Source of the DNA: Streptomyces sp. SirexAA-E
Lineage (GTDB): Bacteria; Actinomycetota; Actinomycetes; Streptomycetales; Streptomycetaceae
DNA length: 64,000 nt
Assembly: GCF_000177195.2 (NCBI RefSeq)
Contig: NC_015953.1
Coordinates: forward strand, 620,001 to 684,000
Direction: 5' to 3'
Position 1 is the stretch's first letter; every line of letters begins with the position of its first letter. The position numbers and the translations under genes were made by a program. Below, piece by piece: positions 1-64,000 of this stretch. Below the pieces are notes generated by a model. That model ran no database searches. It was given only the letters and a program-made list of their open reading frames with translations, and had not been told where the DNA came from.

Positions 1-1
1 C

Positions 2-937
2 CTGGCACTCTCCGTGACCGGCTGCTCCGGAGACTCGTCCTCCGACGGCGGCCGGAAGGTCCGCTTCGGCTACATCAGCGACTACAACGGCGCCTCCCTG
101 CTGGCCATCGCCGACAAGCAGGGGCTGTGGAAGGAGCAGGGGCTCTCGCCGGACTACAAGGTCTTCACCAACGGCCCCCTGCAGATCCAGGCGCTCGGCT
201 CGGGCGACCTCGACTTCGGCTACATCGGGCCCGGCGCCATGTGGCTGCCCGCCTCGGGCAAGGCCAAGGTCGTCGCCGTCAACACGCTCGCGCGCGCCGA
301 CCGGGTGATCGCCCAGCCCGGCATCGACTCGATCCAGGACCTCAAGGGCAAGAAGGTCGGCGTCCCCGAGGGCACATCGGGCGAGATGGCGCTCAACCTG
401 GCCCTGCAGAAGGCGGGGATGAGCGAGAAGGACGTCGAGAAGGTGCCGATGGACCCCTCCACGGTGGTGTCCGCGTTCGTGTCGGGGCAGATCGACGGCG
501 CCGGGCTCTGGTATCCGCTGATCGACACCATCAAGGCCAGGAAGCCCGGTCTGAAGGAGGTGGCGAGCACCGCGGACTTCACCGACAAGGCGTTCCCGAC
601 CGCGTTCGTCAGCCCCGCGAAGGCGGACAAGGAGCTGACCACCAAGGTCGTCAAGGTCCTGCAGAAGGCCAACGACTGGCGGGCCGCGCACCCCGAGGAG
701 TCCGTCGACGCGGCGGCCGGTCTGCTGAAGATCGACCGCAAGGCCGTGGCGGCCGACGCGGCGAACGTGGAGACCCTGTCCACCGGGGAACTGGTCGCCA
801 AGACGAAGGACGGCACGGTCGGCGGCTGGCTGGACGGGCTCGGTGAGTTCTTCGTCGGCACCGGGCAGCTCCCGAAGGCGCCGGCCTCCACCACGTACTA
901 CGAGGGCGACCTCTACACGGAGGCGTACGGCAAGTGA
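2..937 (+). CDS. ABC transporter substrate-binding lipoprotein, SsuA/TauA type (5' end cut by window)
   Basis: Binding lipoprotein of an ABC importer of the sulfonate/taurine/nitrate class. The frame is already open at the window edge: it reads LALSVTGC, the end of a lipoprotein signal, so the true start lies upstream and the GTG at 14 is not the start. The mature part has the two-lobed SBP pattern: VRFGYISDYNGASLLAIADK near the N-terminus, then GDLDFGYIGPG, DLKGKKVGVPEGTSGE and a closing stretch before EGDLYTEAYGK. The stop (935-937) overlaps the GTG of the sulfatase by four bases, so the two are probably translated together. Permease and ATPase genes are expected upstream, outside the window. 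Pairing with a sulfatase suggests uptake of a sulfonate or sulfate ester; this is inferred from context. Confidence 0.85.
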   Translation: MALSVTGCSGDSSSDGGRKVRFGYISDYNGASLLAIADKQGLWKEQGLSPDYKVFTNGPLQIQALGSGDLDFGYIGPGAMWLPASGKAKVVAVNTLARADRVIAQPGIDSIQDLKGKKVGVPEGTSGEMALNLALQKAGMSEKDVEKVPMDPSTVVSAFVSGQIDGAGLWYPLIDTIKARKPGLKEVASTADFTDKAFPTAFVSPAKADKELTTKVVKVLQKANDWRAAHPEESVDAAAGLLKIDRKAVAADAANVETLSTGELVAKTKDGTVGGWLDGLGEFFVGTGQLPKAPASTTYYEGDLYTEAYGK

Positions 938-2445
938 ATCTCCTCTTCCTCATGACGGACCAGCACCGGGTGGACACCCTCGGCTGCTACGGGAACCCTC
1001 ATGTCGCGACCCCGAACCTGGACCGGCTGGCGGCGACCGGCACGCGGTTCGACCGGTTCTACACACCCACCGCCATCTGCACCCCGGCGCGGGCCAGCCT
1101 GCTCACCGGGCAGGCCCCGTTCCGGCACCGGCTGCTCGCCAACTACGAGCGGAACGTGGGGTATCTGGAGGATCTGCGGGAGGACGCCTTCACCTTCCCC
1201 GCCGCGCTCGCCGAGCGAGACTACCGCCTCGGCCTGGTCGGCAAGTGGCACGGCGGCACCCACCGCAACGCCGCCTCCTACGGCTTCGAGGGCCCGGACC
1301 TGCCGGGCTGGCACAACCCGGTCGACCACCCCGACTACCTGGCGTACCTGGAGGAGCGCGGCCTGCCCCCGTACCGGATCTCCGACCCGGTGCGGGGCAC
1401 GGCGCCCGGCGGCAACCCGGGGAACCTGCTGGCCGCGCGGCTGCACCAGCCGGTGGAGGCGACCTTCGAGTACTACCTCGCCACCCGGGCCATCGAACAG
1501 CTGGAGGAGTACGCGGCGGGCGGCCGCCCCTTCTTCCTGGCCACCCACTTCTTCGGGCCGCATCTGCCGTATCTGCTGCCCGACGCCTACTACGACCTCT
1601 ACGACCCGGCGCTGGTCGAGCTCCCGCCGTCGGTCGCGGAGACCTTCGAGGGCAAACCGCCGGTGCAGCGCAACTACAGCGCCCACTGGGCCTTCGACAC
1701 CATCCCGATCGAGACCTCGCGCAAGCTGATCGCCGTCTACTGGGGTTATGTGACTCTGATCGACGAGCAGATCGGGCGCATCCTGACGCGCCTGGACGAG
1801 CTGGGGCTCGGGGAGGACACCTCGGTGTTCTTCACCGCGGACCACGGGGAGTTCACGGGCGCGCACCGGCTGCACGACAAGGGCCCGGCGATGTACGAGG
1901 ACATCTACCGCATCCCCGGGATCGTGCGGATCCCCGGGGCGCCCCCGCAGGTCCGGGACGAGCTGGTGAGCCTGACCGACTGCACGGCGACCCTGCTGGA
2001 GCTGGCGGGCTGCGACACCTCGCCCGCGGTGGACAGCCGCAGTCTGGTGCCGCTGGTGCGCGGTGAGGAGCCCGGGTGGCCGGGCGAGCTGGTCGCCGAG
2101 TTCCACGGCCACCACTTCCCGTACCCGCAGCGGATGATCCGCGACGACCGCTACAAGCTCGTCGTCAACCCGGAGTCGGTCAACGAGCTGTACGACCTCG
2201 AGGCGGACCCGCACGAGCTCAGCAACCGGTACACGCACCCGGAGTTCGCGCCGGTACGCACCCGGCTGACGCGGCGGCTGTACGAGCTGCTGCGGGAGCG
2301 CGGTGACAACTTCTACCACTGGATGACGTCGATGTACGACATCGGCGCCTCCGACTACGACCCGAGTCTCAGCGCCTTCGAGACCGGTGACACCACATGG
2401 ACCCCGGACGCGGATGCGGCCGGGGCCGGGACGGGGGCCCCGTGA
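934..2445 (+). CDS. Type I (formylglycine) sulfatase
   Basis: Hydrolyses a sulfate ester. It has 503 residues, in the usual 450-550 range. The N-terminal MTDQHRVDTLGCYG metal-site segment is followed by the sulfatase signature CTPARASLLTG; Cys49 is the residue that formylglycine-generating enzyme would convert. DHGEF in the middle and NELYDLEADPHEL near the C-terminus are also family hallmarks. No signal peptide is visible, so it is probably cytoplasmic and would act on imported substrate. GTG start at 934 overlaps the stop of the binding-protein gene, and its own stop overlaps the GTG of the GH43 gene, giving a three-gene coupled unit. The DQHR form of the first motif is shared with choline-sulfatase and phosphonate-monoesterase relatives, so the substrate cannot be named. 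Confidence 0.88.
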   Translation: MNLLFLMTDQHRVDTLGCYGNPHVATPNLDRLAATGTRFDRFYTPTAICTPARASLLTGQAPFRHRLLANYERNVGYLEDLREDAFTFPAALAERDYRLGLVGKWHGGTHRNAASYGFEGPDLPGWHNPVDHPDYLAYLEERGLPPYRISDPVRGTAPGGNPGNLLAARLHQPVEATFEYYLATRAIEQLEEYAAGGRPFFLATHFFGPHLPYLLPDAYYDLYDPALVELPPSVAETFEGKPPVQRNYSAHWAFDTIPIETSRKLIAVYWGYVTLIDEQIGRILTRLDELGLGEDTSVFFTADHGEFTGAHRLHDKGPAMYEDIYRIPGIVRIPGAPPQVRDELVSLTDCTATLLELAGCDTSPAVDSRSLVPLVRGEEPGWPGELVAEFHGHHFPYPQRMIRDDRYKLVVNPESVNELYDLEADPHELSNRYTHPEFAPVRTRLTRRLYELLRERGDNFYHWMTSMYDIGASDYDPSLSAFETGDTTWTPDADAAGAGTGAP

Positions 2446-4790
2446 GACGCACGCGCGGGACCGTCAGCCCGTGGGCCGCGGCGGCCGCCGCCCTGCTGTG
2501 GCTGTGCACCCTGGCCGCCGCGCCCTCCCACGGCGCCCCGCGGCCCCCGGCCGCGCCGGCGACGTACACCAACCCGGTGACCGGCACCACCGTCGACACG
2601 TTCCCCGACCCGGTGATGATCCGGGGCAAGGACGGGTTCTGGTACGCCTACGGCACACAGAACCCGGTGTTCCAGAGCAAGGGTGAGGACGGGGAGCGCA
2701 TCCTGCCGATCCTGCGTTCCGCGGACATGGTCAGCTGGGAGTACGCCGGGGAGGTCTTCACCCCGGCGACCCGTCCCGCCTGGCTGGAGGGTTCGCGGCT
2801 GTGGGCGCCGGACGTCCACTACGCGTTCGGGCGGTACTACCTCTACTACTCCGTGCCCGGCCGCAACACCGTGGGCCTCGTGACCGCGCCGACCCCGACC
2901 GGCCCGTGGAGCGACCGGGGCGCGGTGCTGCCGTCCCCGAGCGGCTGCCCCGCGGGCAACATCGACCAGGCGCAGTTCACCGACACCGACGGCACGCCCT
3001 ACCTGTACTGGGGCAGCTACGACACGATCTGCGTCGCGAAGATGAACGGCGACCGGACCCGGACCGAGGGCGAGGTCACCCAGGTCGCGCGGGGCCGCCG
3101 CGTCGAGGGCGGGTTCGTCGTCCAGCGGGACGGGTTCTACTACCTCTTCTACTCCGACGCGGGCTGCTGCGACGGCGCGTTCAGCGGCTACCAGGTGAAG
3201 GTGGGCCGCTCCACCTCGCCCACGGGGCCGTTCACCGACGACGAGGGCACCGATCTGATGGCCCTGACCAGCAAGGCGGGTGTCGTCGTCTCGGCCGGCG
3301 GGAACCGGTGGATCGGCCCGGGGCACAACGCGATCCAGACCGATCTGTCGGGTCAGGACTGGCTGGTCTACCACGGCATCCCGAGCGAGTCGCCGGATCT
3401 CGCCCCGGCGTCGAACGGTTCGCTCAAGCTGACCCGGCGTCCGATGCTGATCGACCGGCTCGACTGGATCGGCGGCTGGCCCGTCGTCCGCGCGGGCGCG
3501 GGCCCCTCGGACGGTCCGACGGCCGCCCCGGTCACCTCGTGGGCTGCCGGGGGGTCCTTCGGCGGAGGGCTGTCCGGCTGGCGCGCCGAGGGCGCGTCGC
3601 CCGCCGGCTGGTCCGCCGGTACGGACCGCGACTCCGGCGGGTACGCGGCGTACGCGCCGGCCCGTCCGGCGACGGACCCGGCGTATCTGCTCGCCGCGGG
3701 ACGGGCGCCCGCCGCGCTGCGCGCGGAGGCGGATCTCCGGGTGACGTCCCCGTCCGGGGCCGCCGGGCTGACGGTCGCCCACAAGGACGCGGGCAACCGG
3801 GTGGTGGCCTGGCTCGACCGCGCCCGCGGCGCCCTGGTCACCGACGTGCGGGTGGGCGGTGCGAGCCGCGGCGAGCGGGTGACCGCGCTGCCGGCCGGTT
3901 TCTCGTGGGACACCTGGCACACCGTGTCGGTGGAGGTGCGGGGCACCCGGATGACGGTCGAGGTGACCGGCGACCGGCTGCGGGACCCGGTGGCCGTCCA
4001 GGACCGGGTGCTGCCCGCCGGGGCCGTCCGTGAGGGCGCGGTCGGCGCGGCGGCACGGGGTGCCGGCGCGGCGGCGGACAACGTGGGGGCGGCGGCGCTG
4101 TACCGGCCGGTGGTCTCGCGGGTACCGCAGGCGGGTCCGGGCAGGCCGCTGCCCGCGTTCAGCGACGAGTTCGACGCGGCGACCGTCCCGGGTACGACGG
4201 AGGGTTCGCCCTGGCGGTGGGTACGCGGCCCGGCCTCCGGGGTGCGGGCGACGGGCGGTTCGCTGTCCTGGCCGACCCAGGACGCGGAGCTGTATCTCGG
4301 CGACAACAGCGCCTCTGTGCTCCTGCGGGACGCCCCGCCGGGGGACTTCACGGTCGAGACGAAGCTGCGGTTCGCGCCCGCCCAGGCGGCCCAGCAGGCC
4401 GGGCTGGTGCTGTACGAGAACGACGACCGCTGGTTCAAGCTGGTCCACTCGGTGCTGCCGCTCACCAACGGCGACGGGGCGGTGCTGCACGTGAGCGAGT
4501 TCGGCAAGGAGGGCGAGCGGCCGACCACCACCCCGCCGACCGCCGTCGCCAACGCCCCCATGTTCGGCGGCCCCACGGCGGACACCATGTGGCTGCGGCT
4601 GGCCTACCACCGTGACACCGCGCATCAGGAGCACGAGGTCAGGGCTTCCACCAGCCGGGACGGTGCGCACTGGTCGCCCGGCGGTGTCTGGACGCTCCCG
4701 GCGCGGGGCGATCTGCGGATCGGGCTGGTCTCCCTGAACCGGTCGGGGGCGGTGGCCGACTTCGACTACGTGCGGACGTACGCTCCCTGA
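2442..4790 (+). CDS. Secreted glycoside hydrolase family 43 enzyme with C-terminal DUF1349-like domain
   Basis: Probable extracellular alpha-L-arabinofuranosidase, arabinanase or xylosidase-like enzyme, 782 residues. I chose the GTG at 2442 rather than the upstream ATG at 2397: it overlaps the sulfatase stop as GTGA and gives a clean Sec signal peptide (RRTR, then a hydrophobic run, then a cleavage-like APSHGA). The GH43 five-blade propeller fills about residues 42-360, with candidate catalytic base Asp56 (FPDP), modulator Asp175 (NIDQAQF) and acid Glu222 (VEGGFV). A middle beta-sandwich region follows. About residues 580-780 look like the concanavalin-like DUF1349 domain found after many GH43 modules (LYENDDRWFKLVHS). 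Co-translation with a sulfatase is unusual and hints at a sulfated or arabinose-decorated glycan. Confidence 0.85.
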   Translation: MRRTRGTVSPWAAAAAALLWLCTLAAAPSHGAPRPPAAPATYTNPVTGTTVDTFPDPVMIRGKDGFWYAYGTQNPVFQSKGEDGERILPILRSADMVSWEYAGEVFTPATRPAWLEGSRLWAPDVHYAFGRYYLYYSVPGRNTVGLVTAPTPTGPWSDRGAVLPSPSGCPAGNIDQAQFTDTDGTPYLYWGSYDTICVAKMNGDRTRTEGEVTQVARGRRVEGGFVVQRDGFYYLFYSDAGCCDGAFSGYQVKVGRSTSPTGPFTDDEGTDLMALTSKAGVVVSAGGNRWIGPGHNAIQTDLSGQDWLVYHGIPSESPDLAPASNGSLKLTRRPMLIDRLDWIGGWPVVRAGAGPSDGPTAAPVTSWAAGGSFGGGLSGWRAEGASPAGWSAGTDRDSGGYAAYAPARPATDPAYLLAAGRAPAALRAEADLRVTSPSGAAGLTVAHKDAGNRVVAWLDRARGALVTDVRVGGASRGERVTALPAGFSWDTWHTVSVEVRGTRMTVEVTGDRLRDPVAVQDRVLPAGAVREGAVGAAARGAGAAADNVGAAALYRPVVSRVPQAGPGRPLPAFSDEFDAATVPGTTEGSPWRWVRGPASGVRATGGSLSWPTQDAELYLGDNSASVLLRDAPPGDFTVETKLRFAPAQAAQQAGLVLYENDDRWFKLVHSVLPLTNGDGAVLHVSEFGKEGERPTTTPPTAVANAPMFGGPTADTMWLRLAYHRDTAHQEHEVRASTSRDGAHWSPGGVWTLPARGDLRIGLVSLNRSGAVADFDYVRTYAP

Positions 4791-4806
4791 CAGCCCGTCA
4801 AGTCGT

Positions 4807-4837
4807 GCGGGGCCCGGCGGCGACTGCCGGGCCCCGC
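4807..4837. terminator. Bidirectional hairpin terminator
   Basis: Perfect 12-bp stem (GCGGGGCCCGGC at 4807-4818 pairing with 4826-4837) around a 7-nt loop. It sits between the convergent GH43 and GH74 genes, so it can serve both. No U-tract is present, which is usual in Streptomyces. Confidence 0.75.
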
Positions 4838-4853
4838 GTGCGTGCCGGAGGGG

Positions 4854-7577
4854 TCAGCCCACGGTGCAGGCCTGGCCGTCCAGGGTGAAGGCGGCCGGTT
4901 CGGCGTTGCTCCCCGCCCAACTGCCGGTGAAGCCGAAGCCCGCCGACGAGCCGGGCGCCACCGTGCCGTTCCAGCCGGCGTCCGTGACGGTGACCTTCAC
5001 CCCGTCCTGCCGGTGCGAGGCGTTCCAGATCTGGCTGATCTGCTGCCCGCCGGGGAACGACCAGCCGAGCTTCCAGCCGTTGTACGCGGCGTCACCCGTG
5101 TTGGTGACCGTCACATCGGCCTGGAAGCCGCCCGGCCACTGGTTGGTGACCGCGTACGTCACCGCACAGGCGGCGTCCGCGGGCTGCTCCGGACCGGGAT
5201 CGGTGCCGGGATCGGTGCCGGGATCGGTGCCGGGGTCCGTGCCTCCGCCGCCGCTGTCGGAGGTCTCGCCCACCTGGATCCCGCGCCCGTTGGTGGAGAC
5301 GTAGACGCGCCCGTAGACCCTGGGGTCGCCCGTGATCGCGGCGCCGGTCCAGCCCCACTGGTGGGCGTCGTCGTTGATCCTGGTCCAGCTCGCCCCGGCG
5401 TCGGTGGACCGGAAGATGCCGCGCACCCCGCCGATCTTCGCGCTGACGAACACCGTCCGGTACGAGGCGCCCGGGGCGGCCTTGCCGAAGCCCACGCTGT
5501 CCGCCTGCTCGACGCCGGCGGACTTCGTGAACGTCGCCCCGGAGTCGGTGGAGCGCCACAGACCGTACGCCCCGGTGTCGGAGCCGCCCGCGAGCCAGAT
5601 GTCGCCCTCCGTCCCGGGCAGTGCCTGGAAGCGGACGTTGCCCTCGGCGGGCAGCCCGGTGGCCTCGGCGGTGAAGGTCGCCCCGCCGTCGGTCGAGACG
5701 TAGAAGGTGCCCGCCTCGAATCCGTAGAACTTCTCGGGGTTCTTCCGGTCGGACTCGACCGTGGCACCGGCCGGGATGCCGGTGGAGGCGGTCCAGGAGG
5801 TGCCGAAGCCGGTGGTGTGGTGGACGCCCGCGCCCTCCGGGCTCCACACGAAGCCGCTGCCGTCCGCCGCCGCCGCGACCGTGCCGCCGCCGGTGACGCC
5901 CGAAGGCTCCGAGCCCTGGAACCAGTTGGCCCCGTTGTCGGTGGAGAAGCCGATGTGGGGCGCGGCGTCGGAGTTGCCGACCCGGACGACCGTGCCGGGC
6001 GAGCTCTCCGCGAAGTCCAGGCTGGTGGTCGAGTCGAGGTTCGGGGAGGTGTACATCAGGTCCGGCACGGCGTCGAGGTCGGTGTGCCGGAAGCCCCCGA
6101 TGTCACCGAGTGCGCTCAGCAACGGTGCCCCGGAGGGCGGGCTGGCCAGGTCGTTGACGGCCGTCTCCTCGATCCCCTTCACCATGGGGGTGATCCTGAA
6201 CGTGCCGCCGGAGTCCCAGGACGTGAGGTCCTCGGTGCCGTAGACCGTCGCTCCGGTGCCGTACATCATCCGGTCCGAGTCGAACGGGTCGATCTCCAGC
6301 GCCTCCGTCATCCAGCCCAGCTTCGGGGCGGTCTCGGGCGGTGCGGGGGAAGCGCCCCAGGAGAGCCACGGCACGGAGGAGACGTCCAGCGTGTAGCGGT
6401 TGGAGCGGTTCGGGTAGCCGGTGTAGTCCCAGGCCTGGGTCCAGGTGGCACCGCTGTCCGTGGAGCGGAAGATCTGGGTGTCGGGCCACCAGGAGCTGTA
6501 GGCGGTGGCCATCAGGGTGCCGGGCTTCTGCCGGTCCACGGAGAGCCCGCTGAAGCCGTAGTAGGCGTCGGCCTCCGCCACCGGGCTGACGTCCTGCCAG
6601 GCGCCGGACGCCGTGTCGTACCGCCAGATCCGGCCCTTGCCGCCGTCGTAGGGGCCGCCCGTGTCGCTCAGCGTCAGATAGAGGTGGCCGGTCGCGGAGT
6701 CGAGTACGCCCTTGTGCGCGAGGTAGCCGGTGGGCTGGCCCGGGATCCGCGACCAGGTGGCGCCGCCGTCCGTGGAGCGGTAGACGGTGTTCTCCTTGTC
6801 GGCGACCCCGACGTAGATGTCCTGGGTGGCGCTGCCCGCGCTGCCGGAACGCTCGTCGAAGGTCACCCAGACGATGCCCTGGTTGTCGTTGCCGTAGCCG
6901 CTGGTGTCCGACGGGTCCTGCGCGTAGTTCCCGGGGTTGGGGAAGGCCGTCACCTCGGACCAGCTGACTCCCGCGTCGGTGGACCGCCAGAGGCCGTTGC
7001 CGCTGGGCGCGCCCAGGTAGAGCACGGAGTTCTTGTTCGGGTCGACCGCGAGCCGCTCCCCCATGCCGCGTCCGGGCATGTTGCCGCCGAGCTTGAACGG
7101 GAGGGTGGCCGCCTTCCAGGAGGCGCCCCGGTCCGAGGAGCGCAGGACCGCGCCGTCGGTCGGGTCCCAGCTGTTGGTGTACGTCCCCACGGCGGCGTAC
7201 ACGTTGTCGGGGTCGACCGTGTCGGAGGCGAGGCTCACCACGCCCGTCCAGCCCCAGCGGTCCCAGTCCACCCAGTCCAGCAGGGGCTTCCACTGCTTGC
7301 CGGACTGGTCCCAGCGGTAGGCGCCGCCGATGTCGGTCCGGGCGTAGGCGAGGTTCTTCTCGGACCGGTTGAAGACGATCCCGGGGACGAAGCCGCCGCC
7401 GTCGATCCGGGCGTTCTTCCAGGTGTAGGTGTCCGCGGCTATGGACACATCCGATGCTTCTGTCGCAGCAGGTGCCTCGTCGGAGCGCGCCACGGCAGGG
7501 GTTCCGATGAGTGACAACCCTGCGGTCAGGGCGAGCGCCGCCAGCAGGGCGGCGAAGGGTCTGGGGCTTGAACGCAC
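4854..7577 (-). CDS. Secreted GH74 xyloglucanase with C-terminal CBM2
   Basis: Extracellular endo-xyloglucanase, 907 residues. I place the start at GTG 7577: it is preceded by GGAGAGG with 8-nt spacing and gives a good Sec signal (RSSPRPF, then a hydrophobic core, then TPAVARS). The in-frame ATG at 7625 and longer forms have poorer ribosome sites and overlap or approach the operator. The catalytic part (about 50-760) has repeated Asp-box/BNR motifs (STDGGATW, SSDRGASW) typical of the two seven-blade propellers. Candidate catalytic aspartates are Asp82 (TDIGGAYRWD) and the Asp of LEIDPFDSDRMMYGTGA. A GTDP-repeat linker leads to a family 2 cellulose-binding module (about 800-907) with the paired cysteines of CAVTY and QACTVG. 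A CebR box upstream indicates induction by cello-oligosaccharides. Confidence 0.93.
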   Translation of the reverse strand: MRSSPRPFAALLAALALTAGLSLIGTPAVARSDEAPAATEASDVSIAADTYTWKNARIDGGGFVPGIVFNRSEKNLAYARTDIGGAYRWDQSGKQWKPLLDWVDWDRWGWTGVVSLASDTVDPDNVYAAVGTYTNSWDPTDGAVLRSSDRGASWKAATLPFKLGGNMPGRGMGERLAVDPNKNSVLYLGAPSGNGLWRSTDAGVSWSEVTAFPNPGNYAQDPSDTSGYGNDNQGIVWVTFDERSGSAGSATQDIYVGVADKENTVYRSTDGGATWSRIPGQPTGYLAHKGVLDSATGHLYLTLSDTGGPYDGGKGRIWRYDTASGAWQDVSPVAEADAYYGFSGLSVDRQKPGTLMATAYSSWWPDTQIFRSTDSGATWTQAWDYTGYPNRSNRYTLDVSSVPWLSWGASPAPPETAPKLGWMTEALEIDPFDSDRMMYGTGATVYGTEDLTSWDSGGTFRITPMVKGIEETAVNDLASPPSGAPLLSALGDIGGFRHTDLDAVPDLMYTSPNLDSTTSLDFAESSPGTVVRVGNSDAAPHIGFSTDNGANWFQGSEPSGVTGGGTVAAAADGSGFVWSPEGAGVHHTTGFGTSWTASTGIPAGATVESDRKNPEKFYGFEAGTFYVSTDGGATFTAEATGLPAEGNVRFQALPGTEGDIWLAGGSDTGAYGLWRSTDSGATFTKSAGVEQADSVGFGKAAPGASYRTVFVSAKIGGVRGIFRSTDAGASWTRINDDAHQWGWTGAAITGDPRVYGRVYVSTNGRGIQVGETSDSGGGGTDPGTDPGTDPGTDPGPEQPADAACAVTYAVTNQWPGGFQADVTVTNTGDAAYNGWKLGWSFPGGQQISQIWNASHRQDGVKVTVTDAGWNGTVAPGSSAGFGFTGSWAGSNAEPAAFTLDGQACTVG
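5197..5244. repeat. 12-bp tandem repeat encoding the GH74 linker
   Basis: Three identical copies of GGATCGGTGCCG (5197-5232) plus one diverged copy (5233-5244). On the minus strand they encode Gly-Thr-Asp-Pro repeats joining the catalytic domain to the CBM2. Perfect copies suggest recent slippage or gene conversion, so linker length may vary among strains. Confidence 0.85.
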
Positions 7578-7635
7578 GGGAGCGTCCTCTCCGGACTGGA
7601 CCGCCGCAGGGGCGGTGGAGGGCATGGCATACACA

Positions 7636-7649
7636 TGGGAGCGCTCCCA
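7636..7649. promoter_or_regulatory. CebR operator
   Basis: Perfect 14-bp palindrome TGGGAGCGCTCCCA, identical to the known Streptomyces CebR (cellobiose/cellotriose-responsive LacI-family repressor) binding site. It lies 59-72 bp upstream of the chosen GTG of the GH74 gene, in its promoter region. I saw no second copy in this window. Confidence 0.88.
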
Positions 7650-7747
7650 GAACACCGTGATCGTAGCGTCGCCCCCTTTCCTGGAGAAGGGTCGTGCACA
7701 GCTTTCATCGGATGACTGGACGGGCCGTCGGCCGGAGGGACACAAAC

Positions 7748-7781
7748 GGCCCCCGCCGGACACCTTCGTCCGGCGGGGGCC
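7748..7781 (-). terminator. Terminator of the transketolase gene
   Basis: Perfect 13-bp stem (GGCCCCCGCCGGA, 7748-7760, with 7769-7781) and 8-nt loop, 24 bp beyond the transketolase stop. It insulates the GH74 promoter from read-through. Confidence 0.8.
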
Positions 7782-7804
7782 GTGCGGTCGGTGCGGCGGC
7801 GCGC

Positions 7805-9994
7805 TCAGCCCGCCTCTCCGCGACGGCCCCCGGGCCGGGTCGGCTCGGTGGCGTCGCGGATGCTGTCGCGCGCGGCCGCCGCGACGGCTTCGGCGGTGAT
7901 GCCGAACTCCTTGTAGAGCCGCTCGTAGTCGGCGGAGGCGCCGTAGCGTTCGAGGCTCACGATGCGGCCCGCGTCGCCGACCACCTCGCGCCAGCCCTGA
8001 CCGACGGCGGCCTCGACGCTGACCCGGGCACGCACGGCGGGCGGCAGCACCTCGTCCTGGTAGGACAGGGGCTGTTCGGCGAACCATTCACGGCAGGGCA
8101 TGGAGACCACCCGGACGGCCAGCCCCTCGCCGGTGAGAGCCGCCCGGGCCTCCAGGGCGATGTGCACCTCGGAGCCCGTCGCCACCAGGATGACGTCGGG
8201 CTCGGGCTCGGACCCCCCGGCCAGCACGTACGCGCCGCGGGCCGCGCCCTCGGCGGACGCGAGGGTGCCGTCCTCGCGGTCGAGCACCGGCAGGTTCTGG
8301 CGGGTCAGGACGAGTCCGGTGGGGCGGTCGGTGTGCTCCAGGGCCATCCGCCAGCAGACGGTGGTCTCGTTGGCGTCGGCCGGGCGTACGACGTCCAGGC
8401 CGGGGATCGCGCGCAGTGCGGCGAGGTGCTCGACGGGCTGGTGGGTGGGGCCGTCCTCGCCGAGGCCGATCGAGTCGTGGGTCCAGACGTAGGTGACCGG
8501 GAGGTTCATCAGGGCGGCGAGGCGGACGGCGGGCCGCATGTAGTCGCTGAACGTCAGGAAGGTGCCGCCGTAGGGCCGCGTCAGGCTCTGCAGGGCGATG
8601 CCGTTGAGTACGGCGCCCATGGCGTGTTCGCGGATGCCGAAGTGGAGGGTCCGGCCGTAGGGGTTGCCGGAGAACTCCTCGGTCTGGCGGTTCTCCGGGA
8701 TGAAGGACGGCTCGCCCTCCATGGTGGTGTTGTTGCTGCCGGCCAGGTCCGCGGAGCCGCCCCACAGCTCCGGCAGCACCGGGGCGAGGGCGGTGAGCAC
8801 CTCGCCGGACGCCTTGCGGGTGGCCATGCCCTTCGGGTCGGCGGCGAACACGGGCAGGGCGTCCGTCCAGCCGTCGGGCAGCTTCTGCTCCGTCAGCCGG
8901 TCGAGCAGGCGGGCACGCTCGGGGTTGGCCTTCCGCCAGTCCTCGTACCGCGGTGTCCAGCGCTCCCGTGCCGCCCGGCCGCGCTCCTTGACCTCGCGGG
9001 TGTGGGCCAGGACCTCGTCCTCGACGGCGAAGGACACCTCCGGGTCGAAGCCGAGGAGCCGCTTGGTGCCCGCGACCTCCTCGTCGCCGAGGGCCGAGCC
9101 GTGGGCCTTGCCGGTGTTCCGCTTGGTGGGGGCGGGCCAGCCGATGATGGTACGCAGCATGATCAGGGACGGCCGGGACCGCTCCCGCTTGGCCGCCTCG
9201 ACGGCGGCCAGCAGCGCGTCGACGTCCTCGACGTAGTCCCCCGTGCGCATCCAGTCCACCGTCTGCACGTGCCAGCCGTACGCGGCGTAGCGGGCCGGGA
9301 CGTCCTCGCTGAAGGAGATGTCGGTGTCGTCCTCGATGGAGATGTGGTTCGAGTCGTAGAACGCCACGAGGTTGCCGAGCTGCTGGTGACCGGCCAGGGA
9401 CGCGGCCTCGGACGCGACGCCCTCCATCATGTCGCCGTCGGAGGCCAGCACGTACACGTGGTGGTCGAAGGGGCTGGTGCCCGGCGCCGCGTCCGGGTCG
9501 AGGAGGCCGCGTTCGCGGCGTCCCGCCATCGCCATGCCGACGGCGGAGCCCATGCCCTGGCCCAGCGGGCCGGTGGTGATCTCCACGCCCCGGGTGTGCC
9601 GGTACTCCGGGTGTCCGGGGGTCGCCGAACCCCAGGTCCGCAGGGCCTCCAGGTCCTTCATCTCCAGGCCGTAGCCGGCCAGGTAGAGCTGGATGTAGAG
9701 GGTGAGGCTGGTGTGACCGCAGGACAGGACGAAACGGTCCCTGCCCAGCCACTGGTCGTCGGTGGGGTCGTGTCGCATGACCTGCTGGAAGAGCAGGTAG
9801 GCGAGGGGGGCCAGGCTCATGGCCGTACCGGGGTGTCCGTTGCCGGTCTTCTGCACGGCGTCGGCGGCCAGCACCCGGACGGTGTCCACCGCGCGCAGGT
9901 CCACCTCGCTCCACCCCGCCTCGTCGGCCACCGGACGGGCGAGCCCGGGGTCGCGGGATGCGGTGATGCCGGAAGAGGGTTGCTGAGGTGCCAT
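7805..9994 (-). CDS. tkt: Transketolase
   Basis: Thiamine-diphosphate enzyme of the non-oxidative pentose phosphate pathway, moving two-carbon ketol units between sugar phosphates; cytoplasmic. 729 residues, slightly longer than the usual 660-700 because of a roughly 25-residue N-terminal extension. Motifs in order: [23 protein letters not shown], the ThDP/Mg motif GDGDMMEG-like segment ([12 protein letters not shown] ... NHISIEDD), [26 protein letters not shown] and RPADANET. The ATG at 9994 has GGGAG about 10 nt upstream. It stands alone, not in a tal-zwf operon, so it may be a second, differently regulated isoenzyme; that is inference. Confidence 0.95.
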
Positions 9995-10223
9995 CGGTGT
10001 TCGTCTCCCTCGAGATGTCGCTGTGTCGCTTCTCGGTTCGTGGAACCGGCCCAAACGCCTCGTTCCCTCTTTGGCATCCTCGATTCGTTCCGGCCGCCCC
10101 GCATCCCGTGACGGCGGCGACGGCGCGGTGCGGCCGTGCCGCTCAGGGGGCGGACCGCGTCGGCCGTGCAGGTTTGCGGATACACCGGGTCGGGCGGGTG
10201 AGCGGTGTGGCAGAGTCGTCCGC

Positions 10224-11948
10224 GTGGACGAGCTTCGGCCCCAGGACCCCTCGCACATCGGCGCTTACGCGCTCCTCGCCCGGCTGGGCGCGGGCGGCAT
10301 GGGACTGGTGTTCCTCGGCCGGTCCCCGGGCGGGCGCCTGGTCGCGGTGAAGGTGATCCGTGCCGAGATCAGTGATCACCCTGAGGCCCTGGCCCGGTTC
10401 CGGCGGGAGGTCGCCACCGTCCGGACCGTGCGCGGCAACTGCACCGCGCAGCTGGTCGACGCCTCGCTCGACACCCCGCCCTACTGGCTGGCCACCGAGT
10501 ACGTCGCGGGGCCCACGCTGCGCCAGGCGGTGGAGGCGGCCGGGCCCCTCCCGCCCGGCAGCGCCGTACGGCTGCTCGCCGCGCTCGCCGAGGGCCTGGT
10601 GGCCGTGCACGCGCACGGGGTCACCCACCGGGACCTCAAGCCGCAGAACGTGATCCTCGCCCCGCAGGGACCGCAGCTGATCGACTTCGGGATCGCCCGG
10701 GGCCTCGACCAGACGGTGCTCACCCGTGAGGGGATGGCGTCGGGGACCCCGGGGTTCGCCGCGCCGGAGGTGGTGCGGTTCAACGAGGCGGGGCCGGCGG
10801 CGGACGTCTTCGCGCTGGGGGCCACGCTCGCGTACACGGCGACGGGCCGCCCTCCGTACGGCACCGGCGACCCGGCGGTGGTGAGTTACCGGGCCGTGCA
10901 CGAGGACATCGACCTCGCCGGGGTGGAGCCCTCGCTCGCCGCCCTGATCCGGGACTGCGTCGCCAAGGACCCCGCGCACCGGCCGGACCCGGCGACGGTG
11001 ATCGCGCGGTGCGCGGTGGACTCGGCCCTCGCGATGGACCCTCACTACCGTGCGCTGGCGCTGGAGCGGGCCGACAGGCCCGTGCCCGCGGGAGGGCTCG
11101 CGGCCACCGCGCTCCTGCCGGGCCACCCGGCGACGGGCCGGGCGCCCGCACCGTCCGAGGACGCGCCCGCACCGCCGGAGGACGCGTCCGTCCCGCCCGG
11201 GAGCGACCTGGGCCCGACCCCCTACGACCGGGCCGGGCGTGCGCGGCGCCGGGGGCTCCGGGCGGCGCTGGCCTGCGCGGTGGCGGGCGCCGTCGCGGTG
11301 ACGGCCTGGCAGCTGTCGGAACCGGACGGCGGGGACACCGGTGGGGGCGGATCCGGGGCGGCCTCGCCCACCGGCGGCACGGCCGTGTCCCCAAAGCCCA
11401 CCGGCGGCGCCTCCGCCGGCCCACCGGACCACATCGTCGACGACCGTGTCTCGCAGGACCGCTGGACGCTGTCCGAGGATCCGGCCGAGGCCGCCCAGGG
11501 CATGGGCTCCTGCGACCTGAGCCGGCTGTCCGTGGCGACCGGTCTGCCCGGGAACCTCCAGTCTTCCGTCGGGCACACCACGGGGTCGGACACGGCGACG
11601 GTGACCCTGCGACCGGGGAAGGCCGCGAAGGGCGAGCGGGCGCCCTACTACGTGGCGGTGGGAGTGCGGCCCCCGCACGGCACCGACCGGGCCACGGGCC
11701 GGCCCACCGAGGCCGTCAGCGAGGGCATCGGCTTCACCAGCAAGCCGGTGGACATCTTCTCCGGCGGGTCCCCCGACGGCACCCTCTCCTTCCGCTACCC
11801 CGACGACTTCCGGGGCCACTTCGCCGACCGGACGGTCGAGGCACTGCCGGTGGGTGACGACCGTGGGGACTGGACGGTGGTGCTGTACCACGTCGAGGGC
11901 GGGCCCACCGAGTACACCTCCGTCGCGTGCAACGGCTTCCACGCCTGA
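10224..11948 (+). CDS. Membrane Ser/Thr protein kinase (Hanks type)
   Basis: Receptor-like kinase, 574 residues. The kinase domain covers about 12-275: glycine loop LGAGGMGLVFLG, catalytic Lys43 (VAVKVI), active-site HRDLKPQN with Asp137, DFGIARG and the GTPGFAAPE activation segment. A Pro/Ala-rich juxtamembrane stretch leads to one membrane helix near 346-364 (LACAVAGAVAVTAWQL). The roughly 200-residue outer part has no PASTA repeats and matches nothing I recognise. GTG 10224 is chosen because it is the first start giving the short VDELRPQDPSHIGAY lead typical of this class; the ribosome site is weak. It is divergent from tkt, and a phosphatase gene follows. Confidence 0.9.
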   Translation: MDELRPQDPSHIGAYALLARLGAGGMGLVFLGRSPGGRLVAVKVIRAEISDHPEALARFRREVATVRTVRGNCTAQLVDASLDTPPYWLATEYVAGPTLRQAVEAAGPLPPGSAVRLLAALAEGLVAVHAHGVTHRDLKPQNVILAPQGPQLIDFGIARGLDQTVLTREGMASGTPGFAAPEVVRFNEAGPAADVFALGATLAYTATGRPPYGTGDPAVVSYRAVHEDIDLAGVEPSLAALIRDCVAKDPAHRPDPATVIARCAVDSALAMDPHYRALALERADRPVPAGGLAATALLPGHPATGRAPAPSEDAPAPPEDASVPPGSDLGPTPYDRAGRARRRGLRAALACAVAGAVAVTAWQLSEPDGGDTGGGGSGAASPTGGTAVSPKPTGGASAGPPDHIVDDRVSQDRWTLSEDPAEAAQGMGSCDLSRLSVATGLPGNLQSSVGHTTGSDTATVTLRPGKAAKGERAPYYVAVGVRPPHGTDRATGRPTEAVSEGIGFTSKPVDIFSGGSPDGTLSFRYPDDFRGHFADRTVEALPVGDDRGDWTVVLYHVEGGPTEYTSVACNGFHA

Positions 11949-11984
11949 TCCTGGCCGGCGGGCCTGTTCCGGGAGGCCGGTGAG

Positions 11985-12022
11985 GGCCGTCCCCCGGGGT
12001 GTCCCGAGCGGCGGGGACGGCC
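11985..12022 (+). terminator. Hairpin terminator after kinase gene
   Basis: Perfect 10-bp stem GGCCGTCCCC (11985-11994) with GGGGACGGCC (12013-12022) and an 18-nt loop, starting 37 bp after the kinase stop. Confidence 0.6.
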
Positions 12023-12130
12023 GGGCGGATGAATGATGGGGCTCAGGCAGCGGTGCCGCGGGTGCCGGCCCGGCTCCCCCGCCGGACGGCACGTCCGCGC
12101 TCCGACCCCGAACCGGAAGGGCATGAGCGC

Positions 12131-12259
12131 ATGACCTCCCAGACCGCTTCCCGCGCGGCGGACCGCGTACCGCCCGCCGGGGCGCCGTCCCCCGGCGCTC
12201 CGGCGGGCGGAGGAGCCCATGGGGGCACCGGGGCGGTCCCGGCGGGAGCCGCCCGGTGA
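12131..12259 (+). CDS. Possible 42-residue leader ORF coupled to the phosphatase gene
   Basis: Short open frame from ATG 12131 with a good GGAAGGG ribosome site about 9 nt upstream. It encodes MTSQTASRAADRV followed by a Gly/Ala/Pro-rich tail. Its TGA (12257-12259) overlaps the GTG of the next gene as GTGA, a usual mark of translational coupling. The phosphatase gene itself has only a weak ribosome site, so this ORF could load ribosomes for it. The composition is low-complexity and it may be no more than the leader of the mRNA. No domain recognised. Confidence 0.35.
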   Translation: MTSQTASRAADRVPPAGAPSPGAPAGGGAHGGTGAVPAGAAR

Positions 12260-14109
12260 ACGGCGAGGACAGCGCGCCGGAGATCGGTTTCATGCGGGCC
12301 GTGTTCGACAGCCTGGGGGCGGGGGTCTTCGTCATCGACCCCACCGGCCGGCTCACCACGGCGAACCCGCGTGCGCGGCGGCTCCTCGGCCGTTCGCGCG
12401 AGAACCTGCTCGGCTCGGACATGCACGATCTGCTGCACCGGGGGTCGGACGGCGGCGAGGTGCCGCGGGGCCGGTGCCCCATGCTGACCGTGCTCGACGA
12501 CGGCCAGCCCAACGAGGGGAGCGAGGAGTTCCTGCTGCGGGGGGACGGCAGCCTCCTGCCGATCATCTGGGCGGCCACCCCGCTGCGGCACGACGGTGCC
12601 ACGGAGGGCGCGGTGATCGTCTTCCACGACTTCAGCCTGCACCGTGACGCCGCCCAGCAGACCGCGGCCCACCTGGCGGCCCTGGAGGGGCTCACCGCCC
12701 GGCTGTCCATGGTGGCCGAGGTCTCCACGGTCCTGATCTCCACCATGGACATGTCCAACATGCTCAACCGGCTGGCCGGACTGCTGGTGCCGGACATGGG
12801 TGACTGGGCGGCGGTGGACGTCCGTACGCCGGGGCAGACGGGCGAGTTGCAGCGCGTCGCCGTGCACGCCCTCGGTGGCCACGCGGCGGCCCGGTCGCTC
12901 ACGGGCCCGCTGCCGCCGCTCCCGGAGTCCTCCCGCTCGGCGCTGGCACGGGCACTGCGGAGCGCGCAGCCCGTCGTCCTGGACGCGGACGCGCTCGCGG
13001 AGCGGCCGGAGGCGCCCCTCGACGTCGCCCACCGGGAGCTCTTCGAGCGTCTGGGCGGCACCAGTGCCGTCGTGGTGCCGCTGCACACCCGGCGGCAGGT
13101 GTTCGGCGCGCTGACGGTGGCCCGCACCGCACCCGGGTCCTCCTACTCCGAGGCCGAACTCCTCGTACTGGCGGACCTGGCCCGGCGGGCCGGGCTGGTG
13201 ATGGAGGGTGCCGAACTCTTCGAGCAGCAGCGCCACGTGGCGGAGACGATGCAGCGCCAGCTCCTCACCCCGCTGCCGCAGGTCGGCAACCTGAGGATGG
13301 CGGCCCGCTACCTGCCCGCCCAGAGCGCCGCCGAGATCGGCGGGGACTGGTACGACTCGTTCCTGCTCGGCGACGGCGTCCTGACGATGGTGATCGGGGA
13401 CGTGGTGGGGCACGACCTGAAGGCCGCCGCGCACATGGCCGAGGTCCGCAACATGTTGCGTGCCCTGGCGTGGGACCGTACGGAACCGCCCAGCCTGATC
13501 ATGCGCCGCCTGGACGAGGCCATGACCCACACCAGCGACGCGCCGATGGCCACCTGTGTCTTCTCCCGTATCGAGGGCCCGGAGGAAGGGCCCTGGCGGC
13601 TGCACTGGGTCAACGCCGGGCACCCTCCGCCCCTCCTGATCACTGCGGACGGCCACACCCGTTTCCTGGAGGAAGGCCACGGCCCGCTGCTCGGTCTCAG
13701 CTCCGCCCTGCACATGGGTCTGGGCTGGCCGAACGCGCACGCGGACCTTCCGGCCCGGTCCACGCTCCTGCTCTACACCGACGGCCTCGTCGAGAGCCGC
13801 TCCCGTGACATCGAGGCCGGTCTCGCGACACTGCGCCGGCACGCGGCCGCCCTGGCCCGCCGCGACATCGAGGAGTTCCTCGACGAGCTCCTCGCCCGTA
13901 TCGGGCCCAGCGGGGACGACGTCGCGCTGCTGGCGCTGCGCATCCCGCCCGCGGGGACGGAGGACGAGCCACCGCGGCAGCACGCGCACAGCCCCGCCGC
14001 CGCCAACCGCAGCGCCCCCGGCTCCCGTGTCGAGGACACGCCCGTCCGGGACACCTCCGAACCGGAGCATCCCGCACCCGGCGGGCCCCCGGCGGACGAC
14101 CCGGCCTGA
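12256..14109 (+). CDS. PAS-GAF-PP2C (SpoIIE/RsbU-type) phosphatase
   Basis: Cytoplasmic sensor phosphatase of 617 residues, of the kind that dephosphorylates anti-sigma-factor antagonists in partner-switching circuits. PAS domain at about 10-130 (FMRAVFDSLGAGVFVIDPTGRL, then FHDFSLHRDA). GAF-like domain at about 145-310. The PP2C-type domain runs from about 330 to 560, with metal-binding aspartates in AAEIGGDWYDSFLL and MVIGDVVGHDLKAA, the VNAGHPPPLL segment and LLYTDGLVESR. The last 50 or so residues are Pro/Ala-rich and likely disordered. Hundreds of such proteins occur in Streptomyces, so the partner is unknown; the kinase gene just upstream is a natural candidate for cross-talk, but nothing in the sequence proves it. 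Confidence 0.9.
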   Translation: MNGEDSAPEIGFMRAVFDSLGAGVFVIDPTGRLTTANPRARRLLGRSRENLLGSDMHDLLHRGSDGGEVPRGRCPMLTVLDDGQPNEGSEEFLLRGDGSLLPIIWAATPLRHDGATEGAVIVFHDFSLHRDAAQQTAAHLAALEGLTARLSMVAEVSTVLISTMDMSNMLNRLAGLLVPDMGDWAAVDVRTPGQTGELQRVAVHALGGHAAARSLTGPLPPLPESSRSALARALRSAQPVVLDADALAERPEAPLDVAHRELFERLGGTSAVVVPLHTRRQVFGALTVARTAPGSSYSEAELLVLADLARRAGLVMEGAELFEQQRHVAETMQRQLLTPLPQVGNLRMAARYLPAQSAAEIGGDWYDSFLLGDGVLTMVIGDVVGHDLKAAAHMAEVRNMLRALAWDRTEPPSLIMRRLDEAMTHTSDAPMATCVFSRIEGPEEGPWRLHWVNAGHPPPLLITADGHTRFLEEGHGPLLGLSSALHMGLGWPNAHADLPARSTLLLYTDGLVESRSRDIEAGLATLRRHAAALARRDIEEFLDELLARIGPSGDDVALLALRIPPAGTEDEPPRQHAHSPAAANRSAPGSRVEDTPVRDTSEPEHPAPGGPPADDPA

Positions 14110-14250
14110 CGGGCGTCCGGCTCCGGTCAGGGGTTGCCTGCCACCGCCGCGTCGGTGGAGCCGGTGCCGTCCGCCTGCTCGCAGGCTCCGTCGTCGGTGG
14201 GCACGGGATCCGTCCGGGGGCGCCCGGCTCACGGACCGCTCGGGGCCTTC

Positions 14251-16206
14251 CTACGGCGCGTCGCGGAGCGCGGCGGCGAGTTCGGCGAGGTGACGTGCGA
14301 CGGGCCCGGCGGTGAGCAGTCCGCCGGCGCCGCCCTCCTCCGCCTTCGCCGGGGCGAGCGCGCGGGCGGCTCGCTCCATCGTGGCCCGGTCCGACACGGC
14401 GATGGCCGCCTGTGCCGTGAGGCACCACAGCGCTTCGAGGAGCAGGCCGGGAGGCGGGTCGGGCAGTCGGCGCAGGTGTGCGGCCGCCCGGTCGGGCGCG
14501 TCCCGCGCGAGCAGGACGAGGGGCGTGGCCCAGGGTGCGTAGGGCCCCCAGTCCGTGGAGGTGCCGTCCGGCGCGGGCCGGCCGTGCCGGACGCGCAGGC
14601 AGAGCAGGGCCAGCGGGAGCAGGCCTTCTTCGAGGCCGGGCATGCCGACGCCGTCGAGCTGGGCGGCCGCGTCCCTGTACGCCTCCTCCGCCGCCTGTTC
14701 GGGCCCGGTCGCGGCGAGGCGCAGGGCGCGGAACCACGTGGTGAACACCCCGGCGAGCGGGAGTTCGTGGTGTGCGGCCAGGCGGTCGACCGCCGTCGCG
14801 TGTTCCTCGGCTCCCTCGAAGTCGGCCAGCGCGCCGCGCGCCTGCATGCGGACGAGGTGGCCGAGCACCGTGTAGGTGGGCAGGTCGTGCCGGCCGGAGA
14901 GGGCGACGAGTTCGGCCCCCGTCGCGTCGCGGCGTGGGGAGAGGCCCGCTCGGTGGAAGGTCTGCATGAAGACGCCGTTGAGGGCGAACGCCAGCAGGGC
15001 CGGGTCGTCCAGGCGCCGTGCGATGTGTTCCGCCTGCCGGGCGGCCTGGGGCCCCCGGGCCGACCGGGTACCCCGCGACTCCAGGGCGATCGTGGCCAGC
15101 AGTCGGGCTCGCGCGGCCTCGTGCCGCCCGGGCGGGAGGTCCTTCAGCGTGCGCTCGGCCGCCGCGACCACGTCCGCCGCGTGCTGCGGGTCGTCGACAC
15201 GGGTCCAGATCGCCGGTACGTCGTAGGCGCCGATCACGCGGGCGGTCAGCTCCGCGTCGCCCAGCTCCTCGGCGGCCGTGACGGTGGCCGAACGGTGGCG
15301 GCGGGCGGCCTCCAGGCCGCCGCCGCCGGTCACGGCGAGGTTGCGCAGCAGCCCGACGGCCGACTCCAGCCGTGCCCGGGACCCGTGCCGCACGGTGCGG
15401 TCGTAGTCGGCCGCGGCGCCGGCCCATACCTGCTCGGCGGAGGTGTCCGGTTCCAGGCGGTGTTCCTGGGTGAGGATGTCCGCCTCCAGCCGGCGCAGCG
15501 CCGTACCGGGTTCGAGCCCGAGCCGGTCGACCAGGAGTCCACGCGCCCGGCGCAGTACGGCCAGCGCGTCGCCCTGCCGGCCGCTGCGGTACAGCGCGAG
15601 GGCCAGCAGCCGCCACCCCTCCTCGCGCCAGGGGTGCTCCGCCACGTGGGCGTCCAGGTCCGCCACCGCACGGGCCGCCTGCCCCAGGGCCAGCCGGGCC
15701 TCGCCCCGCCGCTCCACGGCGTGCAGCCTCAGCTCCCCCAGGCGGGCGCGCTCGGCCCGGGCCCATTCCTCCTCGGCGAAGTCGGCGAGGGCGGGCCCCC
15801 GCCAGGTGCCGAGGGCCTCGTCCAGCCGGGGCAGCGCCTCACGGGGCGGCAGCGCGGCGGTGTCGGCGAGCGCGTCCTCGAACCGCCGGCCGTCGACGGC
15901 GCCGGGCTCGGCCCGCAGGGCGTACCCCGGTCCTTCGGTGACCAGCAGCCGGGCCGGGGCGCGGGGCGGACGCTCGGGTTCGAGAGCGCGCCGCAGCGCG
16001 GACACGAAGGTGCGTACGGCGCCGACCCCGCCCGCCGGGGGCTCTGTCCACAGGTCCTCGACCAGGCGCGTGACCGGGACGACGCGTCCTTGGGCGATGA
16101 CCAGCCGGGCCAGTACCGCACGGTGGCGGGGTCCCTTCAGGTCGAGCGGGACCGCCCCGCCGTCCCAGGCGACCACCGGCCCCAGAATCCCGAACGAGAC
16201 GCTCAC
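14251..16206 (-). CDS. SARP/AfsR-family transcriptional regulator (BTAD plus TPR, no NB-ARC)
   Basis: DNA-binding activator, 651 residues. An OmpR-like winged helix (about 5-95: LGPVVAWDGG, GPRHRAVLARLVIAQGRVV, LVEDLWTEPP) is followed by the bacterial transcriptional activation domain (about 100-245: YALRAEPGAVDGRRFED, HPWREEGWRLLALALYRSGRQ, LGLEPGTALRRLE). The remaining 400 residues are Ala/Leu-rich helical repeats like TPRs; no P-loop is visible, so this is not an AfsR-type ATPase. GTG 16206 starts at the canonical MSVSFGILGP-type N-terminus. It is divergent from the hydrolase gene at 16322, and direct heptamer repeats lie between them. Confidence 0.88.
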   Translation of the reverse strand: MSVSFGILGPVVAWDGGAVPLDLKGPRHRAVLARLVIAQGRVVPVTRLVEDLWTEPPAGGVGAVRTFVSALRRALEPERPPRAPARLLVTEGPGYALRAEPGAVDGRRFEDALADTAALPPREALPRLDEALGTWRGPALADFAEEEWARAERARLGELRLHAVERRGEARLALGQAARAVADLDAHVAEHPWREEGWRLLALALYRSGRQGDALAVLRRARGLLVDRLGLEPGTALRRLEADILTQEHRLEPDTSAEQVWAGAAADYDRTVRHGSRARLESAVGLLRNLAVTGGGGLEAARRHRSATVTAAEELGDAELTARVIGAYDVPAIWTRVDDPQHAADVVAAAERTLKDLPPGRHEAARARLLATIALESRGTRSARGPQAARQAEHIARRLDDPALLAFALNGVFMQTFHRAGLSPRRDATGAELVALSGRHDLPTYTVLGHLVRMQARGALADFEGAEEHATAVDRLAAHHELPLAGVFTTWFRALRLAATGPEQAAEEAYRDAAAQLDGVGMPGLEEGLLPLALLCLRVRHGRPAPDGTSTDWGPYAPWATPLVLLARDAPDRAAAHLRRLPDPPPGLLLEALWCLTAQAAIAVSDRATMERAARALAPAKAEEGGAGGLLTAGPVARHLAELAAALRDAP

Positions 16207-16242
16207 TGCCCATGACCTGCTTTCTTTCCTGTGCCTGGTCAC

Positions 16243-16270
16243 GCTAGCGGTCGCTCATCGGATGCTCATC
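16243..16270. promoter_or_regulatory. Candidate SARP binding repeats
   Basis: GCTCATC at 16253-16259 and again at 16264-16270, exactly 11 bp start to start, with a weaker GCTAGCG at 16243. SARPs bind direct heptamers spaced one helical turn apart, and this pair sits in the divergent promoter of a SARP gene. Confidence 0.5.
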
Positions 16271-16321
16271 CGCGGCACCCAGGGTGGAGACACCTGCTCG
16301 TCGCGAGAAAAGAGTCTGATC

Positions 16322-17200
16322 ATGACACCCACCGGCACCGGCTTCGACTACCGGCGGATCACCGTCGCGGACGGGGTCGCCCTGAACACCGCCGTCATGG
16401 GTTCGGGCCCGGCGATCGTCCTGCTGCACGGCTTTCCGCAGACCCATCTGATGTGGCGGCACGTGGCCGCCGATCTCGCGGCCGACCACACCGTGATCTG
16501 CCCCGATCTGCGTGGCTACGGGGACAGCGACAAGCCTCTCGACACGGACGGCACCGTCTACTCCAAGCGCACCATGGCGGCGGACGTCGTCGCCCTGGCC
16601 GGAGCCCTGGGACACGAACGGTTCGCGCTCGCGGGACACGACCGGGGCGCCCTCGTCGCCTTCCGTACCGGCCTCGACCACCCCGGCCGCGTCACACACC
16701 TGGCCTCCCTCGACGTGCTGCCGACCCTCGACATGTGGGACGTGATGCACGGGGTCGGCGCGGCCGTCGGCTTCCACCTCTATCTCATGGCCCAGCCGCC
16801 GGGCCTGCCCGAGCAGATGATCGCCGCCGCCCCCGACGCGTTCTTCGGGTACTTCCTCGACCTGTGGAGCGGCTCCTCGGGTGCCGTTCCCGACGACATC
16901 CGGGCCGCGTACCTCAGGGCCTGCCGGGAAGCGGTGCCCTCGATCGTCGCCGACTACCGCGCCTCCGCCGGTATCGACATCGAGCACGACCAGGCTGACC
17001 GGGCGGCGGGCAACCGGCTGCGGATGCCGGTCACCGTGCTCCAGCAGGACTGGGGCGCGGCCCTCGGCTTCGAGGCCGCCGCCCTGTGGTCGCCCTGGGC
17101 GGCCGACCTGCACCACGCCACGGTCACCTGCGGTCACTTCATGGCCGAGGAGGACCCCGCCGAGGTCACCCGGAGCCTCCGGGCGCTCATGCGGCGCTGA
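16322..17200 (+). CDS. Alpha/beta hydrolase, haloacetate-dehalogenase/epoxide-hydrolase-like
   Basis: Alpha/beta-fold hydrolase of 292 residues with an Asp nucleophile. Oxyanion HGFPQTHLMW, then CPDLRGYGDSDKP, nucleophile Asp107 in AGHDRGALVAFR, and the catalytic His in CGHFMAEEDP. Overall order and the MAQPPGLPE loop resemble fluoroacetate dehalogenases. However, as I recall that family, the second carboxylate-binding Arg is Leu here (DRGAL), and the Trp after the halide-site His is also Leu (HLYLMAQ). So it may act on another halide or epoxide. ATG 16322 follows a short AT-richer stretch. It is divergent from the SARP gene, its likely regulator. Confidence 0.8.
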   Translation: MTPTGTGFDYRRITVADGVALNTAVMGSGPAIVLLHGFPQTHLMWRHVAADLAADHTVICPDLRGYGDSDKPLDTDGTVYSKRTMAADVVALAGALGHERFALAGHDRGALVAFRTGLDHPGRVTHLASLDVLPTLDMWDVMHGVGAAVGFHLYLMAQPPGLPEQMIAAAPDAFFGYFLDLWSGSSGAVPDDIRAAYLRACREAVPSIVADYRASAGIDIEHDQADRAAGNRLRMPVTVLQQDWGAALGFEAAALWSPWAADLHHATVTCGHFMAEEDPAEVTRSLRALMRR

Positions 17201-17303
17201 GGGCGGGCGGACCGGGGCCGCGCCCTCCGGCTCGGTGCGAGTCGGCGGGCCTGCGGCGTGGGATCTGACCTGGCGTCGGGCGGGTGGATCATAGTGGGGC
17301 GCT

Positions 17304-19049
17304 ATGAGCGCCACCGACATCGCCGATTCGCCTCCCGACGGCCCCGGCCCCGGCCCCGAGTCGCCCGAGAATCCCGGTCATCCGTCACGGCCGGACGGTC
17401 CGGTCGTCGCGATCGGAATCGCCGGGATCGTCGCCGTGGTGCTGTGGGCGAGTCTGGGAGGGGCGTCCTTCCAGGGTTTCTCCGACAGCGCCCTCCCGTG
17501 GGTGCTGAAGAACTTCGCCTGGCTCTTCGTCGTGGCGGCGGACGTCTTCCTCGTCCTGTGCGTGCTCATCGCCTTCAGCCGTTTCGGCCGGATCCGTCTC
17601 GGCCGTGACGACGGCGTGGAACCGGAGTTCACGGATTTCGCCTGGGTGTCGATGATGTTCGCCGCCGGTATGGGCATCGGCCTGATCTTCTACGGCGTGG
17701 GCGAACCGGTCACCCATTACCTGGTGCCGCCGCCCTCCACGGGTGTGCGGGCCGGAACCCCGGAGGCCGCGGGTACGGCCCTGGAGTACTCCTTCTTCCA
17801 CTGGACGCTGACCCCGTGGGCCATCTACGGAGTCGTCGGCCTCTCGCTCGCCTACACGACGTTCCGCCTGGGGCGGGGGAACCGTCTCAGCGCGGTCTTC
17901 GTGCCGCTGATCGGTGAGCGGCTGGCCGACGGGGTGGTGGGGCGGCTGCTGGACCTCCTGGCCGTTTTCGCCACCGTGTTCGGGACCGCGACCAGCCTCG
18001 GTGTGGGGGCACTCCAGATCGCCACGGGACTGCATCTGACCGCGGGAATCGCCAATACCACGGGCCTCCAGCTGATCATCATCGTTTCCCTCGGCGCGGC
18101 ATTCGTGGCTTCGGCTTTCACCGGTCTCCACGGCGGGGTGAAATGGCTCAGTTCCGTGAATCTGGTGATGGCCGCCGTCCTGATGGTCTTCGTCTTCGTC
18201 GTGGGTCCCACCGTCTATCTCCTCGATGTGATGCCTTCGAGCGTGGGCGGCTATCTGAACCAGCTCATTCCGATGGCGAGCCGCACCGGTGCTTTCACGG
18301 ACGGCGGTTGGCTCGGGGAGTGGACGATCTTCTACTGGGCGTGGTGGCTCTCCTGGGCGCCCTTCGTCGGCACGTTCATCGCCCGTATCTCCAAGGGCCG
18401 TACGATCCGTGAGTTCCTCCTCACGGTGCTGCTGGTCCCCTCCGGCGCCTCCGCCGTCTGGTTCTGCGTCCTCGGGGGCACGGGTATCCGCCTCGACGAG
18501 ACCGGCGTGGTCGACATGGCGCAGAAGGAGTCCCAGGGCACCGAGGCGACGCTGTTCGCCATGCTCGACGCGCTGCCGCTCTCGGCGGTCACGTCGTGGT
18601 TCGCCATGATCCTGATCATGATGTACTTCATCACCAGCGCCGACTCCGCCTCCCTGGTGATGGGGTCGCTCACCAGCCGTGGTGCCCTCAACCCTCGTGC
18701 CTGGCTGAACGTCACCTGGGGCATCCTGATGGCCGCCGTGGCCGCCGCGCTGCTCGTCTCGGGCGGTCTGGACTCACTTCAGTCCGCGACCATCCTCGTG
18801 GCCCTGCCGTTCGTCGTCGTGATGCTCGGGCTGTGCTGGGCCACCGTGCGTGAACTCCGCGAGGACCCGAGCGCGGGGCCGCCCCGCGGCCAGGCGCTGC
18901 ACGGGCTGCGCGACGCGATCCGGAAGATGATCGGCGAGACCGTCTCCGAAGGCGTCCCACCCGCGCCCACGCATCCCCGGCTGCGCCGGGTGGCGAAGAC
19001 CCGGGCGCAGCGGCAGGACGAGGAGCAGGAGGAGGATGGCGAGGCGTAG
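17304..19049 (+). CDS. BCCT-family betaine/choline/carnitine transporter
   Basis: Sodium- or proton-coupled osmolyte transporter with 12 predicted helices, 581 residues. Family signatures are present: GMGIGLIFYGVGEPVTHY in helix 3, FFHWTLTPWAIYG, the long WAWWLSWAPFVG segment followed by FIARISKGRTIREF, and FMI/MYFITSADSASLV. Both ends are charged and lie in the cytoplasm; the C-terminal tail (KTRAQRQDEEQEEDGEA) is strongly acidic and basic, as in osmosensing BCCT carriers. ATG 17304 has GGGG just upstream. It is transcribed the same way as the upstream hydrolase, with a 103-bp gap. Confidence 0.93.
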   Translation: MSATDIADSPPDGPGPGPESPENPGHPSRPDGPVVAIGIAGIVAVVLWASLGGASFQGFSDSALPWVLKNFAWLFVVAADVFLVLCVLIAFSRFGRIRLGRDDGVEPEFTDFAWVSMMFAAGMGIGLIFYGVGEPVTHYLVPPPSTGVRAGTPEAAGTALEYSFFHWTLTPWAIYGVVGLSLAYTTFRLGRGNRLSAVFVPLIGERLADGVVGRLLDLLAVFATVFGTATSLGVGALQIATGLHLTAGIANTTGLQLIIIVSLGAAFVASAFTGLHGGVKWLSSVNLVMAAVLMVFVFVVGPTVYLLDVMPSSVGGYLNQLIPMASRTGAFTDGGWLGEWTIFYWAWWLSWAPFVGTFIARISKGRTIREFLLTVLLVPSGASAVWFCVLGGTGIRLDETGVVDMAQKESQGTEATLFAMLDALPLSAVTSWFAMILIMMYFITSADSASLVMGSLTSRGALNPRAWLNVTWGILMAAVAAALLVSGGLDSLQSATILVALPFVVVMLGLCWATVRELREDPSAGPPRGQALHGLRDAIRKMIGETVSEGVPPAPTHPRLRRVAKTRAQRQDEEQEEDGEA

Positions 19050-19136
19050 GACCGCGGGCCCGGCCGGGGCGGGTGGCCGCGACCGGCGTTCCCCGGCCTC
19101 GCCTCGCCGGGCGGTAGGTGGGGCGGGCGGCCGCGG

Positions 19137-19709
19137 CTACGCGGGGGTGAGGCGCCTCAGGCCACCCGGCAGATCCTGGCTCCCCAGGTGGGGCGAGGCC
19201 CGCAGGATCTTCTCGGCGATCCGCCCCTGGGCGATCACGCCGTCGGGGACCGGCGGGACCTTCTCTGCGCCGTACAACATGATCGGGTCCCAGTCGGCCG
19301 GGTCCGAGACACCGCGCCGGTCGACGATCACCGCGCGCGTCGGTACGTCCAGGGCCGCCACGGCCTCGACGACCGCGGCCTCCACACGCCGCGCCTCGTC
19401 GGGGTACAGGCCGTCCAGCCAGAGCGTCTGGATCTCGCAGCCGAGTGGCTCGTACACGTACTGGTCGGTCACGTCGGTGTCCGCCGAGAGCCACCAGTTC
19501 ATCGTGACGGACGCGATGCGCAGGGCGAGCAGGCGGCCGAGCTCCTCCTCGGGCACGAGGACGTCGTCGCCCTCGACGTCGAGTACGACGGCCGCGCCCC
19601 TGACCGGGTGCCGGAGCATGATGCCGTACTTCTCGAAGACCTCCGCCTGTTCGGCGAAGACCGACGTGGCCGCCGATTCGCGGTACCACCGGATGAACCC
19701 GTCAGCCAT
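19137..19709 (-). CDS. Conserved hypothetical protein
   Basis: Soluble protein of 190 residues with normal Streptomyces codon bias. I do not recognise a family. It starts MADGFIRWYRES at ATG 19709; the ribosome site is poor, but no better in-frame start exists close by. Features are mixed alpha/beta composition, a WWLSADTDVTDQYVYEPLGCE segment and no signal or membrane helix. It is divergent from the VWA gene with a 252-bp gap that probably holds both promoters. Confidence 0.7.
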   Translation of the reverse strand: MADGFIRWYRESAATSVFAEQAEVFEKYGIMLRHPVRGAAVVLDVEGDDVLVPEEELGRLLALRIASVTMNWWLSADTDVTDQYVYEPLGCEIQTLWLDGLYPDEARRVEAAVVEAVAALDVPTRAVIVDRRGVSDPADWDPIMLYGAEKVPPVPDGVIAQGRIAEKILRASPHLGSQDLPGGLRRLTPA

Positions 19710-19961
19710 GCCGGCCGGCCGGTCGGTGTGCGCGTGTGCCCATGCTGTCTCCCCCGAGTCCCCGAGTCCCCGACTTCCCCCGGCCGTGCGCCCGTCGTGT
19801 CGGGCACGCCGTCGGCCGGGTGGTGCCACCGTAGCGGGCGGTGCGCGCCGTTTCGGCCGGTGTTTCGAGGGCGCCGGGTGGTCGGGCCCTGTCGCCCCGG
19901 GGACAGCCGGCGGATCACGCCGAGCGGGCCCGAAACGAACACGCGTGCGCGACCATGAGGC

Positions 19962-20708
19962 GTGACCACGACGAACAGCAGCCGGCCCGCCTCCGCCATC
20001 AGCCTTTCCAAGGTGCGGGAGCGCGCGCCCGACCTGGTGAGCCTGTACAAGGTCGCGGGCGACCGGGTCCGCCGGCACGGGCTGGAGGGGGTCCGGGCCG
20101 CGGTGTATCTCGTGCTGGACCGGTCCGGATCCATGCGCCCCTACTACCGTGACGGGAGCATGCAGCACCTGGCCGAACAGGTCCTGTCGCTGTCGGCCCA
20201 TCTGGACGACGACGGAATCGTGCCGGTGGTGTTCTTCTCCACGGACGTGGACGGGTCCACCGACCTGACGCTGGGCGGCCACCGCAGGCGTGTGGACAAG
20301 CTGCACGCGAACCTCGGCCACATGGGCCGCACGAACTACCACTGGGCCATGGACGAGGTCATCGACCACTACCTGGAGTCCGGGAGTTCCGCTCCCGCGC
20401 TGGTCGTCTTCCAGACCGACGGCGGCCCCACCAGCAGGTTCGCCGCCGAACGCTACCTCTGCAAGGCGGCGCGGCTGCCGCTCTTCTGGCAGTTCGTCGG
20501 CTTCGGCGACCCGGACAGCAACGAGTTCGCGTTCCTGCGGCGACTGGACACCCTGGCGGTCCCCGCCGACCGCGTCGTCGACAACGCCGGCTTCTTCCAT
20601 GCCGGCCGCACCCCGAGGAGCACGGCCGACCACGAGCTCTACGACCAGTTGCTGCACGAGTTCCCCGACTGGCTGTCGGCCGCCCGTTCCCTGGGTGTCA
20701 TACGGTGA
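19962..20708 (+). CDS. VWA-domain protein, TerF-like
   Basis: Single von Willebrand factor A domain of 248 residues. The MIDAS metal site is complete: DRSGSMRPYY (first Asp and two Ser), a middle Thr in HMGRTNYHWAMDE, and FQTDGGPT (distal Asp). The closing part (LFWQFVGFGDPDSNEFAFLRRLD) is characteristic of the tellurium-resistance TerF-like VWA group. GTG 19962 gives MTTTNSSRPASAISLSKV. No other ter gene is nearby, so a role in metal stress is only suggested by family. Confidence 0.85.
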   Translation: MTTTNSSRPASAISLSKVRERAPDLVSLYKVAGDRVRRHGLEGVRAAVYLVLDRSGSMRPYYRDGSMQHLAEQVLSLSAHLDDDGIVPVVFFSTDVDGSTDLTLGGHRRRVDKLHANLGHMGRTNYHWAMDEVIDHYLESGSSAPALVVFQTDGGPTSRFAAERYLCKAARLPLFWQFVGFGDPDSNEFAFLRRLDTLAVPADRVVDNAGFFHAGRTPRSTADHELYDQLLHEFPDWLSAARSLGVIR

Positions 20709-20843
20709 AGGGTTGCGCGGTCGGCACCCGGGGTGCACGCGGGGCCTGGCCGGAAAAAGGGGTCTCCGAGCAGCGCGGTGGCGGCTGAGCAGGGACCCCG
20801 GGGTATCGGTTCGGCGGTACCGGCGCCGCTCAGACCCGCCGTC

Positions 20844-22271
20844 TCACTCGGCGGCGGCCGGGGACTCCTTCTTCCTCGCTCCGGGGCCGAAGAAGAAGAC
20901 GAGCGCCGTCAGGATGGCCAGCGCGGTGATCAGCGAGGCCCAGACGAACACCTGGGAGATGGTGTCGGCGGCTCCCGCTCCGTCGGTGAAGGGGACGAGG
21001 AGGACGGCGAGTCCGACGGATCCGCCGATGGTGAGCGCGGTCTGCAGGATGCCCGCGGTGACGCCGGCGTGCTCCGGCGGCGCCGTGGTGAGGATGACCA
21101 TGTTGAACGGGATGATCGCCACACCGACCCCGATGCCGATCAGTACGATCTGCGGCAGCACTCCGCTCGCGTAGGAGCTGTCACCGTCCAGCAGGGTCAG
21201 CCAGCCGACCCCGGCCAGGACGACGACGAGACCGCCGACCGCCCGTATCTTGAGGTCGACGGCGGCGACGAACCTGGTCAGTACCTGCGTGGTCAGCAGC
21301 AGGGCGACACCGAAGGGCAGGATCGCGAGCCCGCTTCCCAGGGCGTTGAAGCCGAGCACGTTCTGGAGGTACTGCACCAGGTAGATCAGGAAGCTGGTGA
21401 GGACCGCCGCGAGGAGCAGCAGGTCGAGGAAGGCTCCGGCGCGCGTCCGGTCGGTGAAGATCTTGCCCGGCAGCAGGGGTTCGGCGGTGCGCCGGTCCAC
21501 CACGAGCAGGACCGCCCACAGGACCACCGACGCGGCGAGCGCGCCGAGCGTCGTGCCGTCGCCCCAGCCCTTCTCGGCCGCGTGCACGAGTCCGTAGACG
21601 CCGGCGGTGACGGCGAGGGTGACCAGCAGGGCGCTGGGCAGGCCGAGCGAGCGGGTCTGTGTGCTGTCGTCCTTCAGCCCGAGGACGCGGAGGCCGATGA
21701 GGATGACGACCAGGCCGACGGGGACGTTGACGAGCAGGCTCCAGCGCCAGTCCCCCGCCCAGGTCAGTACACCGCCGAGGACCATGCCCGCGGACGCGCC
21801 GAGTCCGGTCACCGTGGAGTAGAGGCCGAAGGCGCGCCGGCGCCGCTCCCCGTCGAAGACGACGGCCAGCAGGGCCAGTCCGGTCGGTCCGGCGATGGCG
21901 GCCCCGGCTCCCTGGAGCACGCGGCCTACCAGCAGGACCTCCAGGTCGGGGGCGAGGCCGGCGACCAGGGAGGCGATCACCACCAGGCCGATCCCGCCGA
22001 GGAAGACCTTCCGGTGGCCCAGCACGTCACCGAGGCGTCCGGCGAACAGCAGCAGCCCCCCGAAGGCGAGCAGGAAGGCGTTCGGGACCCAGGAGCCGCT
22101 GGTGGCGGAGACCCCCAGGTCGTCCTGGAGCGTGGGCAGGGCGACGTTCACGATCGTGCCGTCGAGCTGGAGCATGAACTCCGCTCCGACGATCGCCGTC
22201 AGGGCGAGGGCCCAGGGCCTGGACGGCGCCTGGGGTGCGGGAACCCCGTCGGAGACGGTGTCGGTGGTCAT
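20844..22271 (-). CDS. MFS drug exporter, DHA2 (EmrB/QacA) type
   Basis: Proton-driven efflux pump with 14 predicted helices, 475 residues. Motifs: QLDGTIVNVALPTLQDDLG in helix 1, motif A variant GRLGDVLGHRKVF, motif C GASAGMVLGGVLT and WRWSLLVNVPVG. ATG 22271 has a strong GGAGGACATCC site. It is divergent from a TetR gene with an operator in the shared promoter, so it is almost certainly repressed by that regulator and induced by a small molecule. Loss of the last charged residues (GARKKESPAAAE) has no obvious meaning. Confidence 0.92.
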   Translation of the reverse strand: MTTDTVSDGVPAPQAPSRPWALALTAIVGAEFMLQLDGTIVNVALPTLQDDLGVSATSGSWVPNAFLLAFGGLLLFAGRLGDVLGHRKVFLGGIGLVVIASLVAGLAPDLEVLLVGRVLQGAGAAIAGPTGLALLAVVFDGERRRRAFGLYSTVTGLGASAGMVLGGVLTWAGDWRWSLLVNVPVGLVVILIGLRVLGLKDDSTQTRSLGLPSALLVTLAVTAGVYGLVHAAEKGWGDGTTLGALAASVVLWAVLLVVDRRTAEPLLPGKIFTDRTRAGAFLDLLLLAAVLTSFLIYLVQYLQNVLGFNALGSGLAILPFGVALLLTTQVLTRFVAAVDLKIRAVGGLVVVLAGVGWLTLLDGDSSYASGVLPQIVLIGIGVGVAIIPFNMVILTTAPPEHAGVTAGILQTALTIGGSVGLAVLLVPFTDGAGAADTISQVFVWASLITALAILTALVFFFGPGARKKESPAAAE

Positions 22272-22315
22272 GGATGTCCTCCACGTTCGACGGCCCGGGT
22301 TATATGGTGAGATGG

Positions 22316-22358
22316 CCTCAGGTTAAGTGGAGGCAGTTAACCTGAGGCAACCTCAGGT
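22316..22358. promoter_or_regulatory. TetR operator with three half-sites
   Basis: CCTCAGGTTAA (22316-22326) and TTAACCTGAGG (22337-22347) form a perfect inverted repeat with a 10-bp spacer. The second arm also pairs with a third copy to make ACCTGAGG-CAA-CCTCAGGT (22340-22358), a perfect 19-bp operator. The site lies between the divergent MFS and TetR starts. Confidence 0.8.
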
Positions 22359-22379
22359 AGTCAAGTGGAGGCGGTACCC

Positions 22380-22976
22380 GTGTCAGACGCCCAGCCGTAC
22401 ATCGCCCGGCGGCCCAAGCGGGCCGACGGTGCCCGCAACTACGACGCGATCCTCTCCGCGGCCCGCAAGGCCTTCGAGACCCAGGGCGCGGACGCCTCGC
22501 TGGAGGAGATCGCCGGACAGGCGGGGGTGGCGATCGGCACGCTCTACCGGCACTTCCCCACCAGGGCGTCCCTGGTCGAGGCGACCACCAGGGAGGGGCT
22601 GGCGGAGCTGATCAGCCGGGCCGAGGCCCTGGCGGGCACGGAGGACCCGCTGGCCGCCCTGGACGAGTGGATGCGGCGGGCCGTACGGCACATCAGCACC
22701 TTCCGGGGCCTGGTCGGCATCCTGACCCGGAGCATGTACGACGAGGGCACACCGTCGCACGCCGCGTGCAGCGCCATGCACAGCAGCGGGGCACATCTGC
22801 TGCGCGCCGCCCAGGAGGCCGGGCGGGTACGCGAGGACCTCACCGCCGACGAGCTGTTCGACCTGCTGAGCGGGGCCGCCTGGGTGCGGGAGAACGCCCT
22901 GGCCGACCGCGACGGCAGCCCCCGCTTCGTCCAGATGGTCCTGGAGGGCATCGTGACCCGCCCCGCGGCCGGCTGA
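22380..22976 (+). CDS. TetR-family repressor of the divergent MFS pump
   Basis: Repressor of 198 residues. N-terminal helix-turn-helix (about 15-62): ADGARNYDAILSAARKAFE, ADASLEEIAGQAGVAIGTLYRHFP. The C-terminal ligand domain has LISRAEALAG and FRGLVGILTRSMYDEG. GTG 22380 is chosen over the GTG at 22365 because GGAGG lies 8 nt upstream of it. The start is 22 bp from the operator, consistent with autoregulation. Confidence 0.9.
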   Translation: MSDAQPYIARRPKRADGARNYDAILSAARKAFETQGADASLEEIAGQAGVAIGTLYRHFPTRASLVEATTREGLAELISRAEALAGTEDPLAALDEWMRRAVRHISTFRGLVGILTRSMYDEGTPSHAACSAMHSSGAHLLRAAQEAGRVREDLTADELFDLLSGAAWVRENALADRDGSPRFVQMVLEGIVTRPAAG

Positions 22977-23056
22977 CCGGGCCGCCCCGCCACCGATCCG
23001 CCCCGCGAGCGTGCCGACCACCCCGGTCCCGCCGGGGCGGCGCTCCTGAGCGGTGA

Positions 23057-23581
23057 TCAGCGCGTCCGGGTAGTCCCACAGCGCCTTTCCGGCCGCCTCG
23101 GCGCCGGCCGCGTCCTCGGCCTGAAGCGACCCATGGTCTGCTCCCCGAAGAACGCGCGTCCGGTGGCCGGCAGCGGCGACGCCACGTCGACGGTCTGCAC
23201 GGCGCCCGAGCAGCCGGACTGGAGCTGGAACGTCGGGATGCCGTCGATCCTCAGCCGGTCGGCGATCACGTTGACCGTGGCGGGCATCAGGGTGTCGGGG
23301 GTCGCCGTGCCGAGCACCACGAGATCGACGTCCCCGGCACCGAGCCCGGCACCGGCCAGGGCGCGCGCGGCGGCGATCTCACCGAGGTCCGCCCATGACT
23401 GACCCGGGCGGCCGGTGGCCAGGTCGACGGCCAGGTGCCGGGTCCTCGTCCCGATGAACGTGTCGACCCACTGCCGCCAGAGCCGGTCCGTTCCGAAGCG
23501 TACGGCCAGGGCGGCGGTGTCGATCGGGGGCCCCGGCAGCGCCGATCCCACCGACAGGACGCGCACCGTGCGGTCACTCAT
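23057..23581 (-). pseudogene. Truncated ketoacyl-ACP synthase III-like gene
   Basis: The N-terminal half of a KAS III (FabH-like) condensing enzyme. It has an excellent AAAGGAG ribosome site before ATG 23581, then VRVLSVGSALPGPPID, the DVDLVVLGTATPDTLMP strand and active-site Cys124 in LQSGCSGAVQ. Intact enzymes are about 320-350 residues with catalytic His and Asn in the second half. Here the frame ends at 174 after a Pro/Arg-rich tail that looks out of frame. A neighbouring frame continues with good codon bias (AEAAGKALWDYPDALITAQE), so a deletion or frameshift soon after residue 140 is likely. Probably non-functional. Confidence 0.65.
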
Positions 23582-23691
23582 GGCGGACTCCTTTCGCGCT
23601 ACCGATTCCGGACGCCAAGGTCGCCGCCTAAAGAGGGACCAAGTGCTTCCACCCTCCCCGCCGTTGCCGCGGATCCGTGCGGCCTGAGGCC

Positions 23692-23705
23692 TCGTCATAT
23701 GACGA
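23692..23705. promoter_or_regulatory. 14-bp palindrome upstream of amino-acid ABC operon
   Basis: Perfect palindrome TCGTCATATGACGA, 128 bp upstream of the binding-protein start and AT-rich against its surroundings. A candidate operator or activator site; no regulator gene is adjacent. Confidence 0.4.
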
Positions 23706-23833
23706 TCATGTGAACGAATGCCGGTGCTGGGCGGGTAACCGGTCCGTACGGCGAAAAGCAGTGATGCCTTGGCCTACGATCGGCGCTCGTACGGTCGGCA
23801 CCTCCCGGCCGGCCCCCGTCCCAGGAGGTAACA

Positions 23834-24655
23834 GTGCCGCGTGTCCGCGTCCCCGCAGTTCTCACCGCTTGCGCCGCGGTGGTCGGACTGGTCCTCACCA
23901 CCGGTTGCTCGTCGTCCGGCGACGGGCCCGGGCAGGCCAAGGGCGGCGTGGACGTGGTGGAGAAGGACAAGCTGACCACGTGCACGCACCTGCCCTACCC
24001 GCCCTTCCAGTCCGAGCAGGACGGCAAGGTCGTCGGCTTCGACGTGGCTCTGGTCGACCTGGTCGCGAAGAACCTGGACGTCGAGCAGAAGATCCTGGAC
24101 ACCCCGTTCGAGAACTTCAAGACCGGCGCCTTCCTCAACTCGGGCGAGTGCGACCTCGCGGCCGCCGGTATGACGATCACCGACGAGCGGAAGAAGAACG
24201 TCGACTTCTCCGTCCCGTACTTCGACGCCACCCAGGCGCTGCTGACCACGAAGAAGAGCGGCGTCACGGCGCTGGCCGACGTGAAGTCGAAGAAGCTCAA
24301 GCTCGGCGCCCAGGCCGAGACCACCGGCGAGAGCTACGCCACGGGTCAGGGCTTCGACCCGGTGGCCTTCGAGAGCTCCGACGCCGTGCTCAACGGCCTG
24401 CGTACCGGCCAGGTCGACGCCGTCGTCATCGACTACCCGGTGGTCCAGGGCTGGCTGAAGGACAAGGCGAACGCGGACGCCTTCGCCCTCGGCGAGAACA
24501 TCGAGACCGGCGAGCAGTACGGCTTCTCGGTCAAGAAGGGCAACACCGAGCTGAAGGCGGCGATCGACAAGGCGATCACCGACGCCCGCGCCGACGGCAC
24601 GTACGACAAGCTCTACGAGCAGTGGATCGGGCCGCTTCCCGAGGGCCGCTCGTGA
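23834..24655 (+). CDS. Polar amino-acid ABC transporter substrate-binding lipoprotein
   Basis: Type II periplasmic-binding-fold lipoprotein, 273 residues. The lipobox LTTGC places the lipidated Cys at 25. Family segments: [52 protein letters not shown] (ligand site) and [17 protein letters not shown] 23834 has a textbook AGGAGG site. Its stop overlaps the permease GTG by four bases. First gene of a three-gene importer operon; a Gln, Glu or cystine-type ligand is plausible. Confidence 0.93.
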
Positions 24656-25452
24656 CCTCCCGGCTCTCCCGGCGCCAGTGGCGCCGCGTGTCCCGCGTCG
24701 TGCAGTACGTGCTGTTCTTCGCCGTCGTCGCCCTCCTGGTCGCGCTGGCCGACTGGAAGCAGCTGGGCAACCAGTTCGCCCAGACGGACCTGGTCGCCCG
24801 GCTGTTCCCCGACATCATCACCACCGCCCTGGTCAACACCGTCGTCTACACCGCCTCCGGGTTCCTCTTCGGCCTGGTGCTCGGACTGGTCGTCGCGCTG
24901 ATGCGGCTGTCGTCGGTGGCGCCGTACCGCTGGGCGGCCGGTGTGTACATCGAGATCTTCCGGGGTCTGCCCGCGCTGCTGATCTTCATCTTCGTCGGTG
25001 TGGCCGTCCCGCTCGCCTTCCCCGGCACGGAGATACCCGGCGGCACCTACGGGAAGGTCGCGCTCGGCCTGGGGCTGGTCGCCGCCGCCTACATGGCCGA
25101 GACCTTCCGCGCGGGCATCCAGGCGGTGCCCAAGGGCCAGATGGAGGCGGCCCGTTCGCTGGGCTTCTCGCACGCGCGGGCGATGGTCTCCGTCGTCATC
25201 CCGCAGGCACTCCGCGTCGTCGTCCCGCCGCTCACCAACGAACTGGTCCTGCTCTTCAAGGACTCCTCGCTGGTCCTCTTCCTCGGCGTCACCCTCCAGG
25301 AGCGCGAACTGACCAAGTTCGGCCGCGACCTGGCGAGCCAGACCGCCAACTCCACGCCCATCCTCGTCGCCGGGCTCTGCTACCTCCTGGTGACCATTCC
25401 GTTGAGCTTCGTGGTCCGACGCCTCGAAGCCCGCGCCGCCCGAGCCAGGTGA
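24652..25452 (+). CDS. Amino-acid ABC transporter permease, HisM/GlnP type
   Basis: Inner-membrane permease of 266 residues with about five helices. The polar amino-acid permease motifs are clear: [30 protein letters not shown] and the EAA loop region [24 protein letters not shown] that docks on the ATPase. Only one permease gene is present, so it probably homodimerises. GTG 24652 overlaps the upstream stop; the stop lies 14 bp before the ATPase start. Confidence 0.93.
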
Positions 25453-25466
25453 AGGTGAAGGAAGCC

Positions 25467-26249
25467 ATGGCATCCGACGACAACGACGCGACCCCGCAGC
25501 CGGCGGAGATCGAGATCCGCGATCTGCACAAGTCCTTCGGCGCCACCGAGGTGCTGCGCGGCATCGACCTCCAGGTGGCGTCCGGCGAGGTGGTCTGCGT
25601 CATCGGGCCTTCCGGCTCCGGCAAGTCCACCCTGCTGCGCTGCGTCAACCTCCTGGAGGAACCGTCCCGCGGGCGGATCGTGGTGTCCGGCACCGACATC
25701 ACCGATCCGGACGTCGACATCGACGCCGCCCGCCGCCGTATCGGCATGGTCTTCCAGCAGTTCAACCTCTTCCCCCACCTCACCGTCGCCGACAACCTCG
25801 TCCTGCCCCAGCGCCGGGTGCTGGGCCGGGACAAGCGGACCGCCGCCCGCGTCGCACAGGAGAACCTGCGACGGGTCGCCCTGGAGGACAAGGCAGGGGC
25901 CTACCCCGCGCAGCTCTCCGGCGGCCAGCAGCAGCGGGTGGCCATCGCCAGGGCACTGGCCATGGACCCGGGGGTGATGCTCTTCGACGAACCGACCTCC
26001 GCGCTCGACCCGGAACTGGTGGGCGACGTACTGGCGGTCATGCGCTCGCTGGCGGCGGACGGCATGACGATGATGGTCGTCACCCACGAGATGAGCTTCG
26101 CCCGCGAGGTCGCGGACCGGGTGGTGTTCATGGACGAGGGCCGGGTCGTCGAACAGGGCCCGGCGGCGCAGGTGGTCGGCTCCCCGCGGCACGAGCGCAC
26201 CCGTAACTTCCTCACCCGCATCCTCGACCCGGCGGCGTCGGAGCTCTGA
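25467..26249 (+). CDS. Amino-acid ABC transporter ATP-binding protein, GlnQ type
   Basis: ATPase subunit of 260 residues. Walker [11 protein letters not shown]-loop [14 protein letters not shown], signature [15 protein letters not shown], Walker [15 protein letters not shown] and H-loop VVTHEM are all intact. I chose ATG 25467 because AAGGAAG precedes it by a few bases; the GTG at 25449, overlapping the permease stop, is the alternative and would add six residues. Last gene of the importer operon. Confidence 0.93.
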
Positions 26250-26357
26250 CCCGCGACGGGCCGCTCACGCGGGGGCCGCGTGGTCCCCGCCCCGGTCCCG
26301 GGGACGCCCCGTCCCGTGCGGACGGCCGGCGATCCGCCGACCATCCGCGGGAGGCGT

Positions 26358-27650
26358 TCAGCAGACGCCGTCGCCCGGCTTCGGGTTGCCCAGGCCGAAC
26401 AGCGGGCGGAGCCTGATCCCGATCCAGGTCCCGCCCAGCGCGACGGCGCCCCACAGCCAGCCGCTCAGGCTGCCCGAGGCGATGCCCGCCAGGTAGGCAC
26501 CGATGTTGCAGCCGCCGGCCAGCCGGGCGCCGATGCCCATCAGCACTCCGCCGAGCACGGACGCGACGGCGGTGCGCCAGGGGATGCCGCGGTGCAGGGC
26601 CCAGGTGCCGCCGAGCGCCGCAGCCACCGCCGCCCCGATCATGATGCCGATGTCGGTGAGGCTGGTCCTGTCGGCCAGGACCGGGCCCGCCAGCATCTCC
26701 GCGTTGCCGGACTGCTGCCACCACGTCCAGTTCTCCGGGTGGCCGCCGAGCGCACCCACCAGTTCGGAGCCCCACAGGGAGAAGGCGCTCGTGACGCCCC
26801 AGGCGCCGCCGGACACGAGCAGTACGCCCGCTCCGAGCACCGCCAGCACCAGGGCCCCGACGGCCAGCGGCCAGGAGCCGCGGACGGCCCGGACGGCGGC
26901 GTCGCGCGCCGAGGGCACCGGTCCGAGCGGTGGTGGGTTGCGGCGGGCCTGGACGCGCCGGGTGACCGCGACCACCAGCAGGAGCACGGCGATCGTCACG
27001 GCCCAGGAACCGGGCCAGCCGATGTGGTCGGACAGGACGACCGGCTCCCAGGCGGGAAGGTCCTTCCACAGGTCGAACTGCCAGGCGGCGAACGTGGCGC
27101 CCACGATGAATCCGCCGAGGGTCAGCAGCACCGAGCTCTGCCCCGAACCGACGGCGAAGAGAGTGCCCGAGGCGCAGGCGCCGCCGAGTTGCATCCCGAT
27201 GGCGAAGAGCAGCGAGCCGACGGCGAGTCCGACCCCGATCGACCCGCCGGACGGGGCCGGCTGCGCGCCGAACAGCCCCGTGCCCGTGCCGATGATCAGG
27301 GCGAAGAGGGTGGCGGTCGTACCGAGCAGCAGCGCGTGCGCCCGCAGTCCGGTGCCGTTGCCGACCGCGATGAGCTGCCGCCAGGCGGAGGTGAAGCCGA
27401 ACCTGGAATGGAACAGGGCGACGCCCAGGCCGAGCCCGAGCAGGAGCAGCACCCCCGGTCGGGCTCCGTGCGCGGACCACACGTAAGCGGTCAGGGCCAC
27501 GGCGAGCAGCCCCGACACGACGAGCGGTGTCCTGCGCACCGGAGGCAGCGGCGGGGCCTGCGGGCGCGGCGCGGAGGTGGGGGAAGGGACGAACGGGGAG
27601 GGCAGCGCGCGCGACGGCGCGGCCGGCCCTGCGGGTGGGGCGGTGGTCAC
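26358..27650 (-). CDS. YeeE/YedE-family (TsuA-like) transporter
   Basis: Membrane protein of 430 residues with duplicated halves, about nine to ten helices, related to the thiosulfate transporter TsuA. The functional cysteines are kept: GGACASGTLFAVGSG in the first half and GGCNIGAYLAGIASG in the second. GTG 27650 has GGAG about 8 nt upstream; the longer frame to 27722 lacks a ribosome site. The first 60 residues are Pro/Ala-rich and cytoplasmic. No TusA-like partner or rhodanese is adjacent. Thiosulfate or another small sulfur species is the likely substrate. Confidence 0.85.
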   Translation of the reverse strand: MTTAPPAGPAAPSRALPSPFVPSPTSAPRPQAPPLPPVRRTPLVVSGLLAVALTAYVWSAHGARPGVLLLLGLGLGVALFHSRFGFTSAWRQLIAVGNGTGLRAHALLLGTTATLFALIIGTGTGLFGAQPAPSGGSIGVGLAVGSLLFAIGMQLGGACASGTLFAVGSGQSSVLLTLGGFIVGATFAAWQFDLWKDLPAWEPVVLSDHIGWPGSWAVTIAVLLLVVAVTRRVQARRNPPPLGPVPSARDAAVRAVRGSWPLAVGALVLAVLGAGVLLVSGGAWGVTSAFSLWGSELVGALGGHPENWTWWQQSGNAEMLAGPVLADRTSLTDIGIMIGAAVAAALGGTWALHRGIPWRTAVASVLGGVLMGIGARLAGGCNIGAYLAGIASGSLSGWLWGAVALGGTWIGIRLRPLFGLGNPKPGDGVC

Positions 27651-27910
27651 GGAAGGTCTCCGGAAGGGTGCACGGCGGACGGCGGCACTGCTGGCCGGCC
27701 GCGCTGGACACGCGGCCGGCACGGGACTCGACGCGTCAGAGTCCGTCGTCGACGCACCATGCCGAGTGCGCGAACAGCGCGAGGCACAGCGACGGAGCCG
27801 GTACAGACATACGTACGACCATACGGAGGCTGTTCCTCCGGATGCCGTGCCGTCTCGCCATGCGGATGGCTTCCCGGGACGACGCCTCCGGCCGCCGGCC
27901 TCTGCGCCGG

Positions 27911-28543
27911 TCAGGGCCGGCCGGCGCCCCGTCGGCCCGCGGCGTCGGCCGTCGCAACACGCGGCGGGCTCAGCGCCGCGCGCAGGACGGGGGTGAGGAC
28001 GCGGCGGGTCTCGGCCGGGGTGAGGGCGGCGGGGGTGGGAAGCGGGTTGAGGTAACGGGTGTAGATGAGGCCGCCGAGGACCGTCACCACGGCCGTCGCG
28101 CGGGCGGTGGCGTCCCGCCCGCCGAGAAATTCAACGAGCCGGGCCAGCAGTTCGTGTTCCAGGTACTCGCGGATGACCGCGGCGGCCTCCTCGCCCTGGG
28201 CCGTGAGCCGGAGGAAGTCGGCGTCCTCCCAGAGGCCGGTCACCGCGTCGACCAGCCGCCCGGGCAGGGTGGCCCGGTCGCCGCCGAGGACGGCGTCCAC
28301 GGCCAGCGCGTTGGCGCACTGGAACTGCATCACGTCCGCGAACAGGCCCTTCTTCGAGCCGAAGTGGTACGCGATGAGCGCCGGATCGACCCCGGCCGCG
28401 CCGGCCACCGCACGCAGGGTGGTGCCCCGGTAGCCACGTTCCAGGAACAGCGCGTGGGCCGCGGAGACGATCGACTCGCGGGTCGGCGGGTTGCCGCGGG
28501 GGCGGCCCCGGGTGCGGGCGGAGGCGGGAGTGTCTTTATTCAT
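27911..28543 (-). CDS. TetR-family regulator
   Basis: 210 residues. HTH at about 20-65 (TRESIVSAAHALFLERGYRG, then LRAVAGAAGVDPALIAYHFGSKKGLF). The C-terminal part is of the TetR_C_17-like type with GEEAAAVIREYLEHEL. ATG 28543. It is divergent from the NAD(P)-binding protein gene 76 bp away, with a palindrome between them, and probably controls that gene and itself. Confidence 0.88.
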   Translation of the reverse strand: MNKDTPASARTRGRPRGNPPTRESIVSAAHALFLERGYRGTTLRAVAGAAGVDPALIAYHFGSKKGLFADVMQFQCANALAVDAVLGGDRATLPGRLVDAVTGLWEDADFLRLTAQGEEAAAVIREYLEHELLARLVEFLGGRDATARATAVVTVLGGLIYTRYLNPLPTPAALTPAETRRVLTPVLRAALSPPRVATADAAGRRGAGRP

Positions 28544-28562
28544 CGGCGTTGAGCCTGCGTGC

Positions 28563-28572
28563 GCTGATCAGC
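28563..28572. promoter_or_regulatory. Palindrome in TetR/oxidoreductase divergent promoter
   Basis: GCTGATCAGC, a perfect 10-bp palindrome with further partial symmetry on both sides (GTGC/GCAC). It lies 20 bp from the TetR start and 48 bp from the divergent start. Candidate operator. Confidence 0.4.
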
Positions 28573-28619
28573 ACAGTCAAGGGTGTTCCGGCCACCACAC
28601 GAAGGGATGACCCGACACC

Positions 28620-29312
28620 ATGCGTATCGCAGTCTTCGGCGCCACCGGACCCACCGGGCGCCAGCTGACGGACCAGGCACTCGACGGCGGCCACGAGGTC
28701 GTCGCCGTCGTCCGCCGCCCCGGCGCTCTGCCCGCCCGGACAGGCCTCACGGTGGCCGTCGCCGACGCCACCGACCCGGCGGCCGTCGACGCCGCGATCG
28801 GCGGGACGGACGCCGTGCTCTCCGTACTGGGCGCGCGCTTCGACAAGGCCGCCGTCACCACGTACTCGGCGAGTGCCACGGCCATCACCGGGGCCATGGA
28901 GCGCCACGGCGTCGAACGGCTGCTCGCCGTCAGTTCCAGCGTCGCCGACCCCGCGTGGCGCCCCACCGGAGCGCACTTCTTCAACCATGTGCTCGACCCG
29001 CTGGTGAACCGGCGTCTCGGCCGCACCCTCCACGAGGACATGCGCCGCATGGAGACCGTGATCCGGCGGACGGACCTCGACTGGACGCTCGTCCGGCCCT
29101 CGGGCCTCTTCGACCATCCCCGCGTCACGGACTACCACACGGCCGAGACCAGTGCCGACGGCGTCTTCACCGCCCGCGCCGACCTGGCCGCGAGCATGCT
29201 GCGCGAGCTGGAGGAGCGGCGGTACGTCCGTACGGCCATGGGCGTCGTCACCACGGCCGCACGGCCGAACATCGCCAAGCTGATCTGGACCGAGGGGGTG
29301 AAGAAGAGGTGA
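28620..29312 (+). CDS. NAD(P)H-binding Rossmann protein (NmrA/SDR-like)
   Basis: Atypical short-chain-reductase-fold protein, 230 residues. It has the dinucleotide motif VFGATGPTGRQL at the N-terminus, then ADATDPAAVDAAIGGTDAVLSVLG, a LLAVSSSVAD strand and WTLVRPSGLFD. No YxxxK catalytic pair is evident, as in NmrA-like redox sensors or NAD(P)H-binding flavin-reductase relatives. Its stop overlaps the GTG of the next gene. Confidence 0.85.
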   Translation: MRIAVFGATGPTGRQLTDQALDGGHEVVAVVRRPGALPARTGLTVAVADATDPAAVDAAIGGTDAVLSVLGARFDKAAVTTYSASATAITGAMERHGVERLLAVSSSVADPAWRPTGAHFFNHVLDPLVNRRLGRTLHEDMRRMETVIRRTDLDWTLVRPSGLFDHPRVTDYHTAETSADGVFTARADLAASMLRELEERRYVRTAMGVVTTAARPNIAKLIWTEGVKKR

Positions 29313-29713
29313 GCCGGTGCCCCGCCGGGCTCACGGACGGCACGCGGGAGTTCCTCGCTCTGCCCCGGACCGCCACCCTCACGACCCTCCGCCCTGACGG
29401 CTCCCCGCACGTCGCCCCCGTCCGCTTCACCTTCGACCCGGCCACCGGCACGGCCCGGGTGACCACCAGGGCCCGGGCCGTGAAGGCCCGCAACGTGGCG
29501 ACGGGTGGCGAGGCGGCCCGTGCCGCACTCTGCCAGGCGGACGGCTTCCGGTGGGCCACCCTCGAAGGCCGATCCACCGTCACCGACGACCCGGCCCGCG
29601 TGTCCGAGGCGGTCCACCGCTACACCCTCCGCTACCGCACGGCCCCGCCCGCTCCACCGGACCTGGTCGTCGTCGAGATCGTCGTCGACCGCGTCCTGAG
29701 CCTCAACCTCTGA
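29309..29713 (+). CDS. PPOX-class F420/FMN-dependent oxidoreductase
   Basis: Small split-barrel flavin/deazaflavin enzyme, 134 residues. The pattern FLALPRTATLTTLRPDGSPHVAPVRFTFD, followed by ARAVKARNVATGG and WATLEGRSTVTDD, is typical of F420-binding PPOX proteins of actinomycetes. GTG 29309 overlaps the upstream stop (GTGA). A two-gene redox operon under the divergent TetR is likely. Confidence 0.85.
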   Translation: MSRCPAGLTDGTREFLALPRTATLTTLRPDGSPHVAPVRFTFDPATGTARVTTRARAVKARNVATGGEAARAALCQADGFRWATLEGRSTVTDDPARVSEAVHRYTLRYRTAPPAPPDLVVVEIVVDRVLSLNL

Positions 29714-29724
29714 TCCGCGGAACC

Positions 29725-29796
29725 CTCTGCTCGCGCATCACCCGCCGAGTGGGCGTCACCCTCTGCGCCCGCATCGCCCTCTGAGCGCGCGTCGCC
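29725..29796. repeat. 18-bp intergenic tandem repeat, four copies
   Basis: Four head-to-tail 18-bp units (29725, 29743, 29761 and 29779) of the form CTCTGNNCNCGCATCRCC, diverged from each other, with a fifth degenerate unit on the left. They lie in the gap between the PPOX and dehalogenase genes. On the minus strand the units would read GDA(R/G/H)(S/A)(E/A), but no gene structure supports translation. Confidence 0.65.
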
Positions 29797-29849
29797 CCTG
29801 GTCTCGCGCACCCTCCGCATCCTTCCGACGAAAGCGAAGTGACACCGTC

Positions 29850-30722
29850 GTGCCCACCCTGCCCGTCCTCGGTACCACCCTGCACCACCGCGAGTCCGGC
29901 GACCCCGAGGGGCTGCCGTTCGTCTTCCTCCACGGCAACCCCACCTCCTCCCACCTCTGGCGGAACGTCCTGCCGGCTGTGGCCGCGCCCGGCCGCCGCC
30001 TGCTGGCCCCCGATCTCGTCGGTATGGGCGACTCCGGCAAGCCCGACCTCGCCTACTCCTTCGACGACCACGCCCGTCACCTCGACGCCTGGTTCGACGC
30101 GCTCGGGATCACCGAGGCCGTGCTGGTCGGCCACGACTGGGGCGGCACACTCGCCTTCGACCGCGCCGCCCGTCTGCCGGACAGGGTCCGCGGCCTCGCC
30201 TTCACGGAGACGATCGTCAAGCCGCTGTACGGCGACGAGTTCCCCCCGGCCGGGCGGCAGTTGTTCGAGCTCCTGCGCACCCCCGGGGTGGGCGAGGAGA
30301 TGGTCCTGGAGAAGTCGATGTTCGTCGAGGGCCTTCCGGCCACGCTCGCCACCACCCTCGACCCCGCGGACCTGGAGGTCTACCGCCGCGCTTTCCCGAC
30401 ACCCAGGAGCCGCCGCCCGGTGCTGGAGTGGGCGCGCATGATGCCGCTGGACGGCGAGCCGGCGGACATCGTGGCCCGCATCGAGCACTTCGACGCCTGG
30501 CTGGCCACCAGCCCCGAGGTCCCCAAGCTGCTCGTCGCGTTCGAACCGGGCCCGGGAGCGATGACCGACCGGGGGGCCGTGGCCTGGTGCGAGGAGAACA
30601 TCGCGGGCCTGGAGGTGTCCCGCAACGGCCTCGCCGGCCACCACTCCCCGGAGGACCGCCCCGTGGAACTGGCCGCGGCGATCAACACCTGGGCGGACCA
30701 CCACGGGCTGACCCGCGCGTAA
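29850..30722 (+). CDS. Haloalkane dehalogenase
   Basis: Alpha/beta hydrolase, 290 residues, of the size and motif order of haloalkane dehalogenases. It has halide-stabilising Asn30 in FLHGNPTSSHLW, nucleophile Asp96 with halide-site Trp97 in VGHDWGGTLAF, catalytic acid Glu120 (FTETIVKP, the position used by subfamily II) and the late His in AGHHSPEDRP. Cleaves carbon-halogen bonds in haloalkanes in other members; the natural substrate here is unknown. GTG 29850 has GAAGTGA about 8 nt upstream. It is separated from the upstream redox pair by the tandem repeat. Confidence 0.9.
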   Translation: MPTLPVLGTTLHHRESGDPEGLPFVFLHGNPTSSHLWRNVLPAVAAPGRRLLAPDLVGMGDSGKPDLAYSFDDHARHLDAWFDALGITEAVLVGHDWGGTLAFDRAARLPDRVRGLAFTETIVKPLYGDEFPPAGRQLFELLRTPGVGEEMVLEKSMFVEGLPATLATTLDPADLEVYRRAFPTPRSRRPVLEWARMMPLDGEPADIVARIEHFDAWLATSPEVPKLLVAFEPGPGAMTDRGAVAWCEENIAGLEVSRNGLAGHHSPEDRPVELAAAINTWADHHGLTRA

Positions 30723-30884
30723 GGCCGGCCGCGGCCTCGATGTGGGCGGCGAGGATCTCTTCGAACGCCATGAGGCCGAGCACGCGCTCGCCGCGGACCG
30801 TCAGAAGACGGGACACCATGAGGGCGATTCGCGCCTGCCCCACGCGAGAACCGCCCCGGCCGACGGCGTGCCCGCGCCGCCGGA

Positions 30885-32846
30885 TCAGCCCACCAGATCC
30901 GGGGCACGCAGCATCTCGGACGGGATGCCCCAGGCGTCGACGAGGTCGACCGCGAGGGGCCGGACCTTACGGCAGAGGTCGTTCACCTCGCGGCTGATCG
31001 CCTTGGAACGCTGGACGGTCAGCCGGCCGTGCTCCATGAACCACGCCCGGTCAGCCTCGATCGTCGACAGGGCGAACAGGTCGCACAGCAAGCCCAGCGC
31101 GACCTTGTTGCCGCTGTCGGGCAGCGCACGCACCTTCTCGACGAAGGCCTCCAGCACCAGCCGTTCGACGTGCGCGTGCGCGACCGCGATGACGTGGTCC
31201 TGCACCTGGGAGAAGACGACGCCCGGATTCCCCTTCTGGTCGACCCCGCGCTTGAGCCGGCGGGCCACACCGGCGAGCATGTGCTCCTCGCGGTAGCGGA
31301 GCATGGCGAGCTGGTACTCCGAGTCGAGCAGCCCGGCCTCCTGGTCCCACTCGTCACCGCCCGGCAGCAGGTCACGCACCCGTTCGAGCAGCTTGTGGGC
31401 CGACGTCTTCTCCATGACCGTCTCGACGGCGAGACCGGCGACGTAGCGGACGGTGCCGAGTTGGTCCAGGTCCTCGAACTCACTCGCGTAATGGGTGAGC
31501 AGTCCCTTGGCCACGAGCTGCAACAGGACGTGGTTGTCGCCCTCGAAGGTGGTGAAGATGTCGCTGTCGGCCTTCAGCGCGGCGAACCGGTTGACGCTGA
31601 GATAGCCGGCGCCGCCGCACGCCTCGCGGCACTCCTGGACGACCCGGGTGGCGTGCCAGGTACCGAGTGCCTTGGTGCCCGCGGCCCGCGACTCCAGCCG
31701 GCGCCGCGCCTGAGCGTCGTCCTCGATGCCGGAGAAGACCTCGTGCAGTTGCGTGCGCACGACGTCCTGCGCGAAGTGCAGCGCGTAGGTACGCGCGACG
31801 AGCGGCAGCAGACGCCGCTGGTGGAGGCCGTAGTCGAGGAGCCGCTGCTCCTCCGCGCCCGAGGCCGCTTCGAACTGCCGGCGCCGCACGGCGTACTTCG
31901 TGGCGATCGCCAGCGCGACCTTGGCGGCGTTGACACCGGCCCCGCCGACGCTGACCCGGCCCTGGACCAGCGTGCCGAGCATCGTGAAGAAGCGCCGGTC
32001 GGGGTTGTCGATCGAGCTCTCGTAGACGCCTTCGGCGGTGACGTCGGCGAACCGGTTGAGCAGCGCCTCGCGCGGCACCCGCACACCGTCGAACCGGATA
32101 CGGCCGTTGTCCACACCGTTGAGGCCCATCTTGCGGCCGTCGTCCTCGATCCGGACGCCGGGAGCCACCTCGCCGTCGACCCGGATCGGCACGACGAACG
32201 CGTGCACCCCCTCGGACTTCCCGGCCACCTCCAGCTGGGCGAAGACGACCGCCAGCTCCGCGTGGCGGGCCGCGTTGCCGATGTAGTCCTTGCGCGCCTG
32301 GTCACCCTGCGTGGTGATGACGAATTCCTGGCCTTCGGCGTCGTACCGCGCGAGGGTGCCGAGCGCCTGGACGTTGGAGCCGTGCCCGGTCTCGGTCATC
32401 GCGAAGCACCCCATCAGCCGCCCGGTGATCAGGTCCGGCAGATAGGCGTCGTGGTGGCGTTCGGTGCCGAGCTGGAGGATCGCTCCGCCGAAGAGTCCGA
32501 ACTGCACGCCGACCTTCACCAGCACCGACAGGTCACCGAAGGCGAGCGTCTCGAACGCGGCGATCGAGGCCCCGATGTCGCCTCCCCCTCCGTACCTGCC
32601 CGGGAAGCCCATGCCGGTCTGGCCCGTCGCGGCCATCTCGACCACCAGCTCACGCACCCGCTCGCGATACGCGTCGACGCCGAGCTCCTCGGCCTCCTCC
32701 AGGACGGAGGCGTACGTCACCAGGTTGGTCCGGACGAGGTCGCGGATCTCGGCGTACTCGCCGTCGAGCACTTCGGTCAGTGCCCGGACGTCGACCTCGG
32801 GCTCTACATATCCGCTCGTGGCAGTGTGTGCGTTGTCAGTGGCCAT
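30885..32846 (-). CDS. Acyl-CoA dehydrogenase/oxidase family protein
   Basis: Flavoenzyme of 653 residues, well above the roughly 400 of short acyl-CoA dehydrogenases and closer to acyl-CoA oxidases. Flavin-site MTETGHGSNVQ, KDYIGNAARHAELAVVFAQL, REALLNRF and the catalytic-Glu segment FTTFEGDNHVLLQLVAKGLL are visible, followed by a second helical domain of about 200 residues. Predicted to introduce the 2,3 double bond in fatty acyl-CoA. ATG 32846. It stands alone. The 162 bp between its stop and the dehalogenase gene contain no gene I can support. Confidence 0.9.
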   Translation of the reverse strand: MATDNAHTATSGYVEPEVDVRALTEVLDGEYAEIRDLVRTNLVTYASVLEEAEELGVDAYRERVRELVVEMAATGQTGMGFPGRYGGGGDIGASIAAFETLAFGDLSVLVKVGVQFGLFGGAILQLGTERHHDAYLPDLITGRLMGCFAMTETGHGSNVQALGTLARYDAEGQEFVITTQGDQARKDYIGNAARHAELAVVFAQLEVAGKSEGVHAFVVPIRVDGEVAPGVRIEDDGRKMGLNGVDNGRIRFDGVRVPREALLNRFADVTAEGVYESSIDNPDRRFFTMLGTLVQGRVSVGGAGVNAAKVALAIATKYAVRRRQFEAASGAEEQRLLDYGLHQRRLLPLVARTYALHFAQDVVRTQLHEVFSGIEDDAQARRRLESRAAGTKALGTWHATRVVQECREACGGAGYLSVNRFAALKADSDIFTTFEGDNHVLLQLVAKGLLTHYASEFEDLDQLGTVRYVAGLAVETVMEKTSAHKLLERVRDLLPGGDEWDQEAGLLDSEYQLAMLRYREEHMLAGVARRLKRGVDQKGNPGVVFSQVQDHVIAVAHAHVERLVLEAFVEKVRALPDSGNKVALGLLCDLFALSTIEADRAWFMEHGRLTVQRSKAISREVNDLCRKVRPLAVDLVDAWGIPSEMLRAPDLVG

Positions 32847-32928
32847 GCCACCTCGCTACCCCGCGTAAGGACGATCAAGCGGGAGGAGGGGTGCTCTGAG
32901 GGCCATCCGGGGGTAGGACGACCGCGCG

Positions 32929-35169
32929 TCAGCCCGACTTCGGCGGCTTCTGCGCGTCGAAGGCGAAGAGGGTGTTCTCGGCTGCGGCCACGATCACCGC
33001 GCGCCCCGCGACGGTCACGCGCGGGCTCGCGCCCTGCTCACCCGTCAGTCCGTCGGCCTGCGGGTCTGTCGTCCACAGGGGTGTGCCGTCCTGCGGCGAC
33101 AGCGCGACCACCCGGCCGGTGGCCGAGCTGAAGTACAGCGCGTCGGAACCCGCGACGGGACCCGACGCCCCCTCCACGCTCGTCTGCCGCGACCACTTCT
33201 TCCGGCCGGTGGCGGGGTCGAGCGCCGTCACCAGACCGGTCTGCCCGCTCACGTACAGGGTGCCGTCCGCCATGCCGGGGGTCCCTCCGTACGTCCTGGC
33301 CAGTCGGGAGTAGGTGACCTTCCGCGAGGCCGGGTCGACCCGCGCCACCCCGTCGTAACCGGTCAGATCGGCCCCCTCCCTGTGCTCCTGGAGGAGCACG
33401 AGCGTGCCGTCGGCGACACCCATGGGCACGGCGGGACCGTCGACCGCGATGGGCCTGCCCAGTGTTCCCGAGGCGCGGTCGACCGAGTACAGGGTGGGGT
33501 GGCGCACCTCCAAGGCGTCCAGCTCCGCGTCCGTCGCGCACATCGCGAGGAGCTGTGGGCCCACGGGGACGGGGGCGCATCGCTTGCCCGCGGGGAACGG
33601 CGTCGTCCAGGTGATCTCACCGCTGTGCGCGTCCCGGGCCTCGAAGCCGGAGTCGGACGCGTCGACGGTCACCACGGTGGAGCCGACCACGAGGGCGTCC
33701 TGGCTCCGGCCCGTGACGGCCTGCGACTGGGCGCCGGAGGGTACCGACCACAGCTCCCGGCCGGTGTCCGCGTCGACGGCCACCACCTCGCGGGGAGGGC
33801 CCTGCGGGTCGTCCTGGGCGGCGAAGCGGTAACCGAGGACCGTGTCCGCGGTGGCACCCACCAGGTGCATGCCCTGGACGGGGACGCCCGGACTCTTCAC
33901 CGTCCACACCCGCGAGCCGTCCGCCGCGCTGATCCGGGTCGCGACGACGCCGCCGCCCCCGCAGAACAACGCGTCGCCGCGCGCGACGCAACGCAGTTCG
34001 TCGGGGATGTCCTCGGCGCCGCCCCGCACGGTCGTGCGCCAGGCCTCGAAGCCTTCCGGAAGCGCGGCACCCGCAGCCGCGACGCCGTGCCCCTTGTCGC
34101 CGCCGCCGTCCGCCTGGAAGTCGCCCGCCGTGAGCGCGGCGACTCCTCCGCCGATCGCCGCCACCGCGACCGCGGTCGCGAGCGCGGGGCGCCAGCGGTG
34201 ACGCAGGCGGCGGCCGACGGGGGCCGCGGATTGCTCTGGGCCGGGAGCGGCCGAAGCGGCGGGCGGAGCGGTCGGCGCCGGGGTGGCCGTCGAGAAGTGG
34301 TGCTGGGTGATCACGTCGCGGGTGCAGCCGGCGCCGCCTCCGTCCGCGTCGGTCCCGCCGAGGTCGGCCGGCAGGTCCCGGAGCAGCACGAGGAGCGCGT
34401 CCGCCGAGGGCCGCCGCTCGGGCTCCTTGTCCAGGCACGACTCGACGACCGCGCGCAGAGCCGCCGGCACGGCGCCCAGCGACGGCTCCTCGTGCACGAC
34501 CTGATACGCCGTCATGTACGGACTGTCCGCGTCGAAGGGCCCGCGGCCCGTCGCCGAGTACACCAGCAGCGTCCCCAGCGAGAAGACGTCGGACCCCGGC
34601 CCCACCCCGCGCGGCGCCTGCAACTGCTCCGGCGACATGAAGGGCGGCGTACCGATGACCCGCCCCGTCATCGTCAGTGTCTGCTGGTCCACGGCGCGCG
34701 AGATGCCGAAGTCGATGACGCGCGGGCCCTCGGGCGAGAGCACGACGTTCGAGGGCTTCAGGTCGCGGTGGACGACCCCCACCCGGTGGATGTCGCGCAG
34801 CGCTTCCGCCAGCCCGATGGCGAGCCTTCTCAGCTCCGCTCCGTCCAGCGGGCCCTTCGCGGCGATGTGTTGGGCGAGCGTGTCTCCCTCGATGTAGGTC
34901 GTCGCCATCCACGGCTGCTCGGCCTCGGGGGCGGCGTCGACCACGGCGGCGGTGAACGCGCCGCTCACCCGCCTCGCCGCCGCCACCTCCTGCCGGAAAC
35001 GGATGCGGAACTCGTCGTCCCCCGCGAACTGCTGGTGGATCAGCTTGATCGCGACGGGCCGCCCCGAGCTCGTACGGGCCAGGAAGACCGTGCCCATGCC
35101 ACCCGAGCCGAGCCGCGCCTCGAGCGGATAGCCGCCGATCTCGGCTGGATCACCTCCGCGCAGCGACAC
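32929..35169 (-). CDS. Membrane Ser/Thr kinase with extracytoplasmic PQQ propeller
   Basis: 746 residues. Kinase domain about 12-265: LGSGGMGTVFLAR, Lys42 (VAIKLI), HRDLKPSN with Asp136, DFGISRAV and the GTPPFMSPE segment. One membrane helix near 325-350 (ALATAVAVAAIGGGVAALTAG). The outer part is built of PQQ/WD-like blades (VDADTGRELWSVPSG, ALDPATGRKKWSRQTS, ALSPQDGTPLWTTDP) forming a propeller that could sense a ligand or bind cell-wall material. GTG 35169 follows GGGAGG; the longer frame to 35265 has no good site. Confidence 0.9.
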   Translation of the reverse strand: MSLRGGDPAEIGGYPLEARLGSGGMGTVFLARTSSGRPVAIKLIHQQFAGDDEFRIRFRQEVAAARRVSGAFTAAVVDAAPEAEQPWMATTYIEGDTLAQHIAAKGPLDGAELRRLAIGLAEALRDIHRVGVVHRDLKPSNVVLSPEGPRVIDFGISRAVDQQTLTMTGRVIGTPPFMSPEQLQAPRGVGPGSDVFSLGTLLVYSATGRGPFDADSPYMTAYQVVHEEPSLGAVPAALRAVVESCLDKEPERRPSADALLVLLRDLPADLGGTDADGGGAGCTRDVITQHHFSTATPAPTAPPAASAAPGPEQSAAPVGRRLRHRWRPALATAVAVAAIGGGVAALTAGDFQADGGGDKGHGVAAAGAALPEGFEAWRTTVRGGAEDIPDELRCVARGDALFCGGGGVVATRISAADGSRVWTVKSPGVPVQGMHLVGATADTVLGYRFAAQDDPQGPPREVVAVDADTGRELWSVPSGAQSQAVTGRSQDALVVGSTVVTVDASDSGFEARDAHSGEITWTTPFPAGKRCAPVPVGPQLLAMCATDAELDALEVRHPTLYSVDRASGTLGRPIAVDGPAVPMGVADGTLVLLQEHREGADLTGYDGVARVDPASRKVTYSRLARTYGGTPGMADGTLYVSGQTGLVTALDPATGRKKWSRQTSVEGASGPVAGSDALYFSSATGRVVALSPQDGTPLWTTDPQADGLTGEQGASPRVTVAGRAVIVAAAENTLFAFDAQKPPKSG

Positions 35170-35358
35170 TCTTCCCGACCTCCCGTCCCCCGCGCGCCTC
35201 TGCCGCCACGGGCCTGCGTACCTGTCCCGCACCCAAACTAGCCGCAGGGTGGTACGGCAGGGCAATGCGGGTGAGGAACAGGGGGGCCAGGTCCGTCCCT
35301 ACCGGTGCTCGGAGGCCGATCGGGAACGCGCGGGGCGAGGCCGCACGAGGTCGTCGCC

Positions 35359-36000
35359 TCAGCCGTCCGTGAGGTGCGCGAGTGCGGTGATGACACGGTC
35401 GTCGATGTCGGGCGGCCAGGGGAACGACAGGGCGACCGCTCGCTGGTGGGCGAGTCCGTGCAGCCCCAGCCACAGCGCGACCGCGTCGGCGGACACGTCG
35501 GTGCTGGTCGCGCAGCCGGCTGCGACGCAGTCCCGGAGCGCCTCGGTCAGTCGCCGCATGCTCGCCAGACCGAGTGCGGCCAGGTCCTCCTGGGTCACGG
35601 AGCTCTCGTTCGGATCCGGCGCCCAGAGCCCTCCGAACATCGTGCGGTAGCGCCCGGGATGCGCCTGGGCGAACCGCAGATACCCCCGGCACACGGCCAT
35701 GAGTCGCTCACGGGGCTCGGCGTCCGCCGCCTCCACGGCGGTGCGCAACTGTTCGTCCAGTTCGGCGAAGGCGTTGCGGACCACGGCCAGCATGATGGCG
35801 GGCTGGTCGGAGAAGTGGCGGTAGATCGAAGGGGCGGCGATCCCGACGCGGCGAGCGACGGATCGCAGGGTGACGGCGCTCTCGTCACCGGTCTCGTCGA
35901 GCAGGGCGACCGCCGCCGCCACGATCTCGCCCCGGAGCCTGTCACCCTCCCCACGACGGTTGCGGACGCGGACGTGTGGTGCTGAGGTCTCGTCTCCCAT
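35359..36000 (-). CDS. TetR-family repressor
   Basis: 213 residues. HTH about 22-68 (LRGEIVAAAVALLDETGDES, RSVARRVGIAAPSIYRHFSDQPAIM) and a TetR_C_13-like C-terminus with RYRTMFGGLWAPDP. ATG 36000 has AAGGTG 6 nt upstream. It is divergent from the MDR oxidoreductase; two matching palindromes flank the intergenic region, one over this gene's own leader. Confidence 0.9.
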   Translation of the reverse strand: MGDETSAPHVRVRNRRGEGDRLRGEIVAAAVALLDETGDESAVTLRSVARRVGIAAPSIYRHFSDQPAIMLAVVRNAFAELDEQLRTAVEAADAEPRERLMAVCRGYLRFAQAHPGRYRTMFGGLWAPDPNESSVTQEDLAALGLASMRRLTEALRDCVAAGCATSTDVSADAVALWLGLHGLAHQRAVALSFPWPPDIDDRVITALAHLTDG

Positions 36001-36008
36001 GCCGTCAC

Positions 36009-36022
36009 CTTACGGCGTGAAG
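36009..36022. promoter_or_regulatory. Operator copy 1 of the TetR at 35359-36000
   Basis: CTTACGGCGTGAAG, an imperfect palindrome matching the second site at 36151 closely, placed over the leader of the tetR gene. Suggests autorepression. Confidence 0.6.
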
Positions 36023-36150
36023 CTTATGGGTGTTCCCTTTGCGAGCCCATGGGTGTCCCACCCGAGAAGAGGCGGCGCCGACACCCGTCGCCCCACACCG
36101 CGAAGTTCATCGGGACCGCCACTTGCCGACTTAGAACTAACGCGCGTAGC

Positions 36151-36164
36151 CTTACGGCCGTAAG
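36151..36164. promoter_or_regulatory. Operator copy 2 in the MDR oxidoreductase promoter
   Basis: CTTACGGCCGTAAG, a perfect 14-bp palindrome, 31 bp upstream of the oxidoreductase ATG. It shares its half-site CTTACGG with copy 1. Confidence 0.75.
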
Positions 36165-36194
36165 CACACGGGAGAAACCTCCAAGGGGTACGCG

Positions 36195-37241
36195 ATGAAC
36201 AGCACCGTCACCACCTCCGTCACCGAGATCGTCCTGCCCGGCGCCGTCGAGCCGGACGGCCTGGAGCTCCGGACCCGCGCGCTCGACGACCCGGCCAAGG
36301 GCCAGGTCGTCCTGCGGATGGACGCCACCGGCGTCTCGTTCGCCGAGCAGCAGATGCGGCGCGGTACCTACTACGACCAGCCGCCGTTCCCCTTCGTGCC
36401 CGGCTACGACGTGGTCGGCACCGTGACGGCGGTCGGCCCGGAGACGGACGCCGCGCTCGTCGGCCGCCGGTTCGCCGCGGTCACCAAGACCGGCGCGTGG
36501 GCCAGCCATCTGCTCGTCGACGCCGTGGACCTGATGCCCGTACCGGACGAGGTGGAGGCGGCCGCCGCGGAGACCGTGACCGTCAACGGCATCACCGCCT
36601 GGCAGATGCTGCACCGCGTCGCCGGGGTCCGCCCCGGCGGGACGATCGTGGTGCTGGGCGCCAACGGCGGAGTCGGCTCCACCCTCGTACAGCTGGCCCG
36701 CCACGCCGGGATCACGGTGATCGGCACCGCGTCGGCGCGCCACCACACGACCGTGCGCGAACTGGGAGCGGCCCCGGTCGACTACCGCGACCCGGACATG
36801 TACGGCCGGATCCGCGAGCTCGCACCGGACGGCGTGGACGCGGTCTTCGACCACGTCGGTGGCGCCGGAGTGGAGCAGTCATGGCAGCTGCTGCGCAAGG
36901 GCGGAACACTCGTCTCCTACGGCACCGCGGCCTCCAAGAACGACGAAGGCAACTCACAGCTTCCGGTACTGAAGCTGTTCGGACGGCTCGCCGCATGGAA
37001 CTCCCTGCCCAACGGCAAGAGCGCGCACTTCTACAACTTCTGGGCCGGGAAGCGCCGTTGCCGGGCCTCCTGGCAGCGGCGGATGACCGAGGACCTCACC
37101 CAGGTGCTGCGCCTGGTGGCCGACGGCACCCTCACTCCGCAGATCGCCGCGACGTACCCGCTGCCGGACGCCGCATCGGCGCTGTCCCTGGCCGAGTCCC
37201 GCACCGTCGCCGGCAAGATCGTCATCGTCCCTGAGGCGTGA
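36195..37241 (+). CDS. Zinc-independent MDR oxidoreductase (quinone-reductase-like)
   Basis: NADPH-dependent medium-chain oxidoreductase of 348 residues. VPGYDVVGTVTAVGPE lacks the zinc-binding Cys/His pair of alcohol dehydrogenases, and the nucleotide motif is VVLGANGGVGSTLVQLARHAG, as in quinone reductases and enoyl reductases. The closing GKIVIVPEA is typical. ATG 36195 follows AAGGGG. Likely induced when the divergent TetR binds an electrophile or similar inducer, since TetR-controlled MDR pairs usually answer to reactive small molecules; this is inference. Confidence 0.9.
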   Translation: MNSTVTTSVTEIVLPGAVEPDGLELRTRALDDPAKGQVVLRMDATGVSFAEQQMRRGTYYDQPPFPFVPGYDVVGTVTAVGPETDAALVGRRFAAVTKTGAWASHLLVDAVDLMPVPDEVEAAAAETVTVNGITAWQMLHRVAGVRPGGTIVVLGANGGVGSTLVQLARHAGITVIGTASARHHTTVRELGAAPVDYRDPDMYGRIRELAPDGVDAVFDHVGGAGVEQSWQLLRKGGTLVSYGTAASKNDEGNSQLPVLKLFGRLAAWNSLPNGKSAHFYNFWAGKRRCRASWQRRMTEDLTQVLRLVADGTLTPQIAATYPLPDAASALSLAESRTVAGKIVIVPEA

Positions 37242-37273
37242 CATCCGCACGCCGAACCGACTCCCCGCCACGC

Positions 37274-37298
37274 CGGCGGTCTGTGCGCGTGACCGCCG
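37274..37298. terminator. Weak hairpin after MDR oxidoreductase gene
   Basis: 8-bp stem CGGCGGTC (37274-37281) with GACCGCCG (37291-37298) and 9-nt loop, 33 bp after the stop. The rest of the 292-bp gap before the next gene shows nothing else. Confidence 0.4.
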
Positions 37299-37533
37299 CC
37301 GCCGGTAGGACACATCGCACACGTCGGCGTCCCGCCGGCCGCGACCGCCCTGCTCGATCGGGGCGGCCGGCGGACCTCGGCCGGCTCGTGACACCAAGGC
37401 CGCACACCGGCCCCGCCAGGCGCCGGCCCACCGGGCCCACGCCGTCCCCCGCTCCGCGCTCGAACACCTGGGTGACGCCTCGTGGGCTCACGCGCCCTCC
37501 GACGCTCCGCCCTGACTCCGGAGGAACCCCGCC

Positions 37534-38181
37534 ATGTCCGTCACCGCCCCACTCACCCCGGCCTCCACCGCCCCCGGCCGCCCGGCCGCGGCACGCCGCC
37601 CGGCCGATGTCGACAACCGCGCGACCTACATCAGCTTCGGGTTCGCCTACGTGCTCGGCCACGGCTCCGCCGCGGTCTCCCAGGGTGACGCCCCGCTGCT
37701 CGGCCTGCCCGGCTGGCTGCCCACGACCCTTCTCGGTGCCGGACTCGCCGTCGGCACCGTCCAGGCCACCGCCGCCGCCCTGCGTGCCCAGCGCGCCGCC
37801 ACGGAACCCGACGACGTCCTCTCCGGCAAACTCCTCGGCGCCGCCTGGGTCACCGGCTTCGCCGCCCTGTACCTCGCCATCACGGGCCTGACGTCCACCC
37901 TCGGCCTGCCCGACGTGCAATCCCTGCTCTGGCCCACCGGTTCCGGCTTCGTCGTCGGCCTGCTCTACATCGCGGAAGGCGCCCAACGCCGCAACCTGCT
38001 CCACTACGGCCTCGGCAGCTGGCTCGCCCTGACCTCCACCGCGGCGCTCCTCCTCGGCACCCCCGGCCTCTACTGGGTCCTCACCGTCGCCGGCGGCGGT
38101 GCCTACGCCGTCGCCACCCTCGCCGAGCACCGCCGCACCTCCTCCCCCGCAGGACGCCCCGGCACCCGCGGCGTCGCCTGA
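37534..38181 (+). CDS. Hypothetical membrane protein
   Basis: 215 residues with about six hydrophobic helices (ATYISFGFAYVLGHG, LPTTLLGAGLAVGTVQATAA, LLGAAWVTGFAALYLAITGL, GFVVGLLYIAEGA, LTSTAALLLG, WVLTVAGGGAYAVATLAEH) and a Pro/Ala-rich N-terminus. GGAGGAA lies 7 nt before ATG 37534. No family recognised. The 20 or so terminal residues are Pro/Ser-rich and probably cytoplasmic. It has no obvious partner nearby. Confidence 0.75.
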   Translation: MSVTAPLTPASTAPGRPAAARRPADVDNRATYISFGFAYVLGHGSAAVSQGDAPLLGLPGWLPTTLLGAGLAVGTVQATAAALRAQRAATEPDDVLSGKLLGAAWVTGFAALYLAITGLTSTLGLPDVQSLLWPTGSGFVVGLLYIAEGAQRRNLLHYGLGSWLALTSTAALLLGTPGLYWVLTVAGGGAYAVATLAEHRRTSSPAGRPGTRGVA

Positions 38182-38405
38182 GCCGAAACCACGCCGCCAC
38201 TCCGCCCGCACGGCGGAAGACACCGTCAGGAGAGGCACGCCGGGGCGTGACCGCCGAAGGCCCGGGCGGGATCCCCGCCTGCCCGACCGCCACGCACCGT
38301 ACGGCGGGCCGCACCGCCGACCCGGACTCCGTGAACTCGCCCCGGGCCGCCGCCTGTCGCACCGCGGCGGCCTGGCGGGAGCCTTCCGCGATGCGGTGCC
38401 GAGCG

Positions 38406-39719
38406 TCAGGTCGCGGGTCGGATCGCCACTTCCAGGCGGTCGAGGCCGCGCGACCCGTTGTTGATCAGCGGTCGGCGTCCGAGTACGCCGAAGCCGGCGA
38501 CCCGGTCCGCGAGTCTTGTCAGCAGTGCGCTCATTTCCGGCCTGGCGAGATGCATCCCGACGCAGACGTGCTCTCCCCGTCCGAAGGCGAGGTGGTCCGA
38601 AGGGCGGCGGGTGATGTCGAAGCGCGCGGGGTCCGGGTAGTGACGCTCGTCGCGGTTGGCGGATGCGTGGAGCAGCGCGACCCGTGACCCGGCGGCCAGC
38701 CGGACTCCACCGGTCTCGTGGTCTTCGGTGAGCACCCGGCCGAACTGGGGCGCCGGGGTCTCCAGACGCAGCGACTCGTTGATCGCGTGCGGGATCAACG
38801 AGCGGTCGGCGCGCAGCAGATCCCACTGGTCCGGGTTCTCGGCGGACAACGCGACCGCGTTGGTGATCGCGAGAATCGTCGTGTCCAGGCTGGGAGTGAC
38901 GTAGTCGAGCATCCTCGCCGGGCACTTCGCGTGCGGGATCTCGCCACGGTCGGCGGCCTCGTAGAGCTGTGCGGCCCAGCCGTCGGGGTCGATCTTCCCG
39001 GGCACGGCGTCATGCACGGCGAATGCCATGAACTCCTCGACGGCGGGTCCCGCCGCGGCCGCCCGGTCGTCCGCGGGTCCTTGGGTGTTCCAGATGGCCT
39101 CGGCCCACTCCAGCATCTTCTCCCGCCCGTGATCGGGGAGCCCGACCAGATCCGACACCACGGTCATGGGCAGGTACTCCGCCAGTTCGGTGACGACCTC
39201 GAACCGGCCCCTGCCGACCAGCCGCTCGACGACCCGGTCGGCCTCGGCCTCGCTCCGCGGGGTCACCTCACGCATCCGATCCGGCCGCGGCGGCCGCCCC
39301 AGCACCGAGCGCATCGCCGTGTGCTCGGGCGGATCACTGCAGAGCGTGATCCCCTCCAGTCGGGCGTTCACCTCCGGATCCACGAACACCCCCCGCGCCG
39401 AGGAGAACGTCTGCCAGTCCATCAGGGCGGCCCGCACCTCGTCGTAGCGGGGCAACGCGTGGAGCCCGTGGCGGGACAGGTACACCACGGGCCCGAGAGC
39501 CCGCAGCTCGGCGTAGACGTCGTACGGGTCGATGCGCGCCGATTCGGTGTACGGATCGACGTCACTGGTGGGTGTGCCGCTGGTGGGTACGGGGGACAAC
39601 GGGCCTCCAGGAGGCGGGTGGAGCGAAGGCGGCGGCGACCGGTGTGCTGGTGCCGGGCGGAAGGGAGAGCGGGGAAGGCCGAAGGCCCGCACGGACCGGT
39701 CGCGCCCGGCCTCGGTCAT
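38406..39719 (-). CDS. Cytochrome P450
   Basis: Haem monooxygenase. The ExxR pair (ESLR in the K helix) and haem loop FGRGEHVCVGMHLA are intact. The I-helix reads TPSLDTT where most P450s have AGxDT, so oxygen activation may be tuned differently. ATG 39719 overlaps the stop of the upstream gene as ATGA and gives 437 residues, but the first 50 (Pro/Arg-rich) are unlike P450s. A start further in, just before SDVDPYTES, with GGAGG nearby, is quite possible. No ferredoxin gene is adjacent. It is co-transcribed with the DinB-like gene upstream; substrate unknown. Confidence 0.88.
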   Translation of the reverse strand: MTEAGRDRSVRAFGLPRSPFRPAPAHRSPPPSLHPPPGGPLSPVPTSGTPTSDVDPYTESARIDPYDVYAELRALGPVVYLSRHGLHALPRYDEVRAALMDWQTFSSARGVFVDPEVNARLEGITLCSDPPEHTAMRSVLGRPPRPDRMREVTPRSEAEADRVVERLVGRGRFEVVTELAEYLPMTVVSDLVGLPDHGREKMLEWAEAIWNTQGPADDRAAAAGPAVEEFMAFAVHDAVPGKIDPDGWAAQLYEAADRGEIPHAKCPARMLDYVTPSLDTTILAITNAVALSAENPDQWDLLRADRSLIPHAINESLRLETPAPQFGRVLTEDHETGGVRLAAGSRVALLHASANRDERHYPDPARFDITRRPSDHLAFGRGEHVCVGMHLARPEMSALLTRLADRVAGFGVLGRRPLINNGSRGLDRLEVAIRPAT

Positions 39720-40327
39720 CCGCCCTCGGTGACGGGCGTGGGCGTCCAGTGCGGTGATCGGCCGGCGAAGCCCAGCAACCGGTCCAGCGCCGGGGCGTCC
39801 TGACTCACCGGCACCTCGGGGGCGAACGGCATGCCGGCGCCGCCCCGGTACTCCGGTTCGATCCGGTCGGCGAGCAGCGCGTGTGCCCGCTCCGACGCCG
39901 CGGGATCGGGCTGCCATTCCTGACCGGTGGCGCGGGCGATGTCCCAGCCGTGCACCACGGCTTCGGCCACCAGCATGCTCAGCACGCGGTCACCGGGGAA
40001 CGTGCCGCCCAGCGCGGGCACCCGCACGGAAGCCGTTTCGATGCCGTCGGCCAGGGCGGCACGCACGGCCGCCGAGAGTTCCCGGATCGCCGCGACCAGG
40101 ACCTCGGGCCCGTCGGGACCGGTGTAGGCCCGCGGGTCCGGCCGCCGGTCGCCGTCGGGGTCGGCCAGGACGATGGTGAAGTACCCGATTCCGCCGAGCA
40201 GATGCCGGCGCAGCGAGGCCACGTCGAGACCGGTACAGGGCGTGGGCGCCGTGTCCTGCCGGGGAGTCGTCGCGCCGATCACGCGTGCCAGGTGGTCCAG
40301 GACGGGAAGCACCGGATGGGAGGACAT
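39716..40327 (-). CDS. TIGR03086-type DinB/maleylpyruvate-isomerase-fold protein
   Basis: 203-residue four-helix-bundle protein. It begins with the LDHLARVIGA helix and TPCTGLDVASLRRHLLGGIGYF, and carries the metal-site-like AEAVVHGWDIARATGQ segment diagnostic of the actinobacterial TIGR03086 group (mycothiol-linked transferases among them). ATG 40327 has AAGGGGA 4-6 nt upstream. The stop overlaps the P450 ATG. Confidence 0.85.
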   Translation of the reverse strand: MSSHPVLPVLDHLARVIGATTPRQDTAPTPCTGLDVASLRRHLLGGIGYFTIVLADPDGDRRPDPRAYTGPDGPEVLVAAIRELSAAVRAALADGIETASVRVPALGGTFPGDRVLSMLVAEAVVHGWDIARATGQEWQPDPAASERAHALLADRIEPEYRGGAGMPFAPEVPVSQDAPALDRLLGFAGRSPHWTPTPVTEGG

Positions 40328-40476
40328 CGGTCCCCTTCGTTCGTCGGGGTGAACACGGACAGCGGGATGAGGAGGCGTCCGGCGTCCGGCAGCGGTGCGG
40401 CGACGGCGAACCCACCGAACGCGGCCACGGCCGCCGAGGCGCTGGACGCCGGACCGGAAGAGCATCCCGCGACGGG

Positions 40477-40630
40477 GGATCCTTCGCGTCGGCAAGAACT
40501 ACGTACGTACGTGGGCGCGCACCGCGCTGCCCGAGGCGCGCGGGCGTCCGCTCGGTCGCGACCGGCCCCGCTGCCCTGCGTACACGCGGGACCCCTGGGT
40601 CTACGTAATTCATGCCGACGCGAAGGATCC
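40477..40630. repeat. 154-bp element bounded by 29-bp inverted repeats
   Basis: The outer 18 bp (GGATCCTTCGCGTCGGCA at 40477-40494 and its exact reverse complement at 40613-40630) are perfect. The symmetry continues inward to TACGTA, giving 27 matches in 29. About 96 bp of GC-rich non-coding DNA lie between, containing CGTACGTACGT and CGGTCGCGACCG. It fills most of the 326-bp gap upstream of the multicopper oxidase. It could be a MITE-like relic or a long regulatory hairpin; I see no clear target-site duplication. Confidence 0.7.
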
Positions 40631-40653
40631 GTCCGCGCCGGGACGGTGTCCCT

Positions 40654-42156
40654 ATGAAACGACGCACAGCGCTGAAGGCACTCGGCTTCGGCATCGGGGG
40701 CGCGGCCGTCCTCACCGGCGGTGGCTACGGTGTCTACTACGCCGCCGCGAAGCAGGACACGGTCGGCGAGGTCACCTTCGACACGGCCCTGTCGGTCCCG
40801 CCGCTGGCGGAGTCGACGGTCGACTCCACGGGTACCCGGGTCCTCACGCTCGGCATCCGGTCGGGCAGGACCCGGTTCAAGGCCGGGTCGGCCACCCGCA
40901 CCTGGGGCGTGAACGGTACCTACCTCGGTCCGACGATCCGCGCACGGCGCGGCGAGCGGGTCGAGTTCGCCGTGCACAACGGCCTGGACCGGGAGACCTC
41001 GATCCACTGGCACGGGATGCACCTGCCCGCGGCCATGGACGGCGGACCGCACCAGACCGTCGCGGCCGGAGAGACCTGGCGACCAGGGTGGACGATCGAT
41101 CAGCCCGCCGCGTCGCTCTGGTACCACCCGCACGTACACGGCTCGACCGCCGACCACATGTACCGGGGCCTGGCCGGACTGTTCATCGTCGACGACGAGG
41201 ACTCCGAGGCGTCGACGCTGCCGTCCGAGTACGGCGTCGACGACCTCCCGATGGTCGTTCAGGACCGTGCGTTCGACGGGGACAACCAGTTCCGGGAGCG
41301 GGTGCCGCTGGGCGGCTCGCTGGGCGTGATCGGCGACGAGGTGCTCGTCAACGGCACGATCGGCCCGTACGTCGACGTCACGACCGAGCTCGTACGGCTG
41401 CGGCTCCTCAACGGCTCCAACGCCCGCCTGTACCACTTCGGGTTCTCCGACGACCGGACGTTCTCGCTCGTGGCCACCGACGGCGGTCTGCTCGCCAGAC
41501 CGTGGAACACCGAGCGCCTGTACCTCTCACCGGGGGAACGCGCCGAGATCGTGGTCGCCTTCAAGCCGGGAGAACGGGTCGAACTGCGCTCCTACCCGTC
41601 CGAGTACGGCGGCACCCTGGGACGGGTCGACGGCTTCGACGACCGTCTCGACATCTGCCAGTTCCGGGCCGCGGCCACCCTGTCCGACGGCGCCGGCATA
41701 CCTGCCTCGCTCGGAATCGCGCCGGACCTCGCCGGCGAAGAGGTCGCGCGAGAACGCTCCTTCGTACTCGCCTCGGACCGGATCAACAGCCGGTCGATGG
41801 CGATGGACCGCATCGACTTCGGTGTCCGCGAGGGCACCGTCGAGGTGTGGGACGTGGTCAACGACAACGGGTTCCTGCACAACTTCCACGTCCACGACGT
41901 GCGGTTCCAGGTGCTGGCGGTCGACGGCGGGAAGCCGGAACCACACCTGCGCGGCTGGAAGGACACCGTCCTGCTGGCACAGGGAAAGCACTACCGGCTG
42001 GCGATGCGCTTCCACGGCCACACCGACCCGAACACCCCGTACATGTACCACTGCCACCTCTTGCGGCACGAGGACGACGGAATGATGGGCCAGTTCGTCG
42101 TCCTGGGCGAGGGCGAGAAGGTCGGCGCGGTGCCGCGGTCACACCACCACTCCTGA
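40654..42156 (+). CDS. Tat-exported multicopper oxidase (CueO/bilirubin-oxidase-like)
   Basis: Periplasm-side or extracellular copper oxidase of 500 residues. A Tat-type leader (MKRRTALKALGFGIGG) precedes three cupredoxin domains. The four copper motifs are complete: IHWHGMH, YHPHVHG, HNFHVHD and YHCHLLRHEDDGMM. ATG 40654 is chosen over the ATG at 40612, which lies inside the inverted-repeat element. A His-rich C-terminus (SHHHS) could bind metal. Followed 90 bp later by an SRPBCC lipoprotein gene on the same strand. Roles in copper tolerance or phenol oxidation are the family norm. Confidence 0.93.
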   Translation: MKRRTALKALGFGIGGAAVLTGGGYGVYYAAAKQDTVGEVTFDTALSVPPLAESTVDSTGTRVLTLGIRSGRTRFKAGSATRTWGVNGTYLGPTIRARRGERVEFAVHNGLDRETSIHWHGMHLPAAMDGGPHQTVAAGETWRPGWTIDQPAASLWYHPHVHGSTADHMYRGLAGLFIVDDEDSEASTLPSEYGVDDLPMVVQDRAFDGDNQFRERVPLGGSLGVIGDEVLVNGTIGPYVDVTTELVRLRLLNGSNARLYHFGFSDDRTFSLVATDGGLLARPWNTERLYLSPGERAEIVVAFKPGERVELRSYPSEYGGTLGRVDGFDDRLDICQFRAAATLSDGAGIPASLGIAPDLAGEEVARERSFVLASDRINSRSMAMDRIDFGVREGTVEVWDVVNDNGFLHNFHVHDVRFQVLAVDGGKPEPHLRGWKDTVLLAQGKHYRLAMRFHGHTDPNTPYMYHCHLLRHEDDGMMGQFVVLGEGEKVGAVPRSHHHS

Positions 42157-42227
42157 CATCTCCACCGCCTCTCCGGCACCTCCACCGCCACTCGGCATCT
42201 CCGCCGCCCTCCGGCATCTCCACCACG
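42157..42227. repeat. 19-20-bp direct repeats, 3.5 copies
   Basis: CATCTCCACCGCC-type units at 42157-42176, 42177-42195, 42196-42214 and a partial unit from 42215. They begin directly at the multicopper oxidase stop and fill the gap up to the ribosome site of the next gene. Confidence 0.65.
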
Positions 42228-42246
42228 ACGAGAGACAAGGATCTCC

Positions 42247-42942
42247 ATGCACATCTCCGCCTCCCCGCGTCACCCCGCCAGGAAGGCCGCCGCGACGGTC
42301 GCCGCGGCCGTGGCCCTGTCCATCGCCCTCCGCGGTTGCGCCTCCGGCGACTCCGGGCCAGGGACCCAGGACGCCAGGACCCCCGCCGCTTCCGCCACCG
42401 GGGCGGCCGGACAGGCCCAGGACGACCGGTGCGGCGGGAGGAGCACGGACTCCGGGGCGGCCGTCACCCGCTCTGCCGACATCGACATCGACGCTCCCGC
42501 CGAACAGGTCTGGGACGTGCACACCGACGTCGTGAGGTGGAAGGAGTGGCAGGACGCGGTCCTGACCGTCGAACGCCTCGACTCCGGCGCCTTCTCCTCC
42601 ACGTCCCGGTTCCGGTGGACCACGCCCGTCCCCGCGTCGGAATTCGCTCCGGCGGACACCCTGACGATCACGTCGGGCGTCAAGCACGTGGAGTCCGGCA
42701 GGTGCGTGATCTGGGAAGGGCCCGCGAAGGGCAAGGCGATCACCATCGACAAGGGAACACACCTCTGGATCTTCACCAAGACCGACAAGGGCACCCACGT
42801 ACACACCCAGGAGTCCTGGGACGCCCCGCTGTTGGACTCGCTGCAAGGCGCCGACCGTGACGCCGTCGCCGACATGCTGGGCGGAGGGCTGGAGGTCTGG
42901 CTCCAGGCGCTGAAGGCCGAAGTCGAGGCCCCGGCGAACTGA
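42247..42942 (+). CDS. Lipoprotein with SRPBCC (START-like) domain
   Basis: 231 residues. A lipoprotein-type leader ends at RGC (lipid Cys near 31) and a Ser/Ala/Gly-rich spacer of about 45 residues follows. An SRPBCC fold comes after that: DIDIDAPAEQVWDVHTDVVRWKEWQ, then SRFRWTTP, and a C-terminal long helix (LLDSLQGADRDAVADMLGGGLEVWL). Surface-anchored SRPBCC proteins are uncommon; cytoplasmic ones bind hydrophobic ligands. AAGGA lies 7 nt before ATG 42247. Probably co-transcribed with the multicopper oxidase. Confidence 0.82.
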   Translation: MHISASPRHPARKAAATVAAAVALSIALRGCASGDSGPGTQDARTPAASATGAAGQAQDDRCGGRSTDSGAAVTRSADIDIDAPAEQVWDVHTDVVRWKEWQDAVLTVERLDSGAFSSTSRFRWTTPVPASEFAPADTLTITSGVKHVESGRCVIWEGPAKGKAITIDKGTHLWIFTKTDKGTHVHTQESWDAPLLDSLQGADRDAVADMLGGGLEVWLQALKAEVEAPAN

Positions 42943-43083
42943 CGGCCGTACCGCGCCGCCCTGTACGGCGGAGCCGACGACGCCCCGGGCCGTCCGGACG
43001 GCCCTGGGACGGCTCGACGACCCCGCGGCCGACTCGGTGCCCTCGGGCCGGGGCGATGACCTGCGCGCTGTAGCCTACGCGCT

Positions 43084-45789
43084 GTGCGAACGTCGGCTCC
43101 TCCTCACGGTCCCCTGCTCGGCAGGCAGTTGGAGACACGGCGCCTCCGCGAGCTGATCGGGGCGGCACGGACGGGCCGGGGCGGCGCTCTGGTCCTGCGT
43201 GGTGAGGCGGGGATCGGCAAGAGCACGCTGCTGGAGCATGTGGAAGAGGCCGCGTCCGGATTCCGTGTACTCCGCGCGGGTGGGTCCGAGCTCGAGGCGG
43301 AGCTGCCGTTCGCCGCACTGCACCAGCTCTGCCTTCCGGTGCTGGGGCATCTGACCGGGCTGCCCGCCGAACACCGCCGGGCGCTCCGGGTCGCCTTCGA
43401 CCTGGCGTCCGGGACACCGGACGTGTTCCGGGTGGGCCTGGCGACCCTGGGGCTGCTGAACGCAGCGGGCCAGGAGCGCCCGGTGCTCTGTGTGGTCGAC
43501 GACGCGCACTGGCTCGACGCGGCCTCGTCGAAGGCACTGGCGTTCCTCGCCCGGCGCGTCTCCGCCGAGTCGGTCGCCATGGTGCTGGCCGTCCGGCTGC
43601 CGTACGAGGCAGGCGAACTGGACGTCCTGCCGAGCCTGGGCGTCGGCGGGCTGAGCGACGCCGACGCACGGGCGCTGCTCGCCGCGCAGAGCCACGAGAC
43701 GCTCGACGAACAGGTGCGTGACCGGCTCGTGGCCGAGGCGCGGGGCAATCCCCTGGCCCTGCTCGCCCTGCCCAGAGCCGGTGGGTTCGCCCCGCCGCGA
43801 CTCACCCCGGTACCGACCCGGGTCGGACAGCAATTCAGGGCCACGCTCTCCGGCCTGCCCGCGCAGGCGCGGCTCCTGCTCACCATCGCCGGCGCCGACC
43901 CGACCGGCGACCCCGGGCTGCTCTGGCCCGCCGCGCGTCGTCTGGACATCGACCTGCCGGCCGCCGGTGCGGCCGCCACCGCGACCGGACTGGTCGAGTT
44001 CGGCACCCGGGTGCGCTTCTACCACCCCTTGGCCAGGGCCGCGGCGTACGACGCCGCCGCGGCGGGCGAACGGCTGCTGGCCCATCGCGTGCTCGCCGAC
44101 GTCACCGACCCGGTCGCCGACCCCGACCGGCGCGCGTGGCATCGCGCCCAGGCCGCCGCCGCCCCCGACGAGGACGTCGCCGCCGAGCTGGAGCGCTCGG
44201 CGTCCCGGGCACAGGCGCGTGGTGGTGCGGTGGCCACGGCCGCCTTCCTCGAACGCGCCGCGGAGTTGTCGCTCGACGCCGCACAGCGGATCGAACGGAC
44301 CCTCGCTGCCACGCGCGCCCACCTCGACGCGGGTGCCACCGACAAGGCGGCCACGCTGCTCAGGACAGCCGAGAGCGCGGGGCTCGACGAGCTCCAGCAG
44401 GCGGAGACCGACCTGCTGCGGGGCCGGATCGCCCTGGTCCGGGTCGACGACAGCGAGGGCCCGGCATGGATGCTGCGTGCCGCGCGGCGGCTCGCGCCCC
44501 TGGATCCCGAGCGCTCCCGGGAGAGCTACCTGGAAGCCCTCGAGTCGAGTCTGCTCGTGGGACGCGCGAACGGTGTCATGGACGCGGTCCTCGCCGAGGC
44601 GGGATCCGCGCCGCCGCACCCACCGGACATCCTGGACGCGCTGGACATCCTGACCACGAACGGGCACCGGGCAGCCGTACCCCTGATCAAGGAGGCCCTC
44701 GACGGGGCGGAGGGTCCCCTCTGGACCCGGCACCCCGCGCTCGGGATCATCCTCGCGGCCGAGCTGTGGGACCCGGACACCCATACGCGGGTCATCGAGT
44801 GGCTCCTGAAATCCGGCCGTGAGTCGGGATCGCCGCTCGTCCTGCGGCTCGGTCTCGCGCAGGCCGCCTCCGCCGCCGCGCTCACCGGCGACCTCGACGG
44901 AGCCATGGCCGCGATCGCCGAGGAGGAGGCGATCGCCGACGCGACCGGTGCGCCTCCGATCATCTACCACCGGCTGCAGTTGGCCGCGATGCGCGGACGC
45001 CGCGAGGAGGCGTCCGCGCTGTTCGAAGCCGTCATGACGACGGCCACCGCCACGGGGCAGGTGGTGTCCAACGTCCACTGGGCGAGCGCCGTGCTCAACA
45101 ACGGCCTGGCCGACTACCAGGAGGCGCTGGCCGCCGCACGCCGTGCCACCGCGGACGGGGAACTCTTCACCGCGGGGTTCGCCTTGCCGGAGCTGGTGGA
45201 GGCCGCCGTACGGTGCGGCGAACACGCCACCGCCGTCGCCGCGCTGGAGTCGCTGACCGAGCGCACCGAGGCCTGCGGAACCCCCTCGGGCCTGGGGATC
45301 GCCGCCTACGCGCGAGCGCTGGTGACGGGAGAGGAGAACGACTACCGGGAAGCGGTCGCCCACCTCACCGACACACCGATGCTCCCGTACCGGGCCAGGG
45401 CCCACCTCCTGTACGGGGAATGGCTGCGGCGGCAGGGCCGGAGGCAGGACTGCCGGCCGCACCTGCGCACCGCGCACGAGCTGTTCTCCGGCGCCGGGCT
45501 CGAGGCGTTCGGCCGGCGCGCGGCCGACGAACTGCGCGCCACGGGCGAGACGGCGCGCAGCCGCACCGGTCACGCCCGCGACCAGCTGACCATGCAGGAG
45601 CTGCACATAGCGCGGCTGGTCGCCACCGGCGCGACGTCGAAAGAGGTGGCCGCCCGGCTGTTCCTCAGCCCACGGACCGTGGACACCCACCTGCGCAACA
45701 TCTACCGGAAGCTGGGCATCAACTCCCGCAGGCAGCTCAGGGACCGGCCCGACTTGCGGCCTGCCGACCAAGGGCTGTCCGCAACGTAG
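43084..45789 (+). CDS. LuxR-family LAL (MalT-like) transcriptional regulator
   Basis: Large ATP-binding regulator of 901 residues. N-terminal AAA/STAND ATPase: Walker A GEAGIGKST (40-48) and Walker B VLCVVDDAHWLD. A long helical-repeat middle follows, and a C-terminal LuxR helix-turn-helix (about 835-885): LTMQELHIARLVATGATSKE, LFLSPRTVDTHLRNIYRKLG. GTG 43084 is just ahead of the PLLGRQLE opening of this family. No target cluster is obvious next to it; the upstream oxidase pair is on the same strand. Confidence 0.92.
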   Translation: MRTSAPPHGPLLGRQLETRRLRELIGAARTGRGGALVLRGEAGIGKSTLLEHVEEAASGFRVLRAGGSELEAELPFAALHQLCLPVLGHLTGLPAEHRRALRVAFDLASGTPDVFRVGLATLGLLNAAGQERPVLCVVDDAHWLDAASSKALAFLARRVSAESVAMVLAVRLPYEAGELDVLPSLGVGGLSDADARALLAAQSHETLDEQVRDRLVAEARGNPLALLALPRAGGFAPPRLTPVPTRVGQQFRATLSGLPAQARLLLTIAGADPTGDPGLLWPAARRLDIDLPAAGAAATATGLVEFGTRVRFYHPLARAAAYDAAAAGERLLAHRVLADVTDPVADPDRRAWHRAQAAAAPDEDVAAELERSASRAQARGGAVATAAFLERAAELSLDAAQRIERTLAATRAHLDAGATDKAATLLRTAESAGLDELQQAETDLLRGRIALVRVDDSEGPAWMLRAARRLAPLDPERSRESYLEALESSLLVGRANGVMDAVLAEAGSAPPHPPDILDALDILTTNGHRAAVPLIKEALDGAEGPLWTRHPALGIILAAELWDPDTHTRVIEWLLKSGRESGSPLVLRLGLAQAASAAALTGDLDGAMAAIAEEEAIADATGAPPIIYHRLQLAAMRGRREEASALFEAVMTTATATGQVVSNVHWASAVLNNGLADYQEALAAARRATADGELFTAGFALPELVEAAVRCGEHATAVAALESLTERTEACGTPSGLGIAAYARALVTGEENDYREAVAHLTDTPMLPYRARAHLLYGEWLRRQGRRQDCRPHLRTAHELFSGAGLEAFGRRAADELRATGETARSRTGHARDQLTMQELHIARLVATGATSKEVAARLFLSPRTVDTHLRNIYRKLGINSRRQLRDRPDLRPADQGLSAT

Positions 45790-45928
45790 CACCGTCCGCC
45801 CGGAGAACGGGTCCGGCGGGGATGTCGGACGCCGCTGAGTTCGAGCGCGCTCCGACGGCGCGACGCAGAGTGGTCCGCAGAAGCCTGGTCTCACCGCTTG
45901 CCCTCACCGGTGCTGCCCGCCGCTGGGG

Positions 45929-46029
45929 CCCGAGCGGTTCCGGCTCCGGCTGTTCACCGCCACCGCCCGCCTGGTGAACACCGGGCATCGCCTGCTGTAC
46001 CTCACGTGCCGGGATCCGGGACCGGCCGG
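45929..46029 (+). pseudogene. Remnant of a transposase C-terminus
   Basis: About 33 codons reading PERFRLRLFTATARLVNTG then HRLLYLTCRDPGPAG. This resembles the closing segment of IS4/IS1380-type transposases of actinomycetes (LRLRLF-x-AARLV-TGRR). No start, catalytic residues or terminal repeats remain. The 240-bp gap around it holds nothing else I can support. Confidence 0.4.
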
Positions 46030-46431
46030 TCAAACCGAGCCTCGCTCCGGCGGGCCCACCACCGTGAGCAGGTCCACGACGAAGAGCAGCGTCGAGCCCG
46101 CCGGGATCAACGGGGAGGGTGACTGCCTGCCGTATCCGAGACGCGGGGGAACGATGATCTCGCGTCGGCCGCCGACCCTCATGCCCCTTACCCCCCGGTC
46201 CCAGCCCTTGATGACCTTGCCACCGCCCACGGCGAACTTGAACGGCCGGTCCCGCTCCCAGGAGGAGTCGAACTCCTTCCCGGACGCGAGCGTGACCCCT
46301 ACGTAGTGAACCTGGACCACGTTGCCCGGCTGCGCCTCGGCCCCCTCCCCGACCACGAGGTCCCGGATCGTCAACTCGGTGGTCGTGACACCCTCCGGAA
46401 CCACGATCACGGGCTTCGTCAGTTCACTCAT
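46030..46431 (-). CDS. FKBP-type peptidyl-prolyl cis-trans isomerase
   Basis: Single-domain FKBP of 133 residues, cytoplasmic. Core segments VVQVHYVGVTLASGKEFDSSW, FAVGGGKVIKGWDRGVRGMRVGGRREIIVPPRLGYG and LLFVVDLL match the family; the active-site aromatic/Asp pattern (Y, F, D, W) is intact. ATG 46431. It lies alone, tail to tail with the transposase relic. Confidence 0.92.
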   Translation of the reverse strand: MSELTKPVIVVPEGVTTTELTIRDLVVGEGAEAQPGNVVQVHYVGVTLASGKEFDSSWERDRPFKFAVGGGKVIKGWDRGVRGMRVGGRREIIVPPRLGYGRQSPSPLIPAGSTLLFVVDLLTVVGPPERGSV

Positions 46432-47042
46432 CACGGTCCCATCGCTCGCCACCGGAACGGCTCGTACGGGCCGACCGGACACATGGGCATTCCATGCGGC
46501 AGGCGGTCACGCTACGGCAATGCCCGTGCCTCAAGGTGCACCCCGGCCGCCGGAGCCGGGTCGGGGACCGAAGGAGCGTACGGCCGGAGCAGCAGGTCGC
46601 CCTGCCGCTGGGGAGGTGGCAGCAGGGCGCCCGTACCGGAGCCCTCACCTCTTCGTTGCCACGTTGCCCGGCAGGGGCGTGGCCCGATTCCGGCCACACT
46701 CGGTCCCTACATCGCCTTGTGTACCCTAAAGTCAGGACGCCCCGGCGCATGGCTGCTCTTCCCGGACCTTGGGGGAAGTACTGGCGTCCGCGCCGACTTT
46801 GTGACGCGCGCTGAATGCCAGTGCTGTGCCGGCACAGTGTGGAACCGATCTGTTGGACGCCTCGCCACGGCGGCGTCGCAGATGCAATCCCCCTACCGCC
46901 CCGACCCGACTCCGTGTACGGCGTGCCGTTGTGACGTCGTCCGCGCGCGGGCCGGCGCCGGAAAACGAGGCATCATGCCGACCACTCGTCCTCCTTCGAC
47001 GACCGTCCGTCCCCGCTCCGTTCGCGAACGACAGGACCGACG
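46432..47042. other. 611-bp intergenic region, no gene supported
   Basis: Open frames here are short, lack ribosome sites and have codon use unlike coding DNA. It must hold the promoters of the divergent FKBP and desaturase genes. A relatively AT-rich patch (around 46720-46735) and the palindrome at 47019-47030 are the only visible structure. Confidence 0.6.
47019..47030. promoter_or_regulatory. Palindrome over the desaturase leader
   Basis: Perfect 12-bp palindrome CGTTCGCGAACG, ending 12 bp before the desaturase ATG and therefore overlapping the region where ribosomes bind. Candidate operator or leader hairpin. Confidence 0.35.
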
Positions 47043-48104
47043 ATGACCACAGACACGACGCGATACGCGAGCGACACCGCACCGGTTCGGGAACGACGCG
47101 CGGGCAGTGACTTCTCGCGTCTCTCCAAGCAGATCAAGGATGCCGGGCTGCTGCGGCGTCGCCCCTTCTACTACGGCGTGCGCATGGCGCTGGTGACCGC
47201 GGCCTACGCGGTCGGCTGGCTGGCCTTCGTGACGGTCGGCGACAGCTGGTGGACGCTGCTCCCCGCGGTGTTCCTCGCTGCGGTCTTCGGGCAGGTCGCA
47301 CTCGTCGCGCACGACGTCGGTCACCGTCAGGTGTTCCGACGTAGCCGTTCGAGCGCGCTGATCGGGCGGCTCGCCGCCAACATGGGGATCGGCATGGGGT
47401 ACGGCTGGTGGCAGGACAAGCACTCCCGCCACCACGCGAACCCCAACCACGAAGAGCTCGACCCGGACGTGGCGCCCGACATCCTGGTCTGGAGTCAGGC
47501 CCAGGCCCGCAAGGCGACCGGCCTGCCCCGCATGCTCGGCAAGGTACAGGCGTATCTGTTCTTCCCGCTGCTGACGCTGGAGGGCTTCAACCTGCACGTC
47601 TCGGGGATGCGAGCGCTGGCGGACCGCAGCCTCAAGCAGCGCCGGATCGAAGGAACTCTGCTCGTCGCTCACTTCGTCCTGTATCTCGGCGCGCTGTTCC
47701 TCGTGCTGTCCCCGGGGAAGGCCGTGGTGTTCCTCGTCGTGCACCAGTGCCTGTTCGGGGTCTACCTGGGAGCCATCTTCGCCCCGAACCACAAGGGAAT
47801 GCCCACGCTCACCGGCGGCGACCGGCCCGACTTCCTGCGCAGGCAGGTCCTCACTTCCCGCAATGTACGCGGAAACTGGTTCACGGACGTGGTGCTGGGC
47901 GGACTGAACTACCAGATCGAGCACCACCTGTTCCCGAGCATGCCCTCGCCGAATCTGCGCAAGGCACAGCTCCTCGTGCACCGTTACTGCGACGAGCTGG
48001 GCGTGGCCTACCTCCAGACCTCGCTCATCGCCTCCTACGGGCAGGCGCTCAGGAGTCTGCACAAGGCAAGCAGCCCGCTGCGGCAGCAGTCGCGTCTCGT
48101 CTGA
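47043..48104 (+). CDS. Membrane fatty-acid desaturase
   Basis: Di-iron acyl-lipid or acyl-CoA desaturase of 353 residues. Three histidine boxes are complete: HDVGH (90-94), HSRHH (127-131) and QIEHH (291-295). The QIEHH form is typical of front-end and delta-9/delta-15-like lipid desaturases. Four hydrophobic spans surround them. Converts single to double bonds in membrane fatty acids using oxygen and a ferredoxin or similar donor. ATG 47043; the ribosome site is weak and a palindrome precedes it. Confidence 0.92.
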   Translation: MTTDTTRYASDTAPVRERRAGSDFSRLSKQIKDAGLLRRRPFYYGVRMALVTAAYAVGWLAFVTVGDSWWTLLPAVFLAAVFGQVALVAHDVGHRQVFRRSRSSALIGRLAANMGIGMGYGWWQDKHSRHHANPNHEELDPDVAPDILVWSQAQARKATGLPRMLGKVQAYLFFPLLTLEGFNLHVSGMRALADRSLKQRRIEGTLLVAHFVLYLGALFLVLSPGKAVVFLVVHQCLFGVYLGAIFAPNHKGMPTLTGGDRPDFLRRQVLTSRNVRGNWFTDVVLGGLNYQIEHHLFPSMPSPNLRKAQLLVHRYCDELGVAYLQTSLIASYGQALRSLHKASSPLRQQSRLV

Positions 48105-48194
48105 CGCCAGTGACACCGAAGGTGCGACCGCCCCCTGACGAAGCGGGCGCAGACGGCCCGACGTCACTCCGAGGCAGTGCGGAGTGACACGGCA

Positions 48195-48488
48195 TCACGT
48201 CTCGAGCCGGCCGGGCGCATGCCGGCTCAGCAGGTCGCCCATCGCGTCGCGGATGTGCGCCGGCCCGCTCCCACGCTCTTGCGCGCCGCCCGGCGACAGC
48301 CGCCGTGTGATCCGGTCGAAAAGCTCCGCCAGCGGCTCGCCGGCGTCCCTGCCGAACTCGGTCAGCCCATAGGTGACCTGAGGCGGCGCCGTCGGCTCGA
48401 CCTCCGGCCGGACCAGGCCGTCCTGGACAAGCGCCCGCAGGGTCTGGGCGAGCATCTTCTCGCTGATGCCGCGTAGTTGGTGTGAGAA
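48195..48488 (-). pseudogene. 5'-truncated HxlR-family regulator
   Basis: The C-terminal two thirds of an HxlR winged-helix regulator: QLRGISEKMLAQTLRALVQDGLVRP, then VTYGLTEFGRDAGEPLAELF. Intact members (about 110-130 residues) start with a Cys-containing helix and W-x-LLI segment, both missing. In-frame codons before QLRG (AFSH) no longer fit the family. An internal ATG could give 86 residues without half of the DNA-binding fold. The break at about 48480 coincides with the edge of the IS scar. Confidence 0.7.
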
Positions 48489-48595
48489 GGCGTTGTCGTA
48501 CCGAGCTTGATGGACGTGTTCCCCAGGTCAGGCATGACGTCGGGGCCGGCGAGGCTGACTCAGCCTATCGTTCTCTCTCGTCGGTGAGGTGCCTG

Positions 48596-49158
48596 ATGGC
48601 GTCGGTCGTAAGGTTGTTGGAGGGCCGCGAGCCGGCCGCGCGCGTGCGCGTGGAGGGATCGCGGGAGGAAGCGGACCGAGTACTGGCCGAGCTCGCCCAG
48701 GCGGAGACGGTGGCAGGAATGGCTGATCGCCCAGCAGCGCGTGGACGAGGACTTGTCCGCGCCCCGGCGCTCTGAGACGGGAGCAGTCGGTCCCGTCTCG
48801 GTCGAGAACTCGTGTGTGCCGGAGCCAGTGGCGGCGACCGAGGTTCCGTCCGTCGGGACGCCCGCGCTGAGGGCCGCGCCGGCGGGTGCAATCGTGCCGG
48901 TGTGGCGGCCCGCGCCGACCGCGGATGTGCTTGCAGTGGACCACCAGCGAATCCTTGCCGCCCTGGCGGAACGCCGCACGAAGGAGGACGGCGGTGATGA
49001 CGTGCCAGGAGATCGCCGGCGTACTCGGGCTGACGCCGGGGCCGGCCGGTGTGGAAGGGGTACGGTCGAAGATGAAGCGCCTTGTGGACCGCGGCTGGGC
49101 AACCGAGCTGACCCCTGGCCGGTTCACCCTCGCCGACGGGCCATCCCGCGGCTCATGA
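48596..49158 (+). pseudogene. Frameshifted IS-associated hypothetical gene
   Basis: Three consecutive frames read as one protein. It opens MASVVRLLEGREPAARVRV with AQAETV (ATG 48596, GTGAGG upstream), continues QEWLIAQQRVDE in the next frame from about 48715, then VMTCQEIAGVLGL and VRSKMKRLVDRGWATE from about 48985, ending RFTLADG. Similar winged-helix-tailed proteins often sit beside insertion sequences in Streptomyces (from memory). Two indels make it dead. Its last 40 bp form one of the 44-bp direct repeats. Confidence 0.6.
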
Positions 49159-49162
49159 GCAT
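49119..49162. repeat. 44-bp direct repeat, copy 1
   Basis: Matches 49890-49933 in 39 of 44 positions (core GCGGCTCATGAGCAT identical). It ends inside the stop region of the frameshifted gene and 20 bp before the phosphotransferase gene. Confidence 0.75.
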
Positions 49163-49182
49163 TGAGACAAGGGAAGTTCTCC

Positions 49183-49794
49183 ATGGACGGCAAGCCCCCA
49201 CTGTGCGTCGTGATCACCGGGCCTTCCGCCGCCGGGAAGTCGACGTTGGCGGGCGCCATCCAGGAGCACGCCCGTGAGCCCCTGCTGCGCTTCGGAGTGG
49301 ACGAGCTTTACCAAATGGTTCCCGGACAATGGGCCGGTGGCGTTGCAGATGCCCGATGCGCTGAACGCGGTTTCACCTACCAGGATGTTCCGTCCATGCC
49401 TGGAGCGCGCCGGATCAACAACGGTGTCGACGCCATTGCCATGCTCCACGCGATGAACGCGGGGATCGTGGGAATTCTCAGCGCCGGCGTCGGTGTGATC
49501 GTCGACGGTCAGGCGTTCGAGCCCGTCGTCAACACAGACCTCGAAGGCCGACTCCTGGACTTGCGTGCACGGGGGCTGGCCCGGGTCGCCTTCATCGAGC
49601 TCGCGGTCGACGACGAGCCGCTGGCTGACCGGCAGCGCCGCCACTCTCATCCGGTCGGCCTTTCACTGCATCAGAACAGCCTGCCCAAGCAGGCCACCAA
49701 ACCCGACCTGGTCGTCGAGACGAGCGGTATGTCGGCCGCCGAGGTGGCCGCGTTCGTGTGCCGTTGGCTCGAAAAGGAGTATCTGGAGGTGTGA
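49183..49794 (+). CDS. Chloramphenicol-phosphotransferase-like P-loop kinase
   Basis: Small ATP-dependent phosphotransferase, 203 residues. P-loop GPSAAGKST, then LLRFGVDELYQMVPGQW, which matches the substrate-Asp segment of chloramphenicol 3-O-phosphotransferases (FGVD), and IVDGQAFEPV. A C-terminal VDDEPLADRQRR region follows. ATG 49183 has AAGGGAAG 7 nt upstream; a TTG at 49162 would add seven residues. It is intact, with normal codon use, but is flanked by the 44-bp repeats and dead IS pieces, so it probably arrived as a cassette. Resistance function is suggested by family only. Confidence 0.75.
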   Translation: MDGKPPLCVVITGPSAAGKSTLAGAIQEHAREPLLRFGVDELYQMVPGQWAGGVADARCAERGFTYQDVPSMPGARRINNGVDAIAMLHAMNAGIVGILSAGVGVIVDGQAFEPVVNTDLEGRLLDLRARGLARVAFIELAVDDEPLADRQRRHSHPVGLSLHQNSLPKQATKPDLVVETSGMSAAEVAAFVCRWLEKEYLEV

Positions 49795-49889
49795 CCGCAG
49801 GCGTACCGGCCACACCTCGTCTCTGCTCGGTGCAGACCAACCTGATCAGCCATGATCTGCTCGGTCAACGCGACAACGTATCGGCCCTG

Positions 49890-49933
49890 CGCCGGTTCAC
49901 GCTCGCCGATGGGCCGGCCTGCGGCTCATGAGC
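49890..49933. repeat. 44-bp direct repeat, copy 2
   Basis: Second copy of the repeat at 49119-49162. Here it covers the 3' end of the transposase remnant on the minus strand. Confidence 0.75.
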
Positions 49934-50169
49934 ATGGTCATCGACCACATGACCATCCACTCGTGGACGGTGGGCAGCGTCTCGTAGTCGCGTACCAGCC
50001 GGCGCGAGCGGAACAACCACGCGCACGTCCGCTCCACGCACCAGCGCCTCGGCAGCACCATGAACCCCGATACGTCGTCCGAGCGTGTGACGATCTGCAC
50101 GGTGAGCTGGAGTTCTTCCTTTGTCCAGATGACCAGGCGGCCTGTGTAGCCGCCGTCGGCCCACACCGG
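49897..50169 (-). pseudogene. IS5-family transposase, C-terminal remnant
   Basis: About 90 codons of a DDE transposase: VWADGGYTGRLVIW (second catalytic Asp), then SDDVSGFMVLPRRWCVERTC (catalytic Glu), AWLFRSRRLVRDYE and a normal-looking C-terminus. The first catalytic Asp, DNA-binding part and start are missing; the frame upstream of VWAD has no family likeness. Cannot transpose by itself. Confidence 0.8.
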
Positions 50170-50236
50170 GCAACCGAGTTGGCTTGCACCGGCACGGACC
50201 CACGAGGCCGCGACACAAGGGCCTCCTGTTCAGGTC

Positions 50237-50260
50237 GTTCGGACTTCGACAATTCCGAAC
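50237..50260. repeat. Inverted repeat near the transposase remnant
   Basis: GTTCGGA (50237-50243) and TCCGAAC (50254-50260), with outer CCTGT/ACAGG pairs at 50225 and 50264. Could be an old IS end or an operator. Confidence 0.35.
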
Positions 50261-50388
50261 TGGACAGGTGGCCCCGCCTTCATGCCTGCCGGATCCGAAG
50301 GTCACGCGACCGAGTCACTGCTCTCGAACTGGCGCCCGGCAAGGTCGGTGAGACAACGGCTTCTTAAGGGGGACCCGCCTCCTCCCGG

Positions 50389-50733
50389 TCAGGAAAGGAG
50401 GCTGCGGCCGGTTTCGTGCAGGAGCTGCGCGAAACCGTCGGTGGAGTGCCGTGCAAGAGACTCCAGCACCCCGTCGAGGGTCAAGGAGTCGCCGTATACC
50501 TGCGACTGCGGCATCTCGAGGAAAGCTTCGAGACCGATGGTGGGGCTGTAGGAGGCGCGGGAAGCTGCGGATGTCAGGTCGTCGCGGGCATGTTGCCGGC
50601 GCCCTTCGGAGCCGCGTCGTAGGTGCAAGAGCCGCTGCGCCTCCAGTTCACCGGCGCGAGAAAGCCGGTAGAGGTTCCCTTGCGGAACACGAATCGCCGC
50701 TCCGACTGGCCCTTGCCGACGAGGTCGTTCAGA
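50389..50733 (-). pseudogene. Gene fragment, possibly of a winged-helix regulator
   Basis: An open stretch of 115 codons without a good start. It reads IRVPQGNLYRLSRAGELEAQ, then HARDDLTSAASRASYSPT and DGVLESLARHSTDGFAQLL before the stop. The VPQGNLYRLSRAGELEAQR part looks like the wing of a winged helix. Codon use is fair, but the upstream end is closed by a stop at 50734. Either a decayed gene or chance; I do not recognise a family. The remaining DNA up to 50944 shows no gene. Confidence 0.3.
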
Positions 50734-50944
50734 TCAGCACGGAGCCTGAGCGGGCACGGCGCCGCCACCTCGACCGGTGACACCACCGCATGCGAGTCGG
50801 ACCTCGCCACCGACCACTCGGGCCCGTTTCCTCGCACCCGTGGCATCGGCATCCAGGACCGCTCGCGCGACCACGGTCAGAGCCGGGCGGGCTCTCACTC
50901 GGTACGGCCGGACATCACCCGGGAAGTAGCGACCGCCCCCGGAG

Positions 50945-51367
50945 CTACCCGAGGAACGACAACCGCACCTGCCGCTCCGCGTTGTCGACGTTCGTGTCGA
51001 CCAGGCAGACCGACTGCCACGTCCCCAGTTCCAGCCGCCCCCCGATCACCGGCAGCGTGGCGTGCGGCGGTACCAGGGCAGGCAGGACGTGGTCGCGGCC
51101 GTGGCCAGGGTGGCCGTGGCGGTGGCGCCAGCGGTCGTCGGCGGGGAGCAGGTCCTTCAGCGCCGCGAGGAGGTCGTCGTCGCTGCCGGCGCCGGTCTCC
51201 AGGATCGCGATCCCCGCGGTCGCGTGCGGGACGAAGATGTTGAGCAGGCCGTCCCTGCCCTCGGCGGCTCGGGTGAGGAACTGTTCGCAGTCGCCCGTCA
51301 GGTCGGTGACCGTCTCGGTCCGTCCGGTCGTGAGGCTCAGCAGGTGCGTGGCGAAGGAATCAGACAT
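50945..51367 (-). CDS. YjbQ/UPF0047 family protein
   Basis: 140-residue beta-barrel protein of the YjbQ family, with reported weak thiamine-phosphate-synthase activity in bacteria. Signature LLNIFVPHATAGIAILETG, followed by HGHPGHGRDHVLPALVPPHA and LGTWQSVCLVD, which carry the conserved His residues of the proposed metal site. ATG 51367. Divergent from the monooxygenase gene. Confidence 0.92.
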   Translation of the reverse strand: MSDSFATHLLSLTTGRTETVTDLTGDCEQFLTRAAEGRDGLLNIFVPHATAGIAILETGAGSDDDLLAALKDLLPADDRWRHRHGHPGHGRDHVLPALVPPHATLPVIGGRLELGTWQSVCLVDTNVDNAERQVRLSFLG

Positions 51368-51460
51368 GGCCCCATTCTGGCTCCACCGCCTGTCCGGGCG
51401 TGGCTCCGGCGGGGCCGGGCCGCCGGGAAGATCCGGGCGCAGGACAGAGTTGGTAGAAGA

Positions 51461-52537
51461 GTGAACAACTTTGGGGCGCGTGAGCTGGACGTGGTCGTGA
51501 TCGGCGCGGGGCAGGCGGGGCTGTCCGCCGCGTATCACCTGCGGCGCGCCGGATCCGAGCCGGACCGCGACTTCGTCGTCCTCGACCACGCCCCCCGGCC
51601 GGGCGGCGCCTGGCAGTTCCGGTGGCCCTCACTGACGTACGGCAAGGTGCACGGCATGCACTCCCTGCCCGGCATGGAGCTGACGGACGCCGATGACAGC
51701 CGCCCCTCGTCCGAGGTCATCGGTGCCTACTTCGCGGCGTACGAACGCCGATTCGGACTGCGGGTGCACCGGCCGGTCGAGGTGAGCGCCGTGCGCCAGG
51801 GCGAGGGCGGGCGGCTGCTCGTCGAGACCTTGGAGGGTGCGTACGCCCCGCGCGCGCTGATCAACGCGACGGGCACCTGGGACCGGCCGTTCTGGCCGCG
51901 CTACCCGGGCCAGGAGACCTTCCGGGGGCGGCAGCTGCACACCGCGGACTATCCAGGGCCGGAGGAGTTCGCCGGTCTGCGGGTGGTCGTGGTCGGCGGT
52001 GGCGCCTCGGGTACCCAGCATCTGATGGAGATCGCGGAGGTGGCGGCCGCGACGTACTGGGTGACCCGCCGGCCCCCGGTGTTCCACGAGGGGCCGTTCG
52101 GCCAGGAACAGGGGCGGGCCGCCGTCGCGATGGTGGAGGAGCGGGTACGGCGCGGGCTGCCGCCGCAGAGCGTGGTGAGCGTGACCGGGCTTCCGCTGAA
52201 CGACACCGTCCGGCGCGCCCGCGAGCAGGGCGTGCTCGACCGGCTCCCCATGTTCGAGCGGATCACGAAGGACGGGGTGGCGTGGGCCGACGGCCGTACG
52301 GCCGAGGCCGACGTGATCCTGTGGGCGACCGGTTTCCGGCCCGCGGTCGACCATCTGGCGCCGCTGAGGCTCCGCGAGCCCGGGGGCGGCATCCGCGTCG
52401 AGGACACCCGGGCCGTACGGGACCCACGGGTGCACCTGGTCGGGTACGGGCCGTCCGCCAGCACGGTCGGCGCCAACCGGGCGGGGCGCGCCGCGATCCG
52501 TTCGGTCGGGCGGCTGCTGGACCGCGTGCCCGCCTGA
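51461..52537 (+). CDS. Flavin-containing monooxygenase-like NAD(P)/FAD oxidoreductase
   Basis: 358 residues with two Rossmann motifs: FAD-binding VVVIGAGQAGLSAAYHL and NADPH-binding VVVVGGGASGTQHLMEIAE. The linker NATGTWDRPFWPRYPG and the ATGF segment (LWATGFRPAVDHL) are FMO-type. A full FxGxxxHxxxY motif is not seen; the equivalent is FRGRQLHTADYPG, as in the smaller CzcO-like bacterial group. GTG 51461; the ribosome site is weak (AGAAGA). Confidence 0.9.
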   Translation: MNNFGARELDVVVIGAGQAGLSAAYHLRRAGSEPDRDFVVLDHAPRPGGAWQFRWPSLTYGKVHGMHSLPGMELTDADDSRPSSEVIGAYFAAYERRFGLRVHRPVEVSAVRQGEGGRLLVETLEGAYAPRALINATGTWDRPFWPRYPGQETFRGRQLHTADYPGPEEFAGLRVVVVGGGASGTQHLMEIAEVAAATYWVTRRPPVFHEGPFGQEQGRAAVAMVEERVRRGLPPQSVVSVTGLPLNDTVRRAREQGVLDRLPMFERITKDGVAWADGRTAEADVILWATGFRPAVDHLAPLRLREPGGGIRVEDTRAVRDPRVHLVGYGPSASTVGANRAGRAAIRSVGRLLDRVPA

Positions 52538-52696
52538 ACCGGTCGTAGGACGAGCGGGGCGTACGGCGACGGCCGCGTGCGGTCCTGCCGGGCCCGCCGG
52601 CTGCCGACGCCCGGCACCCTCCACACCCGGCACCCGGCAACCGGCCTCCACGCACTCGCGGATGCGGTCACGGCCCCATGGGGTGGGGCCGCGCCG

Positions 52697-54514
52697 TCAG
52701 GTGACCGCGGGGGCCGGGGCGGGGGCCGTGCTGCCGTCGCGGCGGAGCAGCGCGGCGTACCGGCCGTCCTGTTCGACGAGTTCCTCGTGGGTGCCGCGCT
52801 CGGCGGCGCGGCCGCCGTCCAGGACGACGATCTGGTCGGCGTCGCGGACGGTGGAGAGGCGGTGGGCGATGGTCAGGGTGGTGCGGCCCGCCGACAGCGC
52901 GTCGATCGCCTGCTGCACGGCGTGTTCCGTACGGGTGTCGAGGGCGCTGGTCGCCTCGTCGAGGATGAGGACGGGCGGGTCCCGCAGGATGGTGCGGGCG
53001 ATGGCCAGCCGCTGCTTCTCGCCGCCCGAGAAGCGGTGACCGCGTTCGCCGACCAGGGTGTCGTAGCCGTCGGGCAGGGACGCGATGTGCTCGTGGATCT
53101 GGGCGGCGCGCGCCGCGGCCTCGATCTCCTCGGAGGTGGCGTCCGGCTTGGCGAAGCGGAGGTTCTCCGCGACGGAGGCGTGGAAGAGGTAGGTCTCCTG
53201 GGAGACCACACCGACGGCCCGGGCCAGGGTGTCGAAGTCCAGGTCCCGGACGTCGACGCCGTCGAGGGTGACCCGGCCGCCGGTGACGTCGTACAGCCGC
53301 GGCACCAGATAGCTCAGCGTGGACTTCCCGGAACCGGTGGGCCCGACGACCGCCAGGCTGTGTCCGGCCGGCACGGTCACGTCGATGCCGCTCAGGGTCG
53401 GAGCGGACTGCCCGTCGTAGCTGAAGGTGACGTCCTCGAAGGCGATCTCACCGCGGACCTTCTCCAGCCGGACGGGCTTCTCGGGCTCGGTGATGTCCAC
53501 GTCGAGATCGAGGTACTCGAAGATCCGCTGGAAGAGGGCGAGGGACGTCTGCATCTGCACGCCGGTGGAGAGCAGGCTCACGGCCGGGCGGAAGAGGCCC
53601 TGCTGGAGCGAGACGAAGGCGACCAGGGTGCCGAGGGAGACCGATGTCACGCCGGAGCGGAGGGTGAGGCCGGCCGCCCAGTAGATGACGGCGGGCATGG
53701 CCGCCATGACGATGCCGATGGTGGACATGCGCCAGCGGCCCGCCATGCTGGAACGCACCTCCAGGTCGACCAGCCGCTCCGACTCCTCGGCGAACGCCTT
53801 GGTGAGCGAGTCCGAGCGGCCCATGGTGCGGCCGAGCAGGATGCCGCTGACCGAGAGCGACTCGGTGACCGTGGCCGCCATCGCGGCCATCTGCTTCTGG
53901 CGCTGGGTGGTGATCTTCTTGCGCTCCTGGCCGACGCGGCGGCTGATCCACACGAAGACGGGCAGCAGGAGCAGCGAGACGACGGTGAGCCGCCAGTCCA
54001 GCGCGAGCATGGCGACCACGGTGGCGATGACCGCGGTGAGGTTGGAGACCAGCGAGGTCGCGGTCGAGGTGACCGTCGCCTGCATCCCGCCGATGTCGTT
54101 GGCGATGCGGGACTGGACCTCACCGGTGCGGGTCCTGGTGAAGAAGGCGAGCGGCATGCGCTGGAGCTGGGTGTAGACGGCGGTGCGCAGGTCGTGCATG
54201 ACCCGCTGGCCGACCGTCGTGGAGATCAGGGTCTGCAGCACGCCGAACACGCTGTTGGTCACGGCCGTGAGGACCATACCGAGCGCGAGCAGCGTGAGCA
54301 GCCCCGTGCGCCCCTGCGGGATCGCGGTGTCCAGGATCTCGCGGAGCAGGAACGGGGAGGCGACGGACACCAGCGAGGAGGCGCCGACCAGCAGCCCCAC
54401 CAGGGCGAGCCTGCCGCGGTAGGGGCGGAAGAGGCGGAAGATGCGGCGCAGCTCGGCGGGCGGCTGGCCGCCGTCCCGCGCGGGGGGTGTCCACAGAGGT
54501 TCGTCGGGTTTCAT
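52697..54514 (-). CDS. ABC exporter half-transporter (membrane domain plus ATPase)
   Basis: 605-residue homodimeric-type multidrug or lipid exporter. Six helices lie in about 30-320. The ATPase is complete: Walker A GPTGSGKST, Q-loop VSQETYLF, signature FSGGEKQRLAIAR, Walker B VLILDEATSALD, H-loop IAHRLSTV. ATG 54514 (MKPDEPLWTP) follows AAGGAG; the ATG at 54595 would put the start inside the MarR operator. Divergent from the MarR gene, so likely under its control. Confidence 0.92.
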   Translation of the reverse strand: MKPDEPLWTPPARDGGQPPAELRRIFRLFRPYRGRLALVGLLVGASSLVSVASPFLLREILDTAIPQGRTGLLTLLALGMVLTAVTNSVFGVLQTLISTTVGQRVMHDLRTAVYTQLQRMPLAFFTRTRTGEVQSRIANDIGGMQATVTSTATSLVSNLTAVIATVVAMLALDWRLTVVSLLLLPVFVWISRRVGQERKKITTQRQKQMAAMAATVTESLSVSGILLGRTMGRSDSLTKAFAEESERLVDLEVRSSMAGRWRMSTIGIVMAAMPAVIYWAAGLTLRSGVTSVSLGTLVAFVSLQQGLFRPAVSLLSTGVQMQTSLALFQRIFEYLDLDVDITEPEKPVRLEKVRGEIAFEDVTFSYDGQSAPTLSGIDVTVPAGHSLAVVGPTGSGKSTLSYLVPRLYDVTGGRVTLDGVDVRDLDFDTLARAVGVVSQETYLFHASVAENLRFAKPDATSEEIEAAARAAQIHEHIASLPDGYDTLVGERGHRFSGGEKQRLAIARTILRDPPVLILDEATSALDTRTEHAVQQAIDALSAGRTTLTIAHRLSTVRDADQIVVLDGGRAAERGTHEELVEQDGRYAALLRRDGSTAPAPAPAVT

Positions 54515-54592
54515 GGGCTCCTTCGACCGGGACGAGGCGGGCGGAAACGGGATCAGGAAGGACAGGGAGCCGGCCTCTTCGAGAGGATAGCT

Positions 54593-54635
54593 CATTGTTA
54601 CCTGTACTCACAATGAACAAGGTCCTGTTATTGTT
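54593..54635. promoter_or_regulatory. Candidate MarR operators
   Basis: AT-rich island in GC-rich DNA between the ABC and MarR genes. CATTGT (54593-54598) mirrors ACAATG (54610-54615), and AACAA (54616-54620) mirrors TTGTT (54631-54635). Two adjacent dyads with 10-11-bp spacers suit dimeric MarR proteins and would cover both promoters. Confidence 0.6.
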
Positions 54636-54640
54636 CCCCC

Positions 54641-55087
54641 ATGGACTCCCCCGACTCCGACGGCCTCCTGGCCGAGCAGTTGCTGCGGCTCACGCGCCGG
54701 CTCCAGCGCATCCAGAGCAGGCAGCTGGAGCCGATAGGCATCACACCGGCCCAGTTCCGGCTGCTGCGCACCGTCGCGCACTACGACGAGCCGCCCCGGA
54801 TGGCCGATCTGGCCCTTCGGCTCGACGTCGTGCCGCGCGCGGTGACCACCCTGGTGGACGGTCTGGAGGCGAGCGGCCGCGTCCGCCGCGCCCCGGATCC
54901 GACCAACCGTCGGGTGGTCCGCATCGAGATCACCGAGGAGGGCCGTGCGGTGCTGCGCTCCCTGCGCGACGCGCGCAGGGCCGCCGCGCAGGAGATCCTG
55001 GCTCCGTTGACCGCCGAACAGCGTGAGGTGCTCGGCGGGCTGCTGACCGCTCTGGTCGACGGGATGCCGGAGCGCCACCACCGCTGA
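54641..55087 (+). CDS. MarR-family regulator
   Basis: 148-residue winged-helix repressor: QLEPIGITPAQFRLLRTVAH, then MADLALRLDVVPRAVTTLVD (recognition helix) and the wing RRAPDPTNRRVVRIEITEEG. ATG 54641 lies 6 bp after the second dyad, so self-repression is likely. Confidence 0.92.
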   Translation: MDSPDSDGLLAEQLLRLTRRLQRIQSRQLEPIGITPAQFRLLRTVAHYDEPPRMADLALRLDVVPRAVTTLVDGLEASGRVRRAPDPTNRRVVRIEITEEGRAVLRSLRDARRAAAQEILAPLTAEQREVLGGLLTALVDGMPERHHR

Positions 55088-55132
55088 GGCACACGGTGCG
55101 GCCGCCGCACCCCGTCGTCGAGGGATCACGAG

Positions 55133-58072
55133 ATGCCGCTGTTCGAGCCGAAGCCCGAAGCCCTCCGCCCGGACACGGCGCGGGAGCCCGCGCCCGACCG
55201 GGTGCCCGCCCGCCAGGCGCCGGGCACCCCCGCTCCCCTGCGGGAGGGTCTGGCGGCCCTGCTCGGTCCGGAGAAGGTGCTGTGGAAGATCTCCGACCTC
55301 GTGCGGTACGCCTCCGACGCCAGCCCCTACCGCTTCCTGCCCCAGGTCGTGGTGGTCCCGGAGGACATCGACGACGTCTCGGCGGTCCTCTCCTACGCCC
55401 ACGGACACGGCCGCAACGTGGTCTTCCGGGCCGCCGGCACCAGCCTCAACGGCCAGGCGCAGGGCGAGGACATCCTCGTGGACGTACGCCGCCACTGGAC
55501 CGGGATCGAGGTGCTGGACGGCGGCACCCGGGCCCGCATCCGCCCCGGGACGACCGTCATGCGGGCCAACGCCGCCCTCGCCCGGCACGGTCGGCTGCTC
55601 GGCCCCGACCCGGCCAGCGCGATCGCCTGCACCGTCGGCGGTGTCGTCGCGAACAACGCCTCGGGGATGGCCGCCGGGACGACCCGCAACTCCTACCGCA
55701 CGGTCGCCTCGCTGACCTTCGTCCTGCCGAGCGGCACGGTGGTCGACACGGGTGACCCGGACGCCGACGGCCTGCTGCGGCGGGCGGAGCCGGATCTCTG
55801 CGACGGGCTGCTGGCCCTCAAGTCCGAGATCGAGCGGGACAAGGCGCTGACCGCCCGGATCCGCGCCAAGTACGAGATCAAGAACACCAACGGATACCGC
55901 CTCGACGCGTTCCTGGACGGTGCCACGCCCGTCCAGATCCTGCGGGGTCTGATGGTCGGTTCCCAGGGCACCTTCGGGTTCATCTCCGAGGTGGTCTTCG
56001 ACACCCTGCCCCTGGACCGGTACGTCTCCTCCGCGCTGCTGTTCTTCCCGTCGCTGCCCGCGGCGGCGGCGGCCGTCCCCCGGTTCAACGAGGCGGGTGC
56101 CGTAGCCGTGGAGCTGATGGACGGCAACACGCTGCGCGCCTCCGTCAGTGTCCAGGGCGTCCCCGCCGACTGGGCGGGGCTGCCGGCCGGGACGACCGCG
56201 CTGCTGGTGGAGTTCCGCGCTCCGGACGAGTCCGCGCTGGCGGCGTACGAGCGGGCGGCGGCGGCCGTCGCGGGGCTCGACCTGGTGGTGCCGGTGCCCT
56301 CCGTGACCAACGGGTTCACCCGGGACCCCGGCACCGTCGCCGGGTACTGGAAGGCCCGCAAGGCGTTCGTCACCGCCGTCGGCGGCTCGCGCCCCGCGGG
56401 TACGACGCTCATCACGGAGGACTTCGCCGTACCGCCCTCCCGGCTCGCCGAGGCCTGCGAGGCCCTGCTGGAGCTCCAGGAGGTGCACGGCTTCGACGCC
56501 GCGGTCGCCGGCCACGCGGCCCACGGGAACCTGCACTTCCTGCTCTCCTTCGACGCCGCGAAGCCGTCCGACGTCGAGCGGTACGCCGCGTTCATGGACG
56601 ACTTCTGCGCCCTGGTCGTCGAGCGGTTCGACGGGTCGTTGAAGGCGGAACACGCCACCGGCCGCAACATCGCGCCGTTCCTGGAGCTGGAGTGGGGGTC
56701 CCGGGCGACGGAGCTGATGTGGCGTACGAAGCAGGTCATCGACCCCGACGGGGTGCTGGCCCCGCGGATCGTGCTGGACCGCGACCCGAAGGCCCATCTG
56801 CGCGGCCTCAAGACGATCCCCAAGGTCGAACCGGTCGCCGACCCCTGCATCGAGTGCGGCTTCTGCGAACCGACCTGCCCCAGCGAGGACCTGACCACCA
56901 CCCCGCGCCAGCGCATCGTGCTGCGCCGCGAGATGATGCGCCAGCCGGACGGCTCCCCCGTGCAGACGGGCCTGCTCGACGCGTACGGGTACGACGCCGT
57001 GGACACCTGCGCGGGGGACTCCACCTGCAAGCTGGCCTGCCCCGTCGGCATCGACACCGGCGCGATGATGAAGGACTTCCGCCACCACCGGCACACACCC
57101 CGCGAGGAGCGCGTCGCCACGCTCACCGCGAAGCACTTCAAGGCGTTGGAGGCCTCGGCCCGGCTCGCGGTCGCCGCGGCCGACGTCCTGACCGACCGGG
57201 TCGGTGACCGGCTGCTGGAGTCCGTGACCCGGCTCGCCCGCAAGGCCGTACGCCCGGACCTGGTGCCGGAGTGGCTGCCCGAGATCCCCGGCGCCGCCCC
57301 GCGTCGACTGCCTCCCACGTCGCGCGCCGGTGCGCACGCCGTCTACTACCCGGCCTGCGTGAACCGCATCTTCGCGGGACCCGAGGACGCCGGGGCGCTC
57401 TCGCTCGCCGACTCCGTGGTCTCCCTGTCGGCCCGGGCCGGCAGGCCCGTCTGGATCCCCGACGACGTCCGCGGGACGTGCTGCGCGACCATCTGGCACT
57501 CCAAGGGGTACCTCGCGGCCAACGCCGTGATGGCCAACCGCATCGTGGAGGCCGCCTGGGGCTGGACCGCGGGCGGCACGCTGCCCCTGGTCGTCGACGC
57601 GTCCTCCTGCACCCTGGGCATCGCTCATGAGGTGGTGCCGTACCTCACCGACGACAACAGGGAGTTGCACAGCGAGCTGACCGTCGTCGACTCGCTGGTC
57701 TGGGCCGCCGAGGAACTGCTCCCGACGCTGACCGTGTTCCGCACGGTCGGCTCCGCCGTCCTGCACCCCACCTGTTCCATGGAACACCTGGGCGACGTGG
57801 CGCAGCTGCGCACGGTCGCCGAGGCCTGCGCCGACGAGGTCGTGATCCCCGACGACGCGGGCTGCTGCGGATTCGCCGGCGACCGCGGCATGCTGCACAA
57901 GGAGCTCACCGACTCGGCGACCGCCAAGGAGGGCGCGGAGGTGGCCGCCCGGGAGTACGGCGCCCATCTGTCGGCCAACCGGATGTGTGAGATCGGGATG
58001 GACCGGGCCACCGGGCACCGCTACCGCTCCGTGCTCATCGAGCTGGAGCGGGCCACCCGGCCGGTGCTCTGA
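55133..58072 (+). CDS. FAD/4Fe-4S oxidoreductase (D-lactate/glycolate dehydrogenase-like fusion)
   Basis: 979-residue fusion of a flavin dehydrogenase and an iron-sulfur electron carrier. FAD-binding PCMH domain at about 65-270 ([37 protein letters not shown]). FAD-linked oxidase C-terminal domain up to about 560 ([15 protein letters not shown]). Two 4Fe-4S clusters: [12 protein letters not shown] and [14 protein letters not shown]. Two CCG-type domains follow, with [10 protein letters not shown] and [12 protein letters not shown]. This matches GlcD-GlcF-like fusions that oxidise D-2-hydroxy acids and pass electrons to quinone. ATG 55133 follows GAGGGA. Confidence 0.92.
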
Positions 58073-58151
58073 CGGGCGATCAGCGCGTGGGCGTGCCGCC
58101 CCAGGCCCGATCGGGCACCGCGGCCGGCCGCGTCCCGCCGTGCCCGATCGC

Positions 58152-58191
58152 GTGAGGGCTGTCCCGCCAGGTACGACGGGGCAGCCCTCAC
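58152..58191 (+). terminator. Terminator after the FAD/Fe-S gene
   Basis: 15-bp stem (58152-58166 with 58177-58191, one G-U type mismatch) and 10-nt loop, followed by a short A-rich run. Confidence 0.75.
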
Positions 58192-58209
58192 CCGCGAAAA
58201 GTCCATGGT

Positions 58210-58227
58210 TTGGACGCGGGAGTCCAA
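58210..58227. promoter_or_regulatory. Operator-like dyad upstream of GH109-type gene
   Basis: TTGGAC-GCGGGA-GTCCAA, perfect 6-bp arms with a 6-bp spacer. An overlapping GTCCA-TGGTT-TGGAC (58201-58215) lies just to the left. About 130 bp ahead of the ATG. Confidence 0.5.
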
Positions 58228-58358
58228 TCGCTTTCCTTGCGTCGCAACAGCCCCACCGTCCAGGGTCCTTACCGAGGTTCCGACCCGCCGCAGCCATCTG
58301 TCCACGCGGGCCGGTGCCTCCGTACGCGCACCGTCAGATCCCCTTTTGTGGAGGCTCG

Positions 58359-59819
58359 ATGAATGACGACGTACCTGGGGGCCTGGACCCTCGGGGCCAG
58401 GACCCGCAGACCACGAACGACGGCTCGCCGAGCCGTCGTTCCGTGCTTCGCACCACCGCCGGTGTGGTCGGGGCCGCGAGCGCCGGGCTCGGGCTCGGAG
58501 CGCTCGGCACCGGCTCGGCGTCGGCCGCGGAGCACACGGCGGACGCCGACCCCCTGTCCGTACCGGCCCGCAGGGGCGCCACCATGGCCGGGGTCCGCTT
58601 CGACCGGCGTTCGACCGTACGGGTGGGCATCGTCGGCCTGGGCAACCGCGGCGGCAGCATGATCGATCTCTTCCTCGCCGTCGAGGGGGTGCGGGTCGTC
58701 GCCGTGTGCGACCCCGTGAAGGACAAGGCCGAGCGTGCCGCCGCCAAGGTGACGGCCGCGGGTCAGCCGGCCCCCGCGGTGTACGCGCACGGGGAGGACG
58801 ACTACGCGAACCTGTGCAGGCGCGGGGACATCGACTTCGTCTACGTGGCGACTCCGTGGGACTTCCACTTCGAGATGGCCAGGACCGCCCTGCTCAACGG
58901 CAAGCACGTCGGGGTCGAGTGCCCCGTCGCCCTGCGACTGGACCAGCTCTGGGAGCTGGTCGACCTCTCGGAGCGGACCCGCCGCCACTGCATGCAGCTG
59001 GAGAACTGTTGTTACGGCCGCAACGAGATGCGTGTACTGCGCATGGCGCACGCCGGTCTCTTCGGCGACCTGCTGCACGGGGCGGGCGCGTACAACCACG
59101 ATCTGCGCGGCCTGATGTTCGACCCCGGCTACTACGAGGGCCCCTGGCGGCGGCTGTGGCACACCCGGCTGCGGGGGGACCTGTACCCCAACCACGGCTT
59201 CGGCCCGGTCGCCAACTACATGGACGTCAACCGCGGCGACCGCGCGGTCAGCATCACGAGTGTCGGCTCCCCCTCGCTCGGCCTGGCCGCCTACCGCAAG
59301 GAGCACATGCCGGCCGGTGACCCGAGCTGGAAGGAGACGTACATCGAGAGCGACCGCACGATCAGTCTCGTCCAGACCGCCAAGGGCCGGGTGATCCGCC
59401 TGGAGCACGACGTGTCGACGCCCCACCCCTACTCACGGATCAACAGCCTCGGCGGTACGAAGGGGGTGTTCGAGGACTATCCCGAGCGGATCTACCTCGA
59501 ACCCGACCACACGAACGACGAGTGGGCGGACTTCTCCGCGTACGCCGACTGGGACCACTGGCTGTGGAAGAACCACGCCAACCCGCCCGGCGGTCACGGG
59601 GGCATGGACTACATGATGGTGTTCCGGCTGATGCAGTGCATGCGTCTGGGCCTCGCCCCCGACTTCGACGTGTACGACGCCGCCACCTGGACCGCGCCCG
59701 TACCGCTGAGCCACCTCTCCATCAAGGCCAAGGGCGCACCGCAGCAGATACCCGACTTCACCCGGGGTGAGTGGAGGAAGGCCCGTTCCGGCATGGACTC
59801 CACCGAGCCCGTGGAGTAG
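58359..59819 (+). CDS. Tat-exported Gfo/Idh/MocA oxidoreductase, GH109-like
   Basis: 486 residues. Twin-arginine leader ([17 protein letters not shown]). NAD-binding Rossmann domain with [11 protein letters not shown], then [13 protein letters not shown] and YVATPWDFH. The second half ([50 protein letters not shown]) matches GH109 enzymes, which cleave alpha-N-acetylgalactosamine by a NAD-dependent redox mechanism. GTGGAGG lies 7 nt before ATG 58359. Tat export with bound NAD fits the family. Substrate is not certain. Confidence 0.9.
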
Positions 59820-59999
59820 GTGCGTTCGACGCCCCGCCGCCCCTGCGGCGGCGGGGCCTGTCCCGGGACCGGCAGAGGCTGTCACGGCGAAATAAATCGC
59901 TTGCCTCGCAGAGGGGCGGGAAGCGAACCTTGCACGGTTTGCTCCCCCTGTTCCACGAGATCCCTACGGGTCTCCGCTCCTTCCGATCCTTGGGACGTC

Positions 60000-61922
60000 A
60001 TGCAGATTCGCGATCTTCCGTACTCGGATCCCGGCGATCCCGACGTCAGGTCGGGTCCACGTTTCCTCCTGTGGCTGGGCCGCGGTCAGCTCACCGGCCA
60101 GCTCAAGTCCCTCTTCTGGGGGCTGATGCACCAGTGCGCGATCGCCGGGCTGCCGCTCGGCGTGGGACTCGCGGTCCAGGCCGTCGTCGAACGCTCCGGC
60201 CGCTCTCTCGCGATCGCCGGGGTGCTCATCGCCGCGCTGGGCGTCCTGATCGCGGTGGGTGACACCATGCTCCACCGGACGGCGGTCACCAACTGGATCA
60301 CCGCGGCGGCCCGGGTGCAGCAGCTGCTGGCGCGCAAGACGGCCGAGCTGGGGTCGGCGCTGACCCGGCGGGTCGCGGCGGGTGAGGTCGTCGCCGTCTC
60401 CACCGGGGACGTCGAGAAGATCGGCTGGTTCGTCGAGGCACTGTCACGATTCGCCGCCGCCGCGGTCGCCCTCGTCCTGATCTGCGTGGGGCTCGTCCTC
60501 TACCTCCCCTCCCTGGGCCTGCTGGTCGCGCTCGCGGTGCCCGCCCTCGCCCTCGCGGTCCTGCCGCTCCTCCCCCGGGCCACCCGGCGGGCGGACGTCC
60601 AGCGTGAGAAGGCGGGTCACGCCACCGAGCTGGCCTCCGACACGGTGGCGGGGCTCCGGGTGCTGCGAGGGATCGGCGGCGAGGAGTTGTTCCTCGGCCG
60701 CTACCGGCGCGCCTCCCAGGAGGTGCGCGAGGCGGCGGTGCGCAGCGCGCGCATGTGGGCCCTGATCTCGGCGGTCCAGGTGCTCCTGCCCGGGCTGCTG
60801 CTGATCGCACTGGTCCGGTACGGGGCCGCACTGGTCCAGGACGGCCGGATCGAGGTCGGGCAGCTGGTCACCGTCTACAGTGCCGCGACACTGATGCTCT
60901 TCCCGCTGCGGCACTTCGAGGAGATCGCCATGGCGTACTCCTTCTCCCGGCCCTCCGCGCAGCGGGCCGTCCGGGTGCTGGCCCTGAAGCGCAGCACCCA
61001 GCCGTCGACGCTCGGTGCCATGGTCCCGGAAGGTGACCTCTACGACCCGGTGACCGGACTGCTGGCGCCTCGGGGCCTGTTCACCGCCGTGGTCTGCGGC
61101 GACCCCGACGAGGCGGGCCGACTGGCCGACCGGCTCGGCGGCCACGCCGAGCCGGACAGCACACGGGCGGACGGCGGCGAAGGGGGCGGCGAGGCGGACA
61201 CGGCCGGAGCGGACGGCACCGGGCAGGACCGTGCCGGTCCACGGCCGCTCCCCTCGGTCCTGCTGGGTGGCGTGGCCCTGGACGAGCTGCCGCTCGACTC
61301 GGCCCGGACCGCGGTGCTCGTGCAGGACAAGGACCCGGTGCTGCTCTCCGGGACGCTGCGCGAACTGCTGGACGTACCGTCGGCGGGCACGGTGGCCGCT
61401 GAGGACGCCCTGGCAGCCGCGCAGTGTGCCGACGTGCTGGACGCGCTGGCCCAGGCGTCCGTCGACGCGGACGGCGATCCCATGAACACCCGGATCACCG
61501 AGCGGGGCCGCTCCCTCTCCGGCGGTCAGCGGCAGCGGCTCGCGCTGGCGCGCTCCCTGGTCACCGATCCCGAGGCACTGGTGCTGGACGAGCCGACGTC
61601 CGCCGTCGACTCGCACACGGAGGCCCGGGTCGCCGCCGGTGTGAAGCGACTGCGGCGGGGCCGCACGACGGTGGCGTTCTCCTCGTCCCCCTTGCTGCTG
61701 GACCTCGCCGACCGGGTGGCGCTGGTGCGCGGCGGCCGGGTCGTGGCAGCCGGTACCCACCGTGACCTGCTGCGGGACGAGCCGTACTACCGTGCCGTCG
61801 TCACCCGGGAGAGCGACGACGGCACCGCGGCCCCGGCCGCCCAGGACGCACAGGACCGGCTCGCCTCGATCGACGCGTCGCGGACGGCCGCAGCCATCGA
61901 GGACATCGAGGAGAGGGCATGA
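60000..61922 (+). CDS. Heterodimeric ABC exporter subunit with degenerate Walker A
   Basis: 640 residues: six membrane helices in about 25-320 and an ATPase-like domain after about 345. The P-loop is gone: the position reads CGDPDEAGRLAD (366-377) with no GKS/T. The signature LSGGQ (506-510) and Walker B LVLDEPTSA (Asp530, Glu531) remain; the switch His is Ser561. A Glu/Asp/Gly-rich insert (about 385-420) replaces part of the core. ATG 60000. The stop overlaps the partner gene's ATG as ATGA, so the two chains are made together. Substrate unknown. Confidence 0.9.
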   Translation: MQIRDLPYSDPGDPDVRSGPRFLLWLGRGQLTGQLKSLFWGLMHQCAIAGLPLGVGLAVQAVVERSGRSLAIAGVLIAALGVLIAVGDTMLHRTAVTNWITAAARVQQLLARKTAELGSALTRRVAAGEVVAVSTGDVEKIGWFVEALSRFAAAAVALVLICVGLVLYLPSLGLLVALAVPALALAVLPLLPRATRRADVQREKAGHATELASDTVAGLRVLRGIGGEELFLGRYRRASQEVREAAVRSARMWALISAVQVLLPGLLLIALVRYGAALVQDGRIEVGQLVTVYSAATLMLFPLRHFEEIAMAYSFSRPSAQRAVRVLALKRSTQPSTLGAMVPEGDLYDPVTGLLAPRGLFTAVVCGDPDEAGRLADRLGGHAEPDSTRADGGEGGGEADTAGADGTGQDRAGPRPLPSVLLGGVALDELPLDSARTAVLVQDKDPVLLSGTLRELLDVPSAGTVAAEDALAAAQCADVLDALAQASVDADGDPMNTRITERGRSLSGGQRQRLALARSLVTDPEALVLDEPTSAVDSHTEARVAAGVKRLRRGRTTVAFSSSPLLLDLADRVALVRGGRVVAAGTHRDLLRDEPYYRAVVTRESDDGTAAPAAQDAQDRLASIDASRTAAAIEDIEERA

Positions 61923-63700
61923 CCGGCCTCGCACCACCGGCGTACGACCCGGCCGCACCGGAGTCGGCGACGACTCTGCCGGTCGGCACGCCCACGACCG
62001 TACGCACGTACGTCCGTTCCCTGCTTCGGCGTCACCGCAGGCCGTTCGCCGTGCTGATCGCGGCCAACGCGGTCGCGGTGATCGCCTCGATCACCGGTCC
62101 CTATCTGCTGGGCGGCCTGGTCGAGGACCTGTCGAACGGCGTCGGGGACCTCCATCTGGAGCGCACCGTGGCGGTGTTCGCGGTGGCCCTGGTCGTGCAG
62201 ACCGTCTTCACCCGGACCATGCGGCTGCGCGGCGCGATGCTCGGCGAGGAGATGCTCGCCGATCTGCGCGAGGACTTCCTCGTCCGCTCGGTCGGACTGC
62301 CCCCGGGTGTACTGGAGCGGGCGGGCACCGGTGATCTGCTGTCCAGGATCACCACGGACATCGACCGGCTGGCCAACGCGATGCGGGAGGCCGTGCCGCA
62401 GCTGGCGATCGGTGTGGTGTGGGTGGGGCTGCTGATCGGCGCGCTCACCGTCACCGCCCCGCCGCTGGCCCTCGCGGTGCTGATCGCCCTGCCGGTGCTG
62501 CTCGTCGGCTGCCGGTGGTACTTCCGGCGGGCGCCGTCCGCGTACCGTTCGGAGGCCGCCGGATACGCGGCGGTGGCCGCGGTGCTGGCCGAGACGGTGG
62601 ACGCCGGGCGGACCGTGGAGTCCCACCGTCTGGGGGCCCGCCGGGTCGCCCTGTCGGACCGCCGGATCACTCAGTGGACCGCGTGGGAGCGGTACACGCT
62701 CTTCCTGCGCTCGGTGCTCTTCCCCGTCATCAACGCCACCTATGTGACGATCCTGGGCGCGGTGCTGCTGCTCGGCGGCTGGTTCGTGATCGAGGGGTGG
62801 CTCACCGTCGGGCAGCTGACGACGGGGGCGCTGCTGGCGCAGATGATGGTGGATCCGATCGGCCTGATCCTGCGCTGGTACGACGAGTTGCAGGTCGCCC
62901 AGGTGTCGCTGGCCCGGCTCGTCGGCGTGCGGGAGATCGAGCCCGACGCCGGGGACGACCGGGTCGGGCCGGACGGCCGGGAGGTCCGGGCGGAGGAGGT
63001 GCGCTTCGGCTACCGCGCCGGTGTGGACGTCCTGCACGACGTGTCGCTGGCTGTCGCCCCGGGCACGCGGGTGGCGCTGGTCGGGCCGTCGGGGGCGGGC
63101 AAGTCCACTCTGGGCCGTCTGCTGGCCGGGATCTACGCTCCCCGGAGCGGCGAGGTCACCCTCGGCGGGGCCGAGCTGTCCCGGATGACGGCCGAGCGGG
63201 TGCGGAGCCATGTGGCCCTGGTCAACCAGGAGCACCACGTGTTCGTGGGGACGCTCCGGGACAACCTGCTCCTGGCCCGTACGGACGCCGAGGACGCGCA
63301 GCTGTGGGCCTCGCTCGCGGCGGTCGACGCGGACGGCTGGGCCAAGGCGCTGGACGACGGCCTGGACACCGAGGTCGGCTCGGGAAGCGTGTCGCTGACC
63401 CCGGCGCAGGCGCAGCAGATCGCCCTGGCCCGGCTGGTGCTGGCGGACCCGCACACGCTGGTGCTGGACGAGGCGACCTCACTGCTCGACCCGCGGGCGG
63501 CCCGGCACCTGGAGCGTTCCCTGGCCCAGGTGCTGGACGGCCGTACGGTGATCGCGATCGCCCACCGGCTGCACACGGCTCACGACGCGGACGTGATCGC
63601 GGTCGTGGAGAACGGCCGGATCGCCGAACTGGGCAGTCACGACGAGCTGGTCGCGGCGGACGGCGCGTACGCGGCCCTGTGGCGCTCCTGGCACGGGTGA
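61919..63700 (+). CDS. Heterodimeric ABC exporter subunit with degenerate signature motif
   Basis: 593 residues, partner of the preceding gene. Membrane domain about 35-330. ATPase: intact Walker A GPSGAGKST (Lys395), Walker B LVLDEATSLLD (Asp517, Glu518) and H-loop His549 (IAHRLHTA). The signature, however, is LTPAQ (493-497) instead of LSGGQ. ABC dimers build each ATP site from one subunit's Walker motifs and the other's signature, so this chain supplies the catalytic half of the single predicted active site. ATG 61919 overlaps the upstream stop. Confidence 0.92.
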   Translation: MTGLAPPAYDPAAPESATTLPVGTPTTVRTYVRSLLRRHRRPFAVLIAANAVAVIASITGPYLLGGLVEDLSNGVGDLHLERTVAVFAVALVVQTVFTRTMRLRGAMLGEEMLADLREDFLVRSVGLPPGVLERAGTGDLLSRITTDIDRLANAMREAVPQLAIGVVWVGLLIGALTVTAPPLALAVLIALPVLLVGCRWYFRRAPSAYRSEAAGYAAVAAVLAETVDAGRTVESHRLGARRVALSDRRITQWTAWERYTLFLRSVLFPVINATYVTILGAVLLLGGWFVIEGWLTVGQLTTGALLAQMMVDPIGLILRWYDELQVAQVSLARLVGVREIEPDAGDDRVGPDGREVRAEEVRFGYRAGVDVLHDVSLAVAPGTRVALVGPSGAGKSTLGRLLAGIYAPRSGEVTLGGAELSRMTAERVRSHVALVNQEHHVFVGTLRDNLLLARTDAEDAQLWASLAAVDADGWAKALDDGLDTEVGSGSVSLTPAQAQQIALARLVLADPHTLVLDEATSLLDPRAARHLERSLAQVLDGRTVIAIAHRLHTAHDADVIAVVENGRIAELGSHDELVAADGAYAALWRSWHG

Positions 63701-63709
63701 GCCCACCGA

Positions 63710-63742
63710 GGGCTGTCCCGGCATATCTGCCGTGGACAGCCC
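63710..63742 (+). terminator. Terminator after the ABC pair
   Basis: GGGCTGTCCCGGCA / TGCCG-T-GGACAGCCC hairpin: 14-bp stem with one bulge and a TATC loop, followed by TTA. It starts 10 bp after the stop. Confidence 0.75.
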
Positions 63743-63755
63743 TTAGGGTGCGGCC

Positions 63756-64000
63756 ATGACGGATTCGTACAAAGATCCGGGGACCCCGGACTGTCGTAGC
63801 GCCGCGCGATACCTGCTCTGGCTGATCACCCGTCAGCGCCGCCGGATCGCCGCCGGTGCGCTGCTGGGCAGTGCCTGGATGGTCTGTCTGACGGTGCCGC
63901 CGTACCTGCTCTCACGCGCCATCGACGACGGGCTGGAGTCCGGCCGGTGGTCCGCCCTGGCCGGCTGGGTGGCGGCGTTGCTGGGTGTGGGGGTGCTGAA
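63756..64000 (+). CDS. Third ABC exporter gene, N-terminal part (cut by window)
   Basis: ATG 63756 opens a frame to the window edge, 81 codons: MTDSYKDPGTPDCRSAARYL, then a basic RQRRR and two hydrophobic stretches (GALLGSAWMVCLTVPPYLLS and LAGWVAALLGVGVL). The layout matches the start of the gene at 60000 (short Asp/Pro-rich tail, RFLLWL, basic turn, helix 1), so a second, paralogous exporter pair probably follows. Placed right after the terminator. Confidence 0.75.
   Translation, partial: MTDSYKDPGTPDCRSAARYLLWLITRQRRRIAAGALLGSAWMVCLTVPPYLLSRAIDDGLESGRWSALAGWVAALLGVGVL

Follow-up and report, generated by a model that had tools for sequence, protein, structure and literature searches.

Gene pair and its motifs

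The window analysed here, a 64,000-nucleotide stretch of the Streptomyces sp. SirexAA-E genome (NC_015953.1, positions 620,001 to 684,000), carries two genes, for subunits A and B, whose reading frames are both present and overlap by 4 nt. A starts with ATG at 60000. The two genes are adjacent in 80/80 loci, and in 75 of these they overlap by 4 nt. In Pfam searches both products exceed the curated cut-offs for an exporter TMD (PF00664) followed by an NBD (PF00005), and nothing beyond these two domains was found in either. A matches PF00664 at 77.8 bits and PF00005 at 42.4 bits, the latter match covering the profile only from position 76, that is, downstream of the P-loop region. The window ends within subunit C, which belongs to a tandem paralogous pair, C/D, of the same layout as A/B (genome positions 683756-687273; L093:7757-11274). 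The features, all on the + strand, are as follows.

60000..61922, +, subunit A, half ABC exporter (TMD + NBD) without a P-loop, 640 aa (ORF, Pfam, motif count over 81 sequences)
61035..61079, +, A residues 346-360, the region of the partners' A-loop and adjoining strands, shortened in A (alignment)
61080..61145, +, A residues 361-382, former P-loop, FTAVVCGDPDEAGRLADRLGGH (motif count, structure model, pN/pS)
61146..61250, +, A residues 383-417, linker insert of variable sequence (pN/pS about 1.1)
61515..61529, +, A signature LSGGQ (506-510), predicted to be given to the intact site (LSGGQRQRLALARS in 81/81)
61578..61610, +, A Walker B, Glu and D-loop, LVLDEPTSAVD (527-537; 81/81)
61683..61685, +, A switch position S562, in an SSS run, His in canonical NBDs (alignment; SSPLLL in 78/81)
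61919..63700, +, subunit B, half ABC exporter with an intact P-loop, 593 aa (ORF, Pfam)
63011..63013, +, B A-loop Tyr365 (alignment)
63083..63109, +, B Walker A GPSGAGKST (389-397; P-loop in 81/81)
63395..63409, +, B degenerate signature LTPAQ (493-497; motif count over 81 B sequences)
63458..63472, +, B Walker B LVLDE (514-518; PHTLVLDEATSLLDP in 79/81, with one sequence garbled and one incomplete)
63563..63565, +, B switch His549 (79/81, with one garbled and one incomplete)
63756..64000, +, beginning of subunit C, another subunit without a P-loop (part within the window)

Complementary losses in A and B

The original prediction, that A lacks the Walker A lysine, was borne out by the motif in the window, and GxxxxGK[S/T] occurs nowhere in any of 81 A sequences (the window and 80 orthologs; 0/81). 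Sequencing error and a conserved P-loop elsewhere in the chain, both named in the prediction as grounds for giving it up, are thus ruled out. A pseudogene is ruled out by the same 81/81 sequences together with pN/pS, which is 0.125 in the former P-loop, compared with 0.267 in the TMD and about 1 in the neighbouring linkers. The former P-loop of A is under strong purifying selection. A is also 12 residues shorter than the partners at the A-loop stretch and has no Tyr at the A-loop position. In the alignment, K444 occupies the column of the partner Q-loop Gln, with Q442 two residues upstream, and S562 stands at the position of the switch His, as had been predicted.

What A keeps is equally constant. 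The LSGGQ signature, described earlier as perfect, is retained in 81/81 A sequences, as are the Walker B Asp, D530, and the catalytic Glu, E531. B shows the intact Walker A, Walker B and H-loop and the LTPAQ signature that had been reported for it. LSGGQ is found in 0/81 B sequences, and 80/81 have [LIV]TPA[QR]AQQ, the remaining one being incomplete at the signature. A complete composite site can be assembled from the A-loop, Walker A, Q-loop, Walker B with Glu, and His of B and the signature of A. The earlier claim that exactly one composite site is complete stands, and the complementary loss is invariant in the orthologs and holds across the family (34/34 and 32/32). The accompanying claim that the other site lacks both halves needs qualifying: given that A keeps D530 and E531, the dead site retains some consensus residues, and with Q442 only two residues off the Q-loop position, weak nucleotide contact is possible. 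Walker A, expected in every NBD of a type IV exporter, occurs in 81/81 B and 0/81 A sequences, and the loss of the catalytic Glu expected in the degenerate subunit of an exporter with one degenerate site is not seen in A, which has D530-E531.

In an AlphaFold model of moderate confidence (mean pLDDT 75, pTM 0.46), A retains the exporter fold, and the model gives full-length matches to IrtAB, MsRv1273c/72c, TmrAB chain B and TM287/288 chain A. The former P-loop is predicted to form a strand (361-366), a two-residue turn and a helix (369-379). A control model of B had a mean pLDDT of 46 and was set aside.

Distribution and ancestry of the layout

Matches to A were found in 188/199 genomes of the genus (E <= 1e-75; counted by match, with the P-loop state not read) and in 30/396 genomes of a phylum sample (E <= 1e-90), which rules out a single-genome oddity. 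The best match fetched lacks the P-loop in 28 of these 30 genomes and is canonical in two (G134, G031). The resulting 28/396 is a lower bound, because only three candidates were scored per genome and the E cut was strict.

Similar pairs with the same layout occur in further actinobacterial families. We compared 82 aligned sequences, 34 of them P-loop-less; seven more P-loop-less subunits (L166, L183, L185, L186, L190, L192 and A of L069) were omitted with their partners from the table and tree. SGGQ is kept in 34/34 P-loop-less subunits, and the 32 aligned partners all combine an intact P-loop with the absence of SGGQ (0/32). The A-loop Tyr is present in 0/34 P-loop-less subunits, 32/32 partners and 16/16 canonical controls. 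The P-loop Lys is replaced by Ala or Ser in all 34 and the last P-loop Gly by Asp or Glu in 21 of them. Of the 26 tabulated C- and P-type relatives, 25 have also lost the Walker B Asp, and eight of 11 P-type relatives have HD at the position of D530-E531. Pumps of this kind currently carry the generic annotation of ABC transporter ATP-binding proteins. Two P-type relatives are found in putative siderophore loci, one of which adjoins iron-uptake genes. A further P-loop-less subunit, P3, is encoded in the same genome as A (about 708148-709788), apparently without a partner.

In the 82-row TMD-only tree, the P-loop-less subunits form one clade and their partners another (100/100 and 100/99), and the two divide in parallel, A/C from P and B/D from Q. 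The nearest clades are the first and second subunits of canonical pairs with a conventional degenerate site, although these joins are not strong (94/86 and 90/89, midpoint root). A single origin, within a heterodimer one of whose sites was already degenerate in the conventional way, would be the simplest explanation, and the layout would then have been retained across many actinobacterial lineages, where it probably serves the export of secondary metabolites, siderophores or drugs.

One relative has an annotated function. TetA/TetB of Corynebacterium striatum pTP10 carries the annotation of an ABC transporter for tetracycline efflux, and PMC8304765 lists it as a tetracycline efflux pair. Like A, TetA has no P-loop and keeps LSGGQ; like B, TetB has an intact P-loop (GTSGAGKST) and a changed signature. 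In a 59-row TMD-only tree, which leaves out two long-branch canonical rows of L100 and P_L170, TetA joins the A clade and TetB the B clade, both at 100/100 and both on long branches. They differ from A/B in falling on the P/Q side and in being shorter (513 and 528 aa); TetA has lost its ATP half in a different manner, and TetAB is a plasmid-borne drug efflux system. Given that A scores 74.2 bits against the NCBIfam cut-off of 1025 bits for TetAB subunit A, it is a relative of TetA and not TetA itself. That family model had zero matches in the 396 genomes at E <= 1e-60 and, among 14 control genomes, a match below the cut-off in Corynebacterium glutamicum only. Judged by motifs and trees, the P-loop-less/partner layout is a widespread actinobacterial clade that includes TetAB.

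A putative exporter with one working site

Most probably, A and B make up an obligate heterodimer of the type IV exporter class with a single working nucleotide site and an opposite site (site 1) free of nucleotide, a reading to which we assign a probability of roughly 0.8. On the motifs, one complete ATP site is predicted to arise only in the A/B heterodimer. ATP would be held by Tyr365, GPSGAGKST, Q437, D517/E518 and H549 of B and clamped by the LSGGQ and D-loop of A, and hydrolysis there would power the cycle. A would be a pseudo-ATPase contributing half a site. Site 1 seems to have abandoned nucleotide, with the A-loop stretch of A shortened and the signature of B altered too. In place of the P-loop, A may have a tight turn leading into a helix capped by a conserved DPDxA, whose acidic groups would sit where phosphates would be. 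The prediction that the degenerate site binds no ATP is well supported at the sequence level. The sequences directly show which motifs are lost and kept, how far they are conserved, the pairing of the genes and the structure of the clades; from them we infer the heterodimer, the empty site 1, one ATP per cycle, the transport direction and the substrate.

Site 1 could instead bind ATP or ADP non-canonically through Walker B of A and residues of B, ATP acting as the usual glue. The invariance of D530 and E531 fits this, as do the degenerate sites in the reviewed transporters, whose MgATP affinity is comparable to that of canonical sites according to PMC7756269. However, A lacks the A-loop Tyr, the P-loop glycines and Lys, the Q-loop Gln and the switch His, and the frequent loss of the Walker B Asp among relatives and the acidic residue in place of the last P-loop Gly also make such binding unlikely. 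Less probable still is that A is regulatory and stands outside any ATP-driven pump with B, which would act as a homodimer or with another partner. The apparently unpartnered P3 indicates that P-loop-less subunits are not always encoded next to a partner, but LSGGQ would be missing altogether from a homodimer of B, and both the constant adjacency of A and B and the parallel splits of the two clades argue for a pair.

The pair could also be an importer with an exporter fold. IrtAB, which imports iron-loaded siderophores according to PMC10246721, is among the structural matches to the model of A, and the two P-type relatives in siderophore loci point the same way. We consider this improbable given that Pfam shows no extra domain in A and B beyond TMD and NBD, that efflux is the annotated role of the relative TetAB, and that siderophore genes are absent among the annotated subset of A/B neighbours.

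The exporter with one working site invites a broader proposal, to which we give slightly less than even odds. A, C, TetA and their relatives may be pseudo-ATPases of natural one-ATP exporters, in which the second site would be a permanent nucleotide-free hinge, with a helix whose acidic cap (DPDxA in A) replaces the ATP phosphates against the altered signature helix of the partner; ATP at the degenerate site would then be dispensable for alternating access. PMC12038006 names the purpose of the degenerate site in heterodimeric ABC exporters as an open question and mentions the idea that ATP held there serves as glue. If the inference is true, this clade has dispensed with that ATP and yet keeps functional pumps, so that the question of purpose becomes one for a direct stoichiometry experiment. 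The layout also offers a recognisable sequence class for such pumps, one of them a named drug-resistance pump.

In TM287/288, TmrAB, MsRv1273c/72c, BmrCD and TAP, LSGGQ stays with the catalytically poor subunit and the altered signature is on its partner, and the degenerate subunit retains the A-loop and P-loop and binds ATP. Canonical pairs in our table show the same distribution of signatures, and the degenerate subunit retains the A-loop and P-loop in 16/16 controls. Like all of these, A/B consists of two half transporters with one consensus site; unlike them, A has lost both the A-loop and the P-loop. Pdr5 and ABCG5/G8 also have a degenerate site with an altered Walker A Lys (Cys and Arg, respectively) and a changed signature (PMC7756269), but these are eukaryotic and the substitution lies within Walker A, whereas A has lost both glycines and Lys of the P-loop as well as the A-loop Tyr. 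In TetAB(60), an ordinary heterodimer, resistance disappeared when either Walker A region was deleted (PMC5138185), so the loss of one P-loop here must have been compensated. Among the matches listed from open-licence PMC text, seen in part, we recognised no description of P-loop-less exporter subunits. Given that known degenerate sites are reported to bind ATP, the A/B layout appears to be new among exporters with one degenerate site.

Motif content of the A/B pair

The window (positions 620001-684000 of the genome's single 7.41 Mb contig) encodes the following half ABC exporters, in window coordinates:

60000-61922, subunit A, a half exporter lacking a P-loop, 640 aa
61919-63700, subunit B, its P-loop-bearing partner, 593 aa
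52697-54595, minus strand, another half ABC exporter, with a PF00005 match spanning the whole NBD length

The A and B genes share an ATGA overlap. A longer open frame of A extends upstream to a GTG at 59820; the start codon is likely the ATG at 60000, because the frame of some orthologs is open for only two (L068) or nine (L016 and L044) codons ahead of the matching ATG. Both proteins have PF00664 and PF00005 domains (Pfam), the PF00005 match in A starting only at profile position 76, i.e., past the P-loop.

Compared with partner chains, A has lost the P-loop glycines and lysine as well as the A-loop tyrosine, in a stretch 12 residues shorter, and has K444 in the Q-loop glutamine column and S562 at the switch histidine position. 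It retains the Walker B Asp and Glu, the D-loop and the signature, while B is complete for all motifs but the signature. Given these losses, the ATP half of B and the LSGGQ of A are predicted to form one complete site, with the opposite site incomplete, and neither an A nor a B homodimer would have a complete site. The motifs quoted in the original prediction were all found in the window sequence, and its claim of just one complete composite site is borne out by the complementary motif content of A and B.

An AlphaFold model of A built from 45 sequences (mean pLDDT 75, pTM 0.46) retains the whole exporter fold. Its best structural match is the ComA NBD (Z 23.8, rmsd 2.6 over 223 residues), and its full-length matches are IrtAB, MsRv1273c/72c, TmrAB and TM287/288 (Z 22 to 23, rmsd about 10). 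Because a two-residue turn joins strand 361-366 to a helix starting at P369, a capped helix start appears to take the place of the phosphate-binding loop in the model, and we infer that its acidic cap may stand in for phosphate.

Conservation and constraint at the former P-loop

A scan of named genomes found at least 80 loci with A/B orthologs, and all 80 named relatives listed are Streptomyces. Every listed locus has A followed by B, and in 75 of them the two genes overlap by 4 nt; in L063 the contig ends within B. Within the genus, 188 of 199 genomes have an A match at E <= 1e-75, counted by E-value alone. A relative of the half exporter at 52697-54595 (at least 50% identity) lies near A/B in 60 of the 80 loci.

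With the window included, LSGGQRQRLALARS and LVLDEPTSAVD occur in all 81 A sequences. The original prediction allowed for a conserved P-loop elsewhere in A, and GxxxxGK[S/T] was found nowhere in these proteins (0/81). All 81 B sequences have a P-loop and none has LSGGQ; [LIV]TPA[QR]AQQ is present in 80. In the former P-loop of A (residues 361-382), C366, G367, P369, D370, A372 and G373 are identical throughout and D368 is kept in 80 sequences, with Glu at residue 371 in only 40.

By the Nei-Gojobori method, with at most 800 pairs sampled, this segment has a pN/pS of 0.125, the N-terminus plus TMD of A 0.267, and the part from its signature to the D-loop 0.048. The ratio reaches 0.911 and 1.097 in the variable linkers 331-345 and 383-417, both poorly aligned; the second, an insert just after the former P-loop (window 61146-61250), varies in length among orthologs. 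The conservation and pN/pS of the former P-loop therefore rule out a decaying remnant, although its constraint is weaker than in a working P-loop (0.037 in that of B).

A family of P-loop-less subunits and its origin

Further P-loop-less subunits are encoded in the same genome:

window 63756 onward, genome 683756-687273 (L093:7757-11274), C/D, a tandem second P-loop-less pair directly after A/B
genome about 708148-709788 (L193:2152-3906), minus strand, P3, a third P-loop-less subunit

C also lacks the Walker B Asp (LLAVEP), and D has PDGAQ in place of LSGGQ. The C/D pair (at least 50% identity) was found next to A/B in one of the 80 other listed loci (L069). No P-loop-bearing partner of P3 was seen within the 9 kb fetched, nor in about 7.5-8 kb around P3-like genes from two further genomes of the genus (L170 and L190). 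P3 adjoins a gene read by eye as a putative NRPS adenylation domain.

In a sample of the phylum, 30 of 396 genomes match a profile of P-loop-less subunits at E <= 1e-90; of the 30 fetched matches, 28 (from 11 family codes) have no P-loop and two are canonical. We aligned 82 half transporters (34 P-loop-less subunits, 32 partners and 16 canonical subunits).

Motif residues in the aligned set (P-loop-less; partners; canonical)
P-loop Lys column: Ala 31, Ser 3; Lys in all 48 others
Last P-loop Gly changed to Asp or Glu: 21/34 P-loop-less
SGGQ: 34/34; 0/32 partners
Switch His: 0/34; 32/32; 15/16
A-loop Tyr: 0/34; 32/32; 16/16

The A of the window is one of the milder cases, since 25 of 26 rows of the C type and the related P type have lost the Walker B Asp too.

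In a midpoint-rooted tree of this set, built on the transmembrane parts only (no ATP motifs), the 34 P-loop-less subunits lie on one side of a 100/100 branch and the 32 partners are separated by another (100/99). Seven canonical first-type subunits, each with DD at Walker B, join the former (94/86); the latter are joined by six canonical second-type subunits, whose signatures are SAGQ, SAGE or SSGE (90/89). These joins are not strongly supported (98/87 and 96/86 in a tree with fewer rows), and there are long branches among the canonical rows. The simplest reading of the sequences is that the P-loop was lost once, in a heterodimer that would already have had a conventional degenerate site, and that both chains were then inherited together.

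Possible function and relation to known exporters

The annotated neighbours of A/B (a GH109-like oxidoreductase, an FAD/Fe-S dehydrogenase, a DNA ligase and a DUF3516 helicase) are only partly conserved and gave no substrate clue. Two P-type pairs adjoin putative siderophore genes: those in Streptomyces sp. NBC_01558 are for a SidA-type monooxygenase and iron-chelate uptake, and those in Tsukamurella tyrosinosolvens for an isochorismate synthase and an isochorismatase; no siderophore-like gene was found beside the Pseudonocardia pair.

The best evidence that this layout can work as an exporter comes from a pair of Corynebacterium striatum:

L194:4566-7694, tetA/tetB of plasmid pTP10, tetracycline efflux pair

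Like A, TetA lacks a P-loop and has LSGGQ; like B, TetB has a P-loop (GTSGAGKST) and a changed signature region (DIPPEVEQQ). PMC8304765 lists TetA/TetB as a transporter for the efflux of tetracycline and beta-lactams. In the tree with fewer rows, to which both proteins were added and in which they form long branches, each of the two groups has 100/100 support. One annotation source in the pTP10 record calls TetA an MFS pump.

A review of degenerate-site exporters describes the MgATP affinity of the degenerate site as comparable to that of the canonical one, and counts Pdr5 (Lys to Cys) among the largest deviations (PMC7756269). Both sites of MsRv1273c/72c are described as containing ATP in PMC12038006, and for TetAB(60), an ordinary heterodimer, PMC5138185 reports that resistance was lost entirely when either Walker A region was deleted. 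Within the open-licence literature searched, the P-loop-less variant appears undescribed. We regard A/B as a variant of the degenerate-site exporters because the rule of a P-loop in each chain fails: the pair is predicted to work like these known systems, but without the P-loop that they have in each chain.
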